64,000 bases of DNA from Microbacterium marinum (GTDB lineage: Bacteria; Actinomycetota; Actinomycetes; Actinomycetales; Microbacteriaceae), in the NCBI RefSeq assembly GCF_014204835.1, contig NZ_JACHMD010000001.1:1-64000 (forward strand), in the 5' to 3' direction. Positions 1 to 64,000 of the stretch are shown one piece after another; the first letter of the stretch is position 1, and every line of letters starts with the position of its first letter. The notes under the pieces are model-generated. The model ran no database searches, was not told the DNA's origin, and saw only the letters and a list, made by a program, of their open reading frames with translations. The position numbers and the translations under genes are program-made.

Positions 1-24
1 CGAGGCGTTGTGGTGTGTTAACGA

Positions 25-56
25 GAAATGGCCACCCAGCTTTGGGTGGCCATTTC
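25..56 (-). terminator. rRNA operon terminator
   Basis: A perfect 14-bp inverted repeat (25-38 with 43-56) with a 4-nt loop lies just past the 5S gene in the direction of rRNA transcription. It is a strong stem. No long U tract follows on the leftward strand, so it may need help or act in both directions. Its position makes a terminator the simplest reading. Confidence 0.75.
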
Positions 57-67
57 ACGAAAGAAGT

Positions 68-184
68 CCGGCGGTGTCCTACTCTCCCACAGGGTCCCCC
101 CTGCAGTACCATCGGCGCTGTGAGGCTTAGCTTCCGGGTTCGGAATGTGACCGGGCGTTTCCCTCACGCTATGGCCGCCGAAAC
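68..184 (-). rRNA. rrf: 5S ribosomal RNA
   Basis: The reverse strand starts near 184 with the typical actinobacterial 5S 5' end and ends in the matching 3' strand near 68. The conserved internal segment CCGAACCCGGAAGCTAAG is present. Length is about 117 nt. It is the last gene of the leftward 16S-23S-5S operon, about 107 nt after the 23S end. End points are approximate to a few bases. Confidence 0.96.
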
Positions 185-254
185 ACTATTGATGTTTCAA
201 AATCGACACAACAGCATGAATGTTCATGTGTTGTGTGGTTCTCGACCGTACATC

Positions 255-281
255 GAGAACCACTCAGTGGACGCAAGCACC
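255..281 (-). other. 3' arm of 23S precursor processing stem
   Basis: In the leftward transcript this 27-nt segment of the 23S-5S spacer can pair with 3480-3506 in the 16S-23S spacer. Twenty-six of 27 positions pair (some G-U), with one A-A mismatch. The two arms flank the whole 23S gene, so they would form the long-range stem that RNase III-type enzymes cut when releasing pre-23S. The pairing is seen in the sequence; the processing role is inferred from other bacteria. Confidence 0.8.
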
Positions 282-291
282 TAGAACGGTG

Positions 292-3395
<3,104 letters not shown>

Positions 3396-3479
3396 AAATC
3401 ACATGAGTTCGAATCGTCAATCGAAATTGACTAATGATCTTTAAGATCATCTTTCTGTTCCGACCGAAGTCGAAACAAA

Positions 3480-3506
3480 GATGCTCGCGTCCACTGTGTA
3501 GTTCTC
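3480..3506 (-). other. 5' arm of 23S precursor processing stem
   Basis: This segment is the partner of 255-281; together they give a 27-position duplex with one mismatch around the 23S gene. It overlaps the boxA-like TTGAGAACT core, so antitermination and processing signals share sequence here. Confidence 0.8.
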
Positions 3507-3696
3507 AAAGTACGGGCGGTACCTCCCCCGCACCGGCACTGCCGGCAAAAGGAAAGGCCCTGAGGTTCGTCAGCATCAGATTCGAAGACCCAACCCATCC
3601 GGTCCCTCAGGACCCAACAGCGTGCATGTGCCAGAAGCCTCACCCCGAACCGTTCCAGACCCGAAGGCCGTACTGAATCCGGAAGTCACCCTCCGA

Positions 3697-3710
3697 CACC
3701 TCATCAAATG
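3697..3710 (-). other. 3' arm of 16S precursor processing stem
   Basis: In the transcript this segment, just past the 16S 3' end, pairs with 5473-5485 in the leader. It forms 13 base pairs with one bulged G and two G-U pairs. It would close the 16S gene in a loop for RNase III-type cleavage. The pairing is seen; the function is inferred. Confidence 0.6.
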
Positions 3711-3782
3711 TTCCACCCATGAGCTCCCCGCAGAGACATTCGCTCTGATCGGGGGCCTGGACAGCCGAAGCTGCCAGATGCT

Positions 3783-5312
<1,530 letters not shown>

Positions 5313-5472
5313 GAAAAATACTGACAACGACCGGAAAAAGGCCGAAGCAGCGAGTTTGAACTGACCAAAAGGATGTCAAAACTGACAATCCATAACGCCA
5401 ACCCCCAACAAAGAGGATTGGACTTGATCCAAAGGAATCTCACCCAGCCAAAACTGGGACGAGGTTATTTGG

Positions 5473-5485
5473 CATTTGACAAGTG
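5473..5485 (-). other. 5' arm of 16S precursor processing stem, in leader
   Basis: This leader segment pairs with 3697-3710 downstream of 16S. It sits next to the boxA-like element TTGAGAACTCAACAGCGTGCA (5484-5504 on the reverse strand), which resembles the antitermination sequence of other actinobacterial rRNA leaders. Confidence 0.6.
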
Positions 5486-5558
5486 CACGCTGTTGAGTTC
5501 TCAAGGATCGGATGCTCCCACACCACCCTTCCGGGCTTCGTAGTGAGGCAACTTCACT

Positions 5559-5587
5559 AGCTTAGGACACGTTCTGACCTCCGTCAA
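5559..5587 (-). promoter_or_regulatory. rRNA operon promoter
   Basis: On the reverse strand a -35 box TTGACG (5582-5587) and a -10 box TAAGCT (5559-5564) are separated by exactly 17 nt. They lie about 250 nt upstream of 16S and just upstream of the boxA-like leader element. This is the best sigma-70-type promoter in the leader; additional upstream promoters cannot be excluded. Confidence 0.7.
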
Positions 5588-5973
5588 ATCCGACACGCCG
5601 TGCTTCTTGCGAGGCGCGTGTGGCAGATCACCGAGGTCATCGGCATCCTGATCCCACCTAGGCCGAAACAGCCAGACCCAACCGCGAACGGTTGTTTCTT
5701 CTCAGGGGAGTGGTTCACCAGCTTGAGGGCGGCGGGCCTTTCGGCCTCTCGCTCTGCCCTGTGGGGCGAACAGGTACTAACTTACGTCGATCCTGGACCC
5801 TCGGCAAATCGTCGCGTGCACGCGGGCGTGTCGCGCGGAATTCCGCGGGCGCGGGGCGCAGGTCTCCGCGCGTGTTGAGGGCTGTGGGCGTGATCTCGAT
5901 CGCCACCGCCGCCATACCCTCCCCACTTGGACGCGTCCACCCCTTACGCTGCCCCGCTCGTTCGGGCCAGGGT
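5588..5973. other. intergenic region, no gene seen
   Basis: These 386 nt separate the rRNA promoter from the divergent maltokinase gene. Short open frames exist in several phases but none has a recognisable product or ribosome site. The stretch presumably holds upstream rRNA promoter elements on one strand and the maltokinase promoter on the other. I could not pick a convincing maltokinase promoter. Confidence 0.5.
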
Positions 5974-7218
5974 GTGAGTGTGCGATTCGAAGACGACCTC
6001 GGCGCCTGGGTGGCGCGACAGCGCTGGTATGCCGGCAAGAGTCACGAGCCCCGATTCCGCGTGCTCGACGCGCGACCCACCACCGGCGCGACAACCTACC
6101 TCGTGATGGACGACGCGGGTGCCGTTCCCACGCTGTACAACGTGCCCCTCGCACACAGCGACCGCAGCGAAGGGGACGACGTCGCCGCGCGCGACGGCGA
6201 CCGTCATCTCGTCGACGCGACGCGGCATCCCGACTTCACCATCGGCATGCTCCGCGACATGGGACTCGACGTCGACCGCGTGACCTCCTCGCGCGTCCTC
6301 ACCGGTGAGCAGTCGAACACCTCGATCGTCTACGACGTCGACGGGACACCCGCGATCATCCTGAAGCTCTTCCGCACCCTTCACCACGGTGAGAACCCCG
6401 ACGTCACCGTCCAGCGCGTGCTCAGCGAGGCCGGCTCCCCCTTCGTCCCGCGGTTCTTCGGCAGCCTCGACGCGGAGTGGCCCGACGTGGGCAGACCCGA
6501 AGGCGTGGCCCGCGGCACCCTCGGCTTCGCGCAGGAGTTCTTGAGCGGCGTCCGCGACGGATGGGCGATCGCCCTGGACGAAGCCCGCGCCGGTCGCGAC
6601 TTCACCGCCGCCGCCCGCGACCTGGGCATCGCCGTCGCCGGAGTGCACGGCGCCCTGGGCGCCGCCCTCGAGACGGCGGATGCCGATGAGGCCGTCGTCA
6701 CGACCACGGGCGCCGCCTGGGCTCGTCGGCTGTCGATCGCGGCGACCGAGGTTCCCGCCGTCGCAGAGCGACGGGCCGAGATCGACGCGGTGTACCGAGC
6801 TGCGCTCGCCCGCCCCTGGCCGAGGCTGCAGCGGATCCACGGCGATCTCCACCTCGGTCAGGTGCTCGCCGTTCCCAACGGCGGTTGGCGCATCGTCGAC
6901 TTCGAGGGCGAACCGCTCCGCCCGATGGAGGAGCGTGCGATCCCCGATCTCCCCCCGCGCGACGTCGCAGGAATGCTGCGCTCGTTCGACTACGCCGCCG
7001 CCGTCGGCGGGGGTCCGGATGCCGCCGCCTGGGCGGCCGCGTGCCGCGCGGCCTTCGTGGAGGCATACGTCTCAGCGCCCGGAGCTGTGGCGCTCGATCC
7101 GGAGCTGCTACGGGCGCTCGTCCTGGACAAGGCCGTGTACGAGTCCATCTACGAGGCGCGCAATCGCCCGGATTGGCTGCCCGTCCCGCTCGCGGGAATC
7201 GATGCCGCGTTGAGCTGA
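5974..7218 (+). CDS. mak: maltokinase
   Basis: This 414-aa product is predicted to phosphorylate maltose with ATP to maltose 1-phosphate, the donor for the GlgE route to alpha-glucan. The N terminus has the maltokinase signature WVARQRWYAGKS (residues 12-23). The C-terminal kinase lobe has the catalytic HGDLHLGQ (289-296) and metal-binding DFEGEP (309-314) motifs of aminoglycoside-phosphotransferase-like kinases. A GTG at 5974 is chosen because the upstream frame has no homology-like content; no clear ribosome site is visible. It converges on a TreS-like GH13 gene, the enzyme that makes maltose from trehalose, which supports the call. Confidence 0.88.
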   Translation: MSVRFEDDLGAWVARQRWYAGKSHEPRFRVLDARPTTGATTYLVMDDAGAVPTLYNVPLAHSDRSEGDDVAARDGDRHLVDATRHPDFTIGMLRDMGLDVDRVTSSRVLTGEQSNTSIVYDVDGTPAIILKLFRTLHHGENPDVTVQRVLSEAGSPFVPRFFGSLDAEWPDVGRPEGVARGTLGFAQEFLSGVRDGWAIALDEARAGRDFTAAARDLGIAVAGVHGALGAALETADADEAVVTTTGAAWARRLSIAATEVPAVAERRAEIDAVYRAALARPWPRLQRIHGDLHLGQVLAVPNGGWRIVDFEGEPLRPMEERAIPDLPPRDVAGMLRSFDYAAAVGGGPDAAAWAAACRAAFVEAYVSAPGAVALDPELLRALVLDKAVYESIYEARNRPDWLPVPLAGIDAALS

Positions 7219-7249
7219 TCCGCCCGCCGGCGATCAGCCCGCCAGCGGG

Positions 7250-9535
7250 TCACTCCGCCTCAGGCGCCTCCAGCAGGAGGAACATCGCGCCGTACCCCGG
7301 CAGCGAGACCGAGAAGCTCTGCAGATCGTCGACGCGACCGATGGTCTCCCCGGTCGCGGCGTCGACGACACGGCTCTGCGGCGTGAGGTGCTCCGACCGC
7401 ACCGTCCCCTCGACGGGGTCCGCCGAGAAGTTCAGGACCGTGACCTGCAGCGCGGCATCCGTGTCCGCCTGCCCGTCGTCGAGACGGTGCACCGACACGA
7501 GCATCCCGGCGTGCGCGACCTCCGGGATGTCGACCTGGGTGGCCGTGGCGATCCCGTGCTCCCGGCGGAGGTCGAGGATGGCGCTCAACCGCGACGCGAA
7601 CGACTCCGGGTCATCCAGCTGCGCGGGCAGCGGGCCGTACAGCGCACGGCCGCGCGGCATGCCGGACGTCGAACGCGTGGCGTCCGGATCCACATCGAGC
7701 AGGTCGTGCGCACCGCGCTCGATCCACCGGGTGTCGCCGGCGCCGATGAGATCGGCGACCTCGTCGGCGGGCAGGGTCAGCATGCCGACGAGGTCCCACC
7801 CGGAGAGGGCGAAGACGCCGGGCTGCCAGGCGTTGTAGGCGCACAGGAGCAGGTGCGCGTCGCGGATCGCGGGAACGTCGGCATCGGTGATGTCGTCGAG
7901 GCGGGGGATGCCGCGGGTGGCGGCGATCAGCGACGTCGTCGTGCAAGCGATGCCGTTCTGGGTGAAGACTCGGTTGTAGTCGCCGGCGTCGACGAGCGCT
8001 TCGGTCAGCTCGGCGCGGACGACCTCGGCGATCTCGCCGCCCGAGATCTCCTCGCCACGGAACGCGTAGACGTCATCGCCGTGACGGGTCGCCCAGTGCA
8101 CCAACTCGTAGGTGAGCTCATCGTGGTTCTGCAGACCGTGCACGAGCTGCACGGGCGCGACGCCGAGCTCGAGGGAGGTGGTGAGGGCGAGCCGGAGGAA
8201 CTCCGTCTGACCCGTGGCGAGCGCGTGGTGGTACCCGGGGCGGCCGATGAAGTCGTACGAGAGGTCGGCGCCGACCGCGCCGGTATCGCGGATGTCCTCG
8301 ATCGTGAGGTTCAGCTCCTGGAAGGTGAACCCGCCGACCTTGCGGACCATCCCCGCGATGATGTGGTTCGCGGCGTGTGAGAGCGGGTGACCCTCCGACC
8401 ACGCCGGGAGCCCCTCCGTGCTCTTCTCGACACCGAGGAAGCCGTTGGCATCGAGGCGGAGGGCGCTCGTCCCGAGTTCGCCGAGAGAGTGCAGTGCGTC
8501 GCCGATGACGAGCCGCATGCCCGCGAAGGTGGGGTCGAGCCAGTTGATCGAGGGCTGCCCCTGCTTGAAGTAGTGCAGGTATACCCAGCGCCGCGTGATC
8601 CCGTCGGGACCGACGACCGGCGCGGTGGCGCTCCAGTTCGTCTCCTTCACACCGGGCGTGTAGAAGATCACACGCTGCAGCGCGCCGATGATGTACCCGT
8701 GCTCGGCGAGCTCGTGCTCGGTCGCGGGATCGAGGTTGACGCTGTCGTATCCCTGCGGCACATCGGGCAGCAGGTGCCAGTCCTCGGGCGGGATCGCGAC
8801 CATGTGGTAGATCCCCGGGTAGTCCTTGAAGCCCATCTCGGCCAGGCGGAAGTCGGCGCCCTTGCCGGTGTGCCCCGGGACGATGTCGTCGATGATGCTG
8901 CCGCCGTGCGAATCAGCCACGTCGCACAGGTCGCGGAACTCGTCCTCGGTGCCGAACGCGGAATCGATGGCCGTGCTGATGCGGTCGAAGTGACCGTCGA
9001 CGCTCGGCGTCTCCCCCCACCCCGCGATGCCACCGGCACGCTTGACCGGACCGGTGTGGATCGCTGTGATCCCGATGCGCTCGAACGTCGACCACAGCTC
9101 GTCATCCCCGAGGGCGGCGAGGAACGACTGCCCCGGTCGGGTGATGAGCGAGATCGGGTACGCCGTGAACCAGACGTCGCTCGTCGCGATCGCGCGTCGC
9201 GCGTCGGGGCGGGCGTAAGCGTTGCGCCACATGGTCGGCTGACCCGAGAGTTGCCGGGCGAGCACATCGGCATCCTTCAGCATGGACTGACGCACGAGCC
9301 ACTCGATGTATGACGGGTTCGTGCCGTTGGCGGTCCGGGGATCCGTGCGGATGCGGCGGACGCTGCTGCCGCGCAGGTTGTCGCGCGGGCGCAGCCGGCG
9401 CGGACGGGCGGGGTAGCGCTGCTCGTCGTAGCTGATCTCGGGCATCTCGAGGTCGCCCTCTTCGGCTGCGGCGAGCGCCGACAGGTCGATGGGGCCGGTG
9501 TAGAGATCCTCGGGTCGGTCGTCCTCATGCGCCAT
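7250..9535 (-). CDS. GH13 trehalose synthase-like enzyme
   Basis: This 761-aa protein is of the alpha-amylase superfamily. All four GH13 regions are present: [10 protein letters not shown] (about 213), the nucleophile Asp in LRLDANG (about 362), the acid/base Glu in FQELNL (about 407) and the third Asp in QNHDELT (about 472). The NHDELT string is typical of trehalose synthases (maltose/trehalose interconversion). The N-terminal 130 residues and the usual TreS opening (YEVSVRSF-type) are not seen, so it is a divergent member. A C-terminal beta domain ends the protein. Convergence with maltokinase supports a trehalose-to-maltose role. The start is ATG at 9535; a GTG at 9544 is possible. Confidence 0.75.
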
Positions 9536-9607
9536 GGAGTCCACGCTACGGAGCCGGTCGCCGGAATGGCAGGTCTGGCATCCGCGGGCCGGACCGGGTA
9601 TGGCGGG

Positions 9608-10567
9608 TCAGTGCGCCGGGATGAGCTTCGGGATCACACGGACGTAGACGACCATGCCGATGAGTTCGATGAGGGTCTGCGCGACGACCACTGCGGGTGC
9701 GAGCGCGAACTCGGCGGGGAGCGCGAGCGCCAGCGGAAGGACGACGAGCGAGTTCCGCGTCGCACCGGAGAACGTCACCGCCCGCGCACTCGGGACATCG
9801 AGCTTCGCAACGCGGGCGACGGCGATGCCGACGAGCGCCATCACGACGAGGAAGCCGGCGAAGATCGGCAGCACCGCGGCGAGCGCCGCGACGTTGCCGA
9901 GGACGAGCGCCGCCTGCGACGCGACGACCACGAACAGGGTGAGTACCATCAACGGCACCATGGATGCCGCGCCGACCCGTTCCACGCCGCGGGCCCAGCT
10001 CGTGCGACGCGCGGCCCACTGGGTCACCGCCGCGAGCAGCAGCGGGACCACGATGAGGAAGACGAACGCTTCGATGAAGGGCGCCGCGTCGATGCCGCCG
10101 AGCATCCCCTGTCCCGCGAACGCCGTGAGGTACACGGGGAGCAACAACATCTGCAGGAGCATCAGCAGCGGCGCCGCGGCCAGCAGCTTGTCCTGGGCGC
10201 CGCCGGCGAGGCCAGTGAACACGATCACGTAGTCGACGCACGGGGTGAGCAAGACCAGCAGCACGCCGATCAGCAGCGCGGCATCCGTCGCGACGAAGCG
10301 GGACAGCACGAAGACGATGAGCGGGACGATCGCGAAGTTGAGGATCAGCAACGTCACGAGGAACCGCAGGTCGCGGAACGCCTCGGCGATGCGCCCGAAG
10401 GGGACGCCGAGGAACGTCACGAACAGCAGAACCGAGAGGACGGGGGTGATCGCGACGTCGAGCGTGGGGGCCGACGGGATCAGCCAGCCGAGCGTGAGGC
10501 CCGCGGCGATCGCGACGACGTAGAACGCGATCTGGTGGCGTTCCGCCCACCCCTGCGCAGCGCTCAC
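9608..10567 (-). CDS. arsenite/bile-acid-type (BART superfamily) transporter
   Basis: This integral membrane protein of about 319 aa has some ten hydrophobic segments. Two blocks fit the ACR3/bile-acid sodium symporter superfamily: TPCVDYVIVFTGLAGG in the middle and GATRNSLVVLPLALALP near the C terminus. The closest type is the arsenic-resistance permease group, which exports arsenite. No arsR, arsC or other arsenic gene lies nearby, so the substrate is uncertain. GTG starts at 10567 or 10573 fit the first membrane helix; an upstream ATG at 10636 would add 23 charged residues. Nothing recognisable lies in the 247 nt between this start and the lactate permease stop. Confidence 0.78.
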   Translation of the reverse strand: MSAAQGWAERHQIAFYVVAIAAGLTLGWLIPSAPTLDVAITPVLSVLLFVTFLGVPFGRIAEAFRDLRFLVTLLILNFAIVPLIVFVLSRFVATDAALLIGVLLVLLTPCVDYVIVFTGLAGGAQDKLLAAAPLLMLLQMLLLPVYLTAFAGQGMLGGIDAAPFIEAFVFLIVVPLLLAAVTQWAARRTSWARGVERVGAASMVPLMVLTLFVVVASQAALVLGNVAALAAVLPIFAGFLVVMALVGIAVARVAKLDVPSARAVTFSGATRNSLVVLPLALALPAEFALAPAVVVAQTLIELIGMVVYVRVIPKLIPAH

Positions 10568-10814
10568 GCGCACACCGTGGACGCGACGGGAAGCGGCATC
10601 CCTCGACCGTATCCGGGCGGGATGCCACGGAGTCATCGCTCCAGGAGTATCGTCGCGTGCGCACGAAACGGTGAGCCGGGAAGTCTGGTCGGCAGCGGTC
10701 TGTCGACCGTTCCCTGCGACCGAAAGTTCCCCATGCACGACGCCTGCGCATGACCGCGCTCGGCGACGAGCTCGAAAGTGGTGCCCGACTCCCTTCACGC
10801 CGTGCTCGAGATGA

Positions 10815-12422
10815 TCAGCGCACGAGCGAGAGCAAGAACACCCAGACGCACACGTAGGCGAGCATGCCGAGGCTGTACTTGATCGACGCCCGCAGGATCT
10901 CGCTCTCGCGGCCGGTCAGCCCGACGGCACCCGCCGCGATGGCGATCGACTGCGGTGAGACCACCTTCGCGACGGTGCCACCGGCAGTGTTGGCGGCAAC
11001 GAGCAGCGTCGGGTCGACCCCAATGCGCTGCGCAGTGACGGTTTGGAGGTGCGCGAAGAGCGTGTTGTTGTTCACCACCGACCCTGTCACGAACACACCG
11101 AACCAGCCGATGATCGGCGCAAACAGCGGGAACACGAGGCCCACCGCCGCCAGGGCGTTGCCGATCGTTGCGGACCCTCCGGAGAAGTTGGCGATGTTCG
11201 CGATGACGAGGATCAGTGCGATCAGGATGATCGGCGTGCCCAGGGCTCGAACGGTCCCGACGAGCTGTCGCCCCAGCTCGTCGACGCTCACTCGCGGCAT
11301 CGTGAGGAAGGAGACGATCACCGCGATGAGAATCGCTGTACCGGTGGCGTTGACCGGGGTGAATGCCCAGGTTGTCGCGACCGCTGCGTCGGACCCGGCG
11401 GGAACGACGACGCCCGTGATACCCGGGATCGGGACAGCGAAGGTCAACCACGCCAGCGGGCCTTCGGCAGCGAAGAGCGCCTTGAACCACGGAATGCTCC
11501 ACACGAAGATGAGGCCGGTGAGGATGTAGAACGGGCTCCACGCGACCACGACATCGCCGAAGTCCTGTCGAACGCGATCCGGGATCTCACTCCCCCCTTC
11601 GCGATAGACGCGTTGCGGCTGCCAAATCCGCGAGACCCCGAAGACGACAACCATTCCCACCAGCCCCGGGACGATGTCCGCGAGCTCGGGGCCGAGGAAG
11701 AGCAGGATGACGGCTTGTGTGCCTGCGTACGCGACGGCGACGGCCGCGGTGATCGGGAGTGTCTCTCGCAGCCCGCGAAGGCCGTCGAGGATCATGACGA
11801 GGATGAACGGCACGCTGAAGGTGAGAAGTTGGAGGACGAGTACCATATCGGCGGACAGGTCGGCGAGTGGCACCTCACCGACCTGCGCGCCGACGATGAC
11901 GGGAATACCAATCGCTCCGTATGCCCCGGCGGCGACGTTGGCAACGAGCGACAGCATGGCGGCTTTGATCGGGCCGAACCCAAGTTGCACGAGCAGCGCG
12001 GCGCAGATGGCGATCGGCACACCGAACCCCGCTGCGCCCTCGAGGAACGCTCCGAAGCAGAAGGTGATGAGCAGCACCTGGATGCGTTGATCGGGTGAGA
12101 TGCCGGAGATGCTGTCGCGGATGACATCGAAGCGCCCGCTGGCGACGGTGATGCGGTACAGCCACACGGCCATGACGATGATGTACGCGATCGGCCAGAT
12201 CGCGGTGAGGACCCCGAAGAGCCCCGCGCCGGCGACTGAGCCGATCGGCATCCCGAACGGCCACACCGCGACGACGATCTCCACGATGACGGCAATCGCC
12301 GCGGCGACGAGGCCGCTGAGCTTGAAGACGAGCAAGCCGATCAGGAAGACGGCGATAGGGAGAACAGCGATGAGAGCGGACAGCCAGAGTTGGCCGGTCG
12401 GGTCAAGCGTCTGAGTCCACAT
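10815..12422 (-). CDS. lldP: L-lactate permease
   Basis: This 535-aa membrane protein has about 13-14 hydrophobic segments and the LctP-family pattern throughout, including FGAFLEGAAGFGVPIAI in the first half and VNNNTLFAHLQ near the C terminus. The family imports lactate or glycolate with protons. It has a good ribosome site (AGAGGAG, 7 nt before ATG). No lactate-utilisation operon (lutABC or lldD) or regulator is adjacent; an L-lactate dehydrogenase lies 2 kb away on the other strand. Expression is probably from its own promoter. Confidence 0.92.
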   Translation of the reverse strand: MWTQTLDPTGQLWLSALIAVLPIAVFLIGLLVFKLSGLVAAAIAVIVEIVVAVWPFGMPIGSVAGAGLFGVLTAIWPIAYIIVMAVWLYRITVASGRFDVIRDSISGISPDQRIQVLLITFCFGAFLEGAAGFGVPIAICAALLVQLGFGPIKAAMLSLVANVAAGAYGAIGIPVIVGAQVGEVPLADLSADMVLVLQLLTFSVPFILVMILDGLRGLRETLPITAAVAVAYAGTQAVILLFLGPELADIVPGLVGMVVVFGVSRIWQPQRVYREGGSEIPDRVRQDFGDVVVAWSPFYILTGLIFVWSIPWFKALFAAEGPLAWLTFAVPIPGITGVVVPAGSDAAVATTWAFTPVNATGTAILIAVIVSFLTMPRVSVDELGRQLVGTVRALGTPIILIALILVIANIANFSGGSATIGNALAAVGLVFPLFAPIIGWFGVFVTGSVVNNNTLFAHLQTVTAQRIGVDPTLLVAANTAGGTVAKVVSPQSIAIAAGAVGLTGRESEILRASIKYSLGMLAYVCVWVFLLSLVR

Positions 12423-12719
12423 GGGGGCGCTCCTCTAGGGTCGATTCGGGCTCATGCTATCGACGTGCAGATCCCGATAACGAGCAGATTTGTGTGGCGG
12501 GATGCGGCGTCAGCACGCCTGCAGTGAGCGTCAGGCCCGCAGCCGCGTGATCGGCGAACGGGTCCGCGGCAAGCAGCGGCCGGGTTCTCGTCATGCGATG
12601 CCGGAGCGGGTATACCGATCACGAGGAACACCCATGGCTTCGAAGTGCAGACTGGGCGCGAGCGCCCGCGCTTTGCTGAACGGGGCACGCCGTCGCCTCA
12701 CGGCGGCATCTAGAAATGG
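12423..12719. other. intergenic region, no gene seen
   Basis: About 300 nt lie between the lactate permease start and the terminator beside tRNA-Ser. It must contain the lldP promoter. The open frames here run into the tRNA or terminator and encode arginine/alanine-rich strings without family resemblance. I see no clear operator palindrome. Confidence 0.5.
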
Positions 12720-12746
12720 AAAAACCCCCGACTCGCGGGGGTTTTT
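12720..12746 (-). terminator. terminator of tRNA-Ser
   Basis: A 10-bp GC-rich stem with a 5-nt loop is flanked by A runs on one side and T runs on the other (aaaaacccccg ... cgggggttttt). This is a classic factor-independent terminator that can work in both directions. It lies directly after the tRNA-Ser 3' end. Confidence 0.92.
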
Positions 12747-12747
12747 C

Positions 12748-12838
12748 TGGCGGTGACGGTGGGATTTGAACCCACGGTAGGGGGTTACCCTACACAACTT
12801 TTCGAGAGTTGCACCTTCGGCCGCTCGGACACGTCACC
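12748..12838 (-). tRNA. tRNA-Ser (CGA)
   Basis: The reverse strand folds as a class II tRNA with acceptor stem GGTGACG/CGTCACC, discriminator G, an encoded CCA end (12748-12750) and a long variable arm. The anticodon stem encloses the loop CTCGAAA, giving anticodon CGA, which reads the serine codon UCG. That codon is common in this GC-rich genome. Confidence 0.96.
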
Positions 12839-12848
12839 GTCGTCCAGT

Positions 12849-13034
12849 TTACGACACGATCCGAAATGCCGCGAACCACGTCAGCCGCGGCCCGCTCCAT
12901 CCAGCTCCCCGAACACGCTCTTTGTCGGCGAGTGCCTCGTCGATCGGCCCCTGCGTGACGATCACGAACCGCGCGTCGTCCTGGTCGACGAGCCGCACCT
13001 CCCCCGACGGCCCCTCGAGGACGTACTCCGGCAT
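12849..13034 (-). CDS. small conserved-type hypothetical protein
   Basis: A 61-aa protein beginning MPEYVLEGPSGEVRLVDQDD. It is soluble with no signal peptide or cysteine and ends in an aromatic-rich tail. It looks like a real gene by its codon use and balanced composition, but I do not recognise the family. An in-frame ATG at 13043 would add three residues. It is divergent from the exporter gene at 13156 and next to tRNA-Ser. Confidence 0.55.
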   Translation of the reverse strand: MPEYVLEGPSGEVRLVDQDDARFVIVTQGPIDEALADKERVRGAGWSGPRLTWFAAFRIVS

Positions 13035-13155
13035 CCGCACCATCGTCAGCCGGCGGCGCTGGGTGGCGAGGTCATGGCGGCTCCTTCGTGGCATCCGTTC
13101 CTGCAGGGTACGCCGCACCGCCCACACCGGTCAGGGGCGGGCGTACGGTGAGCAC

Positions 13156-14541
13156 GTGACCGCACCCTCGTCCCGCCTCATCGTCGCGATCGCGGCGCTC
13201 GCATCAGCGGTCGCGTTCCTCGACGGCACGGTCGTGAACGTCGCCCTCCCCGCGATGAGCGACGAACTGGGCGGAGGCCTCGCGACTCAGCAGTGGACCG
13301 TCGACGCGTACCTGCTGACCCTGAGCTCACTCATCCTCTTCGCCGGCTCGGTGAGCGATGCGTACGGTCGCGTGCTGGTGCTCAAGATCGGGCTCATCGG
13401 GTTCGGCGTGGCATCCATCGCCGTCGGCCTCGCACCCGACCCGGTCACGCTCATCATCGCCCGCGCCCTCCAGGGTGCCGCAGGCGCGTTCCTCGTGCCG
13501 AGCTCGCTCGCCCTTATCACTTCGCTCCTCCAGGGCACCGCGCAATCGAAGGCGATCGGCCAGTGGACAGCCTGGACAACCGGCGCGACCCTCGCGGGCC
13601 CGCTCATCGGCGGCGTCTTCGTCGACACCCTGTCGTGGCGGTACGCGTTCCTTGTCAACGTCATCCCGATCGCCGCGACGTTCGTGCTGCTCGCCCGCAT
13701 GAAGGGCACCGACCGCCGCTCCCCCGACGCCCGCATCGACATCCTCAGCGCCGCCCTGTGCACCCTCGGTCTCGGGGGGATCGTCTTCGCACTCATCGAA
13801 CAACCGAACCTCGGTTGGACGCATGAGGCGATCTGGATGCCGCTCCTCGCCGGCACCGTCCTGTTCGTCGCGTTCGTCCTGCGCCAGCGCACCGCCGCGC
13901 ACCCGATCCTCCCCCTCGGGATCTTCACCGTCCGGAACTTCTGGACCGGCAACGTCTCGACGTTATTCGTCTACGCCGCGCTGACGCTGAACGGGTTCGT
14001 CGTCGGCGTCTACCTGCAGCAGGGAGCGGGCCTCTCGGCCACCCTCGCCGGCCTCGCGAGCCTGCCCGCGACGCTGCTGCTCATCAGCCTGAGCTCGCTC
14101 GCCGGCACCCTGTCGGCGAAGCTCGGCCCGCGCCTGTTCATGACCTCTGGCCCACTCATCATGGCCGCAGGGTCGCTGCTGCTGCTCACCGTCGGCGAGG
14201 ACTTCGACTACTGGACGCAGGTGCTCCCCGGCCTGGTCGTGTTCGGACTCGGCCTGGCCCTCACCGTCTCGCCGCTGACCTCCACGATCCTCGGCGCCAT
14301 CGGTGGCGAGCGCAGCGGCATCGCGTCCGCGACCAACAACGCCGTCGCCCGCATCGCCGGGCTCGTCGTCATCGCCGTCCTCGCGGTGATCGTTGGCGGC
14401 ACGCTCGATCTCGACGGCTTCCACCGCGCGGCGGTCGCAACGGCGGCCCTCCTCGCGATCGGCGGAGTTGTCGCGTACGCCGGTATCCGGAACCCGCGAC
14501 CTGCGTCGCAACCTGAGGAGGCCACCAATAAACCCGGCTGA
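13156..14541 (+). CDS. MFS transporter, DHA2 family
   Basis: This 461-aa membrane protein has about 14 hydrophobic helices, the number typical of the DHA2 drug:proton antiporters. Near the N terminus it has the motif D-block LDGTVVNVALP, followed by QWTVDAYLLTLSS, and a motif-A-like loop between helices 2 and 3 (SDAYGRVLVL). The family exports drugs or metabolites using the proton gradient; the substrate is unknown. GTG at 13156 places the first helix at the N terminus. No regulator gene is adjacent. Confidence 0.88.
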   Translation: MTAPSSRLIVAIAALASAVAFLDGTVVNVALPAMSDELGGGLATQQWTVDAYLLTLSSLILFAGSVSDAYGRVLVLKIGLIGFGVASIAVGLAPDPVTLIIARALQGAAGAFLVPSSLALITSLLQGTAQSKAIGQWTAWTTGATLAGPLIGGVFVDTLSWRYAFLVNVIPIAATFVLLARMKGTDRRSPDARIDILSAALCTLGLGGIVFALIEQPNLGWTHEAIWMPLLAGTVLFVAFVLRQRTAAHPILPLGIFTVRNFWTGNVSTLFVYAALTLNGFVVGVYLQQGAGLSATLAGLASLPATLLLISLSSLAGTLSAKLGPRLFMTSGPLIMAAGSLLLLTVGEDFDYWTQVLPGLVVFGLGLALTVSPLTSTILGAIGGERSGIASATNNAVARIAGLVVIAVLAVIVGGTLDLDGFHRAAVATAALLAIGGVVAYAGIRNPRPASQPEEATNKPG

Positions 14542-14581
14542 CACCTGGTCAGGTGGCATCCGTCACTGACACACTGACGGT

Positions 14582-15535
14582 ATGAGCGTCATCGAGAACT
14601 CGAAACTCACCGTCGTCGGGGCGGGAGCGGTCGGCTCCAGCGTGGCCTACGCGGCCCTCATCCGAGGTTCGGCCCGTCACGTCGCGCTGTACGACATCGC
14701 CGCCGAGAAGGTCGAAGCCGAGGTCCTCGACCTCGCCCACGGCGCCCAGTTCACCGGTTCGAGCGACATCATCGGCGCGGCGGACATCTCGGTCGCCGCC
14801 GGCTCGCACGTCGTCGTCATCACGGCGGGTGCGAAGCAGAACCCGGGCCAGACCCGCACCGAACTGGCAGGTGTGAACGCCGGCATCCTGCGAAAGATGC
14901 TCCCGCAGCTGCTGGAGGTCGCACCGAACGCCGTCTACGTCATCGTCACGAACCCCTGCGACGTCCTCACCGTGATCGGTCAGGAGACGACCGGCCTGCC
15001 TCCCGAGCGGATCTTCGCCTCGGGCACCGTGCTCGACACCTCGCGGCTGCGGTGGAAGCTCGCGCAGCGCGCCGGCGTCTCGACGTCGAGCGTGCACGCC
15101 CACATCATCGGCGAGCACGGCGACACCGAGTTCCCGCTCTGGTCGCACGCCACGATCGGCACGGTCCCGATTCTGGACTGGGAGCCGCTCGACGGTCAGC
15201 CGCGCTTCACGAAGGAAGAGCTCGACGGCATCGCGGTGGACGTGCGGGATGCCGCCTACACGGTGATCCGCGGCAAGGGGGCGACGAACTACGCGATCGG
15301 CCTCTCGAGCGCGCGGATCGTGGAGGCGATCCTCGGCGACCAGCACGCCGTCATGCCCGTCTCCACGGTGCTCAGCGGATTCCACGGCATCGACGGCGTG
15401 GCCCTGTCCGTGCCGTCGGTGGTCAGCAGCGCGGGCGCGAAGCCGATCCACGGCACAGCGTTCTCGGACGACGAGCTCGGGCTGCTCCGGCGGTCGGCGG
15501 GAGCCCTCCGCGACGTCGCCGACTCGCTGCGCTGA
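14582..15535 (+). CDS. ldh: L-lactate dehydrogenase
   Basis: This 317-aa NAD-dependent enzyme interconverts pyruvate and L-lactate. The Rossmann motif GAGAVGSS is at residues 12-19. The catalytic histidine lies in IIGEHGDTEFPLWS, and VTNPCDVLT matches the LDH/MDH family; Gln rather than Arg at the substrate loop (AKQNPGQTR) indicates LDH rather than malate dehydrogenase. Length is normal. No strong ribosome site is visible, but the start is fixed by the N-terminal strand. It lies between an exporter gene and radA on the same strand with no obvious coupling. Confidence 0.93.
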   Translation: MSVIENSKLTVVGAGAVGSSVAYAALIRGSARHVALYDIAAEKVEAEVLDLAHGAQFTGSSDIIGAADISVAAGSHVVVITAGAKQNPGQTRTELAGVNAGILRKMLPQLLEVAPNAVYVIVTNPCDVLTVIGQETTGLPPERIFASGTVLDTSRLRWKLAQRAGVSTSSVHAHIIGEHGDTEFPLWSHATIGTVPILDWEPLDGQPRFTKEELDGIAVDVRDAAYTVIRGKGATNYAIGLSSARIVEAILGDQHAVMPVSTVLSGFHGIDGVALSVPSVVSSAGAKPIHGTAFSDDELGLLRRSAGALRDVADSLR

Positions 15536-15592
15536 TCGCTTCGGGGCGCAGAGCGCGCCCCGATGTCCGACGCCGCAGATAGCCTGGCTCGC

Positions 15593-16951
15593 ATGGCTTC
15601 TCGTCGTCCCGCACCGACTGCCGCCTTCCGCTGCACGGAGTGCGGGTGGACGACGGCGAAGTGGGTGGGTCGCTGCGGCGAATGCCAGCAGTGGGGCACC
15701 GTCGTCGAGTCGTCGACGCAGACCGGCATCACCGCGTCGGTGACGCCCCTGGCCCCGACGCGCAGCGCGCGCCCGATCACCCAGATCGACACCCGCGAGA
15801 CCCCGCGGCGCACGAGCGGCGTCGGAGAGTTCGACCGCGTGCTCGGCGGTGGCGTGGTGCCGGGCGCCGCCATCCTCCTCTCCGGCGAACCGGGCGTCGG
15901 CAAGTCGACGCTGCTCCTCGAGGTGGCAGCCCAGAGCGCCCGTTCCGGCCGTCGCGTCCTCTACGTGAGCGCGGAGGAGTCACTGAGCCAGGTCCGCCTC
16001 CGCGCCGAGCGCACAGGCGCCCTCCACGACGAGCTCTACCTCGCCAGCGAGACCGACCTGGCGACCACCCTCGGCCACATCGACGACGTGCGTCCCGACC
16101 TCCTCATCGTGGACTCGGTGCAGACCGTGTCGTCCTCGCTCATCGACGGAGCCGCCGGGCAACCCAGCCAGGTGCGCGAAGTGGCATCCACCCTCATCCG
16201 CGTCGCGAAGGAGCGTGACCTGCCCGTCATCATCGTCGGGCACGTCACGAAGGACGGCCAGGTCGCCGGCCCCCGCGTCCTCGAGCATCTCGTCGACGTC
16301 GTCTGCCACTTCGAGGGCGACCGGCAGACCTCCCTCCGCTTCGTGCGCGCGCTGAAGAACCGTTTCGGTGCGACCGACGAAGTCGGCTGCTTCGACATGA
16401 CCGGCGACGGCATCGCCGAAGTGCCCGATCCGAGCTCCCTCTTCCTCAGCAACCGCCGGAGCGAACCCGGCACGTGCGTGACGGTCGCCCTCGAGGGACG
16501 GCGCGCACTCCCGGTCGAGGTGCAGGCACTCACCCTCCGCACAACAGCGCCGAACCCGCGGCGAATCGTCAGCGGCGTCGACGGGGCACGAGTGGCGATG
16601 GTGCTCGCCGTGCTCGAGAAGCGCGCCGGCATCACCCTGTCCGACCAGGACGTCTACGTCTCGACGGTCGGTGGCGTCAGACTCACCGAGCCCGCTGCCG
16701 ACCTCGCGATCGCGCTCGCCATCGCCAGCGCGGCATCCGAGCGGCCCAATCCCGCCGGCGTCGCGGCGATCGGCGAGCTCAGCCTGTCGGGCGAGATCCG
16801 CCGCGTCACCCAGCACGATCAGCGCCGCAGCGAAGCCGCCCGTCTGGGGTACGGGGCCGTCATCGACGCGGCAGCGGGCACGCTGCGCGCCGCACTCGCC
16901 GAACGCAGCCGGCACCACGCGCCGACACCGGGCGACGAGCCGGGGTTCTGA
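15593..16951 (+). CDS. radA: DNA repair protein RadA
   Basis: This 452-aa protein is a RecA-like ATPase and branch-migration helicase that helps process recombination intermediates. It has the N-terminal C4 zinc finger (C-x2-C pairs around residues 12-31), Walker A GEPGVGKS, the RadA-specific KNRFG motif and a C-terminal Lon-protease-like domain with family spacing. ATG at 15593 is chosen because the zinc finger follows directly; an in-frame ATG 30 nt upstream is less likely. Confidence 0.96.
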   Translation: MASRRPAPTAAFRCTECGWTTAKWVGRCGECQQWGTVVESSTQTGITASVTPLAPTRSARPITQIDTRETPRRTSGVGEFDRVLGGGVVPGAAILLSGEPGVGKSTLLLEVAAQSARSGRRVLYVSAEESLSQVRLRAERTGALHDELYLASETDLATTLGHIDDVRPDLLIVDSVQTVSSSLIDGAAGQPSQVREVASTLIRVAKERDLPVIIVGHVTKDGQVAGPRVLEHLVDVVCHFEGDRQTSLRFVRALKNRFGATDEVGCFDMTGDGIAEVPDPSSLFLSNRRSEPGTCVTVALEGRRALPVEVQALTLRTTAPNPRRIVSGVDGARVAMVLAVLEKRAGITLSDQDVYVSTVGGVRLTEPAADLAIALAIASAASERPNPAGVAAIGELSLSGEIRRVTQHDQRRSEAARLGYGAVIDAAAGTLRAALAERSRHHAPTPGDEPGF

Positions 16952-16956
16952 TCGGT

Positions 16957-17358
16957 TCAGGCCTCGAGCGCGGCGAGGAGATCGACGGGCGACGCCTGCA
17001 TCGCGTGCGGTCCCGCGATGTCGAAGAAGACCGTCGTGATCTGGTCGCCGTGGGTTCCCAGGAAGGCCCGCAGCCACGCCGGTGACTGCAGCCCGACACC
17101 TGGCGGGAGCGCCGCCGGCTTGTTCGCCGCATCGCTGAACAGCAGAAGGGCGACGTCGCCGGTGTTCGGATCCCGATAGGTCCACACCTCGCCGTCGTCG
17201 CGGGGGTCGTCGCGCTGACCGGGGCGCAGGAGCGGGACCACCGTCGGCCCGTGCCGGAGCGCGAACGCGAGCGCCGCCATGTCCTGCGTCTGCAGGGCGT
17301 CCGCGAGCTGCGTGTTGCGGAACTCGAGCGGCTTCTTGTCTCGCTTCTTGCCGGCCAT
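16957..17358 (-). CDS. SseB-like domain protein
   Basis: A 133-aa soluble protein with a lysine-rich start (MAGKKRDKK) followed by an SseB-type fold: a repeated pattern with VVPLLRPG, a central block reading DVALLLFSDA, and QSPAWLRAF. SseB-domain proteins are common in actinobacteria and their function is mostly unknown. It converges with radA, with only 5 nt between the stops. The family call is moderate; no catalytic residue is known. Confidence 0.72.
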   Translation of the reverse strand: MAGKKRDKKPLEFRNTQLADALQTQDMAALAFALRHGPTVVPLLRPGQRDDPRDDGEVWTYRDPNTGDVALLLFSDAANKPAALPPGVGLQSPAWLRAFLGTHGDQITTVFFDIAGPHAMQASPVDLLAALEA

Positions 17359-17669
17359 GGATACCAGCCTACGATCGCGGCCCGAGCCTGAACGCCGAAG
17401 ACCTGGCGCCGGGGGTTAACGTGTGGGGCCCTCTCGAACTCCCCATTGGGGACTGGGGAAGTCGAGAGGGCCCATTGCTCACCGGCGGTGATCCAGGCGT
17501 CCTGTCTCTGGGGTTTGACGGGACTCCGATGCTGGGGACAACGGGGGCTCCGCCGGGAGCTGACACCAGGCTACGCGGGATGGCAGATGAGGGAACCCCG
17601 AACCACGACTTCGAAGATGAGAATGTTCTCAGGAAGCGCGCGCTCCGGAGCGACGGGAAGGGGTCCACG
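17359..17669. other. intergenic region with a long hairpin, no gene seen
   Basis: These 311 nt lie between two leftward genes. A strong inverted repeat lies at 17426-17473. Smaller palindromes follow, for example TGAGAA-TG-TTCTCA near 17616. No open frame in it resembles a known protein. The composition is less typical of the surroundings. It may hold a terminator for the gene at 17670 and the promoter of the SseB-like gene. Confidence 0.5.
17426..17473. repeat. long hairpin (inverted repeat)
   Basis: Perfect 12-nt arms (17426-17437 and 17462-17473) enclose a further 5-bp stem after a 2-nt internal loop. No T run follows on either side, so it is not a textbook terminator. It is a single copy in this window. 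Confidence 0.75.
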
Positions 17670-18371
17670 TCAGCGCAGGGTGAACTGCGCCGGCTCCACC
17701 GACTCGATCCCGCCGATCGAGACCGTGAGGTTGTACCACCCGGGCAGAGCGCTCTGCCGCTGCCCGTCGCAATCGTCCGCGGACGAGCGCGTGCGGTCCC
17801 AGACGAGCGGCTCCGCACTCGTGACCGTCTGCCCACCGTTCAGCTGCACCACCTGATCGCTCGGCTCGGACTGGCAGTCCGTCGACCGCCACCACGTGTC
17901 GCTCCCGCTCGTGATCTCGAAGGCCTGCGCGGTGGTGCCCACGTTCATGAGGCAGGGGAACTCGGTGTCGTTGACGAGCTGGATCGAGAGCTTCGGCAGC
18001 TCCCCCGTGCCGTACGCGCTCTTGTCGGCGATGGCGCTCACCGTGACATCGCTGGTCGTGCACGGCAGCACCTCCGGCTCATCGCCCTCGGCGTCCGCGG
18101 GATCCGACGACTCCGGGTCGGGCTCGGCCGGTGCGGACGTCGCAGACGGGGATGCGGACCCCGAGGACGCCGTCGGCGAGGCAGGTGCAGACGAGGATGC
18201 CGGTGCGGGCGAGGGCCCCGACGCCGCGGCATCCAGCCACGACCGCCACGGCTGCCAGATGACCAGCGCGACGATGCCGCCCACCACCAGGAGCGCGAGG
18301 AGCACCACGACCAGCCGCCGACGGCGGTACACAGCCGGCGAGGGCCGGCGTCGCGGGGGTGTGCTGCTCAC
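17670..18371 (-). CDS. membrane-anchored protein of unknown function
   Basis: A 233-aa protein. An arginine-rich cytoplasmic N terminus (1-19) is followed by one membrane helix (about 20-42), then a Pro/Ala/Ser-rich linker with alternating acidic residues (about 50-98), then an extracellular domain of about 130 residues. That domain contains four cysteines and a beta-sandwich-like pattern ending EPAQFTLR. The layout suggests an outward-facing, possibly ligand-binding domain tethered to the membrane. I do not recognise the family precisely. Confidence 0.7.
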   Translation of the reverse strand: MSSTPPRRRPSPAVYRRRRLVVVLLALLVVGGIVALVIWQPWRSWLDAAASGPSPAPASSSAPASPTASSGSASPSATSAPAEPDPESSDPADAEGDEPEVLPCTTSDVTVSAIADKSAYGTGELPKLSIQLVNDTEFPCLMNVGTTAQAFEITSGSDTWWRSTDCQSEPSDQVVQLNGGQTVTSAEPLVWDRTRSSADDCDGQRQSALPGWYNLTVSIGGIESVEPAQFTLR

Positions 18372-18416
18372 GCGTCCAGGCTAAGCGGCGCCCCCTCAGA
18401 CCCTCGTCCGGCGCGC

Positions 18417-18935
18417 CTACAACTGCTTGAGCATGCGGGTGTTGCCCAGCGTGTTGGGCTTCACGTGGGCGAGATCGAGGAACTCCGCAACGCCCTCGTC
18501 GGGACTCCGCAGCAGCTGCGAGTACACGTCGGGTGCCACGACCTGCTCACCGATCGTCTCGAAACCGCGGCGGGAGAAGAACGGCACCTCGAACGTGAGG
18601 CAGAACAGCCGCGTCAGTCCCAGGGTGCGGGCGTTGCGCTCCAGCCGGTCGACGACGGCGCCGCCCACCCCGCGGTGCAGCCAGTCGTCCGCGACGATCA
18701 GCGTGCGGATCTCGCCCAGGTCCTCCCACATGACGTGCAGAGCGCCGCACCCCACCAGCCGCCCGGCCGACTCGGCCACGACGAACTCCTGAACGGTCTC
18801 GTACAGCGTCACCCGCTCTTTTCCGAGCAGGATGCGCTTGGTCACCCACGGCTCGAGCAGCTCGAGGATGCCGGGCACGTCCGACGTGCGCGCCTGCCGC
18901 ACCTCGAATGCGGGATCCTCGCCCGGAGAAGTCAT
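18417..18935 (-). CDS. argA: N-acetylglutamate synthase (short GNAT type)
   Basis: This 172-aa GNAT acetyltransferase closely matches the actinobacterial N-acetylglutamate synthase type (Rv2747 of M. tuberculosis), the first step of arginine synthesis. Shared features include VTLYETVQEFVVAE, VGCGALHVMWEDLGEIRTL, the acetyl-CoA loop around HRGVGGAVVD, and the C-terminal VKPNTLGNTRMLKQL. Unlike the E. coli enzyme it lacks an amino-acid-kinase domain. ATG at 18935 gives the family length. No arginine genes are adjacent. Confidence 0.9.
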   Translation of the reverse strand: MTSPGEDPAFEVRQARTSDVPGILELLEPWVTKRILLGKERVTLYETVQEFVVAESAGRLVGCGALHVMWEDLGEIRTLIVADDWLHRGVGGAVVDRLERNARTLGLTRLFCLTFEVPFFSRRGFETIGEQVVAPDVYSQLLRSPDEGVAEFLDLAHVKPNTLGNTRMLKQL

Positions 18936-19029
18936 GCGCTCCACTGTATTGCTCCCGCCAGCGCAGGCGCCGCGCACGCAGGGCGAGCACCCAACGCCCC
19001 CTACGCTGGAGTCAGGGAGGGGACCCCGA

Positions 19030-21537
19030 GTGAGTGTGCTCCGTGACTACGCCACGGCCGTGTCGCAGCCGACGCTGCCATTCGCGTCGACCGCGCGCTA
19101 CGACGAGGTCGTCGACGCCGACGGCACGCTCCGGCCCGCCTGGCGCTCGCTCGCCTCGCTCGCCCTCGGGCTCACCCGCGAGGAGATCACCCGCGTCGAC
19201 GGGGAGATCGTGCGATTTCTCGCCGACGACGGCGTCTCGTACGCCCGCGCGGGCGACGACCTCCAGCCGTGGCGGCTCGACCCGATGCCGTTCGTGCTCG
19301 ACGCGGCGGGATGGTCGCGCATCGAGGTAGGACTCGCTCAGCGGGCGGAACTCCTCAACGCGCTCCTGGTCGACCTGTACGGCGAGCAGACCGTCTTGCG
19401 CGATCGGCTCATCCCCGCCGCAGCCGTCGTCGGTCACTCCGGCTTCGTCCGCGCCGCCGCGCGCCGGGCATCGACAGAGGGCGCGCCCGACCGCACGCCG
19501 CTGCTCCTTTCGGCCGCCGACCTCGGACGCGATGCGGCGGGCGAGTGGCACGTCCTCGCCGATCGGGTGCAAGCACCGTCCGGCCTGGGCTACGCCGCGG
19601 AGAACCGCCGGGTCATCTCGCAGGTGCTGCCCGACCTCCTCGACGAGGACGCGCTCCACCGGATGGATCCGTACTTCGCGGCTCTGCGCGCGGCCCTCAT
19701 CGCCGCCGCGCCAGAAGAGCGCCCCCACCCGCGGATCGTCGTGCTCTCCCCCGGCCCACTGTCGGAGACCGCCTTCGATCAGGCCTTCCTCGCCAACGCC
19801 CTCGGCTTCCCCCTCGTGCAGGGCAGCGACCTCGTCGTTCGGGACGGGAGCGTGTGGATGAAGCCCGCCGGCTGGCCCGCCAAGACGCCGGCGGAACGCG
19901 TCGACGTCATCCTCCGCCGAGTGGATGCCGAATGGTGCGACCCCCTCGAGCTGCGCGCGGGATCGCGGCTGGGCGTCGCCGGGCTCGCGGAGGCCGCGCG
20001 CCGGGGCCGGGTGCGGCTCGTCAACGGGCTCGGTGCCGGCGTACTCGAGAATCCCGCGCTCCTGCCCTACCTGCCCGCGGTCTGCGAGCACCTCCTCGGC
20101 GAGCAGCTGCGGCTTCCCTCCGTGCCCACCTGGTGGCTCGGCGATCCGGACGCGCGCCGCGACGTGCTCCCGCGGGTGCAGGCCGGCGACCCCGATCTCG
20201 ACGTCCGCCTCATCGACGACCCCCGTCGCGCGCTCGCGCTCCGTCCCGAGGAGCTCGTCGAGCGGATCGCCTCGGAGCCACACCGGTTCGCGGCGCAGCA
20301 GCGTCTCCCCCTGTCGCAGGCCCCCGTTTGGGGCGGCGGCGGCGCGGCATCCGCTCTGCCGATCACCCTGCGCGGCTTCGCGATCCGCTTCGGCTCGACC
20401 TACCGGCCGCTCGTCGGGGGCCTCGCGACGGTGCAGGGCGCCGGCGATGCCGCGCCGCGCACGAAGGACGTGTGGGTCCTGAAGGCCGACGAGGGCGACG
20501 CCGACCAGGGCCTGACAGACGTCGCATCGCTTCCGACGACCCGCAGCGACCCCGCGTTCTCGCCCCGCGCCCTGTCGGACATGTTCTGGACCGGCCGCTA
20601 CGCGGAGCGCACCGAAGACCTGCTGCGTCTGGTGCTGGCCACGCAGGCCACGCTCGATCAGCCCGGCGCGCACAGCGCGGCCCGGACGCGCGACGCCGTC
20701 CAGGTCCTCCTGTCGGCGCTCGCCTCCCTCGCCGGGCGCCGCGAGGAGGATCCCGAGCTCGAGTTCCGCTCGCTCCTCCTGCAGGCCGCCCGGCCGGGAT
20801 CGGCGGCGCATTCGATCGCGAGGCTGCGCGACGCGATGGAGGGCGTCCGCGATCAGCTCTCCGGCGACACCTGGCGGGTGTTCTCGAACATCGAGCGAGC
20901 GATGCGCGCCTTGCGGAGCTCGCCTCATCCGCATCGGACCGCCGAATCCGCCGGCCGCATGCTGGCGGCGATGCTGTCGCTGTACGGCGTCACCGCGAAC
21001 ATGATCCGTGACGCCGGGTGGCACATGATCGAGGCCGGTCGGTATCTCGAACGCGGCATCCAACTGTCCCGCCTACTCGCCGACACCCTCGCGACACCCC
21101 GCTCGGTGCGCGCGGACCGCGATGTCCTCGAGTCGCTGCTCGTGACGGCGGAGAGCGTCGTCACCCACCGTCGCCGCTACCGGGGCACGACTCGCGCAGC
21201 CGACGTCGCCGAGCTGCTCCTCCTCGATCCCGACAACCCGCGCTCGCTGGCCTTCTCGCTCGCCGCACTCCGGTCCCACCTGGCGGCGCTTCCCGCTTCG
21301 ACGGGAAGCAGTCGTGCCGAACGGCTCCTCGACCAGCTGGAGACGTGGCTGGCCGAGATCGACGCGGCCGAGCTGACCCTCGTCGACGGCGGTCATCGCC
21401 CCCGGCTGACCGAGGCGCTCACCGAGGTCGTCGCACAGCTCGAACAGCTGTCGGATGCCATCGGGCACCTCCACTTCGAGGCCGGCCCCCCGCCGATGTC
21501 GCTGGACGAGATCTCGCTCATCGAGGTGCGACCGTGA
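19030..21537 (+). CDS. circularly permuted ATP-grasp / alpha-E fusion protein
   Basis: This 835-aa soluble protein joins two domains that are usually separate. Residues about 1-500 form a circularly permuted ATP-grasp (DUF404/407 type), with WHVLADRVQAPSGLGYAAEN near 172-191 and the acceptor/ATP blocks RIVVLSPGPLSE and VDVILRRVDAEWCDP. Residues about 510-835 form an alpha-E (DUF403) helical domain starting SPRALSDMFWTGRYAERTE. ATP-grasp enzymes form amide-type bonds; these are predicted peptide ligases of unknown substrate. A GGGAGG ribosome site lies 7 nt before GTG at 19030. It overlaps the transglutaminase-like gene by 4 nt, so the two are co-translated. Confidence 0.88.
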   Translation: MSVLRDYATAVSQPTLPFASTARYDEVVDADGTLRPAWRSLASLALGLTREEITRVDGEIVRFLADDGVSYARAGDDLQPWRLDPMPFVLDAAGWSRIEVGLAQRAELLNALLVDLYGEQTVLRDRLIPAAAVVGHSGFVRAAARRASTEGAPDRTPLLLSAADLGRDAAGEWHVLADRVQAPSGLGYAAENRRVISQVLPDLLDEDALHRMDPYFAALRAALIAAAPEERPHPRIVVLSPGPLSETAFDQAFLANALGFPLVQGSDLVVRDGSVWMKPAGWPAKTPAERVDVILRRVDAEWCDPLELRAGSRLGVAGLAEAARRGRVRLVNGLGAGVLENPALLPYLPAVCEHLLGEQLRLPSVPTWWLGDPDARRDVLPRVQAGDPDLDVRLIDDPRRALALRPEELVERIASEPHRFAAQQRLPLSQAPVWGGGGAASALPITLRGFAIRFGSTYRPLVGGLATVQGAGDAAPRTKDVWVLKADEGDADQGLTDVASLPTTRSDPAFSPRALSDMFWTGRYAERTEDLLRLVLATQATLDQPGAHSAARTRDAVQVLLSALASLAGRREEDPELEFRSLLLQAARPGSAAHSIARLRDAMEGVRDQLSGDTWRVFSNIERAMRALRSSPHPHRTAESAGRMLAAMLSLYGVTANMIRDAGWHMIEAGRYLERGIQLSRLLADTLATPRSVRADRDVLESLLVTAESVVTHRRRYRGTTRAADVAELLLLDPDNPRSLAFSLAALRSHLAALPASTGSSRAERLLDQLETWLAEIDAAELTLVDGGHRPRLTEALTEVVAQLEQLSDAIGHLHFEAGPPPMSLDEISLIEVRP

Positions 21538-22415
21538 AGCGCTACCGGGTGTGGCATCGCACGGCGTACACGTACAGCGACGCGGTGCACGACAGCGTGG
21601 GCCAGTTCCACCTCACGCCACGCGATTTGCCGTGGCAGCAGGTCACGGCATCCGAGGTGACGGTGGCGCCCTCCCCGGGCGACATCTCGCCCGACGTGGA
21701 TTACTTCGGCAACTCGTCGACATACTTCCACGTCACCGATCCCCACGAGGCGCTCACCATCGAGTCGACCAGCGAGGTGACCGTCGCCACCCCCGATTAC
21801 GACGCCGCCGCCCTCGCGGCGCCGTGGGAGCTCGCCCGCCCCCTCCACCACCCCGAGCTGCCGGGAGCGTGGCAGGCGACCGAGTACGCGCTCGAGTCGG
21901 ACCGGGCCCGGCACGTGGCTGCAGCCACTGCATACGGTGCGGTTTCGTTGACGCCGGGCCGGCGGATCGGCGAGGCGGCGACCGACCTGATGCGGCGGAT
22001 CTTCCGCGACTTCGACTACGACAAGACCGCGACGACCGTGACCAGCACGGTCGCCGACGCGCTCGAGGCACGCGCCGGCGTCTGCCAGGACTTCGCGCAC
22101 GTCGCCCTCGCCTGCTTGCGCGCCCACGGCGTCGCGGCGCGATACGTGTCGGGCTATCTCGCGACGCAACCGCCACCGGGCAAGGAACGGGTCTTCGGCG
22201 CCGATGCGTCCCACGCTTGGCTGGCGGTGTGGCTTCCCGGCACCGACCAGTGGCTCGCCATCGATCCCACGAACGACCAATGGGCGGACGACCGGTACGT
22301 CACGGTGGCGTGGGGTCGCGATTACGGCGACGTCTCGCCCGTGAAGGGGATCATCTTCACCGAGGCGAAGACCTCGACCCTGCGCGTGCAGGTGGACGTC
22401 GCCCCCGTCGGCTGA
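21534..22415 (+). CDS. transglutaminase-like cysteine peptidase family protein
   Basis: This 293-aa protein has the bacterial transglutaminase N-terminal beta domain (residues about 1-150) followed by the papain-like core. The catalytic triad is complete: Cys184 in GVCQDFAHV, His227 in ASHAWLAVW and Asp244 in IDPTND. Such enzymes hydrolyse or transfer amide bonds. GTG at 21534 overlaps the stop of the ATP-grasp/alpha-E gene. The pair would make and cut, or attach, an amide-linked product. No signal peptide is present, so it acts in the cytoplasm. Confidence 0.9.
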   Translation: MKRYRVWHRTAYTYSDAVHDSVGQFHLTPRDLPWQQVTASEVTVAPSPGDISPDVDYFGNSSTYFHVTDPHEALTIESTSEVTVATPDYDAAALAAPWELARPLHHPELPGAWQATEYALESDRARHVAAATAYGAVSLTPGRRIGEAATDLMRRIFRDFDYDKTATTVTSTVADALEARAGVCQDFAHVALACLRAHGVAARYVSGYLATQPPPGKERVFGADASHAWLAVWLPGTDQWLAIDPTNDQWADDRYVTVAWGRDYGDVSPVKGIIFTEAKTSTLRVQVDVAPVG

Positions 22416-22441
22416 GTCTGTGCGGTCGCGTCGCGTTCGCG

Positions 22442-22516
22442 GATGCAATGGATCGCGCTCGACACGCCGTCGACAGACGGGCGGACGCCGCGTGTCGCGC
22501 GGCATCCATTGCAATC
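22442..22516. repeat. palindromic repeat, family A copy 1
   Basis: This 75-nt element has ends that are inverted repeats (TGCAATGGAT at 22444-22453 and ATCCATTGCA at 22504-22513). An inner CGACAC/GTGTCG stem is present too. The element matches 29273-29348 along its length with scattered differences and one indel in the left arm. It sits between the convergent transglutaminase and FadR genes. Confidence 0.8.
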
Positions 22517-22539
22517 ACCACCACAGGCAGCGCGCGCCC

Positions 22540-23259
22540 TCAGGTCAGGAAGCCGCGCAGCAGCGCCTCCGACCCGGCGAGATGATCGAGCACCGCCGCC
22601 TCGGCGGCATCCGGCCGACCCCCGAGGATCGTACCCACGATGCGCTCGTGCTGGGCGTCCGAGTGCTCGATGTTGCGCGGCAGCAGGGGGAACGTGTCGA
22701 GCCAGGCGTTGATGCGCGCCCGGTTCTCGACCACGAGCGGCAGGAGCGACGGGATGCCGCTGACCTCGGCGATCGTGAGATGCAGAAGCGAATCGAGGCG
22801 CCGGTAGTCGGACTCCTCGGCGCCGGCGACAGCAGCGTGCCGTTCGTGGAGGCTGGACCGCGCGGCATCCGTCAGATCGAGGGATGCCGCAGCGCGCGCC
22901 GCCCCCGCCTCGAGCACTCGGCGGAGGCCGAGGACGTCATCGAGCTCGGCGCGGTCGATCGGGACCGGCTCGGCGGGACGCGGAAGGGGGTCGGCCACGA
23001 AGGTGCCGCCGTACCGCCCCCGTCGGCGCACCACGAAACCCGCATCGGCGAGCTCCGCGATGGCCTGGCGCACCGTGTCGCGGCTCACGCCGTACCGCTC
23101 GGCGAGATCGCGCTCGGAGGGGAGCGACTCCCCCGGCGCGACCACGCCGAGACGCACCGTCTGGACGAGCCGGGCGACGGTGTCTTCGAGCGCATTCCCG
23201 CCGCGCACCGGCCGGTAGACGGTGCGACCGAGACTGTGCGGCGGCGGGTGGTCGGGCAT
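22540..23259 (-). CDS. FadR-type GntR transcriptional regulator
   Basis: This 239-aa protein has an N-terminal winged helix (about residues 25-90, including LPSERDLAERYGVSRDTVRQA) and a C-terminal FCD ligand domain, in which His residues in LLHLTIAEV and in DAQHERIV are likely metal ligands. FCD regulators usually sense small carboxylates. It is the last gene of the amine-catabolism operon (start 3 nt after the SDR stop), so it likely controls this operon and the divergent permease. Confidence 0.88.
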   Translation of the reverse strand: MPDHPPPHSLGRTVYRPVRGGNALEDTVARLVQTVRLGVVAPGESLPSERDLAERYGVSRDTVRQAIAELADAGFVVRRRGRYGGTFVADPLPRPAEPVPIDRAELDDVLGLRRVLEAGAARAAASLDLTDAARSSLHERHAAVAGAEESDYRRLDSLLHLTIAEVSGIPSLLPLVVENRARINAWLDTFPLLPRNIEHSDAQHERIVGTILGGRPDAAEAAVLDHLAGSEALLRGFLT

Positions 23260-23262
23260 GGG

Positions 23263-24036
23263 TCAGAGCGGGGTCACGTATGCGTTCGTGATGCCGCCGT
23301 CGACGACGAACGCGTTCGCGGTGATGAACGACGCGTCGTCGGATGCCAGGAACGCGACCGCCGCGGCGAGCTCCTCGGGCTCGGCGAAGCGTCCCATCGG
23401 GACGTGCACGAGTCGGCGCTGCGCGCGCTCGGGGTCTTTCGCGAAGAGTTCGCGGAGCAGCGGCGTGTTGACCGGCCCCGGGCAGAGCGCGTTGACGCGG
23501 ATGCCCTGCCGGGCGAACTGCACGCCGAGCTCGCGGGTCATCGCGAGAACGCCGCCCTTCGACGCGGTGTACGAGATCTGCGACGTGGCCGAGCCGAGCA
23601 GCGCGACGAACGACGCCGTGTTGATGATCGAGCCCTTACCGGCGGGCACCATGTGGCGCAGCGCCGCGCGCGAGCAGAGGTAGACGCTCTTGAGGTTGAC
23701 GTCCTGCACCTTGTCCCACGCGGGCAGCTCGGTCGTCTCGATCGAGTCGTCGTCGGCGGGCGAGATGCCGGCGTTGTTGAAGGCGATGTCGACCGATCCG
23801 AGGTCGGCGGCGACGCCGTCGAAGAGCGCGTCGACGGATGCCTGGTCGGCGACGTTGACCTGGCGGTACACACCATTCACCTCGGCGGCGGCGCGTTCGC
23901 CCGATGCGGGGTCGAGGTCGGCGATGACGACGCGCGCGCCCTCGGCGGCGAACCGACGGGCGGTGGCGAGACCGATGCCGCTGGCACCGCCGGTGACGAT
24001 GGCGACGCGGTCGCGGAGACGCTGAGTGAGGTCCAT
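23263..24036 (-). CDS. SDR family oxidoreductase
   Basis: A 257-aa short-chain dehydrogenase. The cofactor motif TGGASGIG is at residues 15-22, NNAG at about 88-91, and the catalytic Ser-Tyr-Lys set appears as S in NTASF, Y and K in YTASKGG. An acidic residue after strand 2 (IADLD) favours NAD over NADP. Its position between aldehyde dehydrogenase and FadR suggests oxidation of an alcohol or hydroxy-acid intermediate in the same pathway; the exact substrate is unknown. Confidence 0.87.
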   Translation of the reverse strand: MDLTQRLRDRVAIVTGGASGIGLATARRFAAEGARVVIADLDPASGERAAAEVNGVYRQVNVADQASVDALFDGVAADLGSVDIAFNNAGISPADDDSIETTELPAWDKVQDVNLKSVYLCSRAALRHMVPAGKGSIINTASFVALLGSATSQISYTASKGGVLAMTRELGVQFARQGIRVNALCPGPVNTPLLRELFAKDPERAQRRLVHVPMGRFAEPEELAAAVAFLASDDASFITANAFVVDGGITNAYVTPL

Positions 24037-24056
24037 GCGGATGTCCTTGCTGTGGG

Positions 24057-25412
24057 TCAGGGGGTGGCGTAGAAGACGTTCTTGGTCTGGGTGAAGTGCT
24101 CGGCGGCGTCGGGGCCGAGCTCGCGGCCGAGGCCCGAGGCCTTCATGCCGCCGAACGGCGTCGCGTACCGGACCGACGAGTGCGAGTTGACGGAGAGGAC
24201 ACCGCTGCGCACACCGCGCGAGACACGGATGCCGCGGCCGAGGTCACGCGTCCAGATCGAACCGGCGAGTCCGTAGACGGTGTCGTTCGCGAGCGCGATC
24301 GCGTCGGCTTCATCGTCGAACGGCAGCACCGCGACGACCGGTCCGAAGACCTCCTCCTTCGCGATGCGTTCGTCCCGCCCGGCGAGGACGACGGTCGGCG
24401 GGAACCAGAATCCGTCGCCGTCCGGGGCGGTCCCCCGGAACGCGACGTCGGCGCCGTCGACATACGAGGCGACACGGTCGCGCTGCGCCGCCGAGATGAG
24501 CGGTCCCATCTCGGTGCCCTCGTCGTTCGGGTCGCCGACGCGCCATGCCGCGACGGCGGGCTCGACGAGCTCGAGGAACCGGTCGTACACCGAGCGCTCC
24601 ACGAGCAGGCGACTGCGGGCGCAGCAATCCTGCCCCGCGTTGTCGAACACGGAACCCGGCACGGCGGCAGCCGCGGCCTCGAGGTCAGCGTCGGCGAAGA
24701 CGATGTTGGCGCTCTTCCCGCCCAGTTCGAGCGTGACCGGCTTCAGCTCGCGCGCGCAGCCTGCGGCGACCTGGGTGCCCACGCGCGTCGACCCGGTGAA
24801 GACGACCTTGTGGACGTCGGGGTGCGTCACGAATCGCTCACCGACGACGGGACCGGCGCCCGGCACGACGGTGAAGACACCCTCCGGGAGACCTGCCTCG
24901 ACAGCGAGGTCACCGAGCCGCATCGCGGTCAGCGGCGTCAGCTCGGCGGGCTTGAGCACCACGGCGTTGCCGGCGGCGAGCGCGGGCGCGAATCCCCACG
25001 AGGCGATCGTCATCGGGAAGTTCCACGGCACGATGATCCCCACCACGCCGTACGGCTCGAGGTAGGTGACGTCGAGACCGCCCGCCACGGGGATCTGGCG
25101 TCCGATGAGTCGCTCCGGCGCACCCGCGTAGTAGTTCAGGACCTGCGCGACGTGTGATGCCTCCCACCGGGCGGACGAGATCGGATGACCCGCCTCGAGC
25201 AGCTCGAGCTGGGCGAGTTCTTCGACGTGCTCCTCGACGACGGTCGCGAAGCGGCGCAGCGCGTCGGCCCGGGCGACGGGGGCGAGCTCCGCCCACACGC
25301 GCTGGGCGCGGACGGCGCGCGCGACCGCGGCATCCGTCTGCTCCACCGAAGCGAGTTCGACGTCGCGCACGGCGGCGCCGGTGGCGGGGTTCAGGACGGT
25401 GAAGGCGCTCAC
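24057..25412 (-). CDS. NAD-dependent aldehyde dehydrogenase
   Basis: This 451-aa ALDH superfamily enzyme has the general-base Glu in LELGGKSAN and the nucleophile Cys at about 263 in GQDCCAR; the cofactor-fold strings VPWNFPM and FTGSTRVG and the KEEVFGPV block also match. In this operon it most likely oxidises a gamma-glutamylated amino-aldehyde, like PuuC. It is shorter at the N terminus than many family members. GTG at 25412 overlaps the upstream hydrolase stop by 4 nt, and codon context shows no better start. Confidence 0.9.
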   Translation of the reverse strand: MSAFTVLNPATGAAVRDVELASVEQTDAAVARAVRAQRVWAELAPVARADALRRFATVVEEHVEELAQLELLEAGHPISSARWEASHVAQVLNYYAGAPERLIGRQIPVAGGLDVTYLEPYGVVGIIVPWNFPMTIASWGFAPALAAGNAVVLKPAELTPLTAMRLGDLAVEAGLPEGVFTVVPGAGPVVGERFVTHPDVHKVVFTGSTRVGTQVAAGCARELKPVTLELGGKSANIVFADADLEAAAAAVPGSVFDNAGQDCCARSRLLVERSVYDRFLELVEPAVAAWRVGDPNDEGTEMGPLISAAQRDRVASYVDGADVAFRGTAPDGDGFWFPPTVVLAGRDERIAKEEVFGPVVAVLPFDDEADAIALANDTVYGLAGSIWTRDLGRGIRVSRGVRSGVLSVNSHSSVRYATPFGGMKASGLGRELGPDAAEHFTQTKNVFYATP

Positions 25413-26170
25413 GCGGGCACCCCCCGGCGAGAGGCTGCGTATGCGTCGGCGGCGGCCACGAGCCCCAGGAAGAGGCGTCGGTCGGCGGAGTTCTCCTCGG
25501 GGTGCCACTGCACGGCGACGAGGTAGTCGTCGCCCGGCGCCTCGAACGCCTGCACGAGACCGTCGTCGGTCCGGGCGGTGACCACCAGCCCGTCACCGAC
25601 CCGGTCGACGCCCTGGTGGTGGTAGCTGTGGATGCCGAACGGCCCCGCACCGAGCAGGCCGGCCAGCTTCGTGTCGGCATCCACCTCGACGGTGTTCTCG
25701 GCGAAGACGCCCCCACCGATCTTGTAGCGCTCCGTTCCGAGCGCCTCGGGAAGGTGCTGGTGGAGGGTGCCGCCGTAAGCGACGTTGATGAGCTGGAGTC
25801 CGCGGCAGATGCCGAACACCGGGATGCCGCGCTCCCGCGCCCCCGCGAGCAGCGCGAGCTCCCACGCATCGCGGTCAGCCCGCGCCGGATCGGTGAGGGG
25901 ATGCCGCGGGGCGCCGTACAGCTCGGGCTGCACGTCGAGCCCGCCGGTGAGGATGAGGCCGTCGAGCCCGTCCAGCACCGCCGACGCGGCCGCCTCGGGG
26001 GACGGCTGCGGAGGCAGCAGCACGGCCACCCCGCCCGACGCGGTCACGGAGTCGAAGTACTGCTGCGGCAGGAAGCTGGCACGCACGTCCCAGACGCCCT
26101 GCTTCGCCTGCTCGAGGTACGTGGTGAGTCCGATGACCGGACGGCGGGGGTCAGAGTCGTTCGAAGCCAC
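25409..26170 (-). CDS. puuD: gamma-glutamyl hydrolase (PuuD-like, class I GATase)
   Basis: This 253-aa glutamine-amidotransferase-fold hydrolase has the nucleophile Cys122 in FGICRGLQL, and the catalytic His (about 223) and Glu in QWHPEE. PuuD-type enzymes release glutamate from gamma-glutamyl-GABA or similar products. A GGGAG ribosome site lies 7 nt before GTG at 26170, which puts the start inside the last codons of the glutamine-synthetase-like gene (20-nt overlap). It is translationally coupled on both sides. Confidence 0.9.
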   Translation of the reverse strand: MASNDSDPRRPVIGLTTYLEQAKQGVWDVRASFLPQQYFDSVTASGGVAVLLPPQPSPEAAASAVLDGLDGLILTGGLDVQPELYGAPRHPLTDPARADRDAWELALLAGARERGIPVFGICRGLQLINVAYGGTLHQHLPEALGTERYKIGGGVFAENTVEVDADTKLAGLLGAGPFGIHSYHHQGVDRVGDGLVVTARTDDGLVQAFEAPGDDYLVAVQWHPEENSADRRLFLGLVAAADAYAASRRGVPA

Positions 26171-27506
26171 GGATGCGCTCCCAATCGGTGACGGCGGCGT
26201 CGAAGGCTTCCACCTCGATGCGCGCCTGGTGCAGGTAATGGGCCACGACATCGTCGCCGAACGCCGCGCGCGCGACCTCGGACTGCGCGAACAGATCCGC
26301 AGCCTCGCGAAGGGTCGTCGGCAGATGCGCGACGTCGGAATCGTACGCGTTCCCGGTGAGCGGCGCGGGAAGCTCCAGCTCGTTCTCGATGCCGTGCAGG
26401 CCGCCCGCGATGATCGCCGAGATCGCCAGATACGGGTTCACATCCCCGCCGGGTACGCGGTTCTCGACCCGCAGAGAGGATCCATGACCGACGACGCGCA
26501 GCGCACACGTGCGGTTGTCGACACCCCAGGCGATACCCGTCGGGGCGAACGAGCCCTTCGCGAACCGCTTGTAGGAGTTGATCGTGGGTGCATAGAGGAG
26601 CGTGAACTCGCGCAGCGTCGCCAGGATGCCGGCGATCCAGTGCTGCATGAGCGGGCTGAACCCGTACTCGCCGTCGCCCGCCATGACGGTGTCACCGTCG
26701 TCGCTGCGCACCGACAGGTGGATGTGGCAGCTGTTGCCTTCGCGCTGGTCGAACTTCGCCATGAAGGTCAGCGACTTGCCGTGCGCGTCGGCGATCTCCT
26801 TCGCGCCGTTCTTGTAGATCGTGTGCTGGTCGGCGGTCTCGAGAACCTCCGCGAATCGGAACGCGATCTCCTGCTGGCCATCGTGGCATTCGCCCTTCAC
26901 GCCCTCGCAGTACAGGCCCGCGCCCTCCATGCCGCGGCGGATGTCGCGCAGCAGCGGCTCGAGACGGGTGGTGGCGAGGAGGTTGTAGTCGACGTTGTAG
27001 TCGGTCGATGCCTGGAGCCCGACGTAGCGCTTGGCCCAGGCATCCCGGAACGAGTCGTCGAAGACGATGAACTCGAGCTCCGTGCCGGAGTAGGCGACGA
27101 GGCCCTTCTCTGCGAGCCTCTGACGCTGGGCGCCGAGGATGCCTCGGGGCGACTGCACGACCGATCCGCCGCCGACGTATTCGAGCTCGGCCATCACGAG
27201 CGCTGTCGCCGGCTGCCAGGGGATGCGCCTGAGGGTATCCATGTCGGGGCGGAGCACCATGTCGCCGTAGCCCTTGTCCCACCCGGACATCGCATAGCCG
27301 TCGACCGTGTTCAGGTCGACGTCGACGGACAGCAGGTAGTCGCAGACCTCGGCGCCGTGACCGGCGACCTCGTCGACCCAGAATCGTCCGGCCACGCGCT
27401 TGCCGACGAGCCGTCCCTGCGCGTCGGGGAAGGCGACGATGACGGTGTCGATCTCGTCGGCGGCGATCGCGGCCTCGAGCTGAGTCGCTGTCAGGTTGCC
27501 CGGCAT
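26151..27506 (-). CDS. gamma-glutamyl amine synthetase (glutamine synthetase family)
   Basis: This 451-aa glutamine-synthetase-fold enzyme has the core ATP/Glu/metal motifs SGTELEF, ECHDGQQEIAF, HIHLSVR and the phosphate-binding SYKRF and NRTCALRVVG blocks. It lacks the strict GlnA signature and resembles the GlnA3/GlnA4/PuuA group, which joins glutamate to polyamines or ethanolamine instead of ammonia. The downstream hydrolase and ALDH fit that role. It is first in the operon and divergent from an ethanolamine-type permease, which tilts the substrate toward ethanolamine; putrescine is the alternative. Confidence 0.88.
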   Translation of the reverse strand: MPGNLTATQLEAAIAADEIDTVIVAFPDAQGRLVGKRVAGRFWVDEVAGHGAEVCDYLLSVDVDLNTVDGYAMSGWDKGYGDMVLRPDMDTLRRIPWQPATALVMAELEYVGGGSVVQSPRGILGAQRQRLAEKGLVAYSGTELEFIVFDDSFRDAWAKRYVGLQASTDYNVDYNLLATTRLEPLLRDIRRGMEGAGLYCEGVKGECHDGQQEIAFRFAEVLETADQHTIYKNGAKEIADAHGKSLTFMAKFDQREGNSCHIHLSVRSDDGDTVMAGDGEYGFSPLMQHWIAGILATLREFTLLYAPTINSYKRFAKGSFAPTGIAWGVDNRTCALRVVGHGSSLRVENRVPGGDVNPYLAISAIIAGGLHGIENELELPAPLTGNAYDSDVAHLPTTLREAADLFAQSEVARAAFGDDVVAHYLHQARIEVEAFDAAVTDWERIRGFERL

Positions 27507-27571
27507 CCCTCATCCTCTCCGCCGACGGAAGACCGCGGCCGGTTCGTGTAACGAGAAACTTACATGCCAAA

Positions 27572-27588
27572 GGTAGACACGGCATACC
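27572..27588. promoter_or_regulatory. candidate FadR-type operator between divergent genes
   Basis: The 17-nt palindrome GGTA-N9-TACC lies in an AT-richer patch between the glutamine-synthetase-like gene and the permease gene. It overlaps a second palindrome, TGCC-N12-GGCA (27565-27584). GntR/FadR proteins often bind GT-N(x)-AC type palindromes. The operon encodes such a regulator, so this is the best operator candidate. The assignment is inference. Confidence 0.4.
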
Positions 27589-27673
27589 AATAACCTCCAC
27601 ACTCATTCGCAAGGCGCGGCCAGCGCGCCGACCCGACGGCGCCCTGCGCGCCGACCCGCAGCCAGGAGGTCTC

Positions 27674-29212
27674 ATGACGAATCCGAGCACCACGTCACAG
27701 AAAGTCGCCGGCGTCAGCTACGCGCGAGCCGGCGAGGGGTACTTCGAGAAACGCACGTTGAAGCGCTCCGCCGGTGTCTGGGGACTCTGGGGCCTCGCCG
27801 TCGCCGCCGTCATCTCGGGAGACTTCTCGGGCTGGAACTTCGGCATCGGCTTCGCCGGCTTCGGCGGCATGCTCATCGCCTTCGCCCTGCTCGTGCTCAT
27901 GTACTACGGCCTCACGTTCTCGATCGGCGAGATGGCAGCGGCCATGCCGCACACCGGTGGGGCCTACTCGTTCTCGCGATCGGCGATGGGGCCCTGGGGA
28001 GGGCTCGCGACCGGGCTCGCCGAGACGATCGAGTACGTCGCGACCACGGCGGTCGTCGTGTACTTCTCGGGCGCGTACGCCGATCAGGCGCTCTACCTGC
28101 TGACCGGGGTCAGCCTTCCCGGGTGGGTCTGGTGGCTGATTCTCTACGCCCTCTTCATCGGCCTGAACGCCGCGGGTGCCGCGATCTCGTTCGGATTCGC
28201 GATCGTCGTCTCGGTGATATCCATCGCCATCATCGTCATCTTCGGGGTGATGGCGCTCGCATCCGGGGCGTTCGACTGGAGCTCGCTGTGGGACAAGGCA
28301 CCCAACCCGGACATCGCCGGTGCGTCGGTGTTCCTCCCCGAAGGATTCGGGGCGATCCTGTTCGCCCTCCCGTTCGCGATGTGGTTTTTCCTCGGCATCG
28401 AGGAGCTCCCCCTCGCCGCGGAGGAGTCCCGCAACCCCGCGCGTGACATCCCCCGCGCGGGCCTGTGGGCTCGAGGAACCCTCATCGTCACCGGTCTGAT
28501 CGTGCTCTTCATCAACACCGGGGTGCTCGGCGCCGAGGCGACCGGAGCATCTCTCGAACCGTTGCTCGACGGCTTCAAGGCGTTCCTGCCGCCGCAGGCC
28601 GCGGCGATCCTCGCCCTGCTGGCGCTGATCGGCCTGCTTGCCTCCCTCATGGGCATCATGTTCGCGTACGGGCGCAACATGTACTCGCTGTCGCGGGCCG
28701 GCTACTACCCCCGCTGGCTCTCCCTCACGGGCAAGGCGCAGACACCCTGGGTCGCCCTCGTGGTCGGCGCGGTCATCGGTTACCTGGCGCTCGTCGTGGT
28801 GCAGGCGGCGGGTGGTGACGCCTCGCCCGCCGGCGCGATCGTCTTGAACATCGCCGTCTGGGGTGCGGTGCTCGCCTACTTCCTGCAGATGGTCTCGTTC
28901 ATCATCCTGCGCAAGAAGTTCCCGAACGCCGCGCGTCCGTACAAGAGCCCTTGGGGTCTGTTCGGCGCCTATTCGGCGGCAATCATCGCCGCGATCGTGT
29001 TCCTCGGGCTCCTCTTCAACCCGACCTATCTGCTCGCGATCGTGGCCATCATCGTGGTCTACGCGGTGATCTTCGTCGGGTTCGCCGTGTACGGCCGCCA
29101 CCGCCTGGTTCTCTCCCCGGAGGAGGAGTACGCCCTCTCTGGTGGGACGCACGGCAACCCGCAGCAGGAGGGATACGACGCCATGGAGGGTGAGGTCTTC
29201 GGCGACAAGTAG
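27674..29212 (+). CDS. amino acid/ethanolamine permease (APC family)
   Basis: This 512-aa membrane protein has about 12 helices and APC-family motifs, including GDFSGWNFGIGFAGFGGML at helix 1 and IGEMAAAMPHTGGAYSF at helix 2, plus the cytoplasmic EESRNPARDIPRA. Its pattern is closest to ethanolamine permeases (Eat). It has an excellent ribosome site (AGGAGG, 4 nt before ATG). It is divergent from the gamma-glutamyl synthetase operon and presumably imports the amine those enzymes degrade. A hydrophilic C-terminal tail ends in acidic residues. Confidence 0.86.
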   Translation: MTNPSTTSQKVAGVSYARAGEGYFEKRTLKRSAGVWGLWGLAVAAVISGDFSGWNFGIGFAGFGGMLIAFALLVLMYYGLTFSIGEMAAAMPHTGGAYSFSRSAMGPWGGLATGLAETIEYVATTAVVVYFSGAYADQALYLLTGVSLPGWVWWLILYALFIGLNAAGAAISFGFAIVVSVISIAIIVIFGVMALASGAFDWSSLWDKAPNPDIAGASVFLPEGFGAILFALPFAMWFFLGIEELPLAAEESRNPARDIPRAGLWARGTLIVTGLIVLFINTGVLGAEATGASLEPLLDGFKAFLPPQAAAILALLALIGLLASLMGIMFAYGRNMYSLSRAGYYPRWLSLTGKAQTPWVALVVGAVIGYLALVVVQAAGGDASPAGAIVLNIAVWGAVLAYFLQMVSFIILRKKFPNAARPYKSPWGLFGAYSAAIIAAIVFLGLLFNPTYLLAIVAIIVVYAVIFVGFAVYGRHRLVLSPEEEYALSGGTHGNPQQEGYDAMEGEVFGDK

Positions 29213-29225
29213 TCCGGACGGCTCG

Positions 29226-29257
29226 AAGGGCCGGGGCCGCTTCGGCGCCCCGGCCTT
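29226..29257 (+). terminator. terminator of the permease gene
   Basis: An 11-bp GC-rich stem with one bulged G and a 9-nt loop ends in a short T run (29256-29258), starting 14 nt after the permease stop. Confidence 0.8.
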
Positions 29258-29272
29258 TCGCCGTTCGTGCGG

Positions 29273-29348
29273 GATTGCAATGGATCATCCCCGACACCCC
29301 GGCCTCAGGGGAATGGATGCCGCGTGTCGCCCGGCATCCATTGCAATC
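29273..29348. repeat. palindromic repeat, family A copy 2
   Basis: This 76-nt element has perfect 13-nt terminal inverted repeats (29273-29285 and 29336-29348) and an inner CGACAC/GTGTCG stem. It is related to 22442-22516. It sits between two strong terminators in the convergent gap between the permease and clpC, so it is unlikely to be just another terminator. Confidence 0.85.
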
Positions 29349-29364
29349 GCGTACACGCGGCGGG

Positions 29365-29410
29365 AACGACGAAGGGGTCGGACGCCTCTCGGCATCCGAC
29401 CCCTGTCGTT
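29365..29410 (-). terminator. terminator of clpC
   Basis: A two-part stem: an outer 6-bp AACGAC/GTCGTT and an inner perfect 10-bp stem around a 12-nt loop. It begins 9 nt past the clpC stop on the reverse strand. The inner arm includes the frequent GGCATCC word. Confidence 0.75.
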
Positions 29411-29418
29411 GGTGTCGC

Positions 29419-31944
29419 TTACGACCCGGCGATGATGTCCGGGCTCGCGGTGATCTCGCCCGCGGCGCCCACCCCGACCGCTTCGCGGCCTTCCTGGCGG
29501 GTCGTCTCGAAGACGAACTTCCCGGCCTCGGCGTCAACCTTCACGTGGTCTCCCGACGTCAGCTCACCGCGGAGGATCCGCTCGGAGAGCTGGTCCTCGA
29601 CCTCGCGCTGCATGGCGCGGCGCAGCGGACGGGCACCGAGTGTCGGGTCGAACCCGATCTCGATGAGCTTGTCCTTCGCGGCATCCGAGAGCTCCACCGT
29701 CATGTCCCGGTCGAGCAGTCGCTCGCTCAGGCGCTTCGTGAAGAGCGTCACGATCTGACGCAGCTCGTCCTTGTTCAGCTGTGGGAAGACGATGACGTCA
29801 TCGACACGGTTGAGGAACTCGGGCTTGAAGTGGCGCTTCAGCTCCTCGTCGACCTTGCCCTTCATCCGCTCGTAGGTCGTCTGCGAGTTGCCCTCGACCT
29901 GGAAGCCGACCGGGCCACCGGCGATCGCCGACGAACCGAGGTTCGTCGTCATGATGATCACGGTGTTCTTGAAGTCGACCACACGGCCCTGACCGTCGGT
30001 CAGTCGACCCTCTTCGAGGATCTGCAGCAGCGAGTTGAAGATGTCGGGGTGAGCCTTCTCGATCTCGTCGAACAGGACCACGGAGAACGGCTTGCGGCGC
30101 ACCTTCTCGGTGAGCTGGCCGCCCTCTTCGAACCCGACGAATCCGGGAGGGGCACCGAACAGACGCGAGACCGTGTGCTTCTCGCCGAACTCCGACATGT
30201 CGAGGGAGATCAGCGCGCCCTCGTCGTCGAAGAGGAACTCGGCGAGCGCCTTGGCCAGCTCGGTCTTACCGACACCGGTGGGTCCGGCGAAGATGAACGA
30301 GCCCGAGGGACGGTTCGGGTCCTTGAGGCCGGCGCGCTGACGGCGGATCGTGCGGGAGAGGGCCGCGATGGCCTCTTCCTGACCGATGACGCGCTGGTGC
30401 AGGGCCTTCTCCATGAAGACGAGACGGCTGGTCTCCTCCTCGGTGAGCTTGAATACCGGGATGCCGGTGGCCTGCGCCAGCACCTCTGCGATCAGACCCT
30501 CGTCGACGATGGCGTGCGATGCCACGTCGCCCGAGCGCCACTGCTTCTCGAGGCGGAGGCGCTCAGCGAGCAGCGACTTCTCCTCGTCACGCAGGGCGGC
30601 GGCCTTCTCGAAGTCCTGCTCCTCGCTGGCGGCTTCCTTGTCCTCGCGGACCTTGGCGATCTTGTCGTCGAACTCGCGGAGCTCCGGCGGGCTGGACAGG
30701 ATCGACAGGCGCAGGCGCGCACCGGCCTCATCGATCAGGTCGATCGCCTTGTCGGGCAGAAAGCGGTCGGACACGTACCGGTCGGACAGGTTCGCCGCGG
30801 CGACGATGGCACCGTCGGTGATCTGCACCTTGTGGTGAGCCTCGTACCGGTCGCGCAGCCCCTTGAGGATGTTGATCGCGTGCGGCAGGCTCGGCTCGGC
30901 GACCTGGATCGGCTGGAAGCGGCGCTCGAGCGCGGCATCCTTCTCGAAGTGCTTGCGGTACTCGTCGAGCGTCGTGGCACCGATCGTCTGCAGCTCGCCG
31001 CGGGCGAGGAGCGGCTTGAGGATCGAGGCGGCGTCGATCGCGCCCTCGGCGGCGCCCGCACCCACGAGGGTGTGGATCTCGTCGATGAAGACGACGATGT
31101 CGCCGCGCGTGCGGATCTCCTTGGTGACCTTCTTCAGGCGCTCCTCGAAGTCACCGCGGTAGCGGGATCCGGCGATGAGCGACCCGAGGTCGAGCGAGTA
31201 GACCTGCTTGTCCTTGAGCGTCTCGGGCACCTCGCCCTTGACGATCGCCTGCGCGAGGCCCTCGACGACGGCGGTCTTGCCGACGCCGGGCTCACCGATC
31301 AGGACAGGGTTGTTCTTCGAGCGGCGCGAGAGGATCTGCATCACGCGCTCGATCTCCTTCTCGCGCCCGATGACGGGGTCGAGCTTGTTGTCACGCGCGG
31401 CCTGCGTGAGATTGCGGCCGAACTGGTCGAGCACGGCCGAGCCGCCCTGAGCGGAGGCCTGGGCCTGCTCGCCGGCGCCGGTCGCGACACCCGCGGGCTC
31501 CTTGCCCTGGTATCCGCTGAGCAGCTGGATGACCTGCTGGCGCACCTTGTTGAGGTCTGCACCGAGCTTGACGAGCACCTGGGCGGCGACGCCCTCGCCC
31601 TCGCGGATGAGGCCGAGGAGGATGTGCTCGGTGCCGATGTAGTTGTGGCCGAGCTGCAGCGCTTCGCGCAGTGACAGCTCGAGCACCTTCTTGGCGCGCG
31701 GCGTGAACGGGATGTGACCCGTCGGCTGCTGCTGGCCCTGGCCGATGATGTCCTGGACCTGCTCGCGCACGGCGTCGAGCGAGATGCCGAGCGACTCGAG
31801 GGCCTTGGCGGCGACACCCTCGCCCTCGTGGATCAGGCCGAGGAGGATGTGCTCCGTGCCGATGTAGTTGTGGTTCAGCATCTTCGCCTCTTCTTGGGCG
31901 AGCACCACCACGCGACGTGCACGGTCTGTGAATCTCTCGAACAT
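29419..31944 (-). CDS. clpC: ATP-dependent Clp protease ATPase subunit ClpC
   Basis: This 841-aa Hsp100 unfoldase feeds proteins to ClpP. It has two N-terminal Clp repeats (each with [13 protein letters not shown], about residues 25 and 100) and an AAA-1 domain with Walker [13 protein letters not shown]-type middle segment follows (about 425-470, [12 protein letters not shown]), then AAA-2 with GPTGVGKT. A short C-terminal tail completes the normal ClpC length. The ribosome site is AGGAGGAGGGG before ATG. ClpC is usually essential in actinobacteria. No ClgR site could be identified with confidence upstream. Confidence 0.97.
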
Positions 31945-32005
31945 CGTCCCCTCCTCCTACTGACGCACCGATGGCGTCGTATGTAGAGGCTAACGAGCAG
32001 AGGAT

Positions 32006-32040
32006 GCCGGTATGCCCGTGTTCGCCGTGGGCATACCGGC
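32006..32040. repeat. perfect inverted repeat between divergent promoters
   Basis: Twelve-nt perfect arms (GCCGGTATGCCC and its complement) with an 11-nt spacer lie between divergently transcribed clpC and the DUF2975 gene. It cannot be a shared terminator in this place. It could be a regulator-binding site for clpC or a cruciform-forming element. Confidence 0.6.
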
Positions 32041-32100
32041 CCGCGTGCGCGGTGCCCGATGCGAAGCGCGGCGGGGTTCGGCATCCGCGAGGACGGAGTC

Positions 32101-32130
32101 TTGACGTGCACCCGCACGGAACCATATCGT
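32101..32130 (+). promoter_or_regulatory. promoter of the DUF2975/HTH pair
   Basis: A -35 box TTGACG (32101-32106) and a -10-like TATCGT (32125-32130) are 18 nt apart, about 38 nt upstream of the start codon. The -10 box overlaps the left arm of an inverted repeat (32122-32158), so a repressor bound there would block transcription. Confidence 0.6.
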
Positions 32131-32158
32131 TTCTCGATAACAACGACTTTCGATATGG
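32122..32158. promoter_or_regulatory. candidate operator for the HTH regulator
   Basis: CCATATCG (32122-32129) and CGATATGG (32151-32158) form a perfect 8-nt inverted repeat, with a further CGATA between them. It overlaps the -10 box and abuts the ribosome site. Autoregulation by the Cro-like protein encoded second in the operon is the simplest reading (inference). Confidence 0.5.
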
Positions 32159-32167
32159 AGGCTGGAT

Positions 32168-32926
32168 ATGGCCCGGATCATGACCATCGCCGCGGTGCTC
32201 GCCGTGCTGCTCATCGTCGCAACCATCGTCGTGTTCGCCTTCGCGGCGGCGCGCCGGGGACGATCCGGCGACGATGCCGCGCCGTTGGTGCGCGTGACCC
32301 GCGCGGTCGGCGTCGTGTGGCTGGTGTTCGCGACCATCGGCGCGTTGGCGAACCTTCTGATCCCGTTGCTCTCCCCCGCCGTGTCGATCACGATGCCGAT
32401 CCAGGAGTTCTGGCCGCAGCTTCCGAGCACGGTCGATCTGCAGACCGAGGCGACGCGCGTCGCGGGGGGCTTCACGACCGTCACCCTGGCGGTCGAGGGC
32501 CTGAGCGCCGTCGCCCGCGTGCTCTGGGCGATCAGTCAGATGGTTGCGTGGGCGATCCCGGGCGTCGTCGCGCTTTTCGTCGTCGTCGCGTGCTCGCGCC
32601 TCCTCGCCGGAGCCGCGTTCGCACCCGTCGTCGCCAAGATGGCGGCCACAACCGGCGCCGTCGTCGCTTTCGGCGGCGTCGCCGCGCAGGTGGTGGGCGA
32701 CCTCGCGGGGAGCATCGCCTCGACGCAGCTCTTCGGGTCCAAGGGCGGCTCGTGGGAGGGCGACTACGCCGGCATCGACAACGTGTTCGACGCCTGGGTG
32801 CCTGCCGCGACCGTGCAGATCTCGTTCCCGTTCTGGCCGATCGCGGTGGGCCTCGGGTTCGCGGTGCTCGCCGCGGTGCTGCGGTCCGGGTCCCGCCTGC
32901 AGCACGATGTGAAGGGGCTCGTGTGA
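32168..32926 (+). CDS. DUF2975-type membrane protein
   Basis: This 252-aa protein has about four to five hydrophobic helices (near residues 5-28, 45-68, 118-140, 155-175 and 220-240) and soluble loops between helices 2-3 and 4-5. It is followed by a Cro-like HTH gene with a GTGA overlap. Pairs of a DUF2975 membrane protein with a YozG-like HTH protein are widespread (yozF-yozG in Bacillus), and their function is unknown. The family assignment rests mainly on this gene pairing. It has a good ribosome site (GGAGG). Confidence 0.65.
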   Translation: MARIMTIAAVLAVLLIVATIVVFAFAAARRGRSGDDAAPLVRVTRAVGVVWLVFATIGALANLLIPLLSPAVSITMPIQEFWPQLPSTVDLQTEATRVAGGFTTVTLAVEGLSAVARVLWAISQMVAWAIPGVVALFVVVACSRLLAGAAFAPVVAKMAATTGAVVAFGGVAAQVVGDLAGSIASTQLFGSKGGSWEGDYAGIDNVFDAWVPAATVQISFPFWPIAVGLGFAVLAAVLRSGSRLQHDVKGLV

Positions 32927-33153
32927 GTCCCGCCGAAGACGACGAGCTCACCGGCATCCACTGTCGCCTCGATGAACTGCTCGCGGACCGCGGCATGACC
33001 CTGACCCGCCTGTCGGAGCTCGTCGGGGTCTCTGTCGTGAACCTGTCGATCCTCAAGAACGACCGCGCCCGCGCGATCCGCTACTCGACGCTCTCGGCCA
33101 TCTGCCGCGCCCTCGACTGCGAGGTCGGCGAGCTGCTCGTGCGCGCGGACTGA
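32923..33153 (+). CDS. Cro/YozG-like helix-turn-helix regulator
   Basis: A 76-aa protein consisting of almost nothing but an HTH_26/Cro-type domain, with MTLTRLSELVGVSVVNLSIL and a second half that ends CRALDCEVGELL. Such proteins regulate their own membrane-protein partner. GTG at 32923 overlaps the upstream stop by 4 nt. The inverted repeat over the promoter is the likely target. Confidence 0.85.
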   Translation: MSPAEDDELTGIHCRLDELLADRGMTLTRLSELVGVSVVNLSILKNDRARAIRYSTLSAICRALDCEVGELLVRAD

Positions 33154-33159
33154 GCCTCC

Positions 33160-33222
33160 GATTCCGGGGACGCGAATCGTCGCGTCGGGCTGCCGCACGC
33201 GACGATTCGCGTCCCTGGAATC
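33160..33222. repeat. palindromic repeat, family B copy 1
   Basis: A 63-nt near-perfect palindrome with 26-nt arms (33160-33185 and 33197-33222), one G-T wobble and an 11-nt loop. The outer core TTCCGGGGACGCGA is shared with three further copies at 33238, 34341 and 34414. It starts 6 nt after the HTH gene stop. Confidence 0.88.
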
Positions 33223-33237
33223 GCAGGTGCGAGCGTT

Positions 33238-33294
33238 TTCAGGGACGCGATGCGCCGCTTCGCGCGCGTCACACGACGAGACGCGTCCCCGGAA
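33238..33294. repeat. palindromic repeat, family B copy 2
   Basis: Outer arms are TTCAGGGACGCG (left) and CGCGTCCCCGGAA (right), enclosing a less symmetrical middle that contains CACACGACGAG. It lies 15 nt after copy 1 and 16 nt before the stop codon of the DUF559 gene. Confidence 0.8.
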
Positions 33295-33310
33295 CCACGG
33301 GCGGGAGCGG

Positions 33311-34240
33311 TCAGCGACGTGCGAGCGCACGCCGCACACGGGCGACGAGACCTGCGGCATCCGCGAACAGGTGCTGCTTCGTGACCCGGATGACGACCCA
33401 GCCCGCCGCGGCGAGCGCCTCGTGACGTTCGATGTCGCGCGACCACTGCCGCGCGTCAGCCCGGTGGTGCTCTCCGTCATACTCGACGGCGACGCGGTGG
33501 CGCGGGTAGGCGAGATCCACGCACGCCAGCAGCCGACCGTCGACGACGACGTTCCAGTTGAGTTCCGGCTCCGGAAGACCGCCGTCGATCAGCGCGAGAC
33601 GACACCACGTCTCGGGGCGGGATGCCGACCGCTCCCGCACGAGCGGCAGTGCAGCTCGCAACCGCTCGACACCGACCCGCCGCCCCGACGCCGCAGCGGC
33701 GAGGTCGTCGATCGTCGCGAGCGCCGGCCCATCGCCGCGGAACATCGGCACCCGTACGATCGCATCGCCGACGGCGACGAGGTCACGGACGTCGGGGAGC
33801 ACCGCCGCGAGGCTCGCCCAGGTGGATGCCGGGGCGAGCAGCGGCACACCGAGCTGCGGGTGAACGCACACCCGAGTCGAGGCCTGAACCATCCGGTGCC
33901 CTCGAATGCGCGCGCTCCTCGGTGTGCGGCTGGGCGCGAGGACGGCGACATCCACCGCATTTGGCCGGAACGCCGACGCAGGCAGCGGCAGACCCCACAG
34001 GACTGCGGCGGTCAGATGGCTGAAGAAATGCCCGTCGGGCAGCACCACGGCGTAGGCGAGCGCTCGGAGCGCGTGGTCGCCCTCGGCATCCGTCGGCACC
34101 GTCGTCGACTGCACTCGTACGCCACGGAACGGCCGGTCGAGGTCGCGCGCGCGGAGCCGACGCGGCGAGACACCGGCATCCGTCGCCGCCTTCACAGAGA
34201 ACACGGATCCGAGAGCCGGGGGCAATGGTCGAGGCTCCAT
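33311..34240 (-). CDS. DUF559 / AbiEi-like protein with a Vsr-type nuclease fold
   Basis: This 309-aa protein has an N-terminal winged-helix-like segment (about 10-50, FSVKAATDAGVSPRRLRARD). The middle resembles AbiEi antitoxin-type proteins. A C-terminal DUF559 domain (about 215-309) has the PD-(D/E)XK-like pattern VAVEYDGEHH, then RDIERHEALAAAGW. DUF559 proteins relate to very-short-patch repair endonucleases and their function is unknown. Four family-B palindromes bracket the gene, two on each side, and no partner toxin gene is present. ATG at 34240 is chosen because the upstream extension crosses the repeats. Confidence 0.8.
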   Translation of the reverse strand: MEPRPLPPALGSVFSVKAATDAGVSPRRLRARDLDRPFRGVRVQSTTVPTDAEGDHALRALAYAVVLPDGHFFSHLTAAVLWGLPLPASAFRPNAVDVAVLAPSRTPRSARIRGHRMVQASTRVCVHPQLGVPLLAPASTWASLAAVLPDVRDLVAVGDAIVRVPMFRGDGPALATIDDLAAAASGRRVGVERLRAALPLVRERSASRPETWCRLALIDGGLPEPELNWNVVVDGRLLACVDLAYPRHRVAVEYDGEHHRADARQWSRDIERHEALAAAGWVVIRVTKQHLFADAAGLVARVRRALARR

Positions 34241-34340
34241 GCGCCGATGCTCACGCCGTGATGACCGTGCGATCGGAGGATTCTCGGGAGACGTGGACGC
34301 AGTCTCGAACGGACGAGTTGGGGAGGACGCTCGGCGCCCG

Positions 34341-34399
34341 TTCGGGGGACGCGATCTGCCGTGTCTGTCAGCGGCAGACGACCAGACGCGTCCCCGGAG
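34341..34399. repeat. palindromic repeat, family B copy 3
   Basis: Left arm TTCGGGGGACGCG and right arm CGCGTCCCCGGAG enclose an inner stem TCTGCCG/CGGCAGA, so the element can fold as a branched hairpin. It lies about 100 nt upstream of the DUF559 start. Confidence 0.82.
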
Positions 34400-34413
34400 C
34401 AAAGGCGGCTCCC

Positions 34414-34474
34414 GTTCCAGGGACCCGATCTGCCGCGCATGCCGCGCGCAAACGACCGATCGGGTCCCCGGAAC
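34414..34474. repeat. palindromic repeat, family B copy 4
   Basis: Seventeen-nt arms (34414-34430 and 34458-34474) with one A-C mismatch. The GATCTGCCG after the left core is shared with copy 3. It ends 15 nt before the stop of the lipoprotein gene. Confidence 0.85.
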
Positions 34475-34488
34475 CCCGCCCACCCGCG

Positions 34489-35190
34489 TCAGCGGATGGA
34501 GACCGTCTCGGCCGCGTCGAGCACGCCGAGCGTCACGGTCGCGTCGCGATCGACCTCGACATCAGGGTCCAGCTGAGCGACCGTCAGCTGCGGTGCCATG
34601 TCCATCGTGCAGACCTGATCCGCATCCGGCGTGGCGAACGTGACGACGACGGATGCCGCGGATTTCACCGACACCGATTCGACGATCGGCCGACAGCTCG
34701 ACGATCCCCACGTCAGCAGGGCGATCGCATCGTCGCCGACCCACCCGGCCGACGGGGTGAACTCCTCGACCGGGTCACCCGTGTACGCCGGCAGGTCGAT
34801 GTCGCCCCGCGCGTCGCCGAGCGAGACCGTGACGCGCGCACCGTCCCGCGGCTCGACGCCGGCGGGCACGGGCACCGCCAGCGGCTGGGGCACGAGGTCG
34901 TCCGTGCACGCCTCGGCCTCCGGATCGCGCAGGGTGACGTCCACGACGCCGTCGACCTCCGCGACCTCGCCGAGCACGGGTGCGCACGACGAGCTCCCGT
35001 AGGTCACCACGGCGATCATCGTTCCCCCGGCGATCCAGCCGGCATCCACCTCCCACGCGGGCGCGGAGTCAGCCGCGCCTCCGTCGGGAACCGAGCCGCC
35101 GGGACCGGCTGCACCCGGGGTCGCGCACCCGACGAGGGCGGCGAGGAGCACGACGGTTCCGCCAAGGGCGGCGAGCAGGCGAGGGCGCAT
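34489..35190 (-). CDS. lipoprotein with two tandem copies of one domain
   Basis: This 233-aa protein has a lipoprotein signal peptide with lipobox LVGC. The mature part contains two homologous units of about 80-90 residues. Each starts AGW(I/V), has a GSSSC-x-P block, a C-T-x-D-(L/M) block and an ARVTVSLG/ATVTLGVL strand. Each unit carries two cysteines that could form a disulfide. It is anchored outside the membrane; function is unknown. ATG at 35190 is set by the signal peptide. Confidence 0.8.
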   Translation of the reverse strand: MRPRLLAALGGTVVLLAALVGCATPGAAGPGGSVPDGGAADSAPAWEVDAGWIAGGTMIAVVTYGSSSCAPVLGEVAEVDGVVDVTLRDPEAEACTDDLVPQPLAVPVPAGVEPRDGARVTVSLGDARGDIDLPAYTGDPVEEFTPSAGWVGDDAIALLTWGSSSCRPIVESVSVKSAASVVVTFATPDADQVCTMDMAPQLTVAQLDPDVEVDRDATVTLGVLDAAETVSIR

Positions 35191-35260
35191 GACGGGGGTC
35201 CTTCCGGAAGAGGGATGCCGCGGCATCCACTCGGGAAGTGTCACCGGCCGCCGGATCGTC

Positions 35261-36730
35261 TCACTGCAATGCGGACGTCAGCCGCGCCAGGTTGTCGAGG
35301 ATCATCGAGCGCAGCGGTCGCTTCTCCCACTCCTCGACCGTGAGCTCCCGCGACATGCCGCGGTACTGGTTCTCGACCGTGCGGAGCTGCTCGACGAACT
35401 CGGCACCGCGCACGAGCATCGTGACCTCGAGGTTCAGACCGAACGAGCGCATGTCCATGTTGCTCGAGCCCACGACGGCAACCTCGTCGTCGATCGACAT
35501 CGACTTGGAGTGCAGGATGAACGGCTTCTTGTACATCCAGATCTTCACACCGGTCGCCAGCAGCTGCTCGTAGTAGCTGCGCTGTGCGTGGTAGACCATC
35601 GCCTGATCGCCCTCTTCGGAGACGAAGAGTTCGACTTCGACACCGCGATGGCAGGCCGTCTGGATCGCGAGCAGGAGTCCCTCGTCGGGGACGAAGTAGG
35701 GGCTGACCATCACGATGCGGTGCTTCGCGGCGAAGATCAGACTCATGAACAGCTTCAGGTTGTTCTCGTACTCGAAGCCGGGTCCACTCGGGACGATCTG
35801 ACAGTCGAGATCACCCGTCCCGGCATCCGTCGAGAAGTCCGATTCGACCGCGAACACCTCGCCGGTCTCCCCATACCAATCAGACACGAAGACTGCGGAA
35901 AGGGATGCCACGACGGGGCCGTCGACGCGCACCATCAGGTCCACCCACTGCAAGCCACGTCGCAGGTTGGTCTTCAGGTTGTAGCTGCGATCGGTGACGT
36001 TCTGCGACCCGATGAACCCGATGACACCGTCGATCACGACGAGCTTTCGGTGGTTGCGGAGGTCGGGGCGCTGGTACTTCCCCTTGAGCGGCTGCACCGG
36101 AAGCATGAGCCGCCACTCGGCACCCATCCGCTCGAGGCGGGCGATCGTCGCCCGATAGTTCGGCTTCCAGCGGTTCGCCCAGTGGTCGAGCAGCACCCGG
36201 ACGGTCACACCTCGCGCCGCGGCGCGTTCGAGCGCCGCGAAGAACCCGTCGGTCGCACCGTCCGACTGCAGGATGTAGAACTCGACGTGCACGTACCGGG
36301 TGGCGCGGTCGATCTCCGACGCCATCGTGTCGAGGCTGCCCTGGTAGTCCGAGATGATCTGCGCGCCGTTGTCGCCGGCCATCGGAAGAGCGCCGAGCTT
36401 GCGGTTGAGGTCCACGAGCTGCTCGAACCACACCGGCGCGTCGGGGCGCAGCGTGCCGAAGTCGATCCCCTCGCTCGCCGATCTGAAGGCGTCGTTGATC
36501 GCCTCCTGTTCCTTGCGCCTTTTCCGGGGAAGGCGAGGGTTCCCGATGAGGAGGAAGAGAAGGATGCCGAGCGGCGGGATGAAGTAGATCGCGAGCAGCC
36601 ACGCCATCGCCGCCGTCGGACGGCGCCCGGGCGGGACGATGAGCACCGCGATGACGCGCACGGACAGGTCGAAGACGATGACGAGGACGACCCACCACGT
36701 CCAGGTCCAGTCGACGCTGATGCTGATCAC
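35261..36730 (-). CDS. cls: cardiolipin synthase
   Basis: This 489-aa phospholipase-D superfamily enzyme makes cardiolipin in the membrane. Two N-terminal helices (about 9-30 and 40-62) are followed by two HKD active sites: HRKLVVIDG (about 225-233) and LHSKSMSID (about 405-413), each followed by the family GS(Q/S)N block. Length is normal for bacterial Cls. It reads leftward, 70 nt before the lipoprotein start, and may be a single-gene unit. Confidence 0.93.
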   Translation of the reverse strand: MISISVDWTWTWWVVLVIVFDLSVRVIAVLIVPPGRRPTAAMAWLLAIYFIPPLGILLFLLIGNPRLPRKRRKEQEAINDAFRSASEGIDFGTLRPDAPVWFEQLVDLNRKLGALPMAGDNGAQIISDYQGSLDTMASEIDRATRYVHVEFYILQSDGATDGFFAALERAAARGVTVRVLLDHWANRWKPNYRATIARLERMGAEWRLMLPVQPLKGKYQRPDLRNHRKLVVIDGVIGFIGSQNVTDRSYNLKTNLRRGLQWVDLMVRVDGPVVASLSAVFVSDWYGETGEVFAVESDFSTDAGTGDLDCQIVPSGPGFEYENNLKLFMSLIFAAKHRIVMVSPYFVPDEGLLLAIQTACHRGVEVELFVSEEGDQAMVYHAQRSYYEQLLATGVKIWMYKKPFILHSKSMSIDDEVAVVGSSNMDMRSFGLNLEVTMLVRGAEFVEQLRTVENQYRGMSRELTVEEWEKRPLRSMILDNLARLTSALQ

Positions 36731-36786
36731 GGGTCCCCCAGGGTGTTCCGGCCAGCCTAGTGCCCAGAAACGGGGCGTTTAGGCTC

Positions 36787-36972
36787 TCAACCGGCCGTTT
36801 CGTCGCGGGGGGCGAGGCCGCGGCGTCGACGTTCCTCGGCCTCGACCTTGGCGTACGCCTTCCGCTCATTGCGGTCCATGCGCAGGATGCTGCGGAGCAC
36901 GAAGATGAGGAGCCCGAGAACCACGACCGTCGGCAGGATCGCCCAGATGACGGCGGTGAGGTACTCGTCCAT
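36787..36972 (-). CDS. small single-helix membrane protein
   Basis: A 61-aa protein: a short acidic N terminus (MDEYLTAV), one membrane helix (about 8-28), then a strongly charged tail (RMDRNERKAYAKVEAEERRR). Coding is supported by composition and by an AGAGG just before ATG at 36972. This is a frequent actinobacterial layout and no function is known. It lies 56 nt upstream of cls on the same strand. Confidence 0.7.
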   Translation of the reverse strand: MDEYLTAVIWAILPTVVVLGLLIFVLRSILRMDRNERKAYAKVEAEERRRRGLAPRDETAG

Positions 36973-37118
36973 ACCTCTATCGTAATCGGCCTCCGACCCG
37001 GCGTTCCCCGCGCACGGCGCGAGTGCACCGCTTCCTCCCCAGGCGGCCTCGGGCGGGGGCGTTCCTGGCTGAAGCACCGTCTCGGTTATCGGGTCTTGCC
37101 GTGGCCCACCCTCGGTGC

Positions 37119-38210
37119 ATGTCCACCATCGTGAGAGCGGCCGACGCCGCCGAGTTCCTGTCCCTCGTCCCCCGTCTCCTCGGGTACACCCCGACCGAGA
37201 GTCTCGTCGTCGTGCCGATGGCCGACGGCCGGAGCCTCGGCGCGATGCGCGTCGATCTGCCGCCCGATGACGCCGATGTGGATGCCGTGGCGTCGAGCAT
37301 CGTCGGCATGGTGTGCCGCATCCCCACGGCCGAGGCTTTCGTCGCCGTCGCCTACACGTTCGCGTCCGCGCGGGCGGGACTGCCCGAGGCCGAGCTGATG
37401 GCTGCGCTCTCGCGCTCCGCCGACGCCTGCGGTCTCGGCGTCACGGACGCCCTGACGGTCGCCGGCGACGGGTGGGGGTCCCACCGGTCGGCGGATCTGC
37501 CGTCGGGAGGAAACGACCTCGCCGAGCTGTCGGCACGGATGCCGCCGCCCGGCGATCAGACCTCGGGCGCGCGACTGCCCGACGTCGACGACGCGGTGGT
37601 AGCGGCGATCCCCGCTGCGGTCGCCTCCCTCGAGGCGGCGCTGACCCTGATCTGCGGCATCCCGAGCCTCGCCGATCCGCCGGAGCGTCTCGAACCGGCG
37701 GCACTCGAAGCCGCCTGCGCGCTCGATGACCTGCCCGCCCTCTACGAGGACGCCCTCCGCTGGGATGTCGATGATCTCGACCCGCTTCGCGGCGCGCTTC
37801 TGGTGTGGTGCCTGGCGCGGCCGTCGCTGCGCGACGTGGCGATCGTCCAGTGGTCGAGCGACCGACGCGGCGGCGACCGTGCCCTTGAGGCCCAGCGTCG
37901 CTGGGAGGACGGCGAGGAGTACCCGAGCGACCTCGGCTGCGTGATGTGGGGGGAGGGCTCCCGCCCCGACCCGGACCGGCTCGAGACCGCGCTGACCCTC
38001 GTGCGCCACATCGCGGCGATCGCGCCCGAGGAGCTGCGCGCCGGACCACTCGCCACGGCGGCCTGGCTCGCCTGGGCACTCGGCCGTTCGACGCATGCGG
38101 GCACCTACGCGTCGGCGGCACTGGCGCAGGAGCGACACCACGGCCTGGCGGACATCGTGCGATCCTTCGTGGCCGCGTCGCATCTGCCGGACTGGGCGTT
38201 CCGCCGGTGA
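37119..38210 (+). CDS. DUF4192 family protein
   Basis: This 363-aa soluble protein has the DUF4192 opening, LLGYTPTESLVVVPM (about residues 20-34) and a C-terminal helical half including LVWCLARPSLRD and GPLATAAWLAWALG. The family is restricted mainly to actinobacteria and has no known function. ATG at 37119 is consistent with the family N terminus. It converges on the carbohydrate operon. Confidence 0.82.
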   Translation: MSTIVRAADAAEFLSLVPRLLGYTPTESLVVVPMADGRSLGAMRVDLPPDDADVDAVASSIVGMVCRIPTAEAFVAVAYTFASARAGLPEAELMAALSRSADACGLGVTDALTVAGDGWGSHRSADLPSGGNDLAELSARMPPPGDQTSGARLPDVDDAVVAAIPAAVASLEAALTLICGIPSLADPPERLEPAALEAACALDDLPALYEDALRWDVDDLDPLRGALLVWCLARPSLRDVAIVQWSSDRRGGDRALEAQRRWEDGEEYPSDLGCVMWGEGSRPDPDRLETALTLVRHIAAIAPEELRAGPLATAAWLAWALGRSTHAGTYASAALAQERHHGLADIVRSFVAASHLPDWAFRR

Positions 38211-38241
38211 CCTCACCCACCCGAGGCCACCGGCGGAGCCC

Positions 38242-40311
38242 TCACCGCTCGATGATCGCGAAACCGCCCGCGGGCAGCGTGATTGTCCCCCTCACGACCT
38301 TCGCGTGCATCTCCCGGCCGCGGGCGTCATAGACAGCGACCTCGCCCGCACCGACACCGACCCGCTGAGGCGTGACGGCCGCGGAGTGCACGAGCTCGGT
38401 CCGGGCGTCGGCTCCTCCGAGCACGAGGCGAGAGACCAGCGGGCGCACGATCAGCCCGTCGAGCTCCGCCGCTCCGCGAGTGACATCCACCCGCAGCTGC
38501 CGGCGGTCACCGGGGACCACGGTGCGCAGCGCGTGGGGAAGCAGGACACCGGGCGCAGGCGAAATGCCCTGCTCAGGACCGGTGAGGCGGAGCTGACTGA
38601 CGACACCGCGCCCGGCTCGCCACGTCGATGCGCTCTTCGCCCCCTCGTCCGTCCACATCACCGGTTCGACCCAGCGCGCCGTCCTGTCGCGACCGATGTC
38701 GAACACAGCGTGCTCGCCCCGCGTCAGGGTGAGGGCGTCGCGCGACCAGCTCGACTCCCCCGTCCACGACTCCGGCGTGGCGATGTCGCCGTCAGTCGAG
38801 AGGGCGTCCTCGGCCTCGACCCACTCGAGGCCGTCGCGGTCGACCACCTCGGTCAGACCGAGCGTGTGCTCCTTCACGGCGGGATTCGCGTCGAGCGCCA
38901 GAGCGGTGAGGAGCCCGTGGATGGTGGATTCCGCCCCGCTGTTGCGGTTGACCGTGCCATCGGGCTGCAGGCCGTCGTAGGTGACGCCCGTCTCGGGGTC
39001 GTACATCTGCGCACCGGCGTGGTTCGCACCGAAGAACCACGCAGCCTGCAGCGCGGCGAGGTCGGCGAAGCCCTGAGACCCGGTCACCTCCGCGACACCA
39101 AGGAGCGACTGCACGCGCGAGTCCGCCCCGTACGCGATCTGCACCCGATCGAACGGACTCGGATTCCAGCCGTTGTCGGGCCCTCCCGCGGTGAGCAGAG
39201 TCGTCGTGAACGACGCAGCATCCGCCACGGCGGGACGAGGGAGCGAACGATCATCGAGGGCAGCGGATGCCGCGGCGAGCGCCGCCGGCATCTGCGACCC
39301 CCACGCGTGCCAGATCGCGCGCGACTGGGCCCACGGCAGGACCGCGTTGTACGGCCACTCCCGCACCGACCCCTCCGACATGGCCGCAATGCCCTTCGCC
39401 AACTGACGCAGCGCGGTCGCTGACGCGCCGTCGGGTCCGGCCTCGACCCGGGCGGCGAGCCCGAGCGCCGCTTCGGCCGACGCGTCGGCTCCGTCGGTGA
39501 TCAACCAGGCCGGCACACGCTTGCCGTCGGAGACCGTCCACTCGCCGTACCGGGTGAGAACCTGACGCTCGAGCGCATCGAGGGACAGGTCGAACCGGTC
39601 GTCGAGGAACGACGCGAACTCCGGGTCTTCGTCCTTGAACGCGGCATAGCCCTCACCGAGCGCCCAGAGCGTCCGGGCGAGCCAGTAGCTCTCCCCGCTG
39701 TCGGACGGGTCCGGCAGCTCGACGGGCTCCGCGGAGGGGTTGAGCGTGCCGTCGGGCTGCATCCAGAGCACGACGTTGCCGGCGTCGGGTCCCTCGGTGG
39801 TCTGGAAGTACGCGACCGAACGCAGAAGCTGGTAGGCGGTGTCGCGGCTCTCATCGTCGCCGGTCTGCTGCCAGTGACGGATGTAGACGACGGCGGCGCG
39901 CGTGATGTCGTCGGCGTTGTACGCACCCTGACCCCAGTACCCCGTGGCCGGGTCGAGCGGACCGCCGCCGACCCGCTCGAACGTGCCGCCCGGCCGGGCG
40001 TCCGCATAGGTCCACGGCATCACGAGCGCCGGTTCCTCCTCGAGACGGTAGGTGGTGTGGCCGTCAACACCCGCGGGCGGCGTGGCTTCATCGAGCAGGA
40101 AGTCGAGGTGGTCGAGATTGGTGACCGGGGCGTCCGCCGGTGCGGCGGCGGGTGCAGCCTCTGCCCGCGCGGCGGCCTCTGCCCGCACGGCGGCGGAGGC
40201 CGCGGGCGGCGCGGCTGCCGCGGCTGTCGCCCCGAGCGGGACGGTGAGAGCCAGTGCTGCCGCCGCGGCGAGTCCGACGGTGCGCGCACGACGTTGTGCG
40301 GAGGTGGACAT
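38242..40311 (-). CDS. large secreted protein, probable polysaccharide-acting enzyme
   Basis: This 689-aa protein has a Sec signal peptide (about 1-34) and an Ala-rich linker. A helical domain of about 400 residues follows, with repeated W/Y-rich motifs (GYWGQGAYNADDITRAAV, WPYNAVLPWAQSRAIWHAWG) that suggest an (alpha/alpha)-barrel like glycosidases or lyases. The last 130 residues are beta-rich and carbohydrate-module-like. It is the last gene of an operon with a sugar ABC importer and GH130, so it probably trims an extracellular glycan to importable oligosaccharides. I cannot name its CAZy family. ATG at 40311 is set by the signal peptide. Confidence 0.65.
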   Translation of the reverse strand: MSTSAQRRARTVGLAAAAALALTVPLGATAAAAAPPAASAAVRAEAAARAEAAPAAAPADAPVTNLDHLDFLLDEATPPAGVDGHTTYRLEEEPALVMPWTYADARPGGTFERVGGGPLDPATGYWGQGAYNADDITRAAVVYIRHWQQTGDDESRDTAYQLLRSVAYFQTTEGPDAGNVVLWMQPDGTLNPSAEPVELPDPSDSGESYWLARTLWALGEGYAAFKDEDPEFASFLDDRFDLSLDALERQVLTRYGEWTVSDGKRVPAWLITDGADASAEAALGLAARVEAGPDGASATALRQLAKGIAAMSEGSVREWPYNAVLPWAQSRAIWHAWGSQMPAALAAASAALDDRSLPRPAVADAASFTTTLLTAGGPDNGWNPSPFDRVQIAYGADSRVQSLLGVAEVTGSQGFADLAALQAAWFFGANHAGAQMYDPETGVTYDGLQPDGTVNRNSGAESTIHGLLTALALDANPAVKEHTLGLTEVVDRDGLEWVEAEDALSTDGDIATPESWTGESSWSRDALTLTRGEHAVFDIGRDRTARWVEPVMWTDEGAKSASTWRAGRGVVSQLRLTGPEQGISPAPGVLLPHALRTVVPGDRRQLRVDVTRGAAELDGLIVRPLVSRLVLGGADARTELVHSAAVTPQRVGVGAGEVAVYDARGREMHAKVVRGTITLPAGGFAIIER

Positions 40312-40342
40312 GAGGGTCGTTCCTTTCGCTTCGGTGCGACGG

Positions 40343-41419
40343 TCAGTCGGTGCGCTCCAGCAGGGCGACGCCGATCTTGGAATCGGCCATGCCGTAGAAC
40401 ACGAAGTGCCGACCGTCGATCTCCTCGATGGCCGTGGGGAAGACGACGTTGGGCACGATTCCGCTGCGCTCGTCGTCGGTCTCCGGCGCCAGCAGCGGCT
40501 CCGGAGTGCGGGCGACGACCCGGGATGGGTCATCGGCGTCGAGCAGGAGCGCGCCGGCCGCGTAGTTCACCCGCTGCTGCTGCGAGAACGCGCTGTCGAT
40601 GACACCGGTGACGCCGTGGTGCAGCACGAGCCACCCCTCGGGAACCCGGAGGGGCGGCGGTCCCCCGCCGATCTTGAGCGCCTCGAAGTCGAACTCCGGC
40701 CCCGCCACGAAGCGGTGCTGCTCCCACAGCGTCAGGGCCGAGATGTCGGCCTCCACGGCATCCAACGGGACGTAGCTGATCCAGATCGACTGGCGCTCGT
40801 CCTCGACACCCGCCGGCACGCGCACGCCCTGCCCGGGCTTCGTCTCGCCGAGGTCCCACATGGGGCGGTGCAGGACGGCGAGCGCCCTGCGCCCGTCGGG
40901 CGCCGTCACCGGCTCGGGGAAGAACACGGTGTCCTTGTTGTGGAACAGGTTCAGGTCCATGTCGAGGTCGTCCTGGTAGCGGAACAGTGCAGGACCCAGC
41001 CGCTTCCAGTCGCGGAGGTCCGCCGAGACGGCGACGGCGGTCCGCGGCCCGAGCGGCCCGTACGCGACGTAGGTCATGACGTGGATGCCGAGGGCCTCGA
41101 TCCACGTCGTGCGCGGGTCTTCGGTGCCGGCGTTGCCCACGCCCCGCTCCCAGCCGCGGTCAGGCTCGAGCACGATCCCCTCGCGCTCCACGCCCACCGG
41201 GACGCCGTCCTCGACGACGACACGGGCGAGGCCGACGCGCGAGACGTTGCCCTCGGCGACCAGACGGGGAAGCAGGTACAGCGTCCCGTCTGGTCCCCGC
41301 CCGGACGCGGGGTTGAGCACACCCTCGGCCTCCAGCGGGTCGCCGGGCGCGGGGGTCATCACGATCCCCATGCGCGTGAGGCGGTAGGGGACGGTGGGGG
41401 TTTCCGGGGGCATGGTCAT
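40343..41419 (-). CDS. GH130-like glycoside phosphorylase/hydrolase
   Basis: This 358-aa protein has the five-bladed beta-propeller pattern of GH130, with NAGTEDPRTTWIEALG, the HNKDTVFFPEP block, LHRP and LHHGVTGV. GH130 enzymes act on beta-mannosides, by phosphorolysis or hydrolysis. Location in the cytoplasm after an ABC importer fits intracellular breakdown of beta-mannooligosaccharides. ATG at 41419 overlaps the permease stop (ATGA); ATG at 41413, with AAAGG before it, is an alternative. Confidence 0.82.
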   Translation of the reverse strand: MTMPPETPTVPYRLTRMGIVMTPAPGDPLEAEGVLNPASGRGPDGTLYLLPRLVAEGNVSRVGLARVVVEDGVPVGVEREGIVLEPDRGWERGVGNAGTEDPRTTWIEALGIHVMTYVAYGPLGPRTAVAVSADLRDWKRLGPALFRYQDDLDMDLNLFHNKDTVFFPEPVTAPDGRRALAVLHRPMWDLGETKPGQGVRVPAGVEDERQSIWISYVPLDAVEADISALTLWEQHRFVAGPEFDFEALKIGGGPPPLRVPEGWLVLHHGVTGVIDSAFSQQQRVNYAAGALLLDADDPSRVVARTPEPLLAPETDDERSGIVPNVVFPTAIEEIDGRHFVFYGMADSKIGVALLERTD

Positions 41420-42255
41420 CCTTTCACTCCGGATCCGAGGTCATTGGAGGTGAAGTAGCGCTGGAACACGAGGAACAGCGCCACTGCGGGTGCGGCGAGC
41501 ACGACGGCGCCCGCCATCATCGCGCCGAAGGGGTTGGCGGTGGATGCCGCGACGTTGGAGATGAAGTTCGCCAGCGACACCGCGAGCGGCTGCATCGCGG
41601 CATCCTTCGTGATGAGGAACGGCCACAGGAACTCGTTCCAAGGGCCGATGAATGTGAGCAGTACGACCGTCAGGAGCGCCGGGCGCACGAGCGGCAGCGC
41701 GACGTTCCAGAGCAGGCGGAACTCCCCCGCGCCGTCGATGCGCGCCGCGTCGAACAGCTCCTTCGGGAGCTGCAGGAAGTACTGCCGGAAGATGATCACG
41801 GCCGTCGAGTTGATGAAGAACGGCAGGATCATGCCGAGGTAGCTGTCGGCGAGCCCATAGTCGCGGGCGATCATCACGTACAGCGGGATCATCAGCAGCT
41901 GGAACGGGACGACCTGCACGAGCAGGGCGAGAGCGAACGTCGCCCCGCGACCGCGCCACCGCAGCACGGCCAGCGCGTAGCCGGCGAGCACACCGAACAC
42001 CACGGTGCCGAGGATGACCCCGCCCGTGAAGATGCCCGAGTTGGCGAGTCCCTGGAGCAGATCGATCCGGCCGTTGATGGCGCTGTAGTTGTCGAGCGTC
42101 AGGTTCGACGGGTTGGGAAAGGCCCCCGCCGGACTGGGGTCGACGTTCGTCTGCAGCGATCCGACGATCATGTAGAAGAAGGGGAAGAGGAACGCGAGCG
42201 CGCCGATCGACAACGCGGTGTACATCGCGATTTTCGAGCCGAGTGCCCGCTTCAT
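41416..42255 (-). CDS. carbohydrate ABC transporter permease (MalG-type)
   Basis: This 279-aa inner-membrane subunit has six predicted helices. The EAA loop that contacts the ATPase reads ELFDAARIDGAGEFRLLWNVALPL (about 180-203), which is the CUT1 family form. It forms a heterodimer with the preceding permease, and a 4-nt overlap couples the two. No ATPase gene is in the operon, so a shared MsiK-like ATPase encoded elsewhere is expected, as in other actinobacteria. Confidence 0.92.
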   Translation of the reverse strand: MKRALGSKIAMYTALSIGALAFLFPFFYMIVGSLQTNVDPSPAGAFPNPSNLTLDNYSAINGRIDLLQGLANSGIFTGGVILGTVVFGVLAGYALAVLRWRGRGATFALALLVQVVPFQLLMIPLYVMIARDYGLADSYLGMILPFFINSTAVIIFRQYFLQLPKELFDAARIDGAGEFRLLWNVALPLVRPALLTVVLLTFIGPWNEFLWPFLITKDAAMQPLAVSLANFISNVAASTANPFGAMMAGAVVLAAPAVALFLVFQRYFTSNDLGSGVKG

Positions 42256-43250
42256 CGCTCCTCACCTCCCACGAACTTCCGCTGCAGCGCGGCGATGGCC
42301 AGCACGAACACGATGAGGACGACGCCGATCGCGGCCGCCACGTCGGGGTTCTGCTGCTCGATGCCGCGCTGATACATGAGCAGCACCGGCGAGGTCGAGG
42401 CGCCGTTGGGGCCGCCGCCACCGGTCAGCAGGTACGGCTCGGTGAAGAGGTTCGCGCCGGTGATGGTCGCGAGGAGCACGACGAGGAGCGTCGCCGGCCG
42501 GACGCTCGGCACGGTGACCGAGAAGAACTGCCGCAGTTTGCCGCCGCCGTCGACCGACACCGACTCGTAGAGCTCGCGCTGCACGTTCTGCAGGGCCGCG
42601 AGGTACAGCAGGATGTAGAACCCGAGCCCCTTCCACGTCACGAACAGCGCGATGGTGGGCATGGCGAGCGCGGAGTTCACGAGCCACGACGGGTCGGGGG
42701 CGAGCGGCCCGAGCACGTTGTTGACGAGCCCGCCCCGCGAGAACAGGAACAGCCAGACCGCGACGACGGCCACCGAGGCGGTCACGTACGGCACGTAGTA
42801 GCTCACCCGGAAGAACGTGCGCGCCTTCGTGACGCGGTCGAGCGCGGTCGCCAGCAGGATCGACAGCACGACGGTGAGCGGCACGTTGATCACGAGGAAG
42901 ATCCCGACGTTGCCGAACGAGCGCCACACCTCGGGGTCGCTCAGCGCGGTGACGTAGTTCTCCAGCCCGACGAACGGGCGGTCGACCTGCGCACCGGGTG
43001 CCGCGAAGAAGTAGTCCTGGAACGACATCCACACCGCGAACACGACGGGGTAGGCGAAGACCACGAGGACGAACGCGATGTATGGCGCTGAGAACAGCAG
43101 CCCGTGGGGCTGCGCGCCGAGCAGTCGCCGGAGCAGGCCCGCGCGCCGGGGTGCGGCCGGGGCGTCGCCCGCGCGGCGCCCCGGCTCCGGGGTCGCACCG
43201 GGGTCCGACCCGGCGCGACCCGGAAGGAGATCGGATGCCACGTCACTCAC
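42252..43250 (-). CDS. carbohydrate ABC transporter permease (MalF-type)
   Basis: This 332-aa subunit has a proline/arginine-rich cytoplasmic head of about 45 residues followed by six predicted helices. The EAA loop is ELYESVSVDGGGKLRQFFSV (about 227-246). GTG at 43250 overlaps the stop of the binding protein. It is the partner of the MalG-type subunit. Confidence 0.92.
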   Translation of the reverse strand: MSDVASDLLPGRAGSDPGATPEPGRRAGDAPAAPRRAGLLRRLLGAQPHGLLFSAPYIAFVLVVFAYPVVFAVWMSFQDYFFAAPGAQVDRPFVGLENYVTALSDPEVWRSFGNVGIFLVINVPLTVVLSILLATALDRVTKARTFFRVSYYVPYVTASVAVVAVWLFLFSRGGLVNNVLGPLAPDPSWLVNSALAMPTIALFVTWKGLGFYILLYLAALQNVQRELYESVSVDGGGKLRQFFSVTVPSVRPATLLVVLLATITGANLFTEPYLLTGGGGPNGASTSPVLLMYQRGIEQQNPDVAAAIGVVLIVFVLAIAALQRKFVGGEER

Positions 43251-44530
43251 CCCGCGGCGAGCTCGTCGACCTCGGCTGCGGTGTCGGTCAGGAACGTGTC
43301 GACCGGCGTCTCGCCGAAGATGACGGACTTGGAGTAGCCGTCGCGGAACGCCTGCCAGATCTCGACCGAGCTGGTGACGTTGGGAACCTCGACGGTGCGG
43401 GCGGCCTGGTCGCCGAACTGCTCATAGGCCGGGTTCGCCTCGAAATACTCGGGGTAGGTGCCGGTGAGGTCCTGGCGCAGCGGCATCTGGCCGGTCTCCT
43501 CAAGCCATGCGCCGTCCTGCTCTTCACTGGTCGCGAACTTGAGGACGTCCCACGCGGTGGCCTTGTTCTCGCAGGCCGTGAACATGCCGATGTTCTTCGC
43601 GTCGCTGAAGGTCCACGTCTCTTCGGGAGCGGTGCCCGCCTCGGTCGGGACGGGGACGGCACCCCACTCGACGGAGTCGCCGTACACGCTGACCGCCCAG
43701 GGCCCGACGATTGCCATGGCGGCGTAGCCGTCGGCGAACGCGTCGCCCTGGTACTGCTCGTTCCCGGCGAGCTGCTCTTCGTAGAGGGTGCGCCAGAAGT
43801 CCGAGACGGCCTTGCCGTTCTCGTCGTCGAACGTGGCCTTCCCGTCCTCGACCAGCTGCGTGCCACCGGTCTGGGCGGCGTACAGCGGGTAGAAGTCGAA
43901 CCACGACTGGAAGAACTCGCTCGTCGGCGCCGGGTTGATCGCGTAGTCGGCGACTCCGGCATCCTTCAGCGTCCGCGCGGTCTCGAGGAACTCGTCGTAC
44001 GTGGAGAGCTTCGGGTTTTCGGGGTCGAGACCCGCCTCCTCGAACATGGCCTTGTTGTAGAAGATCATCACGGGGTTCGACTTCCACGGCAGTTGGTAGA
44101 AGCCCTCGTCCTCGGACCGGTACTGGTCGGCGAGCTCGCCGCTGCGGGCCGTGATGTAGTCGTCGCCGTCCTCGAAGTCGGACAGGTTGACGAGTCCTCC
44201 CTGCCGTTCGAAGCCGGGCACGGCGGCGGGCGAGGTGTTGAAGACCAGGCATGGCGCGTTGCCGGCGGTGATGGCCGCGCCGATGACCTCTTCGCTTGAT
44301 GCGCCGGCGGGGATCTCCTGCGCCTTCACCTGCTCGTCGGGGTTCTCCGCGTTCCACGCCTCGACCATCTGCTTGCCCCAGGCGATCTCCGCTTCGTTGT
44401 TGGAGTACCAGATGGTGATGTCGCCGCGACCTTCGAGGTCGCCGCCTGCGCCACCGCCTCCGCCGCCGCAGGCGGTGAGGGCGAGGACGCCGCTTGCTGC
44501 TGCGGCGGTGATGAGGATGCGTCGTCGCAT
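43247..44530 (-). CDS. ABC transporter sugar-binding lipoprotein
   Basis: This 427-aa extracellular solute-binding protein (family 1) has a signal peptide with lipobox LTAC and a Gly-rich spacer. The mature fold includes ITIWYSNNEAE near the N terminus and WKSNPVMIFYNKAMFEEAG, typical of oligosaccharide binders. It captures the substrate for the two permeases that follow. A strong AAGGAG ribosome site lies 6 nt before ATG at 44530. Confidence 0.93.
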   Translation of the reverse strand: MRRRILITAAAASGVLALTACGGGGGGAGGDLEGRGDITIWYSNNEAEIAWGKQMVEAWNAENPDEQVKAQEIPAGASSEEVIGAAITAGNAPCLVFNTSPAAVPGFERQGGLVNLSDFEDGDDYITARSGELADQYRSEDEGFYQLPWKSNPVMIFYNKAMFEEAGLDPENPKLSTYDEFLETARTLKDAGVADYAINPAPTSEFFQSWFDFYPLYAAQTGGTQLVEDGKATFDDENGKAVSDFWRTLYEEQLAGNEQYQGDAFADGYAAMAIVGPWAVSVYGDSVEWGAVPVPTEAGTAPEETWTFSDAKNIGMFTACENKATAWDVLKFATSEEQDGAWLEETGQMPLRQDLTGTYPEYFEANPAYEQFGDQAARTVEVPNVTSSVEIWQAFRDGYSKSVIFGETPVDTFLTDTAAEVDELAAG

Positions 44531-44555
44531 GTCGATCTCCTTCGTCGGTGCGGCC

Positions 44556-45587
44556 TCAGGCCGCGGGGGTGGGGGCCGGGCCGGTGGAGGCTCGGACGGT
44601 GAGGGTCGGGTCGGCGAGGTCGATGTGCCGGGGTTCGTCGCCGGCGATCGCGGCCAGCAGGGCGCGGGCGGTCGTCGCGCCCCAGCCGCGGGCATCGGTG
44701 GCCACCGTGGTGATGGCGGGGTGGATGTAGCGGCCGATCTCCGTGTCGTCGAAGCCGGTGATCGACAGGTCGCCCGGAACGCGAAGCCCTCGCTGGTGGG
44801 CGACGCCGATGCCGGCGACGGCCATGCTGTCGTTCGAATAGACGATGGCGGTCGGCGGCTCGGGGGAATCCAGCAGCGCCGCGGTCGCGCGAGCACCGCC
44901 CGCTGCGCTGAAGTCGGTCTCGACGGTGCGGGTGTTGAACCCTGCGGCATCCGCTGCTATTCGGAACGCGTGGTGCCGGCGACGCGCGTGCAGCATGCCC
45001 TCGGGACCGGCAACGTGCGCGACGCGACGGTGGCCGAGGGCGGCGAGGTGCGCAACGACCAGGCGGATACCCGCCCCGTCGTCGGCCGACACCGAGGTGA
45101 ACGGGGATGCCACGTCGGGGACGCCGAGCGTGACGGCGGAGATCCCGAGGTGCTGCACGAGCTCCACCCGCGGGTCGGAGGCTCGGATGTCGGTGAGGAT
45201 GACGCCGTCGACGCGACGGTCGGCCGCCAGGGCGCGGTAGGTCTCGGCTTCTTGGCGCCCGGGGGTGGCGACGGCGAGCACGAGCGCTTGGCCGGTGACG
45301 GAGAACTCGTCTTCCAGACCCGCGATGAAGGAGGGGAAGAAGGGGTCGGCGGCGATCACGTCGGGGCTCCGCCCGATGACCAGGCCGCACGCGAAGGCGC
45401 GGCCGACGCTGAGAGAACGGGCGCTGAGGCTTGGCGTCCACCCGAGGTCCGCGGCGGCGGCGAGGATGCGGGCACGGGTGTCGGGCGCGACACCGGGACG
45501 GTCGTTGAGGGCGAACGAGACGAGCCCCTTGCTCACGCCGGCGGCGCGCGCCACGTCGGCGATCGTCGGGCGGGTCTGCTGCGGCAT
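44556..45587 (-). CDS. LacI family transcriptional regulator
   Basis: This 343-aa repressor has an N-terminal LacI HTH (IADVARAAGVSKGLVSFALN, residues 9-28) and a periplasmic-binding-like sugar domain. It is the first gene of the operon (25 nt before the binding-protein gene), so it controls itself and the transporter and enzymes. A perfect operator-like palindrome lies 34 nt upstream of the start. It presumably releases DNA on binding the imported oligosaccharide. Confidence 0.93.
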   Translation of the reverse strand: MPQQTRPTIADVARAAGVSKGLVSFALNDRPGVAPDTRARILAAAADLGWTPSLSARSLSVGRAFACGLVIGRSPDVIAADPFFPSFIAGLEDEFSVTGQALVLAVATPGRQEAETYRALAADRRVDGVILTDIRASDPRVELVQHLGISAVTLGVPDVASPFTSVSADDGAGIRLVVAHLAALGHRRVAHVAGPEGMLHARRRHHAFRIAADAAGFNTRTVETDFSAAGGARATAALLDSPEPPTAIVYSNDSMAVAGIGVAHQRGLRVPGDLSITGFDDTEIGRYIHPAITTVATDARGWGATTARALLAAIAGDEPRHIDLADPTLTVRASTGPAPTPAA

Positions 45588-45620
45588 CCGATCACTCCTT
45601 CGTCAGCGGACAGCCTCCAC

Positions 45621-45632
45621 TAAACCGGTTCA
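45621..45632. promoter_or_regulatory. LacI-type operator of the carbohydrate operon
   Basis: TAAACCGGTTCA has a perfect AACCGGTT core with a central CG, the form bound by many LacI-family repressors. It lies 34 nt before the lacI-type start codon. I see no second copy in the gap before the binding-protein gene. Confidence 0.7.
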
Positions 45633-45724
45633 GGCTCGCGAACGGAAGGGGTTGACAGTCTCGGCGCGTCGGCGTACCCGCGCGCGGGAAGACGTTGGGT
45701 GCGTTGCCGCCCCACCCGTCCGGA

Positions 45725-45792
45725 TCATGTCCTCTCGCCGAAACCACACGTCATGCGCGCGCAGAACATGTGCACTCGGCGAGAGGACATGA
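45725..45792. repeat. long palindrome (family C)
   Basis: Perfect 17-nt arms (45725-45741 and 45776-45792, TCATGTCCTCTCGCCGA and its complement). The inner part is also partly symmetric, around TGCGCGCGCA, so most of the 68 nt can fold into one hairpin. It lies between the LacI promoter region and the end of lysS. It is single in this window. Confidence 0.85.
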
Positions 45793-45830
45793 TGTCGGTG
45801 AGTGGATGCCGGCAGGGCGGGGCGAGCCGG

Positions 45831-47354
45831 TTACTTGACGAGCGGGAAGAGGATCGTCTCGCGGATGCCGAGGCCCGTGATGGCCATGAGGAGGCGGTCG
45901 ATGCCCATGCCCATGCCGCCGGTGGGCGGCATGCCGTGCTCGAGGGCGCGAAGGAACTCCTCGTCGACGCGCATCGCCTCGTCGTCTCCCTTCGCGGCGA
46001 GCTTCGCCTGCTCGACGAAGCGCTCGCGCTGGATGACGGGATCGACGAGCTCGGAGTAACCCGTGGCCAGCTCGAAGCCGCGGATGTAGAGGTCCCACTT
46101 CTCGACGACACCCGCGATGCTGCGGTGCTCGCGCACGAGGGGCGAGGTGTCGAGCGGGAAGTCCATGACGAACGTCGGCCGCTCGAGACCGCCCTTAACG
46201 AAGTGCTCCCACAGCTCCTCGACGAACTTGCCGTGCGTCGCGATCTTCTCGGGCACCTCGACGCCGACCTCTGCGGCGAGAGCGGCGAGCTCGGCGACCG
46301 GGGTCTCGGGCGTGATGGTGCGACCCGCGGCATCCGAGAGCGAGTCGTACATCGAGATGCGGTCCCACTGCCCGCCGAGGTCGTACTCGGTGCCGTCGGC
46401 CCACGTGACCGTCGTCGACCCCGACACGGCGACCGCCGCGTTCTGAATGAGCTCCTGCGTCAGGTCGGCGATGCCGTTGTAGTCGCTGTACGACTGATAC
46501 GCCTCGAGCATCGCGAACTCGGGACTGTGCGTGGAGTCAGCGCCTTCGTTGCGGAAGTTCCGGTTGATCTCGAACACCCGGTCGATGCCGCCGACCACGG
46601 CGCGCTTGAGGAAGAGCTCGGGCGCGATGCGCAGGTAGAGCTCGGTGTCGAAGGCGTTCGAGTGCGTCGTGAACGGGCGGGCCGCGGCACCACCGTGCTG
46701 CACCTGCAGCATGGGGGTCTCGACCTCGAGGAAGCCGTGCGCGTCGAACGTGCGGCGCAGCGACGCGTTGACCTTGGCGCGGGCGACGACGGTCTCGCGG
46801 GCCGTGTCGCGCACGATGAGGTCGAGGAAGCGCGAACGCACCCGACTCTCCTCGCTCAGCTCGGAGTGCAGGTTCGGCAGCGGCAGCAGCGCCTTCGCCG
46901 CAATCGCCCACTCGGTGACCATGATCGACAGTTCGCCACGGCGGCTAGAGATGACCTGTCCGGTGACGGAGACGTGGTCGCCGAGGTCGACGAGCTCCTT
47001 CCACGACTGCAGCGACTCCTCGCCCACCTCGGCGAGCGACACCATGGCCTGGATGCGGCTGCCGTCACCCGACTGGAGGGCGGCGAAGCAGAGCTTGCCG
47101 GTGTTGCGGCTGAACACGATGCGTCCAGCGACGGAGGCGACCGCGCCGGTCTCCTCGCCCGCCTCGAGCGCGGCGTAGCGCTCGCGAAGTGCGGGGATCG
47201 TGTCGGTGACGGGGACCGCGACGGGGTAGGCCCCGCCCGCGGCATCCGATCGCTCGGACAGGAGGCGCTCTCGTTTGGCGAGTCGGACGGCCTTCTGCTC
47301 GATGACCTCTTCGTCGGTCGTCTCGGCGGGCACGGGCGCGGGCGCGTCGGTCAT
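45831..47354 (-). CDS. lysS: lysyl-tRNA synthetase (class II)
   Basis: This 507-aa enzyme charges tRNA-Lys. The N-terminal OB-fold domain (about 60-165) is followed by the class II core, with motif 2 FEINRNFRNEG and motif 3 GMGMGIDRLLM near the C terminus. An AGGAG ribosome site precedes ATG at 47354. It is the last gene of the leftward housekeeping operon, 32 nt after the SUMF1-like gene. Confidence 0.96.
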   Translation of the reverse strand: MTDAPAPVPAETTDEEVIEQKAVRLAKRERLLSERSDAAGGAYPVAVPVTDTIPALRERYAALEAGEETGAVASVAGRIVFSRNTGKLCFAALQSGDGSRIQAMVSLAEVGEESLQSWKELVDLGDHVSVTGQVISSRRGELSIMVTEWAIAAKALLPLPNLHSELSEESRVRSRFLDLIVRDTARETVVARAKVNASLRRTFDAHGFLEVETPMLQVQHGGAAARPFTTHSNAFDTELYLRIAPELFLKRAVVGGIDRVFEINRNFRNEGADSTHSPEFAMLEAYQSYSDYNGIADLTQELIQNAAVAVSGSTTVTWADGTEYDLGGQWDRISMYDSLSDAAGRTITPETPVAELAALAAEVGVEVPEKIATHGKFVEELWEHFVKGGLERPTFVMDFPLDTSPLVREHRSIAGVVEKWDLYIRGFELATGYSELVDPVIQRERFVEQAKLAAKGDDEAMRVDEEFLRALEHGMPPTGGMGMGIDRLLMAITGLGIRETILFPLVK

Positions 47355-47386
47355 GGGGGAAAGCTCCTCGGGGGTGTCCTCCCAGT

Positions 47387-48151
47387 CTACCGGCGGGTCC
47401 CCGGCCCTCCGCCGGGCCGCCGCGGCGTCCATCCCGGCGGCAGCGGCCGACCGCCGGCCACCGCATCGGCGGAGGCGGACCAGCCCTGCGCGGCATCCAC
47501 CGCGTCGAAGCCGCCTCGCGCGACCCGGAACCCGACGTCTTCGTGGGTCATGCGCGGGCCGCCGCCCCGACGGACGCTGGCCCGGACACTCCAGGAGTCG
47601 TCGGCGAATCCGCCGCCGCGGAAGACGCGGTAGTCGTCGTAGCGCTCGGTGTCGAGGAAGTCCCAGCACCACTCCCAGACGTTCCCGAGGGTGTCGAACA
47701 GGCCGTGGAGGTTCGGGAGTTTGCCGCCGACGGGCTGCGGCGACGCGACGCCGTCAGCCGCCGTCCAGGCGATCTCGACCAGCGGCCCGTAGTGCGGTCC
47801 GGTCGACCCGGCACGGCACGCGTACTCCCACTCGGCCTCGGTCGGCAGGCGGTACCCGTCACTGTCGACGTGCCACCGCACCTCCTCGCCGTCGACCGCG
47901 TAGGCCGGGTCGAGACCCTCCCACTCCGACAGCGCGTTGCAGAAGCGCACCGCCCGCTGCCAGCTGACATCGACGGCGGGACGTCGGGGGTGGGATGCCG
48001 TGATGCCGAGCACCTCGCCCAACTGTTCCTGCGTGACGGGGAAGACGCCGATCTCGAACGGCTCGAGCTCCACGGTGCGGCGGATCTTCCGCCGCGCGTC
48101 GTGCAGCGTGACGGTGCCGGCGGGTATCCGCGCGAGCTCGACGTCGGTCAC
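47387..48151 (-). CDS. SUMF1/formylglycine-generating-enzyme-like protein
   Basis: This 254-aa protein has the FGE-sulfatase fold pattern: ARIPAGTVTL at the start, FPVTQEQ, GYRLPTEAEWEYACRAG, GLFDTLGNVWEWCWD, FRGGGFAD and GFRVARG. The paired active-site cysteines of true formylglycine-generating enzymes are missing; that block reads SVRASVRRGGG, so sulfatase activation is unlikely. It may be a structural or iron-type relative of the EgtB/PvdO kind. GTG at 48151 overlaps the upstream stop. Its C-terminal tail is Pro/Gly/Arg-rich. The location inside the folate-lysS operon is unexpected. Confidence 0.8.
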   Translation of the reverse strand: MTDVELARIPAGTVTLHDARRKIRRTVELEPFEIGVFPVTQEQLGEVLGITASHPRRPAVDVSWQRAVRFCNALSEWEGLDPAYAVDGEEVRWHVDSDGYRLPTEAEWEYACRAGSTGPHYGPLVEIAWTAADGVASPQPVGGKLPNLHGLFDTLGNVWEWCWDFLDTERYDDYRVFRGGGFADDSWSVRASVRRGGGPRMTHEDVGFRVARGGFDAVDAAQGWSASADAVAGGRPLPPGWTPRRPGGGPGTRR

Positions 48152-48831
48152 AGCACCGGGTCGTCGCCCGCGGTGAGCGCGCGGTCGACGGTGGTGTGGA
48201 CGAGGGCGGACAGGTAGCGCCCGGGCTCCTCGACGCCTGCGCCGGCCAGGAGGGCCGATGCCTGCCGCACGATCGAGGCCGAGAACTCCGTGGCGGTCGC
48301 GATCGCCTCGCCGTACGCCGCACGATCGGCATCCGCCACGACGACGGGCTCGCAGCCCATCTCGACGGCGAGCGCCTGGGCGATCGGCAGCACGGCGGCC
48401 GGCGCGGTGACGGCGGCGTACGAGTCCTGCAGCGCGCGCAGATCGGTGGACGTGCCTGTGAAGGCGATGGCGGGGTGGATGGCGAGCGGGATGGCGCCCT
48501 TCGCCGCGGCCGGGGCAAGCACGCCGATCCCGTGCGCGGCGTCGGTGTGCACGAGGAGCTGGCCGATCTGCCATGCCCCGAGGTCAGCGAGCCCTGACAC
48601 GAGCCCCGCGAGCTCGTCGCGCGGCACCGCGAGCACCACGAGCTCGCTCCGGCGCGCGACCTCGTCGGCGGTCAGCGTGGGGACACCGGGGAGGATCGCT
48701 TCGACGCGGTCGGTGTCCGATCCCGCCGTGATCCCGGTGAGCGCGTGACCCGCACCGGCGAGCGCCGCCGCGACGACGGGGCCCACGCGTCCGGCCCCGA
48801 TGACGCCGACGCCGAGACGACCGTCACGCAT
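48148..48831 (-). CDS. Rossmann-like DUF2520 protein
   Basis: This 227-aa dehydrogenase-like protein has an N-terminal NAD(P)-binding motif GVIGAGRVGPVVAAAL (about residues 7-22) and a C-terminal DUF2520 helical domain, with HPAIAFTG at the junction. The family resembles ketopantoate or pyrroline-5-carboxylate reductases and often lies near pantothenate or folate genes; the substrate is unproven. ATG at 48831 overlaps the upstream PH-protein stop by 8 nt. Confidence 0.82.
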   Translation of the reverse strand: MRDGRLGVGVIGAGRVGPVVAAALAGAGHALTGITAGSDTDRVEAILPGVPTLTADEVARRSELVVLAVPRDELAGLVSGLADLGAWQIGQLLVHTDAAHGIGVLAPAAAKGAIPLAIHPAIAFTGTSTDLRALQDSYAAVTAPAAVLPIAQALAVEMGCEPVVVADADRAAYGEAIATATEFSASIVRQASALLAGAGVEEPGRYLSALVHTTVDRALTAGDDPVL

Positions 48832-50473
48832 CGCGCGGCTCCGGTGCGGGTGTGTCCGCGCCCCACTCGATCTCGACGCTCTCTCCGGCACCGAGAACTC
48901 GGTCGGCGGATGCCGCGGCGTCCACGGTCGCATCCGTGGTCGCCCGCCAGAGCGCGACGGCGTCGCGGGAGTCGAGGCCGCCGAGGGCGCCGGAGACGGG
49001 GCCGACGACGGTGTGGCCCGTCACGCGCGCGAGACCGAGGGCGCGGTCGAGCGGGCCCTGGTCGACCCGCACCGACTGCAGCCGCGCGAGCGGGAGGATG
49101 ACGAGCGCCGGCCACAGCCGGCCGCGGCGCAGGAGAAGCGCCTCCGGGAGGAGCCGGAATCCGTTGCGCGGCTGCGAGAGCGGCAGGAACCATCGAGCGC
49201 GGCGCGGCGAGACCGTGTAGCCGTCGCCTGGGCGCGGCCCCCGCAGACCCGCGTCGAGGAGCGCGGCATCCACCTCGACGGCGGGGAGCAGCAGGCGCAG
49301 GACGCGCTCGACGTCGTCGGCGCTGCCGATGGGGAGCACGTCGGCGAACTGCGTCGACGACGTGTCGGTCGCGGAGCGGCCCGAGAGCCGGTTCACGCGG
49401 ATGCGCCACCAGCCACCCCAGCGCCACAGCAGCGGCTGGCGGACGTCGACCGCGTGGACGCGACCCGGAGGGAGCGTCTCGGTGACGGTGGTGAGGAGAC
49501 CGAACGTCACCCGCACACCGGCCGACGTCGGCGCGATCGAGTACCGCAGCGTGCGGATGAACTGACGCACCGCGTACGTCCCGAAACCGATCGCGGCCGG
49601 GATGGAGGCTCCCAGTGCGCCGATCAGCCAGGCGGGCTGGAGCACCACACCGACGATCGCCGCCACGATGAGCGCGAGGAACCAGATCGTCGACCCCGAC
49701 AGCAGGTTGGCGAGGATGAGCCTCCCCAACGGCACGCGGACGATCGAGGCGGGTTCGGTGTCGTCCTCGTCCACACCCAGCACGATCTCGCCGACGCCGG
49801 CGGAGATCCGCCCGACGGCGCCCTGCGGCTCGGCGGCGCGACGCACCGCGGCATCCGCTTTCTGCCGGCCCGAGGCGAGTCGGAGGATGTCGCCGCGGAT
49901 CGTCTCGGCGTTCGAGGTCGACAGGTACTCGAGCTTGACGTTCGCATCGAGCCCGGCGCCCACGACCTCGAGCTTGGCGAGGCCGACCAGCCGCGCGAGC
50001 GCGGGGCGCGTGAGGTTCACTCCCTGCACCCGGTCGAGGGGCGCCCGGCGGTGGGTGCGGAACAGCACCCCGCTGCGGACCTCGACGTCGTCGTCGGTGA
50101 TGCGGAAGGTGTGGAACCGCCACGACAGCCAGAAGATCGCGACCAGAAGGAGGAGGCCACCGCCGACGACGAGCAGGGCGGGGACGATGACGCCGTTGTC
50201 GAGGATGTAGTCGACCGGGTCGCCCTCCTCCTCCCAGTTCATGCCCTCGGGCAGGAAGAGGGAGATCAAGCGGTCGCGCAGGTTGGCGACGACGATGCCG
50301 ATCAGCACGATGAGCGTCAGCCCGCCCCGCAGCAGGGGCGAGAGGGGGTGCAGCCGATGCCACTCGCCGTCGCTCAGGTCCGAGCGGACCGCGTGCGCCG
50401 ACGGTGCGACGGGAGACGCGGCCGGTGCGACCGGGGACGCCGGGGCGTTCCGGTCGGGGTCGAGGTCGCTCAC
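48824..50473 (-). CDS. bacterial-PH-domain membrane protein (YdbT-like)
   Basis: This 549-aa protein has four hydrophobic helices in two pairs (about residues 45-65 and 90-112; about 240-262 and 265-285) and three bPH2 (DUF304) domains, recognised by repeated FHTFRITDDDVEVRSGVL-type and RVHAVDVRQPLL-type strands. In Bacillus the ydbS-ydbT pair protects against some peptide antibiotics; here the role is inferred only. It overlaps the smaller PH gene by 4 nt. Confidence 0.85.
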   Translation of the reverse strand: MSDLDPDRNAPASPVAPAASPVAPSAHAVRSDLSDGEWHRLHPLSPLLRGGLTLIVLIGIVVANLRDRLISLFLPEGMNWEEEGDPVDYILDNGVIVPALLVVGGGLLLLVAIFWLSWRFHTFRITDDDVEVRSGVLFRTHRRAPLDRVQGVNLTRPALARLVGLAKLEVVGAGLDANVKLEYLSTSNAETIRGDILRLASGRQKADAAVRRAAEPQGAVGRISAGVGEIVLGVDEDDTEPASIVRVPLGRLILANLLSGSTIWFLALIVAAIVGVVLQPAWLIGALGASIPAAIGFGTYAVRQFIRTLRYSIAPTSAGVRVTFGLLTTVTETLPPGRVHAVDVRQPLLWRWGGWWRIRVNRLSGRSATDTSSTQFADVLPIGSADDVERVLRLLLPAVEVDAALLDAGLRGPRPGDGYTVSPRRARWFLPLSQPRNGFRLLPEALLLRRGRLWPALVILPLARLQSVRVDQGPLDRALGLARVTGHTVVGPVSGALGGLDSRDAVALWRATTDATVDAAASADRVLGAGESVEIEWGADTPAPEPRDA

Positions 50474-51066
50474 AGACCGGTCCGCCGCGTCTCGGCCACC
50501 TCGATGAGCGCGTCGCGCAGCTCTTCGGCGGCGCGCTGCGGGAGCCCGGGGATGGTGACGCCGGTCGATGCCGCAGCTGTCACCAGCTTCAGCTGCGCGA
50601 TGCCCAGCCCGCGGTCGAGGGGCCCGTGGGTGATGTCGACGAGCTGAAGTCGTCCGTAGGGCACGGCCACCATGCGCTGCCACAGGATGCCGCGACGGAA
50701 GACCAGATCGTCCTCTCGCAGCTGGTAGCCGATCGACCGCGCCTGTCGCGGGGTGATGACCGCGAAGAACAGCATCACGGCGAACGCGATCCCGCCGGGG
50801 ATGAGGGGCCAGGTCTCGTCGAAGACGAATCGGACGACCAGCACCACCGCGGCGATCACGGCGAGGAGGAAGACGTACCCGATCAGCTGTCCTACGATGT
50901 ACTTGCGGGAGATCTGGTGCCACGTGCCGTCGCCCAGCGGGAGGCGTTTGGTGCTGCGGGGCTCGGGGATGCGGTCGTAGGTTCCCGTGTCGAAGACCGC
51001 ATTGCTGCGGTCAGTCGAGGTGGGAGAGGCCGAGTCCGGGCTCGTCTGGTCCGGGCTGCTCGTCAT
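50470..51066 (-). CDS. bacterial-PH-domain membrane protein (YdbS-like)
   Basis: This 198-aa protein has a Ser/Asp-rich cytoplasmic head, two helices (about 60-82 and 88-105) and one bPH2 domain (about 110-185, YQLREDDLVFRRGILW and RLQLVDITHGPL). It pairs with the three-domain protein that follows. The ATG at 51066 lies 56 nt inside the end of the DUF3180 gene; no later in-frame start fits. Confidence 0.85.
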   Translation of the reverse strand: MTSSPDQTSPDSASPTSTDRSNAVFDTGTYDRIPEPRSTKRLPLGDGTWHQISRKYIVGQLIGYVFLLAVIAAVVLVVRFVFDETWPLIPGGIAFAVMLFFAVITPRQARSIGYQLREDDLVFRRGILWQRMVAVPYGRLQLVDITHGPLDRGLGIAQLKLVTAAASTGVTIPGLPQRAAEELRDALIEVAETRRTGL

Positions 51067-51499
51067 CGTCGTCCTTCCGGATGGTGCACAGGTACTCGGC
51101 GAAGAGGGCGGCCGCCGCGAGGACGACTCCGCTGAGGAGCGCGGCGATCACCGCACCCGTCGAGCCTAACGAGGGTGAGACCGGACGTGTGAGGACGAAG
51201 ACGAGGAGCCCTCCGGCGAAGCCGGCGACGACCGCGCCGACGATGCTCGACGCTTTCGCGAGCATTGCGATGCGCAGCGCCCGGAAGGGATCGATCGGCG
51301 CGGTTCCCCGCGTGGCACGCCGGACGGGTATCGCGGCCGCCACGACGGCGACGGCGAGCGCGACGAGGATGAGGGGCAGCACGGTGGACGGGGTGAACGA
51401 GGGATGTCCGCCCGCTGTCAGGAGCTGGTCGACGATGAACCCGCCGCCGCCCGCGATCACGGCGAGGGCGACGAGACCCAGGGTGTTCGTGCGCTTCAC
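51011..51499 (-). CDS. DUF3180 membrane protein
   Basis: This 162-aa protein has four hydrophobic helices (about 5-27, 40-58, 85-105 and 112-135) and an acidic C-terminal tail (RKDDDDEQ). DUF3180 genes sit directly after folK in most actinobacteria, as here; function is unknown. GTG at 51499 overlaps the folK stop by 4 nt. The acidic tail overlaps the next gene by 56 nt. Confidence 0.87.
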   Translation of the reverse strand: MKRTNTLGLVALAVIAGGGGFIVDQLLTAGGHPSFTPSTVLPLILVALAVAVVAAAIPVRRATRGTAPIDPFRALRIAMLAKASSIVGAVVAGFAGGLLVFVLTRPVSPSLGSTGAVIAALLSGVVLAAAALFAEYLCTIRKDDDDEQPGPDEPGLGLSHLD

Positions 51500-52035
51500 G
51501 GCTGCTCCCCTCCACCGAGGCGGCGCAGCAGATCGGCGACGAGGCCGACGCCGGGCAGGACGGCATCCGGATCGACGGCGTGCCACGGGCCGAGTACGAA
51601 GTCCCGCTCTGCCGCGCGCGGGTGCGGCAGCACGAGCGAGGGGTCGTCGCTGCGCACGTCGCCGTAGGTGATGAGGTCGAGATCGAGGGTGCGGCTTCCC
51701 CAGCGCTCGCGGCGGACCCGACCGTGACGCCCCTCGATGGCGTGCAGGTATCCCAGCAGCAGAGTGGGCGCGAGTCGGGTGTCGAGGAGGGCGACCGTGT
51801 TGAGGTACCGAGGCGCCTCGGCATCGGGACCACCGAGCGTCAGCGCGATCGATTCGAGCGGCGGCGCGGCCGCGACGAGATCGGTCAGCGGCAGGCGACC
51901 GAGGTCGGCGATCGCCTCCGCGATGGTCGCGGCGCGATCGCCGAGGTTGGCTCCAAGGGCCACGACCGCGCGCCGCGCGTCTGCGGCGGGGCGCGGAGGG
52001 TCGACCGGGAGATCGGCCGCGAGTCGCCTGTTCAT
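51496..52035 (-). CDS. folK: dihydropteridine pyrophosphokinase (HPPK)
   Basis: This 179-aa enzyme transfers pyrophosphate from ATP to 6-hydroxymethyl-7,8-dihydropterin in folate synthesis. Family motifs are ALGANLGDR, APRYLNTV and RWGSRTLDLDLITYG with the following LPHPRAAERDFVL. An ATGA overlap with folB shows coupled translation. The N-terminal 20 residues are an extension. Confidence 0.95.
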   Translation of the reverse strand: MNRRLAADLPVDPPRPAADARRAVVALGANLGDRAATIAEAIADLGRLPLTDLVAAAPPLESIALTLGGPDAEAPRYLNTVALLDTRLAPTLLLGYLHAIEGRHGRVRRERWGSRTLDLDLITYGDVRSDDPSLVLPHPRAAERDFVLGPWHAVDPDAVLPGVGLVADLLRRLGGGEQP

Positions 52036-52397
52036 ACCTCGCGCCTCCGCCGGATCGTCACGGCCACGTCGCCGAATGGGACCTCGATGGGGGCGCTCGG
52101 CTTGTGGATCGTCACGGCGACCTCGTCGACGATGGGCCAGGCGAGCGCCGCATTCGCAATCCGCTGCGCGACGGTCTCGAGCAGGTTGGCGGGCTCCCCC
52201 GCGAGGATCGCCGCCACCTGCTCGGCGAGCTCGCCGTAGTGGACGGTGTCGAGCACGTCGTCGCTCTCGGCGGCTTTGCGCGTGGACAGCGAAAGCACCA
52301 CGTCGGCGATGAACTCCTGCCCTTCGCGCCGCTCGTGCGCGTAGACGCCGTGGTACCCGAAGGCCCGGATGCCGGTGACGGTGATCTCGTCGGTCAT
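52032..52397 (-). CDS. folB: dihydroneopterin aldolase
   Basis: This 121-aa enzyme converts dihydroneopterin to 6-hydroxymethyl-dihydropterin. It has GYHGVYAHERREGQEF with the substrate-binding residues, NLLETVAQRIA, and IHKPSAPI at the C-terminal strand. The length is typical of the octameric family. Start and stop overlap folP and folK by 4 nt each. Confidence 0.95.
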   Translation of the reverse strand: MTDEITVTGIRAFGYHGVYAHERREGQEFIADVVLSLSTRKAAESDDVLDTVHYGELAEQVAAILAGEPANLLETVAQRIANAALAWPIVDEVAVTIHKPSAPIEVPFGDVAVTIRRRREV

Positions 52398-53203
52398 CGC
52401 TCCCCCTCCCACGCGTCGCGGACGGCGAGGGCCAGGCGCGTCGATGCGACGTCGTGCACGCGCACCGCCCACACCGCGGCCTGCGCGGCGAGGACGCTCG
52501 TCACGGCGGTGGCGAGGTCTCGGTCGGCCTCGGAGCCGAGGGCGATGCCCGCGGCACCGGCGGCGACGTCGAGCATCCGCTTGCGGCTCGTGCCGATGAG
52601 CACGCGGCGCCCGTCCTCCGTCAATCGGGAGAGGCCGCGCGCGACCGCCCAGTTCTGCTCCGGGGTCTTCCCGAACCCGAAGCCGGGGTCGACGATGATG
52701 CGCTCGTCCGGAATGCCGGCGGCCCGCGCCGCGTCGACGCGGACGCCGAGTTCTCCCACGACCTCCGCGACGAGGTCGTCGTACACGGCTGCACCGTACA
52801 TGTCGGCGGAGTGGCCCCGCCAATGCTGCAGAACGATGTCCGCGTCGAGTTCCGCAACAGCGGCGAGCATGCCGTGGTCGGCGAGCCCGCCCGAGACGTC
52901 GTTGACGATGAGGGCGCCCGCGCGGACAGCGGCGACCGCGGTGGCGGCGTTCATCGTGTCGACGCTGACGATCGCACCGGCGTCGGCCAGAGCCTCGACC
53001 ACGGGCAGGATCCGGGCCTGCTCTTCCGCCTCGGTGACACGCTCGGCGCCGGGACGTGTTGATTCCCCGCCCACGTCCAGAAGATCGGCCCCGTCGGCGC
53101 GCAGTCGCAGGCCGTGCGCGATCGCGGCGTCGTGGTCGGCGTATCTGCCACCGTCGCTGAAGGAATCGGGCGTCACGTTCACGATGCCCATCACGAGCGT
53201 CAC
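52394..53203 (-). CDS. folP: dihydropteroate synthase
   Basis: This 269-aa TIM-barrel enzyme joins the pterin to p-aminobenzoate and is the sulfonamide target. Signatures are MGIVNVTPDSFSDGG at residues 5-19, DVGGESTRPGA and the C-terminal RVHDV. GTG at 53203 overlaps the folE stop by 4 nt. Confidence 0.96.
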   Translation of the reverse strand: MTLVMGIVNVTPDSFSDGGRYADHDAAIAHGLRLRADGADLLDVGGESTRPGAERVTEAEEQARILPVVEALADAGAIVSVDTMNAATAVAAVRAGALIVNDVSGGLADHGMLAAVAELDADIVLQHWRGHSADMYGAAVYDDLVAEVVGELGVRVDAARAAGIPDERIIVDPGFGFGKTPEQNWAVARGLSRLTEDGRRVLIGTSRKRMLDVAAGAAGIALGSEADRDLATAVTSVLAAQAAVWAVRVHDVASTRLALAVRDAWEGER

Positions 53204-53790
53204 GGGCCACCGCCCGTGAGCAGGGCGATGACCTCGGCGCGGGCGACCGGCTCGGTGAACTCGCCGCGGGCGGCGATCGTGACGGTGGATGCCGAAGGCT
53301 GACGTCCCCCGCGCATCGTGACGCATTCGTGGACGGCGTCGAGCACGACGAGGACTCCGCGGGTGTCGAGGGAGCCGGCGATCGTGTCGGCGATCTGCTC
53401 GCCGAGCCGCTCCTGTACCTGCGGACGGGCGGCGAGGATGTCGATCACCCGGGGCAGGGCGCCCAACCCGACGACCTGCTCCCCCGGGAGGTAGGCAACG
53501 TGGGCGCGCCCCGCGAACGGGAGGAGGTGGTGTTCGCACACCGACCGGAAGCGGATGTCGCGGAGCATGACCGCGCCGGAGGGCAGGGTGTCGGGTGCCG
53601 GTCCCCGCGAGACCGAGATGGTGTGGGCCAGCGGTGCCGCGGCATCCTCCCCCACCCCGGAGAAGAACTCCGCGTACGCGTCCGCGACGCGTTCCGGGGT
53701 CGCGCGCAGACCCGGGCGATCCGGGTCCTCACCGATCGCCTCGAGGAGCTCGCGCACCAGGGCTGACACGCGTTCGCGGTCGACCGCCAT
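53200..53790 (-). CDS. folE: GTP cyclohydrolase I
   Basis: This 196-aa enzyme opens GTP to dihydroneopterin triphosphate, the first folate step. Zinc and substrate motifs are complete: CEHHLLPF and, near the C terminus, HECVTMRG. GGAGG precedes the ATG at 53790, 9 nt after the ftsH stop, so it is co-transcribed with ftsH. Confidence 0.96.
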   Translation of the reverse strand: MAVDRERVSALVRELLEAIGEDPDRPGLRATPERVADAYAEFFSGVGEDAAAPLAHTISVSRGPAPDTLPSGAVMLRDIRFRSVCEHHLLPFAGRAHVAYLPGEQVVGLGALPRVIDILAARPQVQERLGEQIADTIAGSLDTRGVLVVLDAVHECVTMRGGRQPSASTVTIAARGEFTEPVARAEVIALLTGGGP

Positions 53791-53799
53791 GCGGCCTCC

Positions 53800-55806
<2,007 letters not shown>

Positions 55807-55907
55807 GATCCGATCAGGCTACCCCGGCCCGGCTATGGCGCGTCTGGGTATTCGCCCTCGGCGTACGGCCCGCCGCCCGCTCCAGGAGCGGGAACGCGCG
55901 GCATCCG

Positions 55908-56459
55908 TCAGGAGTAGACGTGCGGAGCGAGCACCGCGACGTCGCGGAGGTTGCGGTAGCGCTCGGCGAAGTCGAGGCCGTAACCGACGACGAACTCCAC
56001 GGGGATGTCGAATCCGACGTAGCGGCAGTCGATCTCGACCTTGGCCGCCTCGGGCTTGCGCAGCAACGCGAGCACCTCGATCGAGGCGGCGCCGCGGGAC
56101 GCGAAGTTGTCGAGCAGCCAGCTGAGGGTGAGGCCCGAGTCGATGATGTCCTCGACGATCAGCACGTGCTTGCCGGAGATGTCGGTGTCGAGGTCCTTGC
56201 GGATCTGGACGACGCCGCTGGACTTCGTGCCGGCCCCGTAGGACGAGACGGCCATCCAGTCCATCTCCATGTCGCGCTTGAGTGCGCGTGCGAAGTCGGC
56301 CATGACCATGACCGCTCCCTTGAGGACGCCGACGAGCAGCAGGTCCTTGCCCTCGTAGTCGACCTCGACGCGCCGGGCGAGCTCCTCGAGCTTCGCGCGG
56401 ATCTCCTCCTCGGTGACGAGGACTTCGGTCAGCTGGTCGGCGATCTCGGCAGCGCGCAT
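55908..56459 (-). CDS. hpt: hypoxanthine phosphoribosyltransferase
   Basis: This 183-aa purine-salvage enzyme makes IMP or GMP from base and PRPP. The PRPP motif is VEDIIDSGLTL (about 108-118), and the flexible loop is around SSYGAGTKSSG. It lies between tilS and ftsH, the usual gene order in Gram-positives. Confidence 0.95.
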   Translation of the reverse strand: MRAAEIADQLTEVLVTEEEIRAKLEELARRVEVDYEGKDLLLVGVLKGAVMVMADFARALKRDMEMDWMAVSSYGAGTKSSGVVQIRKDLDTDISGKHVLIVEDIIDSGLTLSWLLDNFASRGAASIEVLALLRKPEAAKVEIDCRYVGFDIPVEFVVGYGLDFAERYRNLRDVAVLAPHVYS

Positions 56460-56468
56460 TGCAGAAGT

Positions 56469-57464
56469 CTAAAGACCCGTCCCGGATGCCGTGAACTCGA
56501 CGACCCGGCCGACCCGTCGGGCACGGCAGCCCGGCAGATCGATCGGCCCCTGCCCCGACCAGTCCGTGACCAGGCGGGCGACCTCGAGGGTCTGCGATCG
56601 GGTGAGCGCGACGTGGAACTCGCTGGCGACGACGTGCCGGATGATCCGGTGCCGGAGCGCCGGCGGATTCGCGGCGAGCGCCGCGACCGACACCGCGATG
56701 CCCGCCTCGGCCGGCTCGACGATGTCTTCGATGGTCTCGTCGATCATCTCGGCGAACGCTTCGGCGTCCTCCCGCAGCTGCTCCGCGGTGCGGGCGAGCG
56801 CTTCGGCGACGCCCGGCCCCAACTCGGCCTCCAGCACCGGGAGGACACGGTGCCGCGTGCGGACACGGGCGAAGCGCTCGTCGTCGTTGTGCGGGTCTTC
56901 CCACGGCTCGAGCCCGTCGGCGGCGCACGCGGCGCGGATCGTCGCGCGCCGGATGCCCAGGAGGGGGCGGATCAGCGGGACGCCGTCGAGGTCGGAGACC
57001 GGCGCCATGCCCTGCAGGCTCGCCCCGCCCGATCCGCGCGCCAGGCCGAGCAGCACCGTCTCCGCCTGGTCGTCGAGCGTGTGCGCCACGAGGAGCGCTG
57101 CGGCCCCCGCGTCGCGGGCGGCGTCGCCCAGGGCGCGGTACCTCGCATCACGCGCGGCGGCCTCGGGCCCGCCACCCGAGCCGACCTCGACCCGCACGAC
57201 GAGAGCGTCGAGTCCGCGTTCGGCGGCCAGGCGTGCGGCGGTGAGGGCGGCGGCATCCGACCCTTCCTGCAGCCCGTGGTCGACCGTCACGGATGCCGCG
57301 CGCAGGCCCAGCTTCGGCGCTTCGAATCCCACCGCCGATGCCAGCGCGAGCGAGTCGGCACCGCCGGACAGACCCACGACGACAGCCGAGCCGGCCGGCA
57401 GACCCGTCAGCGCCTGGCGTACGGCACGGCGGACCTCGGCGAGCGCGGGGTGGAGGGAGGGCAC
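56469..57464 (-). CDS. tilS: tRNA(Ile)-lysidine synthetase
   Basis: This 331-aa enzyme changes cytidine 34 of tRNA-Ile(CAU) to lysidine. The PP-loop motif is LSGGADS (about 33-39). VDHGLQEGSD, AHTLDDQAETVLLGLARG and RIRPLLG-like strings follow. The C-terminal domain is short, as in actinobacteria. GTG at 57464 fits the family start. It is the first gene of the long leftward operon and divergent from ppa. Confidence 0.93.
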   Translation of the reverse strand: MPSLHPALAEVRRAVRQALTGLPAGSAVVVGLSGGADSLALASAVGFEAPKLGLRAASVTVDHGLQEGSDAAALTAARLAAERGLDALVVRVEVGSGGGPEAAARDARYRALGDAARDAGAAALLVAHTLDDQAETVLLGLARGSGGASLQGMAPVSDLDGVPLIRPLLGIRRATIRAACAADGLEPWEDPHNDDERFARVRTRHRVLPVLEAELGPGVAEALARTAEQLREDAEAFAEMIDETIEDIVEPAEAGIAVSVAALAANPPALRHRIIRHVVASEFHVALTRSQTLEVARLVTDWSGQGPIDLPGCRARRVGRVVEFTASGTGL

Positions 57465-57529
57465 GCAGCCACCGTATCCGCGCAAGTAGGCTGTACGCGC
57501 AATCTTCACCCTTCCGAAGGAGTACCAGC

Positions 57530-58063
57530 ATGGGCGCCTACGACGCCGTCATCGAGATCCCGCGCAACAGCAAGATCAAGTACGAGGTCGACCACGGCAC
57601 CGGACGCGTCTTCCTCGACCGCATCCTCTTCACCCCGATGGGCTACCCCGCCAACTACGGGTTCTTCGAGAACACCCTCGGCGAGGACGGCGACCCGCTC
57701 GACGTGCTCGTGCTGCTCGACCACGACCTGGCCCCCGGCATCCTCGCGAAGGTGCGACCCGTCGGCGTGCTCAAGATGACTGACGAGGCGGGTGGCGACG
57801 ACAAGGTGGTCGCCGTGCTCGCGAAGGACCCGCGCTGGGGTCACATCCAGGACGTCGCCGACGTCGACGACTGGACCAAGAATGAGATCAACCACTTCTT
57901 CGAGCACTACAAGGACCTCGAGCCCGGCAAGTGGGTCAAGGTCGACGAGTGGGCCGGTGCGGCCGAGGCCGAGCGCCTCGTCACCGAGGCCTTCGAGCGC
58001 TTCGACGAGCACGAGGGACAGACCAAGACGCAGGGTGAGGGCGAAGCGCCCAACAGCCTCTGA
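57530..58063 (+). CDS. ppa: inorganic pyrophosphatase (family I)
   Basis: This 177-aa soluble enzyme splits pyrophosphate and pulls biosynthetic reactions forward. It has the metal-binding DGDPLDVLV and the family strings KIKYEVDH, GYPANYGF and KDLEPGKWVKV. The ribosome site is AAGGAG, 7 nt before ATG at 57530. A hairpin terminator follows the stop. Single-gene unit. Confidence 0.97.
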   Translation: MGAYDAVIEIPRNSKIKYEVDHGTGRVFLDRILFTPMGYPANYGFFENTLGEDGDPLDVLVLLDHDLAPGILAKVRPVGVLKMTDEAGGDDKVVAVLAKDPRWGHIQDVADVDDWTKNEINHFFEHYKDLEPGKWVKVDEWAGAAEAERLVTEAFERFDEHEGQTKTQGEGEAPNSL

Positions 58064-58076
58064 GCGACTTTGAGGG

Positions 58077-58104
58077 AGGTCGGATGCCACGCGGCATCCG
58101 ACCT
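58077..58104 (+). terminator. terminator of ppa
   Basis: A perfect 12-bp stem with a 4-nt loop is followed by TCGTCGTTTT. Its arms contain GGATGCC and GGCATCC, the heptamer that is abundant across the window. Confidence 0.85.
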
Positions 58105-58143
58105 TCGTCGTTTTCGCCCGGGCGTCGATGCCTCAGGTGGGCG

Positions 58144-59616
58144 TCAGACGCTGACGCCCCGCGCGCGGAGGAAGGGCGCGGGGTCGACGCGGACGCCGCC
58201 GAGGTACACCTCGAAGTGGAGGTGGCAGCCCGTGGAGGCGCCGGTGCTGCCGATGTAGGCGATGACCTGGCCCGCGCGGACACGCTGCCCGTAGCTCACG
58301 TTGTATCCGCCGGAGATGATGTGGGCGTAGCCCGTGACCGTGCCGTCGCTGTGCCGCACCTGGATGTAGTTGCCCCAGTCGCCGCTGTAGCCGGCGAAGA
58401 TGACCGTACCGGCGGCCGCCGCGTAGATCGGCGAACCGCAGGAGCTGGCGAAGTCGATACCGCGGTGACCGCTGGCGGTGCACCGGCCGTTGGAGCAGAT
58501 GCTGCCGCGGGTGCCGAACCACGAGCTGATCCAGCCGTGCGCGGGACGCACCCAGCCCGAGGGCTGGACCTGTCCGCCACCGCCGCCGGAGCCACCCCCG
58601 GACGATCCGCCGCCGCCCGAGCCACCACCCGACGATCCGCCACCGCCGGAGTTTCCGCCGCCGGAGTTGTTGGCGGCTTCTTCTTCTTGACGCCGCTTCT
58701 CCTCTTCGCGTCGGCGGCGCGCCTCTTCGGCAGCGGCCTTCCGAGCGGCTTCCTCGCGCTCGCGCTTGATTCTCGCCGCGCGGATACGGCGGCGCTCTTC
58801 GACGCCCGCCTTGTAGCCGGCGATGGTCGACGCGGTCGTGTCGCGGAGGGCTGCCAGCTGCGCCTCGAGGACGTCGCGGTGTTCGTTCTGGGATGCCAGT
58901 GCGGCCTCGGCCGCCTGGGCCGCCGCCTGCGCGGCAAGGAGCTTTTGCTCGGCCTCGGCCTTGCGGCGGTCCCGCTCGTCACGGGCGACCGCTGCCTGAT
59001 CGGCGAGGCTCTTCGCGTTGTCACGCGCACCGACCGCCGCCGCGTACACGTCGCGGTTGGCCTCGACGAGCTTGTCCATCGTGCCGAGGCGACCGAGGAG
59101 GTCGTCCGCACCGGACGCGGAGTCGGAGAAGAAGAGCTCGAGGGTCGCGTCGGTCTTGCCGGTGCGGTACTGCTGCGCAGCCAAGACGCCCAGCTTCGCC
59201 GCCGATTCGTCGGCGCGTGCTGATTCGGCATCCGCCTGCGCCTGAAGCGAGTCGGCACGGGCCACAGCGTCTTCGTAGGCGATGAGCGCGAGCTGGTATT
59301 CGGCACCCAGCCGCTCGGCTTCGGCCTGCTTGGACTGGACGTCGTTCTCGAGCGACCGGATCAGTCCCTCGATGCGGGTGATCTCCGAGCCCTTGGCGGA
59401 CTGGTTGGCGCGAGCCTTCTCGACGTCTTCCCACGACGGGTACTTCGCCGCGAAGGCCGGGCTCGCGAAGCCCACGCCGGCGCCCGCGACCGCGACCCCG
59501 AGAACCCCGAGGCCGATGGCGTTGCGCCTGCTGATCGGACGCCGGAAAGAGCGCGCCTCCTCGGCCGTGGGCGCACAGCCGCAATCGACATCGGTCGGCT
59601 CGAACGCAGCAGTCAC
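58144..59616 (-). CDS. secreted M23 peptidase with coiled-coil domain
   Basis: This 490-aa cell-wall hydrolase is predicted to act on peptidoglycan crosslinks. The N terminus has a cysteine-containing head and SRRNAIGLGVLG, a possible twin-arginine signal, with cleavage near ASPAFA. Residues about 60-310 form a long Ala/Glu-rich coiled coil. A Gly/Ser-rich linker (about 315-355) leads to the LytM domain, with zinc ligands in HRGIDF (first His, Asp) and HLHFEVY. GTG at 59616 has GAGGGGG 8 nt upstream. Its resemblance to RipC/PcsB-type division hydrolases suggests FtsEX-like control, which is inference. Confidence 0.9.
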   Translation of the reverse strand: MTAAFEPTDVDCGCAPTAEEARSFRRPISRRNAIGLGVLGVAVAGAGVGFASPAFAAKYPSWEDVEKARANQSAKGSEITRIEGLIRSLENDVQSKQAEAERLGAEYQLALIAYEDAVARADSLQAQADAESARADESAAKLGVLAAQQYRTGKTDATLELFFSDSASGADDLLGRLGTMDKLVEANRDVYAAAVGARDNAKSLADQAAVARDERDRRKAEAEQKLLAAQAAAQAAEAALASQNEHRDVLEAQLAALRDTTASTIAGYKAGVEERRRIRAARIKREREEAARKAAAEEARRRREEEKRRQEEEAANNSGGGNSGGGGSSGGGSGGGGSSGGGSGGGGGQVQPSGWVRPAHGWISSWFGTRGSICSNGRCTASGHRGIDFASSCGSPIYAAAAGTVIFAGYSGDWGNYIQVRHSDGTVTGYAHIISGGYNVSYGQRVRAGQVIAYIGSTGASTGCHLHFEVYLGGVRVDPAPFLRARGVSV

Positions 59617-59661
59617 GGCAGGCACCCCCTCACAGGTCCGCTGATCACAGTAGCAACAGTG

Positions 59662-59676
59662 TTCACATTCGTCACA
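59662..59676. promoter_or_regulatory. direct repeat upstream of the M23 peptidase gene
   Basis: TTCACA-TTC-GTCACA is a direct repeat with a 9-nt period; a third ATCACA lies at 59644. It resembles the GTCACA-type repeats reported for MtrA, the actinobacterial response regulator of cell-wall genes. The match is partial, so this is only a candidate. Confidence 0.35.
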
Positions 59677-59816
59677 GGGGTGATTTCGCGCACTGCCGTG
59701 CGCCATCTTTTCGCACGTCGCGGCGTCCGTGCGGGTGGACGCGCCCTCGATTCGCACATTCGCAGGAGATCGCATATGCTTGACCCTCGGTAAGCGTGAG
59801 CCCCCGCGGTTCGCTC

Positions 59817-59889
59817 GGCCCCATCGTTTAGCGGCCTAGGACGCCGCCCTTTCACGGCGGTAGCACGGGTTCGAATCCCGTTGGGGTCA
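59817..59889 (+). tRNA. tRNA-Glu (UUC)
   Basis: The cloverleaf has acceptor GGCCCCA paired with TGGGGTC, a T arm ACGGG-TTCGAAT-CCCGT and anticodon loop CTTTCAC, giving anticodon TTC (glutamate). CCA is not encoded. First of a three-tRNA cluster. Confidence 0.96.
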
Positions 59890-59908
59890 CTCAAAATTGA
59901 ATATGCAT

Positions 59909-59982
59909 GGCCCTGTAGCGCAGTTGGTTAGCGTGCCGCCCTGTCACGGCGGAGGTCGCGGGTTCAAGTCCCGTCAGGGTCG
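59909..59982 (+). tRNA. tRNA-Asp (GUC)
   Basis: Acceptor GGCCCTG pairs with CAGGGTC, discriminator G. The anticodon stem-loop CCGCCCTGTCACGGCGG gives GTC (aspartate). The T loop is TTCAAGT. CCA is not encoded. It lies 19 nt after tRNA-Glu. Confidence 0.96.
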
Positions 59983-60064
59983 CTCCGAGCGACAGGCCCC
60001 TTGTCTTCAGCTTCTGTTGAATTCAGCGGGCCTTTCGTCTAGGACATGGCTCTCGCAGCCATGC

Positions 60065-60137
60065 GGCTCTGTAGCTCAGTTGGTAGAGCGCACGACTGAA
60101 AATCGTGAGGTCACGGGATCGACGCCCGTCGGAGCCA
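60065..60137 (+). tRNA. tRNA-Phe (GAA)
   Basis: Acceptor GGCTCTG pairs with CGGAGCC (one G-U), discriminator A. The anticodon loop CTGAAAA gives GAA (phenylalanine). The T loop reads ATCGACG, with A instead of the usual U at position 54. CCA is not encoded. It lies 82 nt after tRNA-Asp. Confidence 0.95.
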
Positions 60138-60165
60138 CAAGGATCGTCGTTACAACGGTCCCAGG

Positions 60166-60206
60166 AACCCTCGCCTAGCTTCTACATGGCGGGGGTTTCG
60201 TCTTTT
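60166..60206 (+). terminator. terminator of the tRNA cluster
   Basis: AACCCTCGCC pairs with GGCGGGGGTT (one wobble), followed by TTCGTCTTTT. It lies 28 nt after tRNA-Phe. Confidence 0.75.
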
Positions 60207-60279
60207 CCGGGGTGGCACGCGGCTTCGCGACACCGGGACGAGTGTCGCCATACGGATCGGACTGAGCCAGACTCGGAGC

Positions 60280-60444
60280 GTGGATCCCCTCACGAGCCTC
60301 GTGCTCACGCTCACGCTCTGCGCCATCGGCTTCTACGTCCTCTACTGGATCGTTCGCAAGGCCGTCGCCCACGGCATTCGAGACGCACGTGTCACACGTG
60401 CGGCGAAGCCAGAGGACACCGCCCGAACCGCTCACCAGCGTTAG
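60280..60444 (+). CDS. small single-helix membrane protein
   Basis: A 54-aa protein beginning VDPLTSLVLTLTLCAIG. One membrane helix (about residues 4-25) is followed by a basic segment (RKAVAHGIRDARVTRAAK) and a polar tail. GTG at 60280 has a GGAG very close upstream. Codon positions show GC-rich third bases through most of its length. Not recognised as a family; coding is likely but not certain. Confidence 0.55.
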   Translation: MDPLTSLVLTLTLCAIGFYVLYWIVRKAVAHGIRDARVTRAAKPEDTARTAHQR

Positions 60445-60469
60445 ACCAGCAGCTTCCGCAAGCCCCGGG

Positions 60470-60805
60470 TCAGCCGGCGAAGGACCGCGCGAGGAAGAAG
60501 CCGCCGAGGAGAACGCCTGTCGCGAGGAGGGGCACCCACGCGAGGTCCCGGCTCGTCCGCCATGCCACGACGAAGGCGACCGCACTGATCGCGTAGCTCG
60601 CCGCGATCGCCAGCAGGAAAACCATCCCCGCCCGGTCGACGGCCGCCGGGTCGCAGCCGGGTCCGCACGCGGCACTCCCGAAGACGACCTCGAAGAACCA
60701 GGTCAGCGCGAGCACGACGGTCGCGACGACCTGCAGCACCGCGACCGCGGCCACGGCACCGGCTGCACGGGATCCGGCAGGTGGTTGAGAGGCCTCAGGC
60801 GACAT
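60470..60805 (-). CDS. small membrane protein of unknown function
   Basis: This 111-aa protein has three hydrophobic helices (about 14-38, 56-78 and 88-108) and a short loop with two cysteines (SAACGPGCDP) between helices 1 and 2, possibly an extracytoplasmic disulfide. ATG at 60805. It is divergent from the epimerase gene. I do not recognise the family. Confidence 0.7.
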   Translation of the reverse strand: MSPEASQPPAGSRAAGAVAAVAVLQVVATVVLALTWFFEVVFGSAACGPGCDPAAVDRAGMVFLLAIAASYAISAVAFVVAWRTSRDLAWVPLLATGVLLGGFFLARSFAG

Positions 60806-60848
60806 GATCCGCGACCGTAGCACCCGACCGCCGTGGCAAGCTGACGGC

Positions 60849-61697
60849 ATGCGCATCGCCGTCACAGGATCCTCCGGAAAGCTCGGCACCGTCGTCGTCA
60901 GAGAGCTCGCTGCGGCGGGCCACGAGATCATCGGGCTCGATGTCCACGGCACCCGCGGCCCCGGCTTCGTGCAGGTCGACCTGACCGACTACGGCCAGGT
61001 CGTCGACGCCCTGACCGCCGTGGGCGATCAGCACGACGGCGTCGATGCGCTCGTCCATCTCGCCGCCATCCCGGCTCCCGGCATCCGCTCCGACGTCGCG
61101 ACCTTCCACAACAACATGACGAGCACGTTCAACGTGTTCTGGGCGGCCCTGCGCATCGGGGTCACTCGCATCGTCTACGCATCGAGCGAGACCGTGCAGG
61201 GGCTCCCCTTCGACGTGCCGCCGCCATACATCCCGGTGGACGAGGGGTACCCGGCCCGGCCGGAGTCGGTGTACTCGGTCGTCAAGCACCTCGAGGAGCA
61301 GCTCGCGATCGAACTGACCCGATGGCATCCCGAGGCGTCGATCACCGCTCTGCGCTTCTCGAACGTGATGGTGCCCGAGGACTACGCCGAGTTCCCTTCG
61401 TTCGACGCCGACTCCCGACAGCGGAAGTGGAACCTCTGGAGCTACATCGACGCCCGCGATGGTGCGCAGGCGATCGCCCGCGCGCTCGAATCTGCCCCGC
61501 CCGGGTTCGATCACTTCCTGATCGCAGCCGCCGACACCGTGATGAGCCGGCCCAACGCTGACCTCGTCGCCGAGGTCTTCCCGGGGGTCGAGGTGCGGGG
61601 CGAGCTCGGCGAGCACGATTCACTCTTCTCCACCGCGAAGGCGCAGCGGCTCCTCGGCTACCAGCCGCGCCATTCGTGGCGCGACGAGATCGGCTGA
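60849..61697 (+). CDS. NAD-dependent epimerase/dehydratase family protein
   Basis: This 282-aa extended SDR protein has the cofactor motif TGSSGKLG (residues 6-13). LVHLAAIPAPG follows, then the catalytic Ser pair in ASSETVQG and the YxxxK motif YSVVK. The layout matches nucleotide-sugar epimerases or uronate dehydrogenases; the substrate cannot be told. ATG at 60849 is set by the Rossmann strand. Confidence 0.85.
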   Translation: MRIAVTGSSGKLGTVVVRELAAAGHEIIGLDVHGTRGPGFVQVDLTDYGQVVDALTAVGDQHDGVDALVHLAAIPAPGIRSDVATFHNNMTSTFNVFWAALRIGVTRIVYASSETVQGLPFDVPPPYIPVDEGYPARPESVYSVVKHLEEQLAIELTRWHPEASITALRFSNVMVPEDYAEFPSFDADSRQRKWNLWSYIDARDGAQAIARALESAPPGFDHFLIAAADTVMSRPNADLVAEVFPGVEVRGELGEHDSLFSTAKAQRLLGYQPRHSWRDEIG

Positions 61698-61810
61698 TCC
61701 GGGTGGCCGATGCCGGTGACGCGTTCGTCCGGTTCTGTCGCAGCCGAAAGAGCGGGCGCCGCTGCACGCGACCACTCGAGCACCCCGGGCTCCACCGGCA
61801 CCGCACGATC

Positions 61811-62044
61811 ATGTGGACGGATGCCGCGGCCGACCCGCCGCGCTGCGCAGGCTCCGGCGAAGCCGCCCGTCCGGCCGAGACCGCAGCGGACGGCTATCCG
61901 AACGGTCGCGCCCTGTGCACCCGGTGCCAGCGCTTCGTCGCGATCGAGGACGGCATCCTCGCCGACCACGACGCCTCGGATGCTTCCGAGACCGCCGAGG
62001 AGGTGACCCGCCGACGGGAGTGGCTGAACAGCCACGGCTGGTGA
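61811..62044 (+). CDS. small zinc-ribbon-like protein
   Basis: A 77-aa protein with one early Cys (RCAGSG) and a C-x2-C pair in ALCTRCQRF, followed by a conserved-looking HDA. This layout is typical of small actinobacterial zinc-ribbon proteins. An in-frame upstream extension exists but overlaps the epimerase end and looks non-coding. Function unknown. Confidence 0.6.
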   Translation: MWTDAAADPPRCAGSGEAARPAETAADGYPNGRALCTRCQRFVAIEDGILADHDASDASETAEEVTRRREWLNSHGW

Positions 62045-62119
62045 CGCCGGCATCATCGCAGGCCGATCGCCTCCGCACAACCGACGGCACGAGGAAGGCC
62101 AGCTCCCTACAGTGAGGCC

Positions 62120-63571
62120 GTGCCGCACGCAGACCAGACGCCCGAATGCACCGTCTTCTTCCTGCCCGGACTTGGGCTGGATGCCACGTCCGCGGCATCC
62201 CTCGCCGACGAGATCGACGGGCGGTTCCGGGTCGTCAGTGTGAACCTGCTCGATCGGGGCCACGCGGCGAGCGTCGATGCGCTCGCCGACGTCGCCCTGG
62301 AACGGATCGCCGCCGCAGCCGACGGCGGACCTTTCGTCCTCGTCGGCCACAGCCTCGGCGGCAAGGTCGCCGGCCGGGTCATGGCGCGCCTCCTCGCCGG
62401 GACGGAGCCGGTGTTCGGACTCGCCGGCGCGGTCCTGCTGGCCCCCTCGCCGCCATCCCCCGAGCCGATGCCCGACGAGGCCCGGTCGCAGATGCAGGAG
62501 TGGGCGGCGGGCGAGCACCTCTCCCCCGCCGACGCGGCGGCCTTCCTCGACGACAATCTCGGCGCGCAGCTCGACGACCGCCTCCGCGGCGCCGCACTCG
62601 AGGCGATCGTCCGGCAACCGGCATCCGCCTGGCGGGACTGGCTCACGACGGGAAGCCGCGAAGATGCGACCGACCTCGTCGGCACCCTCGACCTGCCCGT
62701 CACCGTGCTCGCCGGCGATGCCGACGACGATCTCGGCGCCGCGGCGCAACCCAAGCTTCTCGGTGACGTGTATCCGCGAGCAAGGTTCGTCGCGCTCGAC
62801 GGCATCGGCCACCTCCTGCCCTACGAAGCGCCACAGCGCGTCGCGGCGGAGATCGCCGCGCTGTGGGATGAGGTCGCCTCCCGCAGCCCCCGGGTCCCCG
62901 CCGCCTGGGGCGCGGTCATCGCCTCGACCCGCGTCGATCACGCCGTTCGCGGCACGCTCGCGCGTCGGGCGCTCGCGGACGACCCCGCAGCCACGCCGCG
63001 CGCCATGACCCCGACGCAACTCGACACCCTGCGCGCCCTCGCCGCCCGCCTCGTGCCGCAGGGGACCCCCGGCATCGACCTGGCGCTGCGCGTCGACGCG
63101 ATGCTCGCCGACGGCAGCGGTGACGGCTGGCGACCCGCAGGCGCCCCCGCCGACCGCGATGCCTACCGCACCGGCCTCGACACCGTCGCCGCGCACTGGC
63201 CCACCGAGCCCGCAGCCCAAGACGACCTCATCCAGCGGCTCATCGCCGACGGCATCGAACCGCCCGGCACCGAACACCACGGTGCCGAGGACGAGTCCGA
63301 TCACGTCGCGCTCACCGCCGGCGGCATCCGCTCCTGGTTCGAAGACGCACGGAACGACCTCATGCGCGTGTGGCTCGCCCATCCGGCCTCCCTCGCCAGG
63401 GTCGGCTACGACGGATTCGCGGTGGGTGGCACCGGCGCGGAACCGGTGGGATGGCGAACGCTCGGCGCCGGCGAGCGCGAGGCGTGGGAACCCGCCGAAC
63501 TGGGCCGTCCCGAACGAGGACGCAAGAACGACTCGGAGGACACGACGCAAGAAGACGGGAGCACCCGATGA
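62120..63571 (+). CDS. alpha/beta-hydrolase fused to a gluconate-2-dehydrogenase subunit-3-like domain
   Basis: This 483-aa protein has two parts. Residues about 9-250 are an alpha/beta-hydrolase with nucleophile elbow GHSLGG (about 80-85), a late Asp in AGDADDD and catalytic His in GIGHLLP. Residues about 290-440 match the small subunit 3 of membrane gluconate-type dehydrogenases (MTPTQLDTLRALAARLVP, then GGIRSWFEDARNDLMR). No Tat signal is present, unlike normal subunit 3. Its stop overlaps the GMC oxidoreductase start (ATGA), so the two products probably form a complex. GTG at 62120. Confidence 0.82.
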   Translation: MPHADQTPECTVFFLPGLGLDATSAASLADEIDGRFRVVSVNLLDRGHAASVDALADVALERIAAAADGGPFVLVGHSLGGKVAGRVMARLLAGTEPVFGLAGAVLLAPSPPSPEPMPDEARSQMQEWAAGEHLSPADAAAFLDDNLGAQLDDRLRGAALEAIVRQPASAWRDWLTTGSREDATDLVGTLDLPVTVLAGDADDDLGAAAQPKLLGDVYPRARFVALDGIGHLLPYEAPQRVAAEIAALWDEVASRSPRVPAAWGAVIASTRVDHAVRGTLARRALADDPAATPRAMTPTQLDTLRALAARLVPQGTPGIDLALRVDAMLADGSGDGWRPAGAPADRDAYRTGLDTVAAHWPTEPAAQDDLIQRLIADGIEPPGTEHHGAEDESDHVALTAGGIRSWFEDARNDLMRVWLAHPASLARVGYDGFAVGGTGAEPVGWRTLGAGEREAWEPAELGRPERGRKNDSEDTTQEDGSTR

Positions 63572-64000
63572 TGCAGACATTCTCCGACGACGAGGTCGTC
63601 GATGTCGTCGTGATCGGCAGTGGCGCCGGCGGTGCGCCCCTGACCGCACGCCTCGCCGACGCCGGCCTGCGCGTGGTCGTCCTCGAGGCGGGGCCCGACT
63701 TCGCCCTGCACGACTTCACGCCCGACGAGCTCGAGGCGACGAAGATCAACTGGATGTCCGACCGGCTGAGCGGCGGTGACGACCCGACCGCGTTCGGGCC
63801 GAACAACAGCGGCTACGGCGTCGGCGGCAGCACCCTGCACTGGGGCGCCTTCACCCCTCGACCAGACGCCCGCGACCTCATGCTGCGCACCGAGACCGGG
63901 CAGGGTCGCGACTGGCCGATCGATCACGCCGAGCTGATCGGGTACATCGAGCGGGTCGAGTCCGACATCGGAGTGAGCGGGCCGCGGCACTACCCGTGGG
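63568..64000 (+). CDS. GMC family oxidoreductase (partial, runs off window)
   Basis: The first 144 residues are visible. The FAD-binding motif VVVIGSGAGGAP lies at residues about 13-24, followed by VVVLEAGPDF and the GMC block GVGGSTLHWGAF. This pattern matches the flavoprotein subunit of gluconate, sorbose or choline-type dehydrogenases. It is coupled to the upstream fusion protein by an ATGA overlap; ATG at 63571 is an alternative start. The 3' end is outside the window. Confidence 0.9.
   Translation, partial: MMQTFSDDEVVDVVVIGSGAGGAPLTARLADAGLRVVVLEAGPDFALHDFTPDELEATKINWMSDRLSGGDDPTAFGPNNSGYGVGGSTLHWGAFTPRPDARDLMLRTETGQGRDWPIDHAELIGYIERVESDIGVSGPRHYPW

Follow-up and report, generated by a model that had tools for sequence, protein, structure and literature searches.

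A DUF559 nuclease gene of Microbacterium marinum bracketed by its own palindromes: a possible counterpart of the RAYT-REP system

The window, a stretch of 64,000 nucleotides from Microbacterium marinum (contig NZ_JACHMD010000001.1, positions 1 to 64,000), contains a DUF559/MTES_1575 gene that lies among four palindromes, with an HTH_26 gene and a lipoprotein-like gene as the outer boundaries (Table 1). The original prediction, which was made from the letters of the window, described two hairpins on each side of this gene with a common outer arm core and different inner parts, and we found both descriptions to be correct at this locus. The window contained four occurrences of the extended arm core where 0.04 would be expected, and pairing of the core with its complement picked out the four palindromes alone and nothing in three Markov-shuffled windows. 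At the left end of the window, the minus strand carries a complete rRNA operon (66-5311; 5S 66-182, 23S 293-3398, 16S 3789-5311), which accounts for the low G+C there.

Table 1. Positions of the DUF559 gene, its palindromes and its neighbours in the window
Feature	Position	Strand	Remarks
HTH_26 gene	32923..33153	plus	boundary marker, outside the system; neighbour in most empty and filled relatives
Palindrome 1	33155..33227 (element about 33160-33222)		TTCCGGGGACGCGA arms, 36 nt each, centre 1 nt
Palindrome 2	33237..33294		74 nt off palindrome 1; inner part differs, outer arms conserved
DUF559/MTES_1575 gene	33311..34240	minus	309 aa; palindrome pair on either side
C-terminal nuclease domain	33314..33628	minus	residues 205-309; predicted Vsr/I-Bth0305I-like fold
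N-terminal part	33635..34240	minus	residues 1-202; predicted AbiEi/Rv2827c-like fold, presumed DNA-binding
Palindrome 3	34341..34399
Palindrome 4	34414..34474		74 nt off palindrome 3
Lipoprotein-like gene	34489..35244	minus	boundary marker; adjoins the site in empty and filled relatives

Among the profiles scanned, only MTES_1575 and DUF559 passed their cut-offs with the window protein, and both PF18741 and PF04480 were matched by 59 of 59 aligned relatives with an E-value of 0.1 or better. The protein is predicted to join an AbiEi-like part to a Vsr-like part, which agrees, at the level of a predicted fold, with the earlier proposal of an AbiEi-like N-terminus and a Vsr/DUF559 C-terminus. In particular, the predicted Vsr-type catalytic fold contains conserved acidic residues, and the putative catalytic residues of the nuclease domain (E210, D242, E253 and H259) were invariant in all 59 relatives. 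A profile search against solved structures gave weak matches (3hrl, E 0.27; 3r3p, E 0.72). An identity with a PADLOC defence system was considered and dropped, as the matches were weak (best E 0.009). The absence of a toxin partner was also borne out: no toxin family, including the DUF1814 nucleotidyltransferase toxin, was found in the three neighbouring proteins scanned.

Relatives of the DUF559 protein were present in 185 of 198 Microbacterium genomes, in 106 of 150 genomes of the family sample and in 125 of 197 genomes of the class sample; the loci that we read were the best-scoring matches and not a random draw. The only other relative in the genome of the window, a paralogue with 49% identity, was likewise enclosed by a palindrome, though a different one (TTCAGGTGGCAG...CTGCCACCTGAA). 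The M. oleivorans orthologues (79 and 73% identical) had the palindrome of the window at the same site, and GTTGAGTGTCC-type palindromes were found in M. flavescens and, on one side, in a Microbacterium MAG. When exact 10-nt words were used, a hairpin common to both sides of the gene was detected in 54 of 89 Microbacterium loci, as compared with 52 of 890 mismatched flank pairs, 2 of 445 Markov-shuffled flanks and 7 of 116 shifted windows. Of 94 loci, these 89 were used because the flanks of the other five were short; L076 was excluded as well, since it repeats L002 at greater length, and the identical L004 and L007 were both counted. A strict test with 11-nt arms and one mismatch revealed two-sided palindromes in 53 of 88 Microbacterium loci, the window included and L007, L076 and the short-flank loci left out, as compared with 25 of 264 mismatched flank pairs and 2 of 88 Markov-shuffled controls. 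Mismatched pairs scored higher than shuffles, as would be expected if palindromes are shared among related loci. The other 35 loci failed the strict test; one-sided arrays were present in L008, L021, L030 and L039, and a looser search placed palindromes on both sides of L030.

Beyond the genus, the strict test was passed by 12 of 29 loci from other Microbacteriaceae, of which L139 and L140 resemble coding or terminator sequence, and by 18 of 27 class-level loci, including the doubtful L163 (14 of 21 among other actinobacterial families); the shuffle controls cover the Microbacterium flanks only. GATCAT-containing palindromes, mostly TTGATCATGG, were found beside DUF559 in ten loci of four actinobacterial families (L161, L163, L165, L166, L170, L171, L174, L177, L179 and L180), which suggests one recognition type kept over long distances. 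Three relatives on Arthrobacter plasmids had palindromes on both sides (L264), on one side (L263) and on neither (L265). The L264 gene (NZ_CP012477.1, 212960-213907) is annotated as a hypothetical protein, and its palindromes are of the GTTGAGGGCCC type. A search of the open-access literature, which takes in few preprints or subscription papers, revealed nothing that ties DUF559 to palindromes or inverted repeats. Where a locus had several copies, these were frequently spaced at 73-74 bp (21 of 39 multi-copy loci), with detected element lengths of 37 to 62 nt. Such arrays, in which the spacing equals about seven helical turns, include L001, L009, L018, L023, L026, L030, L036, L039, L065 and L093.

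We compared the arms of the palindromes within and between loci. The arms matched at 13.27 of 15 positions within one locus (copies of 34 loci), at 8.54 of 15 between different DUF559 genes in one genome (6 pairs) and at 8.24 of 15 between genomes (555 pairs), which indicates that the palindromes follow the gene and not the genome. Additionally, protein identity was correlated with arm similarity (Mantel r 0.33, p 0.002, 499 permutations, 52 loci with L007, L003 and L065 left out); arm similarity was 13.0 of 15 at a protein identity of at least 70% and about 7 at an identity below 40%, so the two flanks of a gene change together. The proposed tie between nuclease and palindromes, which the original prediction had offered as an inference, is thus well supported by comparison, with a gene's own palindrome family present on both sides in many genomes.

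We also looked for copies away from the gene. The whole genome of the window is a single contig of 3,124,335 bases. Sequences that differ from TTCCRGGGACSCGA by no more than one mismatch occurred in it at 11 places, and 7 of these were arms of the window palindromes; with two mismatches, 163 places were found as compared with 49 for the reversed pattern, which is a non-neutral control. Outside the window, the 300 kb examined contained one degenerate pair of this family (751,927-751,985; L204 11927-11985) with 4 mismatches in 28, possibly a decayed solo copy. The family is thus not abundant in its own genome, although further decayed copies may lie elsewhere. The family of the paralogue (GGTGGCAG) had 10 copies in the same genome, two of them at the gene. 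It had 8 copies, again two at the gene, in G112, whose gene is 86% identical to the paralogue, and one copy in G102, located at its own DUF559 gene (56% identical). The GGTGGCAG family was therefore multiplied in 2 of 3 genomes whose DUF559 gene bears it and in 0 of 5 others. In three of these others (G175, G146 and G088), the genes share 48-54% identity with the paralogue and are accompanied by different palindromes, and G056 and G015 had no copies even though they are closer to the genome of the window by cls (91 and 92%) than G112 is (80%). Likewise, the five genomes with a gene-borne copy of the CCGCAGTC...GACTGCGG family had 16, 17, 3, 41 and 5 of its hairpins, as compared with none in 7 others, and the reversed CCGCAGTC pattern was absent from 11 of 12 genomes. 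As genomes with zero hairpins also have none at the gene, the informative point is that no solo copies occurred without a gene-linked copy. These counts come from 20 hand-picked genome-family pairs in related genomes and do not represent independent events. Scattered copies with no tie to DUF559, which would have spoken against the prediction, were not seen in either of the two families tested. The palindrome multiplies, and the gene does not.

The 41 exact CCGCAGTC hairpins of G160 (L248, L253, L258 and 38 further places) were in many cases clustered in groups of two to four. By a simple ORF call, 15 of 18 scored GGTGGCAG copies were intergenic; the genes on either side were convergent or co-directional for 13 of the 18 and divergent for 2. 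These 18 were scored out of 28 copies, the remainder being at the gene or the second of a doublet, and L223 was not entered. An alignment of the 28 copies was gap-free over 59 nt and revealed an outer stem of 12 bp and an inner GTCGC/GCGGC stem, with an asymmetric internal loop between the two stems, and a variable loop. Covariation of this pairing among the 28 copies did not exceed that of shuffles, and a conserved fold was accordingly dropped as a claim for this family. An Rfam identity of the palindromes was also rejected, as the 14 loci searched gave no match at the gathering score and 16 weak matches, mostly to hairpin microRNA families. The excess of TCGGTCGTCGCA in G067, with 104 occurrences as compared with 69 of the reversed control, was too slight to be used.

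To follow the history of the site, we used the neighbouring lipoprotein gene, which was found in 171 of 198 genomes, and read the best 30 matching loci. Among these 30, the gene was present in 14, a remnant in 2, a palindrome only in 6 and another gene in 1, and 7 were empty (palindromes judged by eye); one of the 14 genes, in G020, has an internal stop. Empty sites thus exist in other species; in G112, about 19 bp separate the neighbouring genes (L097). In L099 (G015), roughly the last third of DUF559 remains at 2200-2499 (query residues 198-297) beside palindromes, as in a decaying unit. In L105 (about 700-1160), DUF559 ends early after ~90 codons, the upstream palindrome is still present, and the adjoining DNA appears by eye to be the beginning of an insertion-sequence transposase gene. 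Two gene-free palindromes matched other copies in their genomes: the outer arm of L113 (G067) matched the palindrome carried by a DUF559 gene at a distance of about 40 kb, and the inner part of L103 shared 12 bases with a same-genome flank. This is a weak test, as equally long matches to other genomes occur. At the same lipoprotein-HTH site, 15 of 27 relatives passed the strict two-sided test and 12 of 27 failed, so that orthologues without the full arrangement, counted in advance against the prediction, form a minority; the failures include one-sided L008 and L025, L010 and L019, which are degenerate by eye, and L047, which has no palindromes and an internal stop in the gene.

The suggestion of a self-contained mobile cassette is only partly supported: the site is empty in other species, but a second copy of the complete cassette bearing the same palindromes was not observed. 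A search for several copies of the gene with the same ends in one genome found none, and the two DUF559 genes in the genome of the window are 49% identical with different palindromes. Comparison of this genome with G112 yielded no clean presence/absence borders for solo palindromes, as most sites compared were shared with differing copy number, and a defined cutting target could not be established at the empty sites. A tblastn search with the window protein detected relatives in 4 plasmid records (72,556 searched) and in 1 phage record (50,697 searched). Mobility of the DUF559 gene itself looks rare.

Dispersed REPs are tied to RAYT transposases. In the RAYT-REP system, as PMC2817692 describes it, palindromes flank the gene, palindrome and protein co-diverge, and abundance is tied to the cognate gene, with singles, doublets and arrays. 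The DUF559 loci resemble this system in that the gene lies between its own palindromes (two and two in the window, and by the strict test in 53 of 88 Microbacterium loci, not around every relative), in that enzyme and palindromes co-diverge and the palindromes are private to the gene, and in that the CCGCAGTC and GGTGGCAG families are abundant only with the cognate gene, whereas the window's own family is not abundant. The DUF559 enzyme is a predicted PD-(D/E)XK Vsr-like nuclease with an AbiEi-like part, while RAYT is an IS200/IS605-related tyrosine transposase. The DUF559 elements are about 45-70 nt long, as compared with 20-40 nt for REPs (PMC3733652). All 7 flanking GGTGGCAG copies in G000 and G112 pointed in one direction, as read from the asymmetry of the inner GTCGC/GCGGC and scored in this family alone, whereas rayt genes have inverted REPs. 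Vsr-like homing relatives sit in introns; unlike I-Bth0305I and such endonucleases, the DUF559 gene has private flanking palindromes and an AbiEi-like N-terminus. Unlike the AbiEi and Rv2827c antitoxins (type IV AbiE), the protein carries a fused nuclease and has no toxin family among the neighbouring proteins scanned. The namesake MTES_1575 domain is part of a very large fusion with HEPN, helicase and wHTH domains (PMC3710099); the PF18741 and PF04480 matches studied here belong to a stand-alone gene with palindromes.

Sequence comparison shows that the two-sided palindromes are private to the gene, that they co-diverge with the protein, that multiplication in two families occurs only with a gene-borne palindrome and that the putative catalytic residues are invariant. 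We consider it probable that the nuclease and the palindromes of the locus form one unit, which operates in the manner of RAYT-REP although its enzyme is unrelated, and which copies its palindromes by cutting followed by repair or replication. Palindrome binding, cutting, and cutting as the driver of copying are what we infer for this unit. The AbiEi-like part would read the outer arms of its own palindromes, and the Vsr-like part would cut or nick the DNA at them; repair or replication from the break would copy and homogenise the palindrome, which would thereby build up as arrays next to the gene and, in certain lineages, also spread to intergenic sites elsewhere. In addition, the protein might use the palindromes to regulate its own gene.

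Autoregulation could also be the whole function, with the palindromes as operators bound by the AbiEi-like part, the dispersed copies as a small regulon or decoys, and the nuclease acting elsewhere. The promoters of AbiEi and Rv2827c contain inverted repeats to which these proteins bind (PMC7319586), upstream copies often begin 120-250 nt ahead of the gene, and the 73-74 bp spacing is kept despite varying element length, as with phased duplex sites. Yet copies also lie downstream of the gene, the dispersed GGTGGCAG copies are rarely found between divergent genes, and multiplication is left unexplained, and we regard this explanation as unlikely. A general helical phasing was rejected, as spacings outside the sharp mode showed no significant periodicity of 10.5 bp (p 0.2); of the eight periods tested on them, 10.0 bp gave a nominal p of about 0.02. 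A transposon in which the palindromes are the element ends and the nuclease is the transposase appears quite unlikely: same-genome DUF559 genes bear different palindromes in 6 of 6 pairs compared, relatives keep the lipoprotein-HTH site across the genus and are rare in plasmid and phage records, and no target-site duplication could be defined.

A homing endonuclease is the closest match to the predicted fold of the C-terminal domain, and gene-free sites hold palindromes; both fit an arrangement in which an unlinked enzyme mobilises the palindromes and the DUF559 gene merely resides among them, for instance as a homing nuclease that targets them. We judge this highly improbable, given that each gene lineage has its own palindromes and that solo copies were confined, in the genomes tested, to those with a gene-linked copy. 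The palindromes might also be ordinary transcription terminators or insulators that flank the gene, since they are strong intergenic hairpins and some of them lie between convergent genes; we find this scarcely credible, as no T-run follows the window hairpins, the sole terminator-like site in 32900-34700 falls within the gene, and termination needs neither gene-private sequence on both flanks nor a tie to one gene.

Taken further, the nuclease-plus-palindrome reading leads to a broader proposal, for and against which we find the balance even: that actinobacteria possess a second, independently evolved REP system, in which a Vsr-type PD-(D/E)XK nuclease with an AbiEi-like part breeds private palindromes by breakage and repair copying. 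If true, palindromic repeats would be propagated without tyrosine-transposase chemistry, and a diversifying protein-DNA recognition code would be laid out in many natural pairs. Confirmation would give a role to stand-alone DUF559 proteins, which belong to a domain-of-unknown-function family, and would provide a second, testable route of repeat spread together with an extensive natural collection of proteins paired with their DNA targets.
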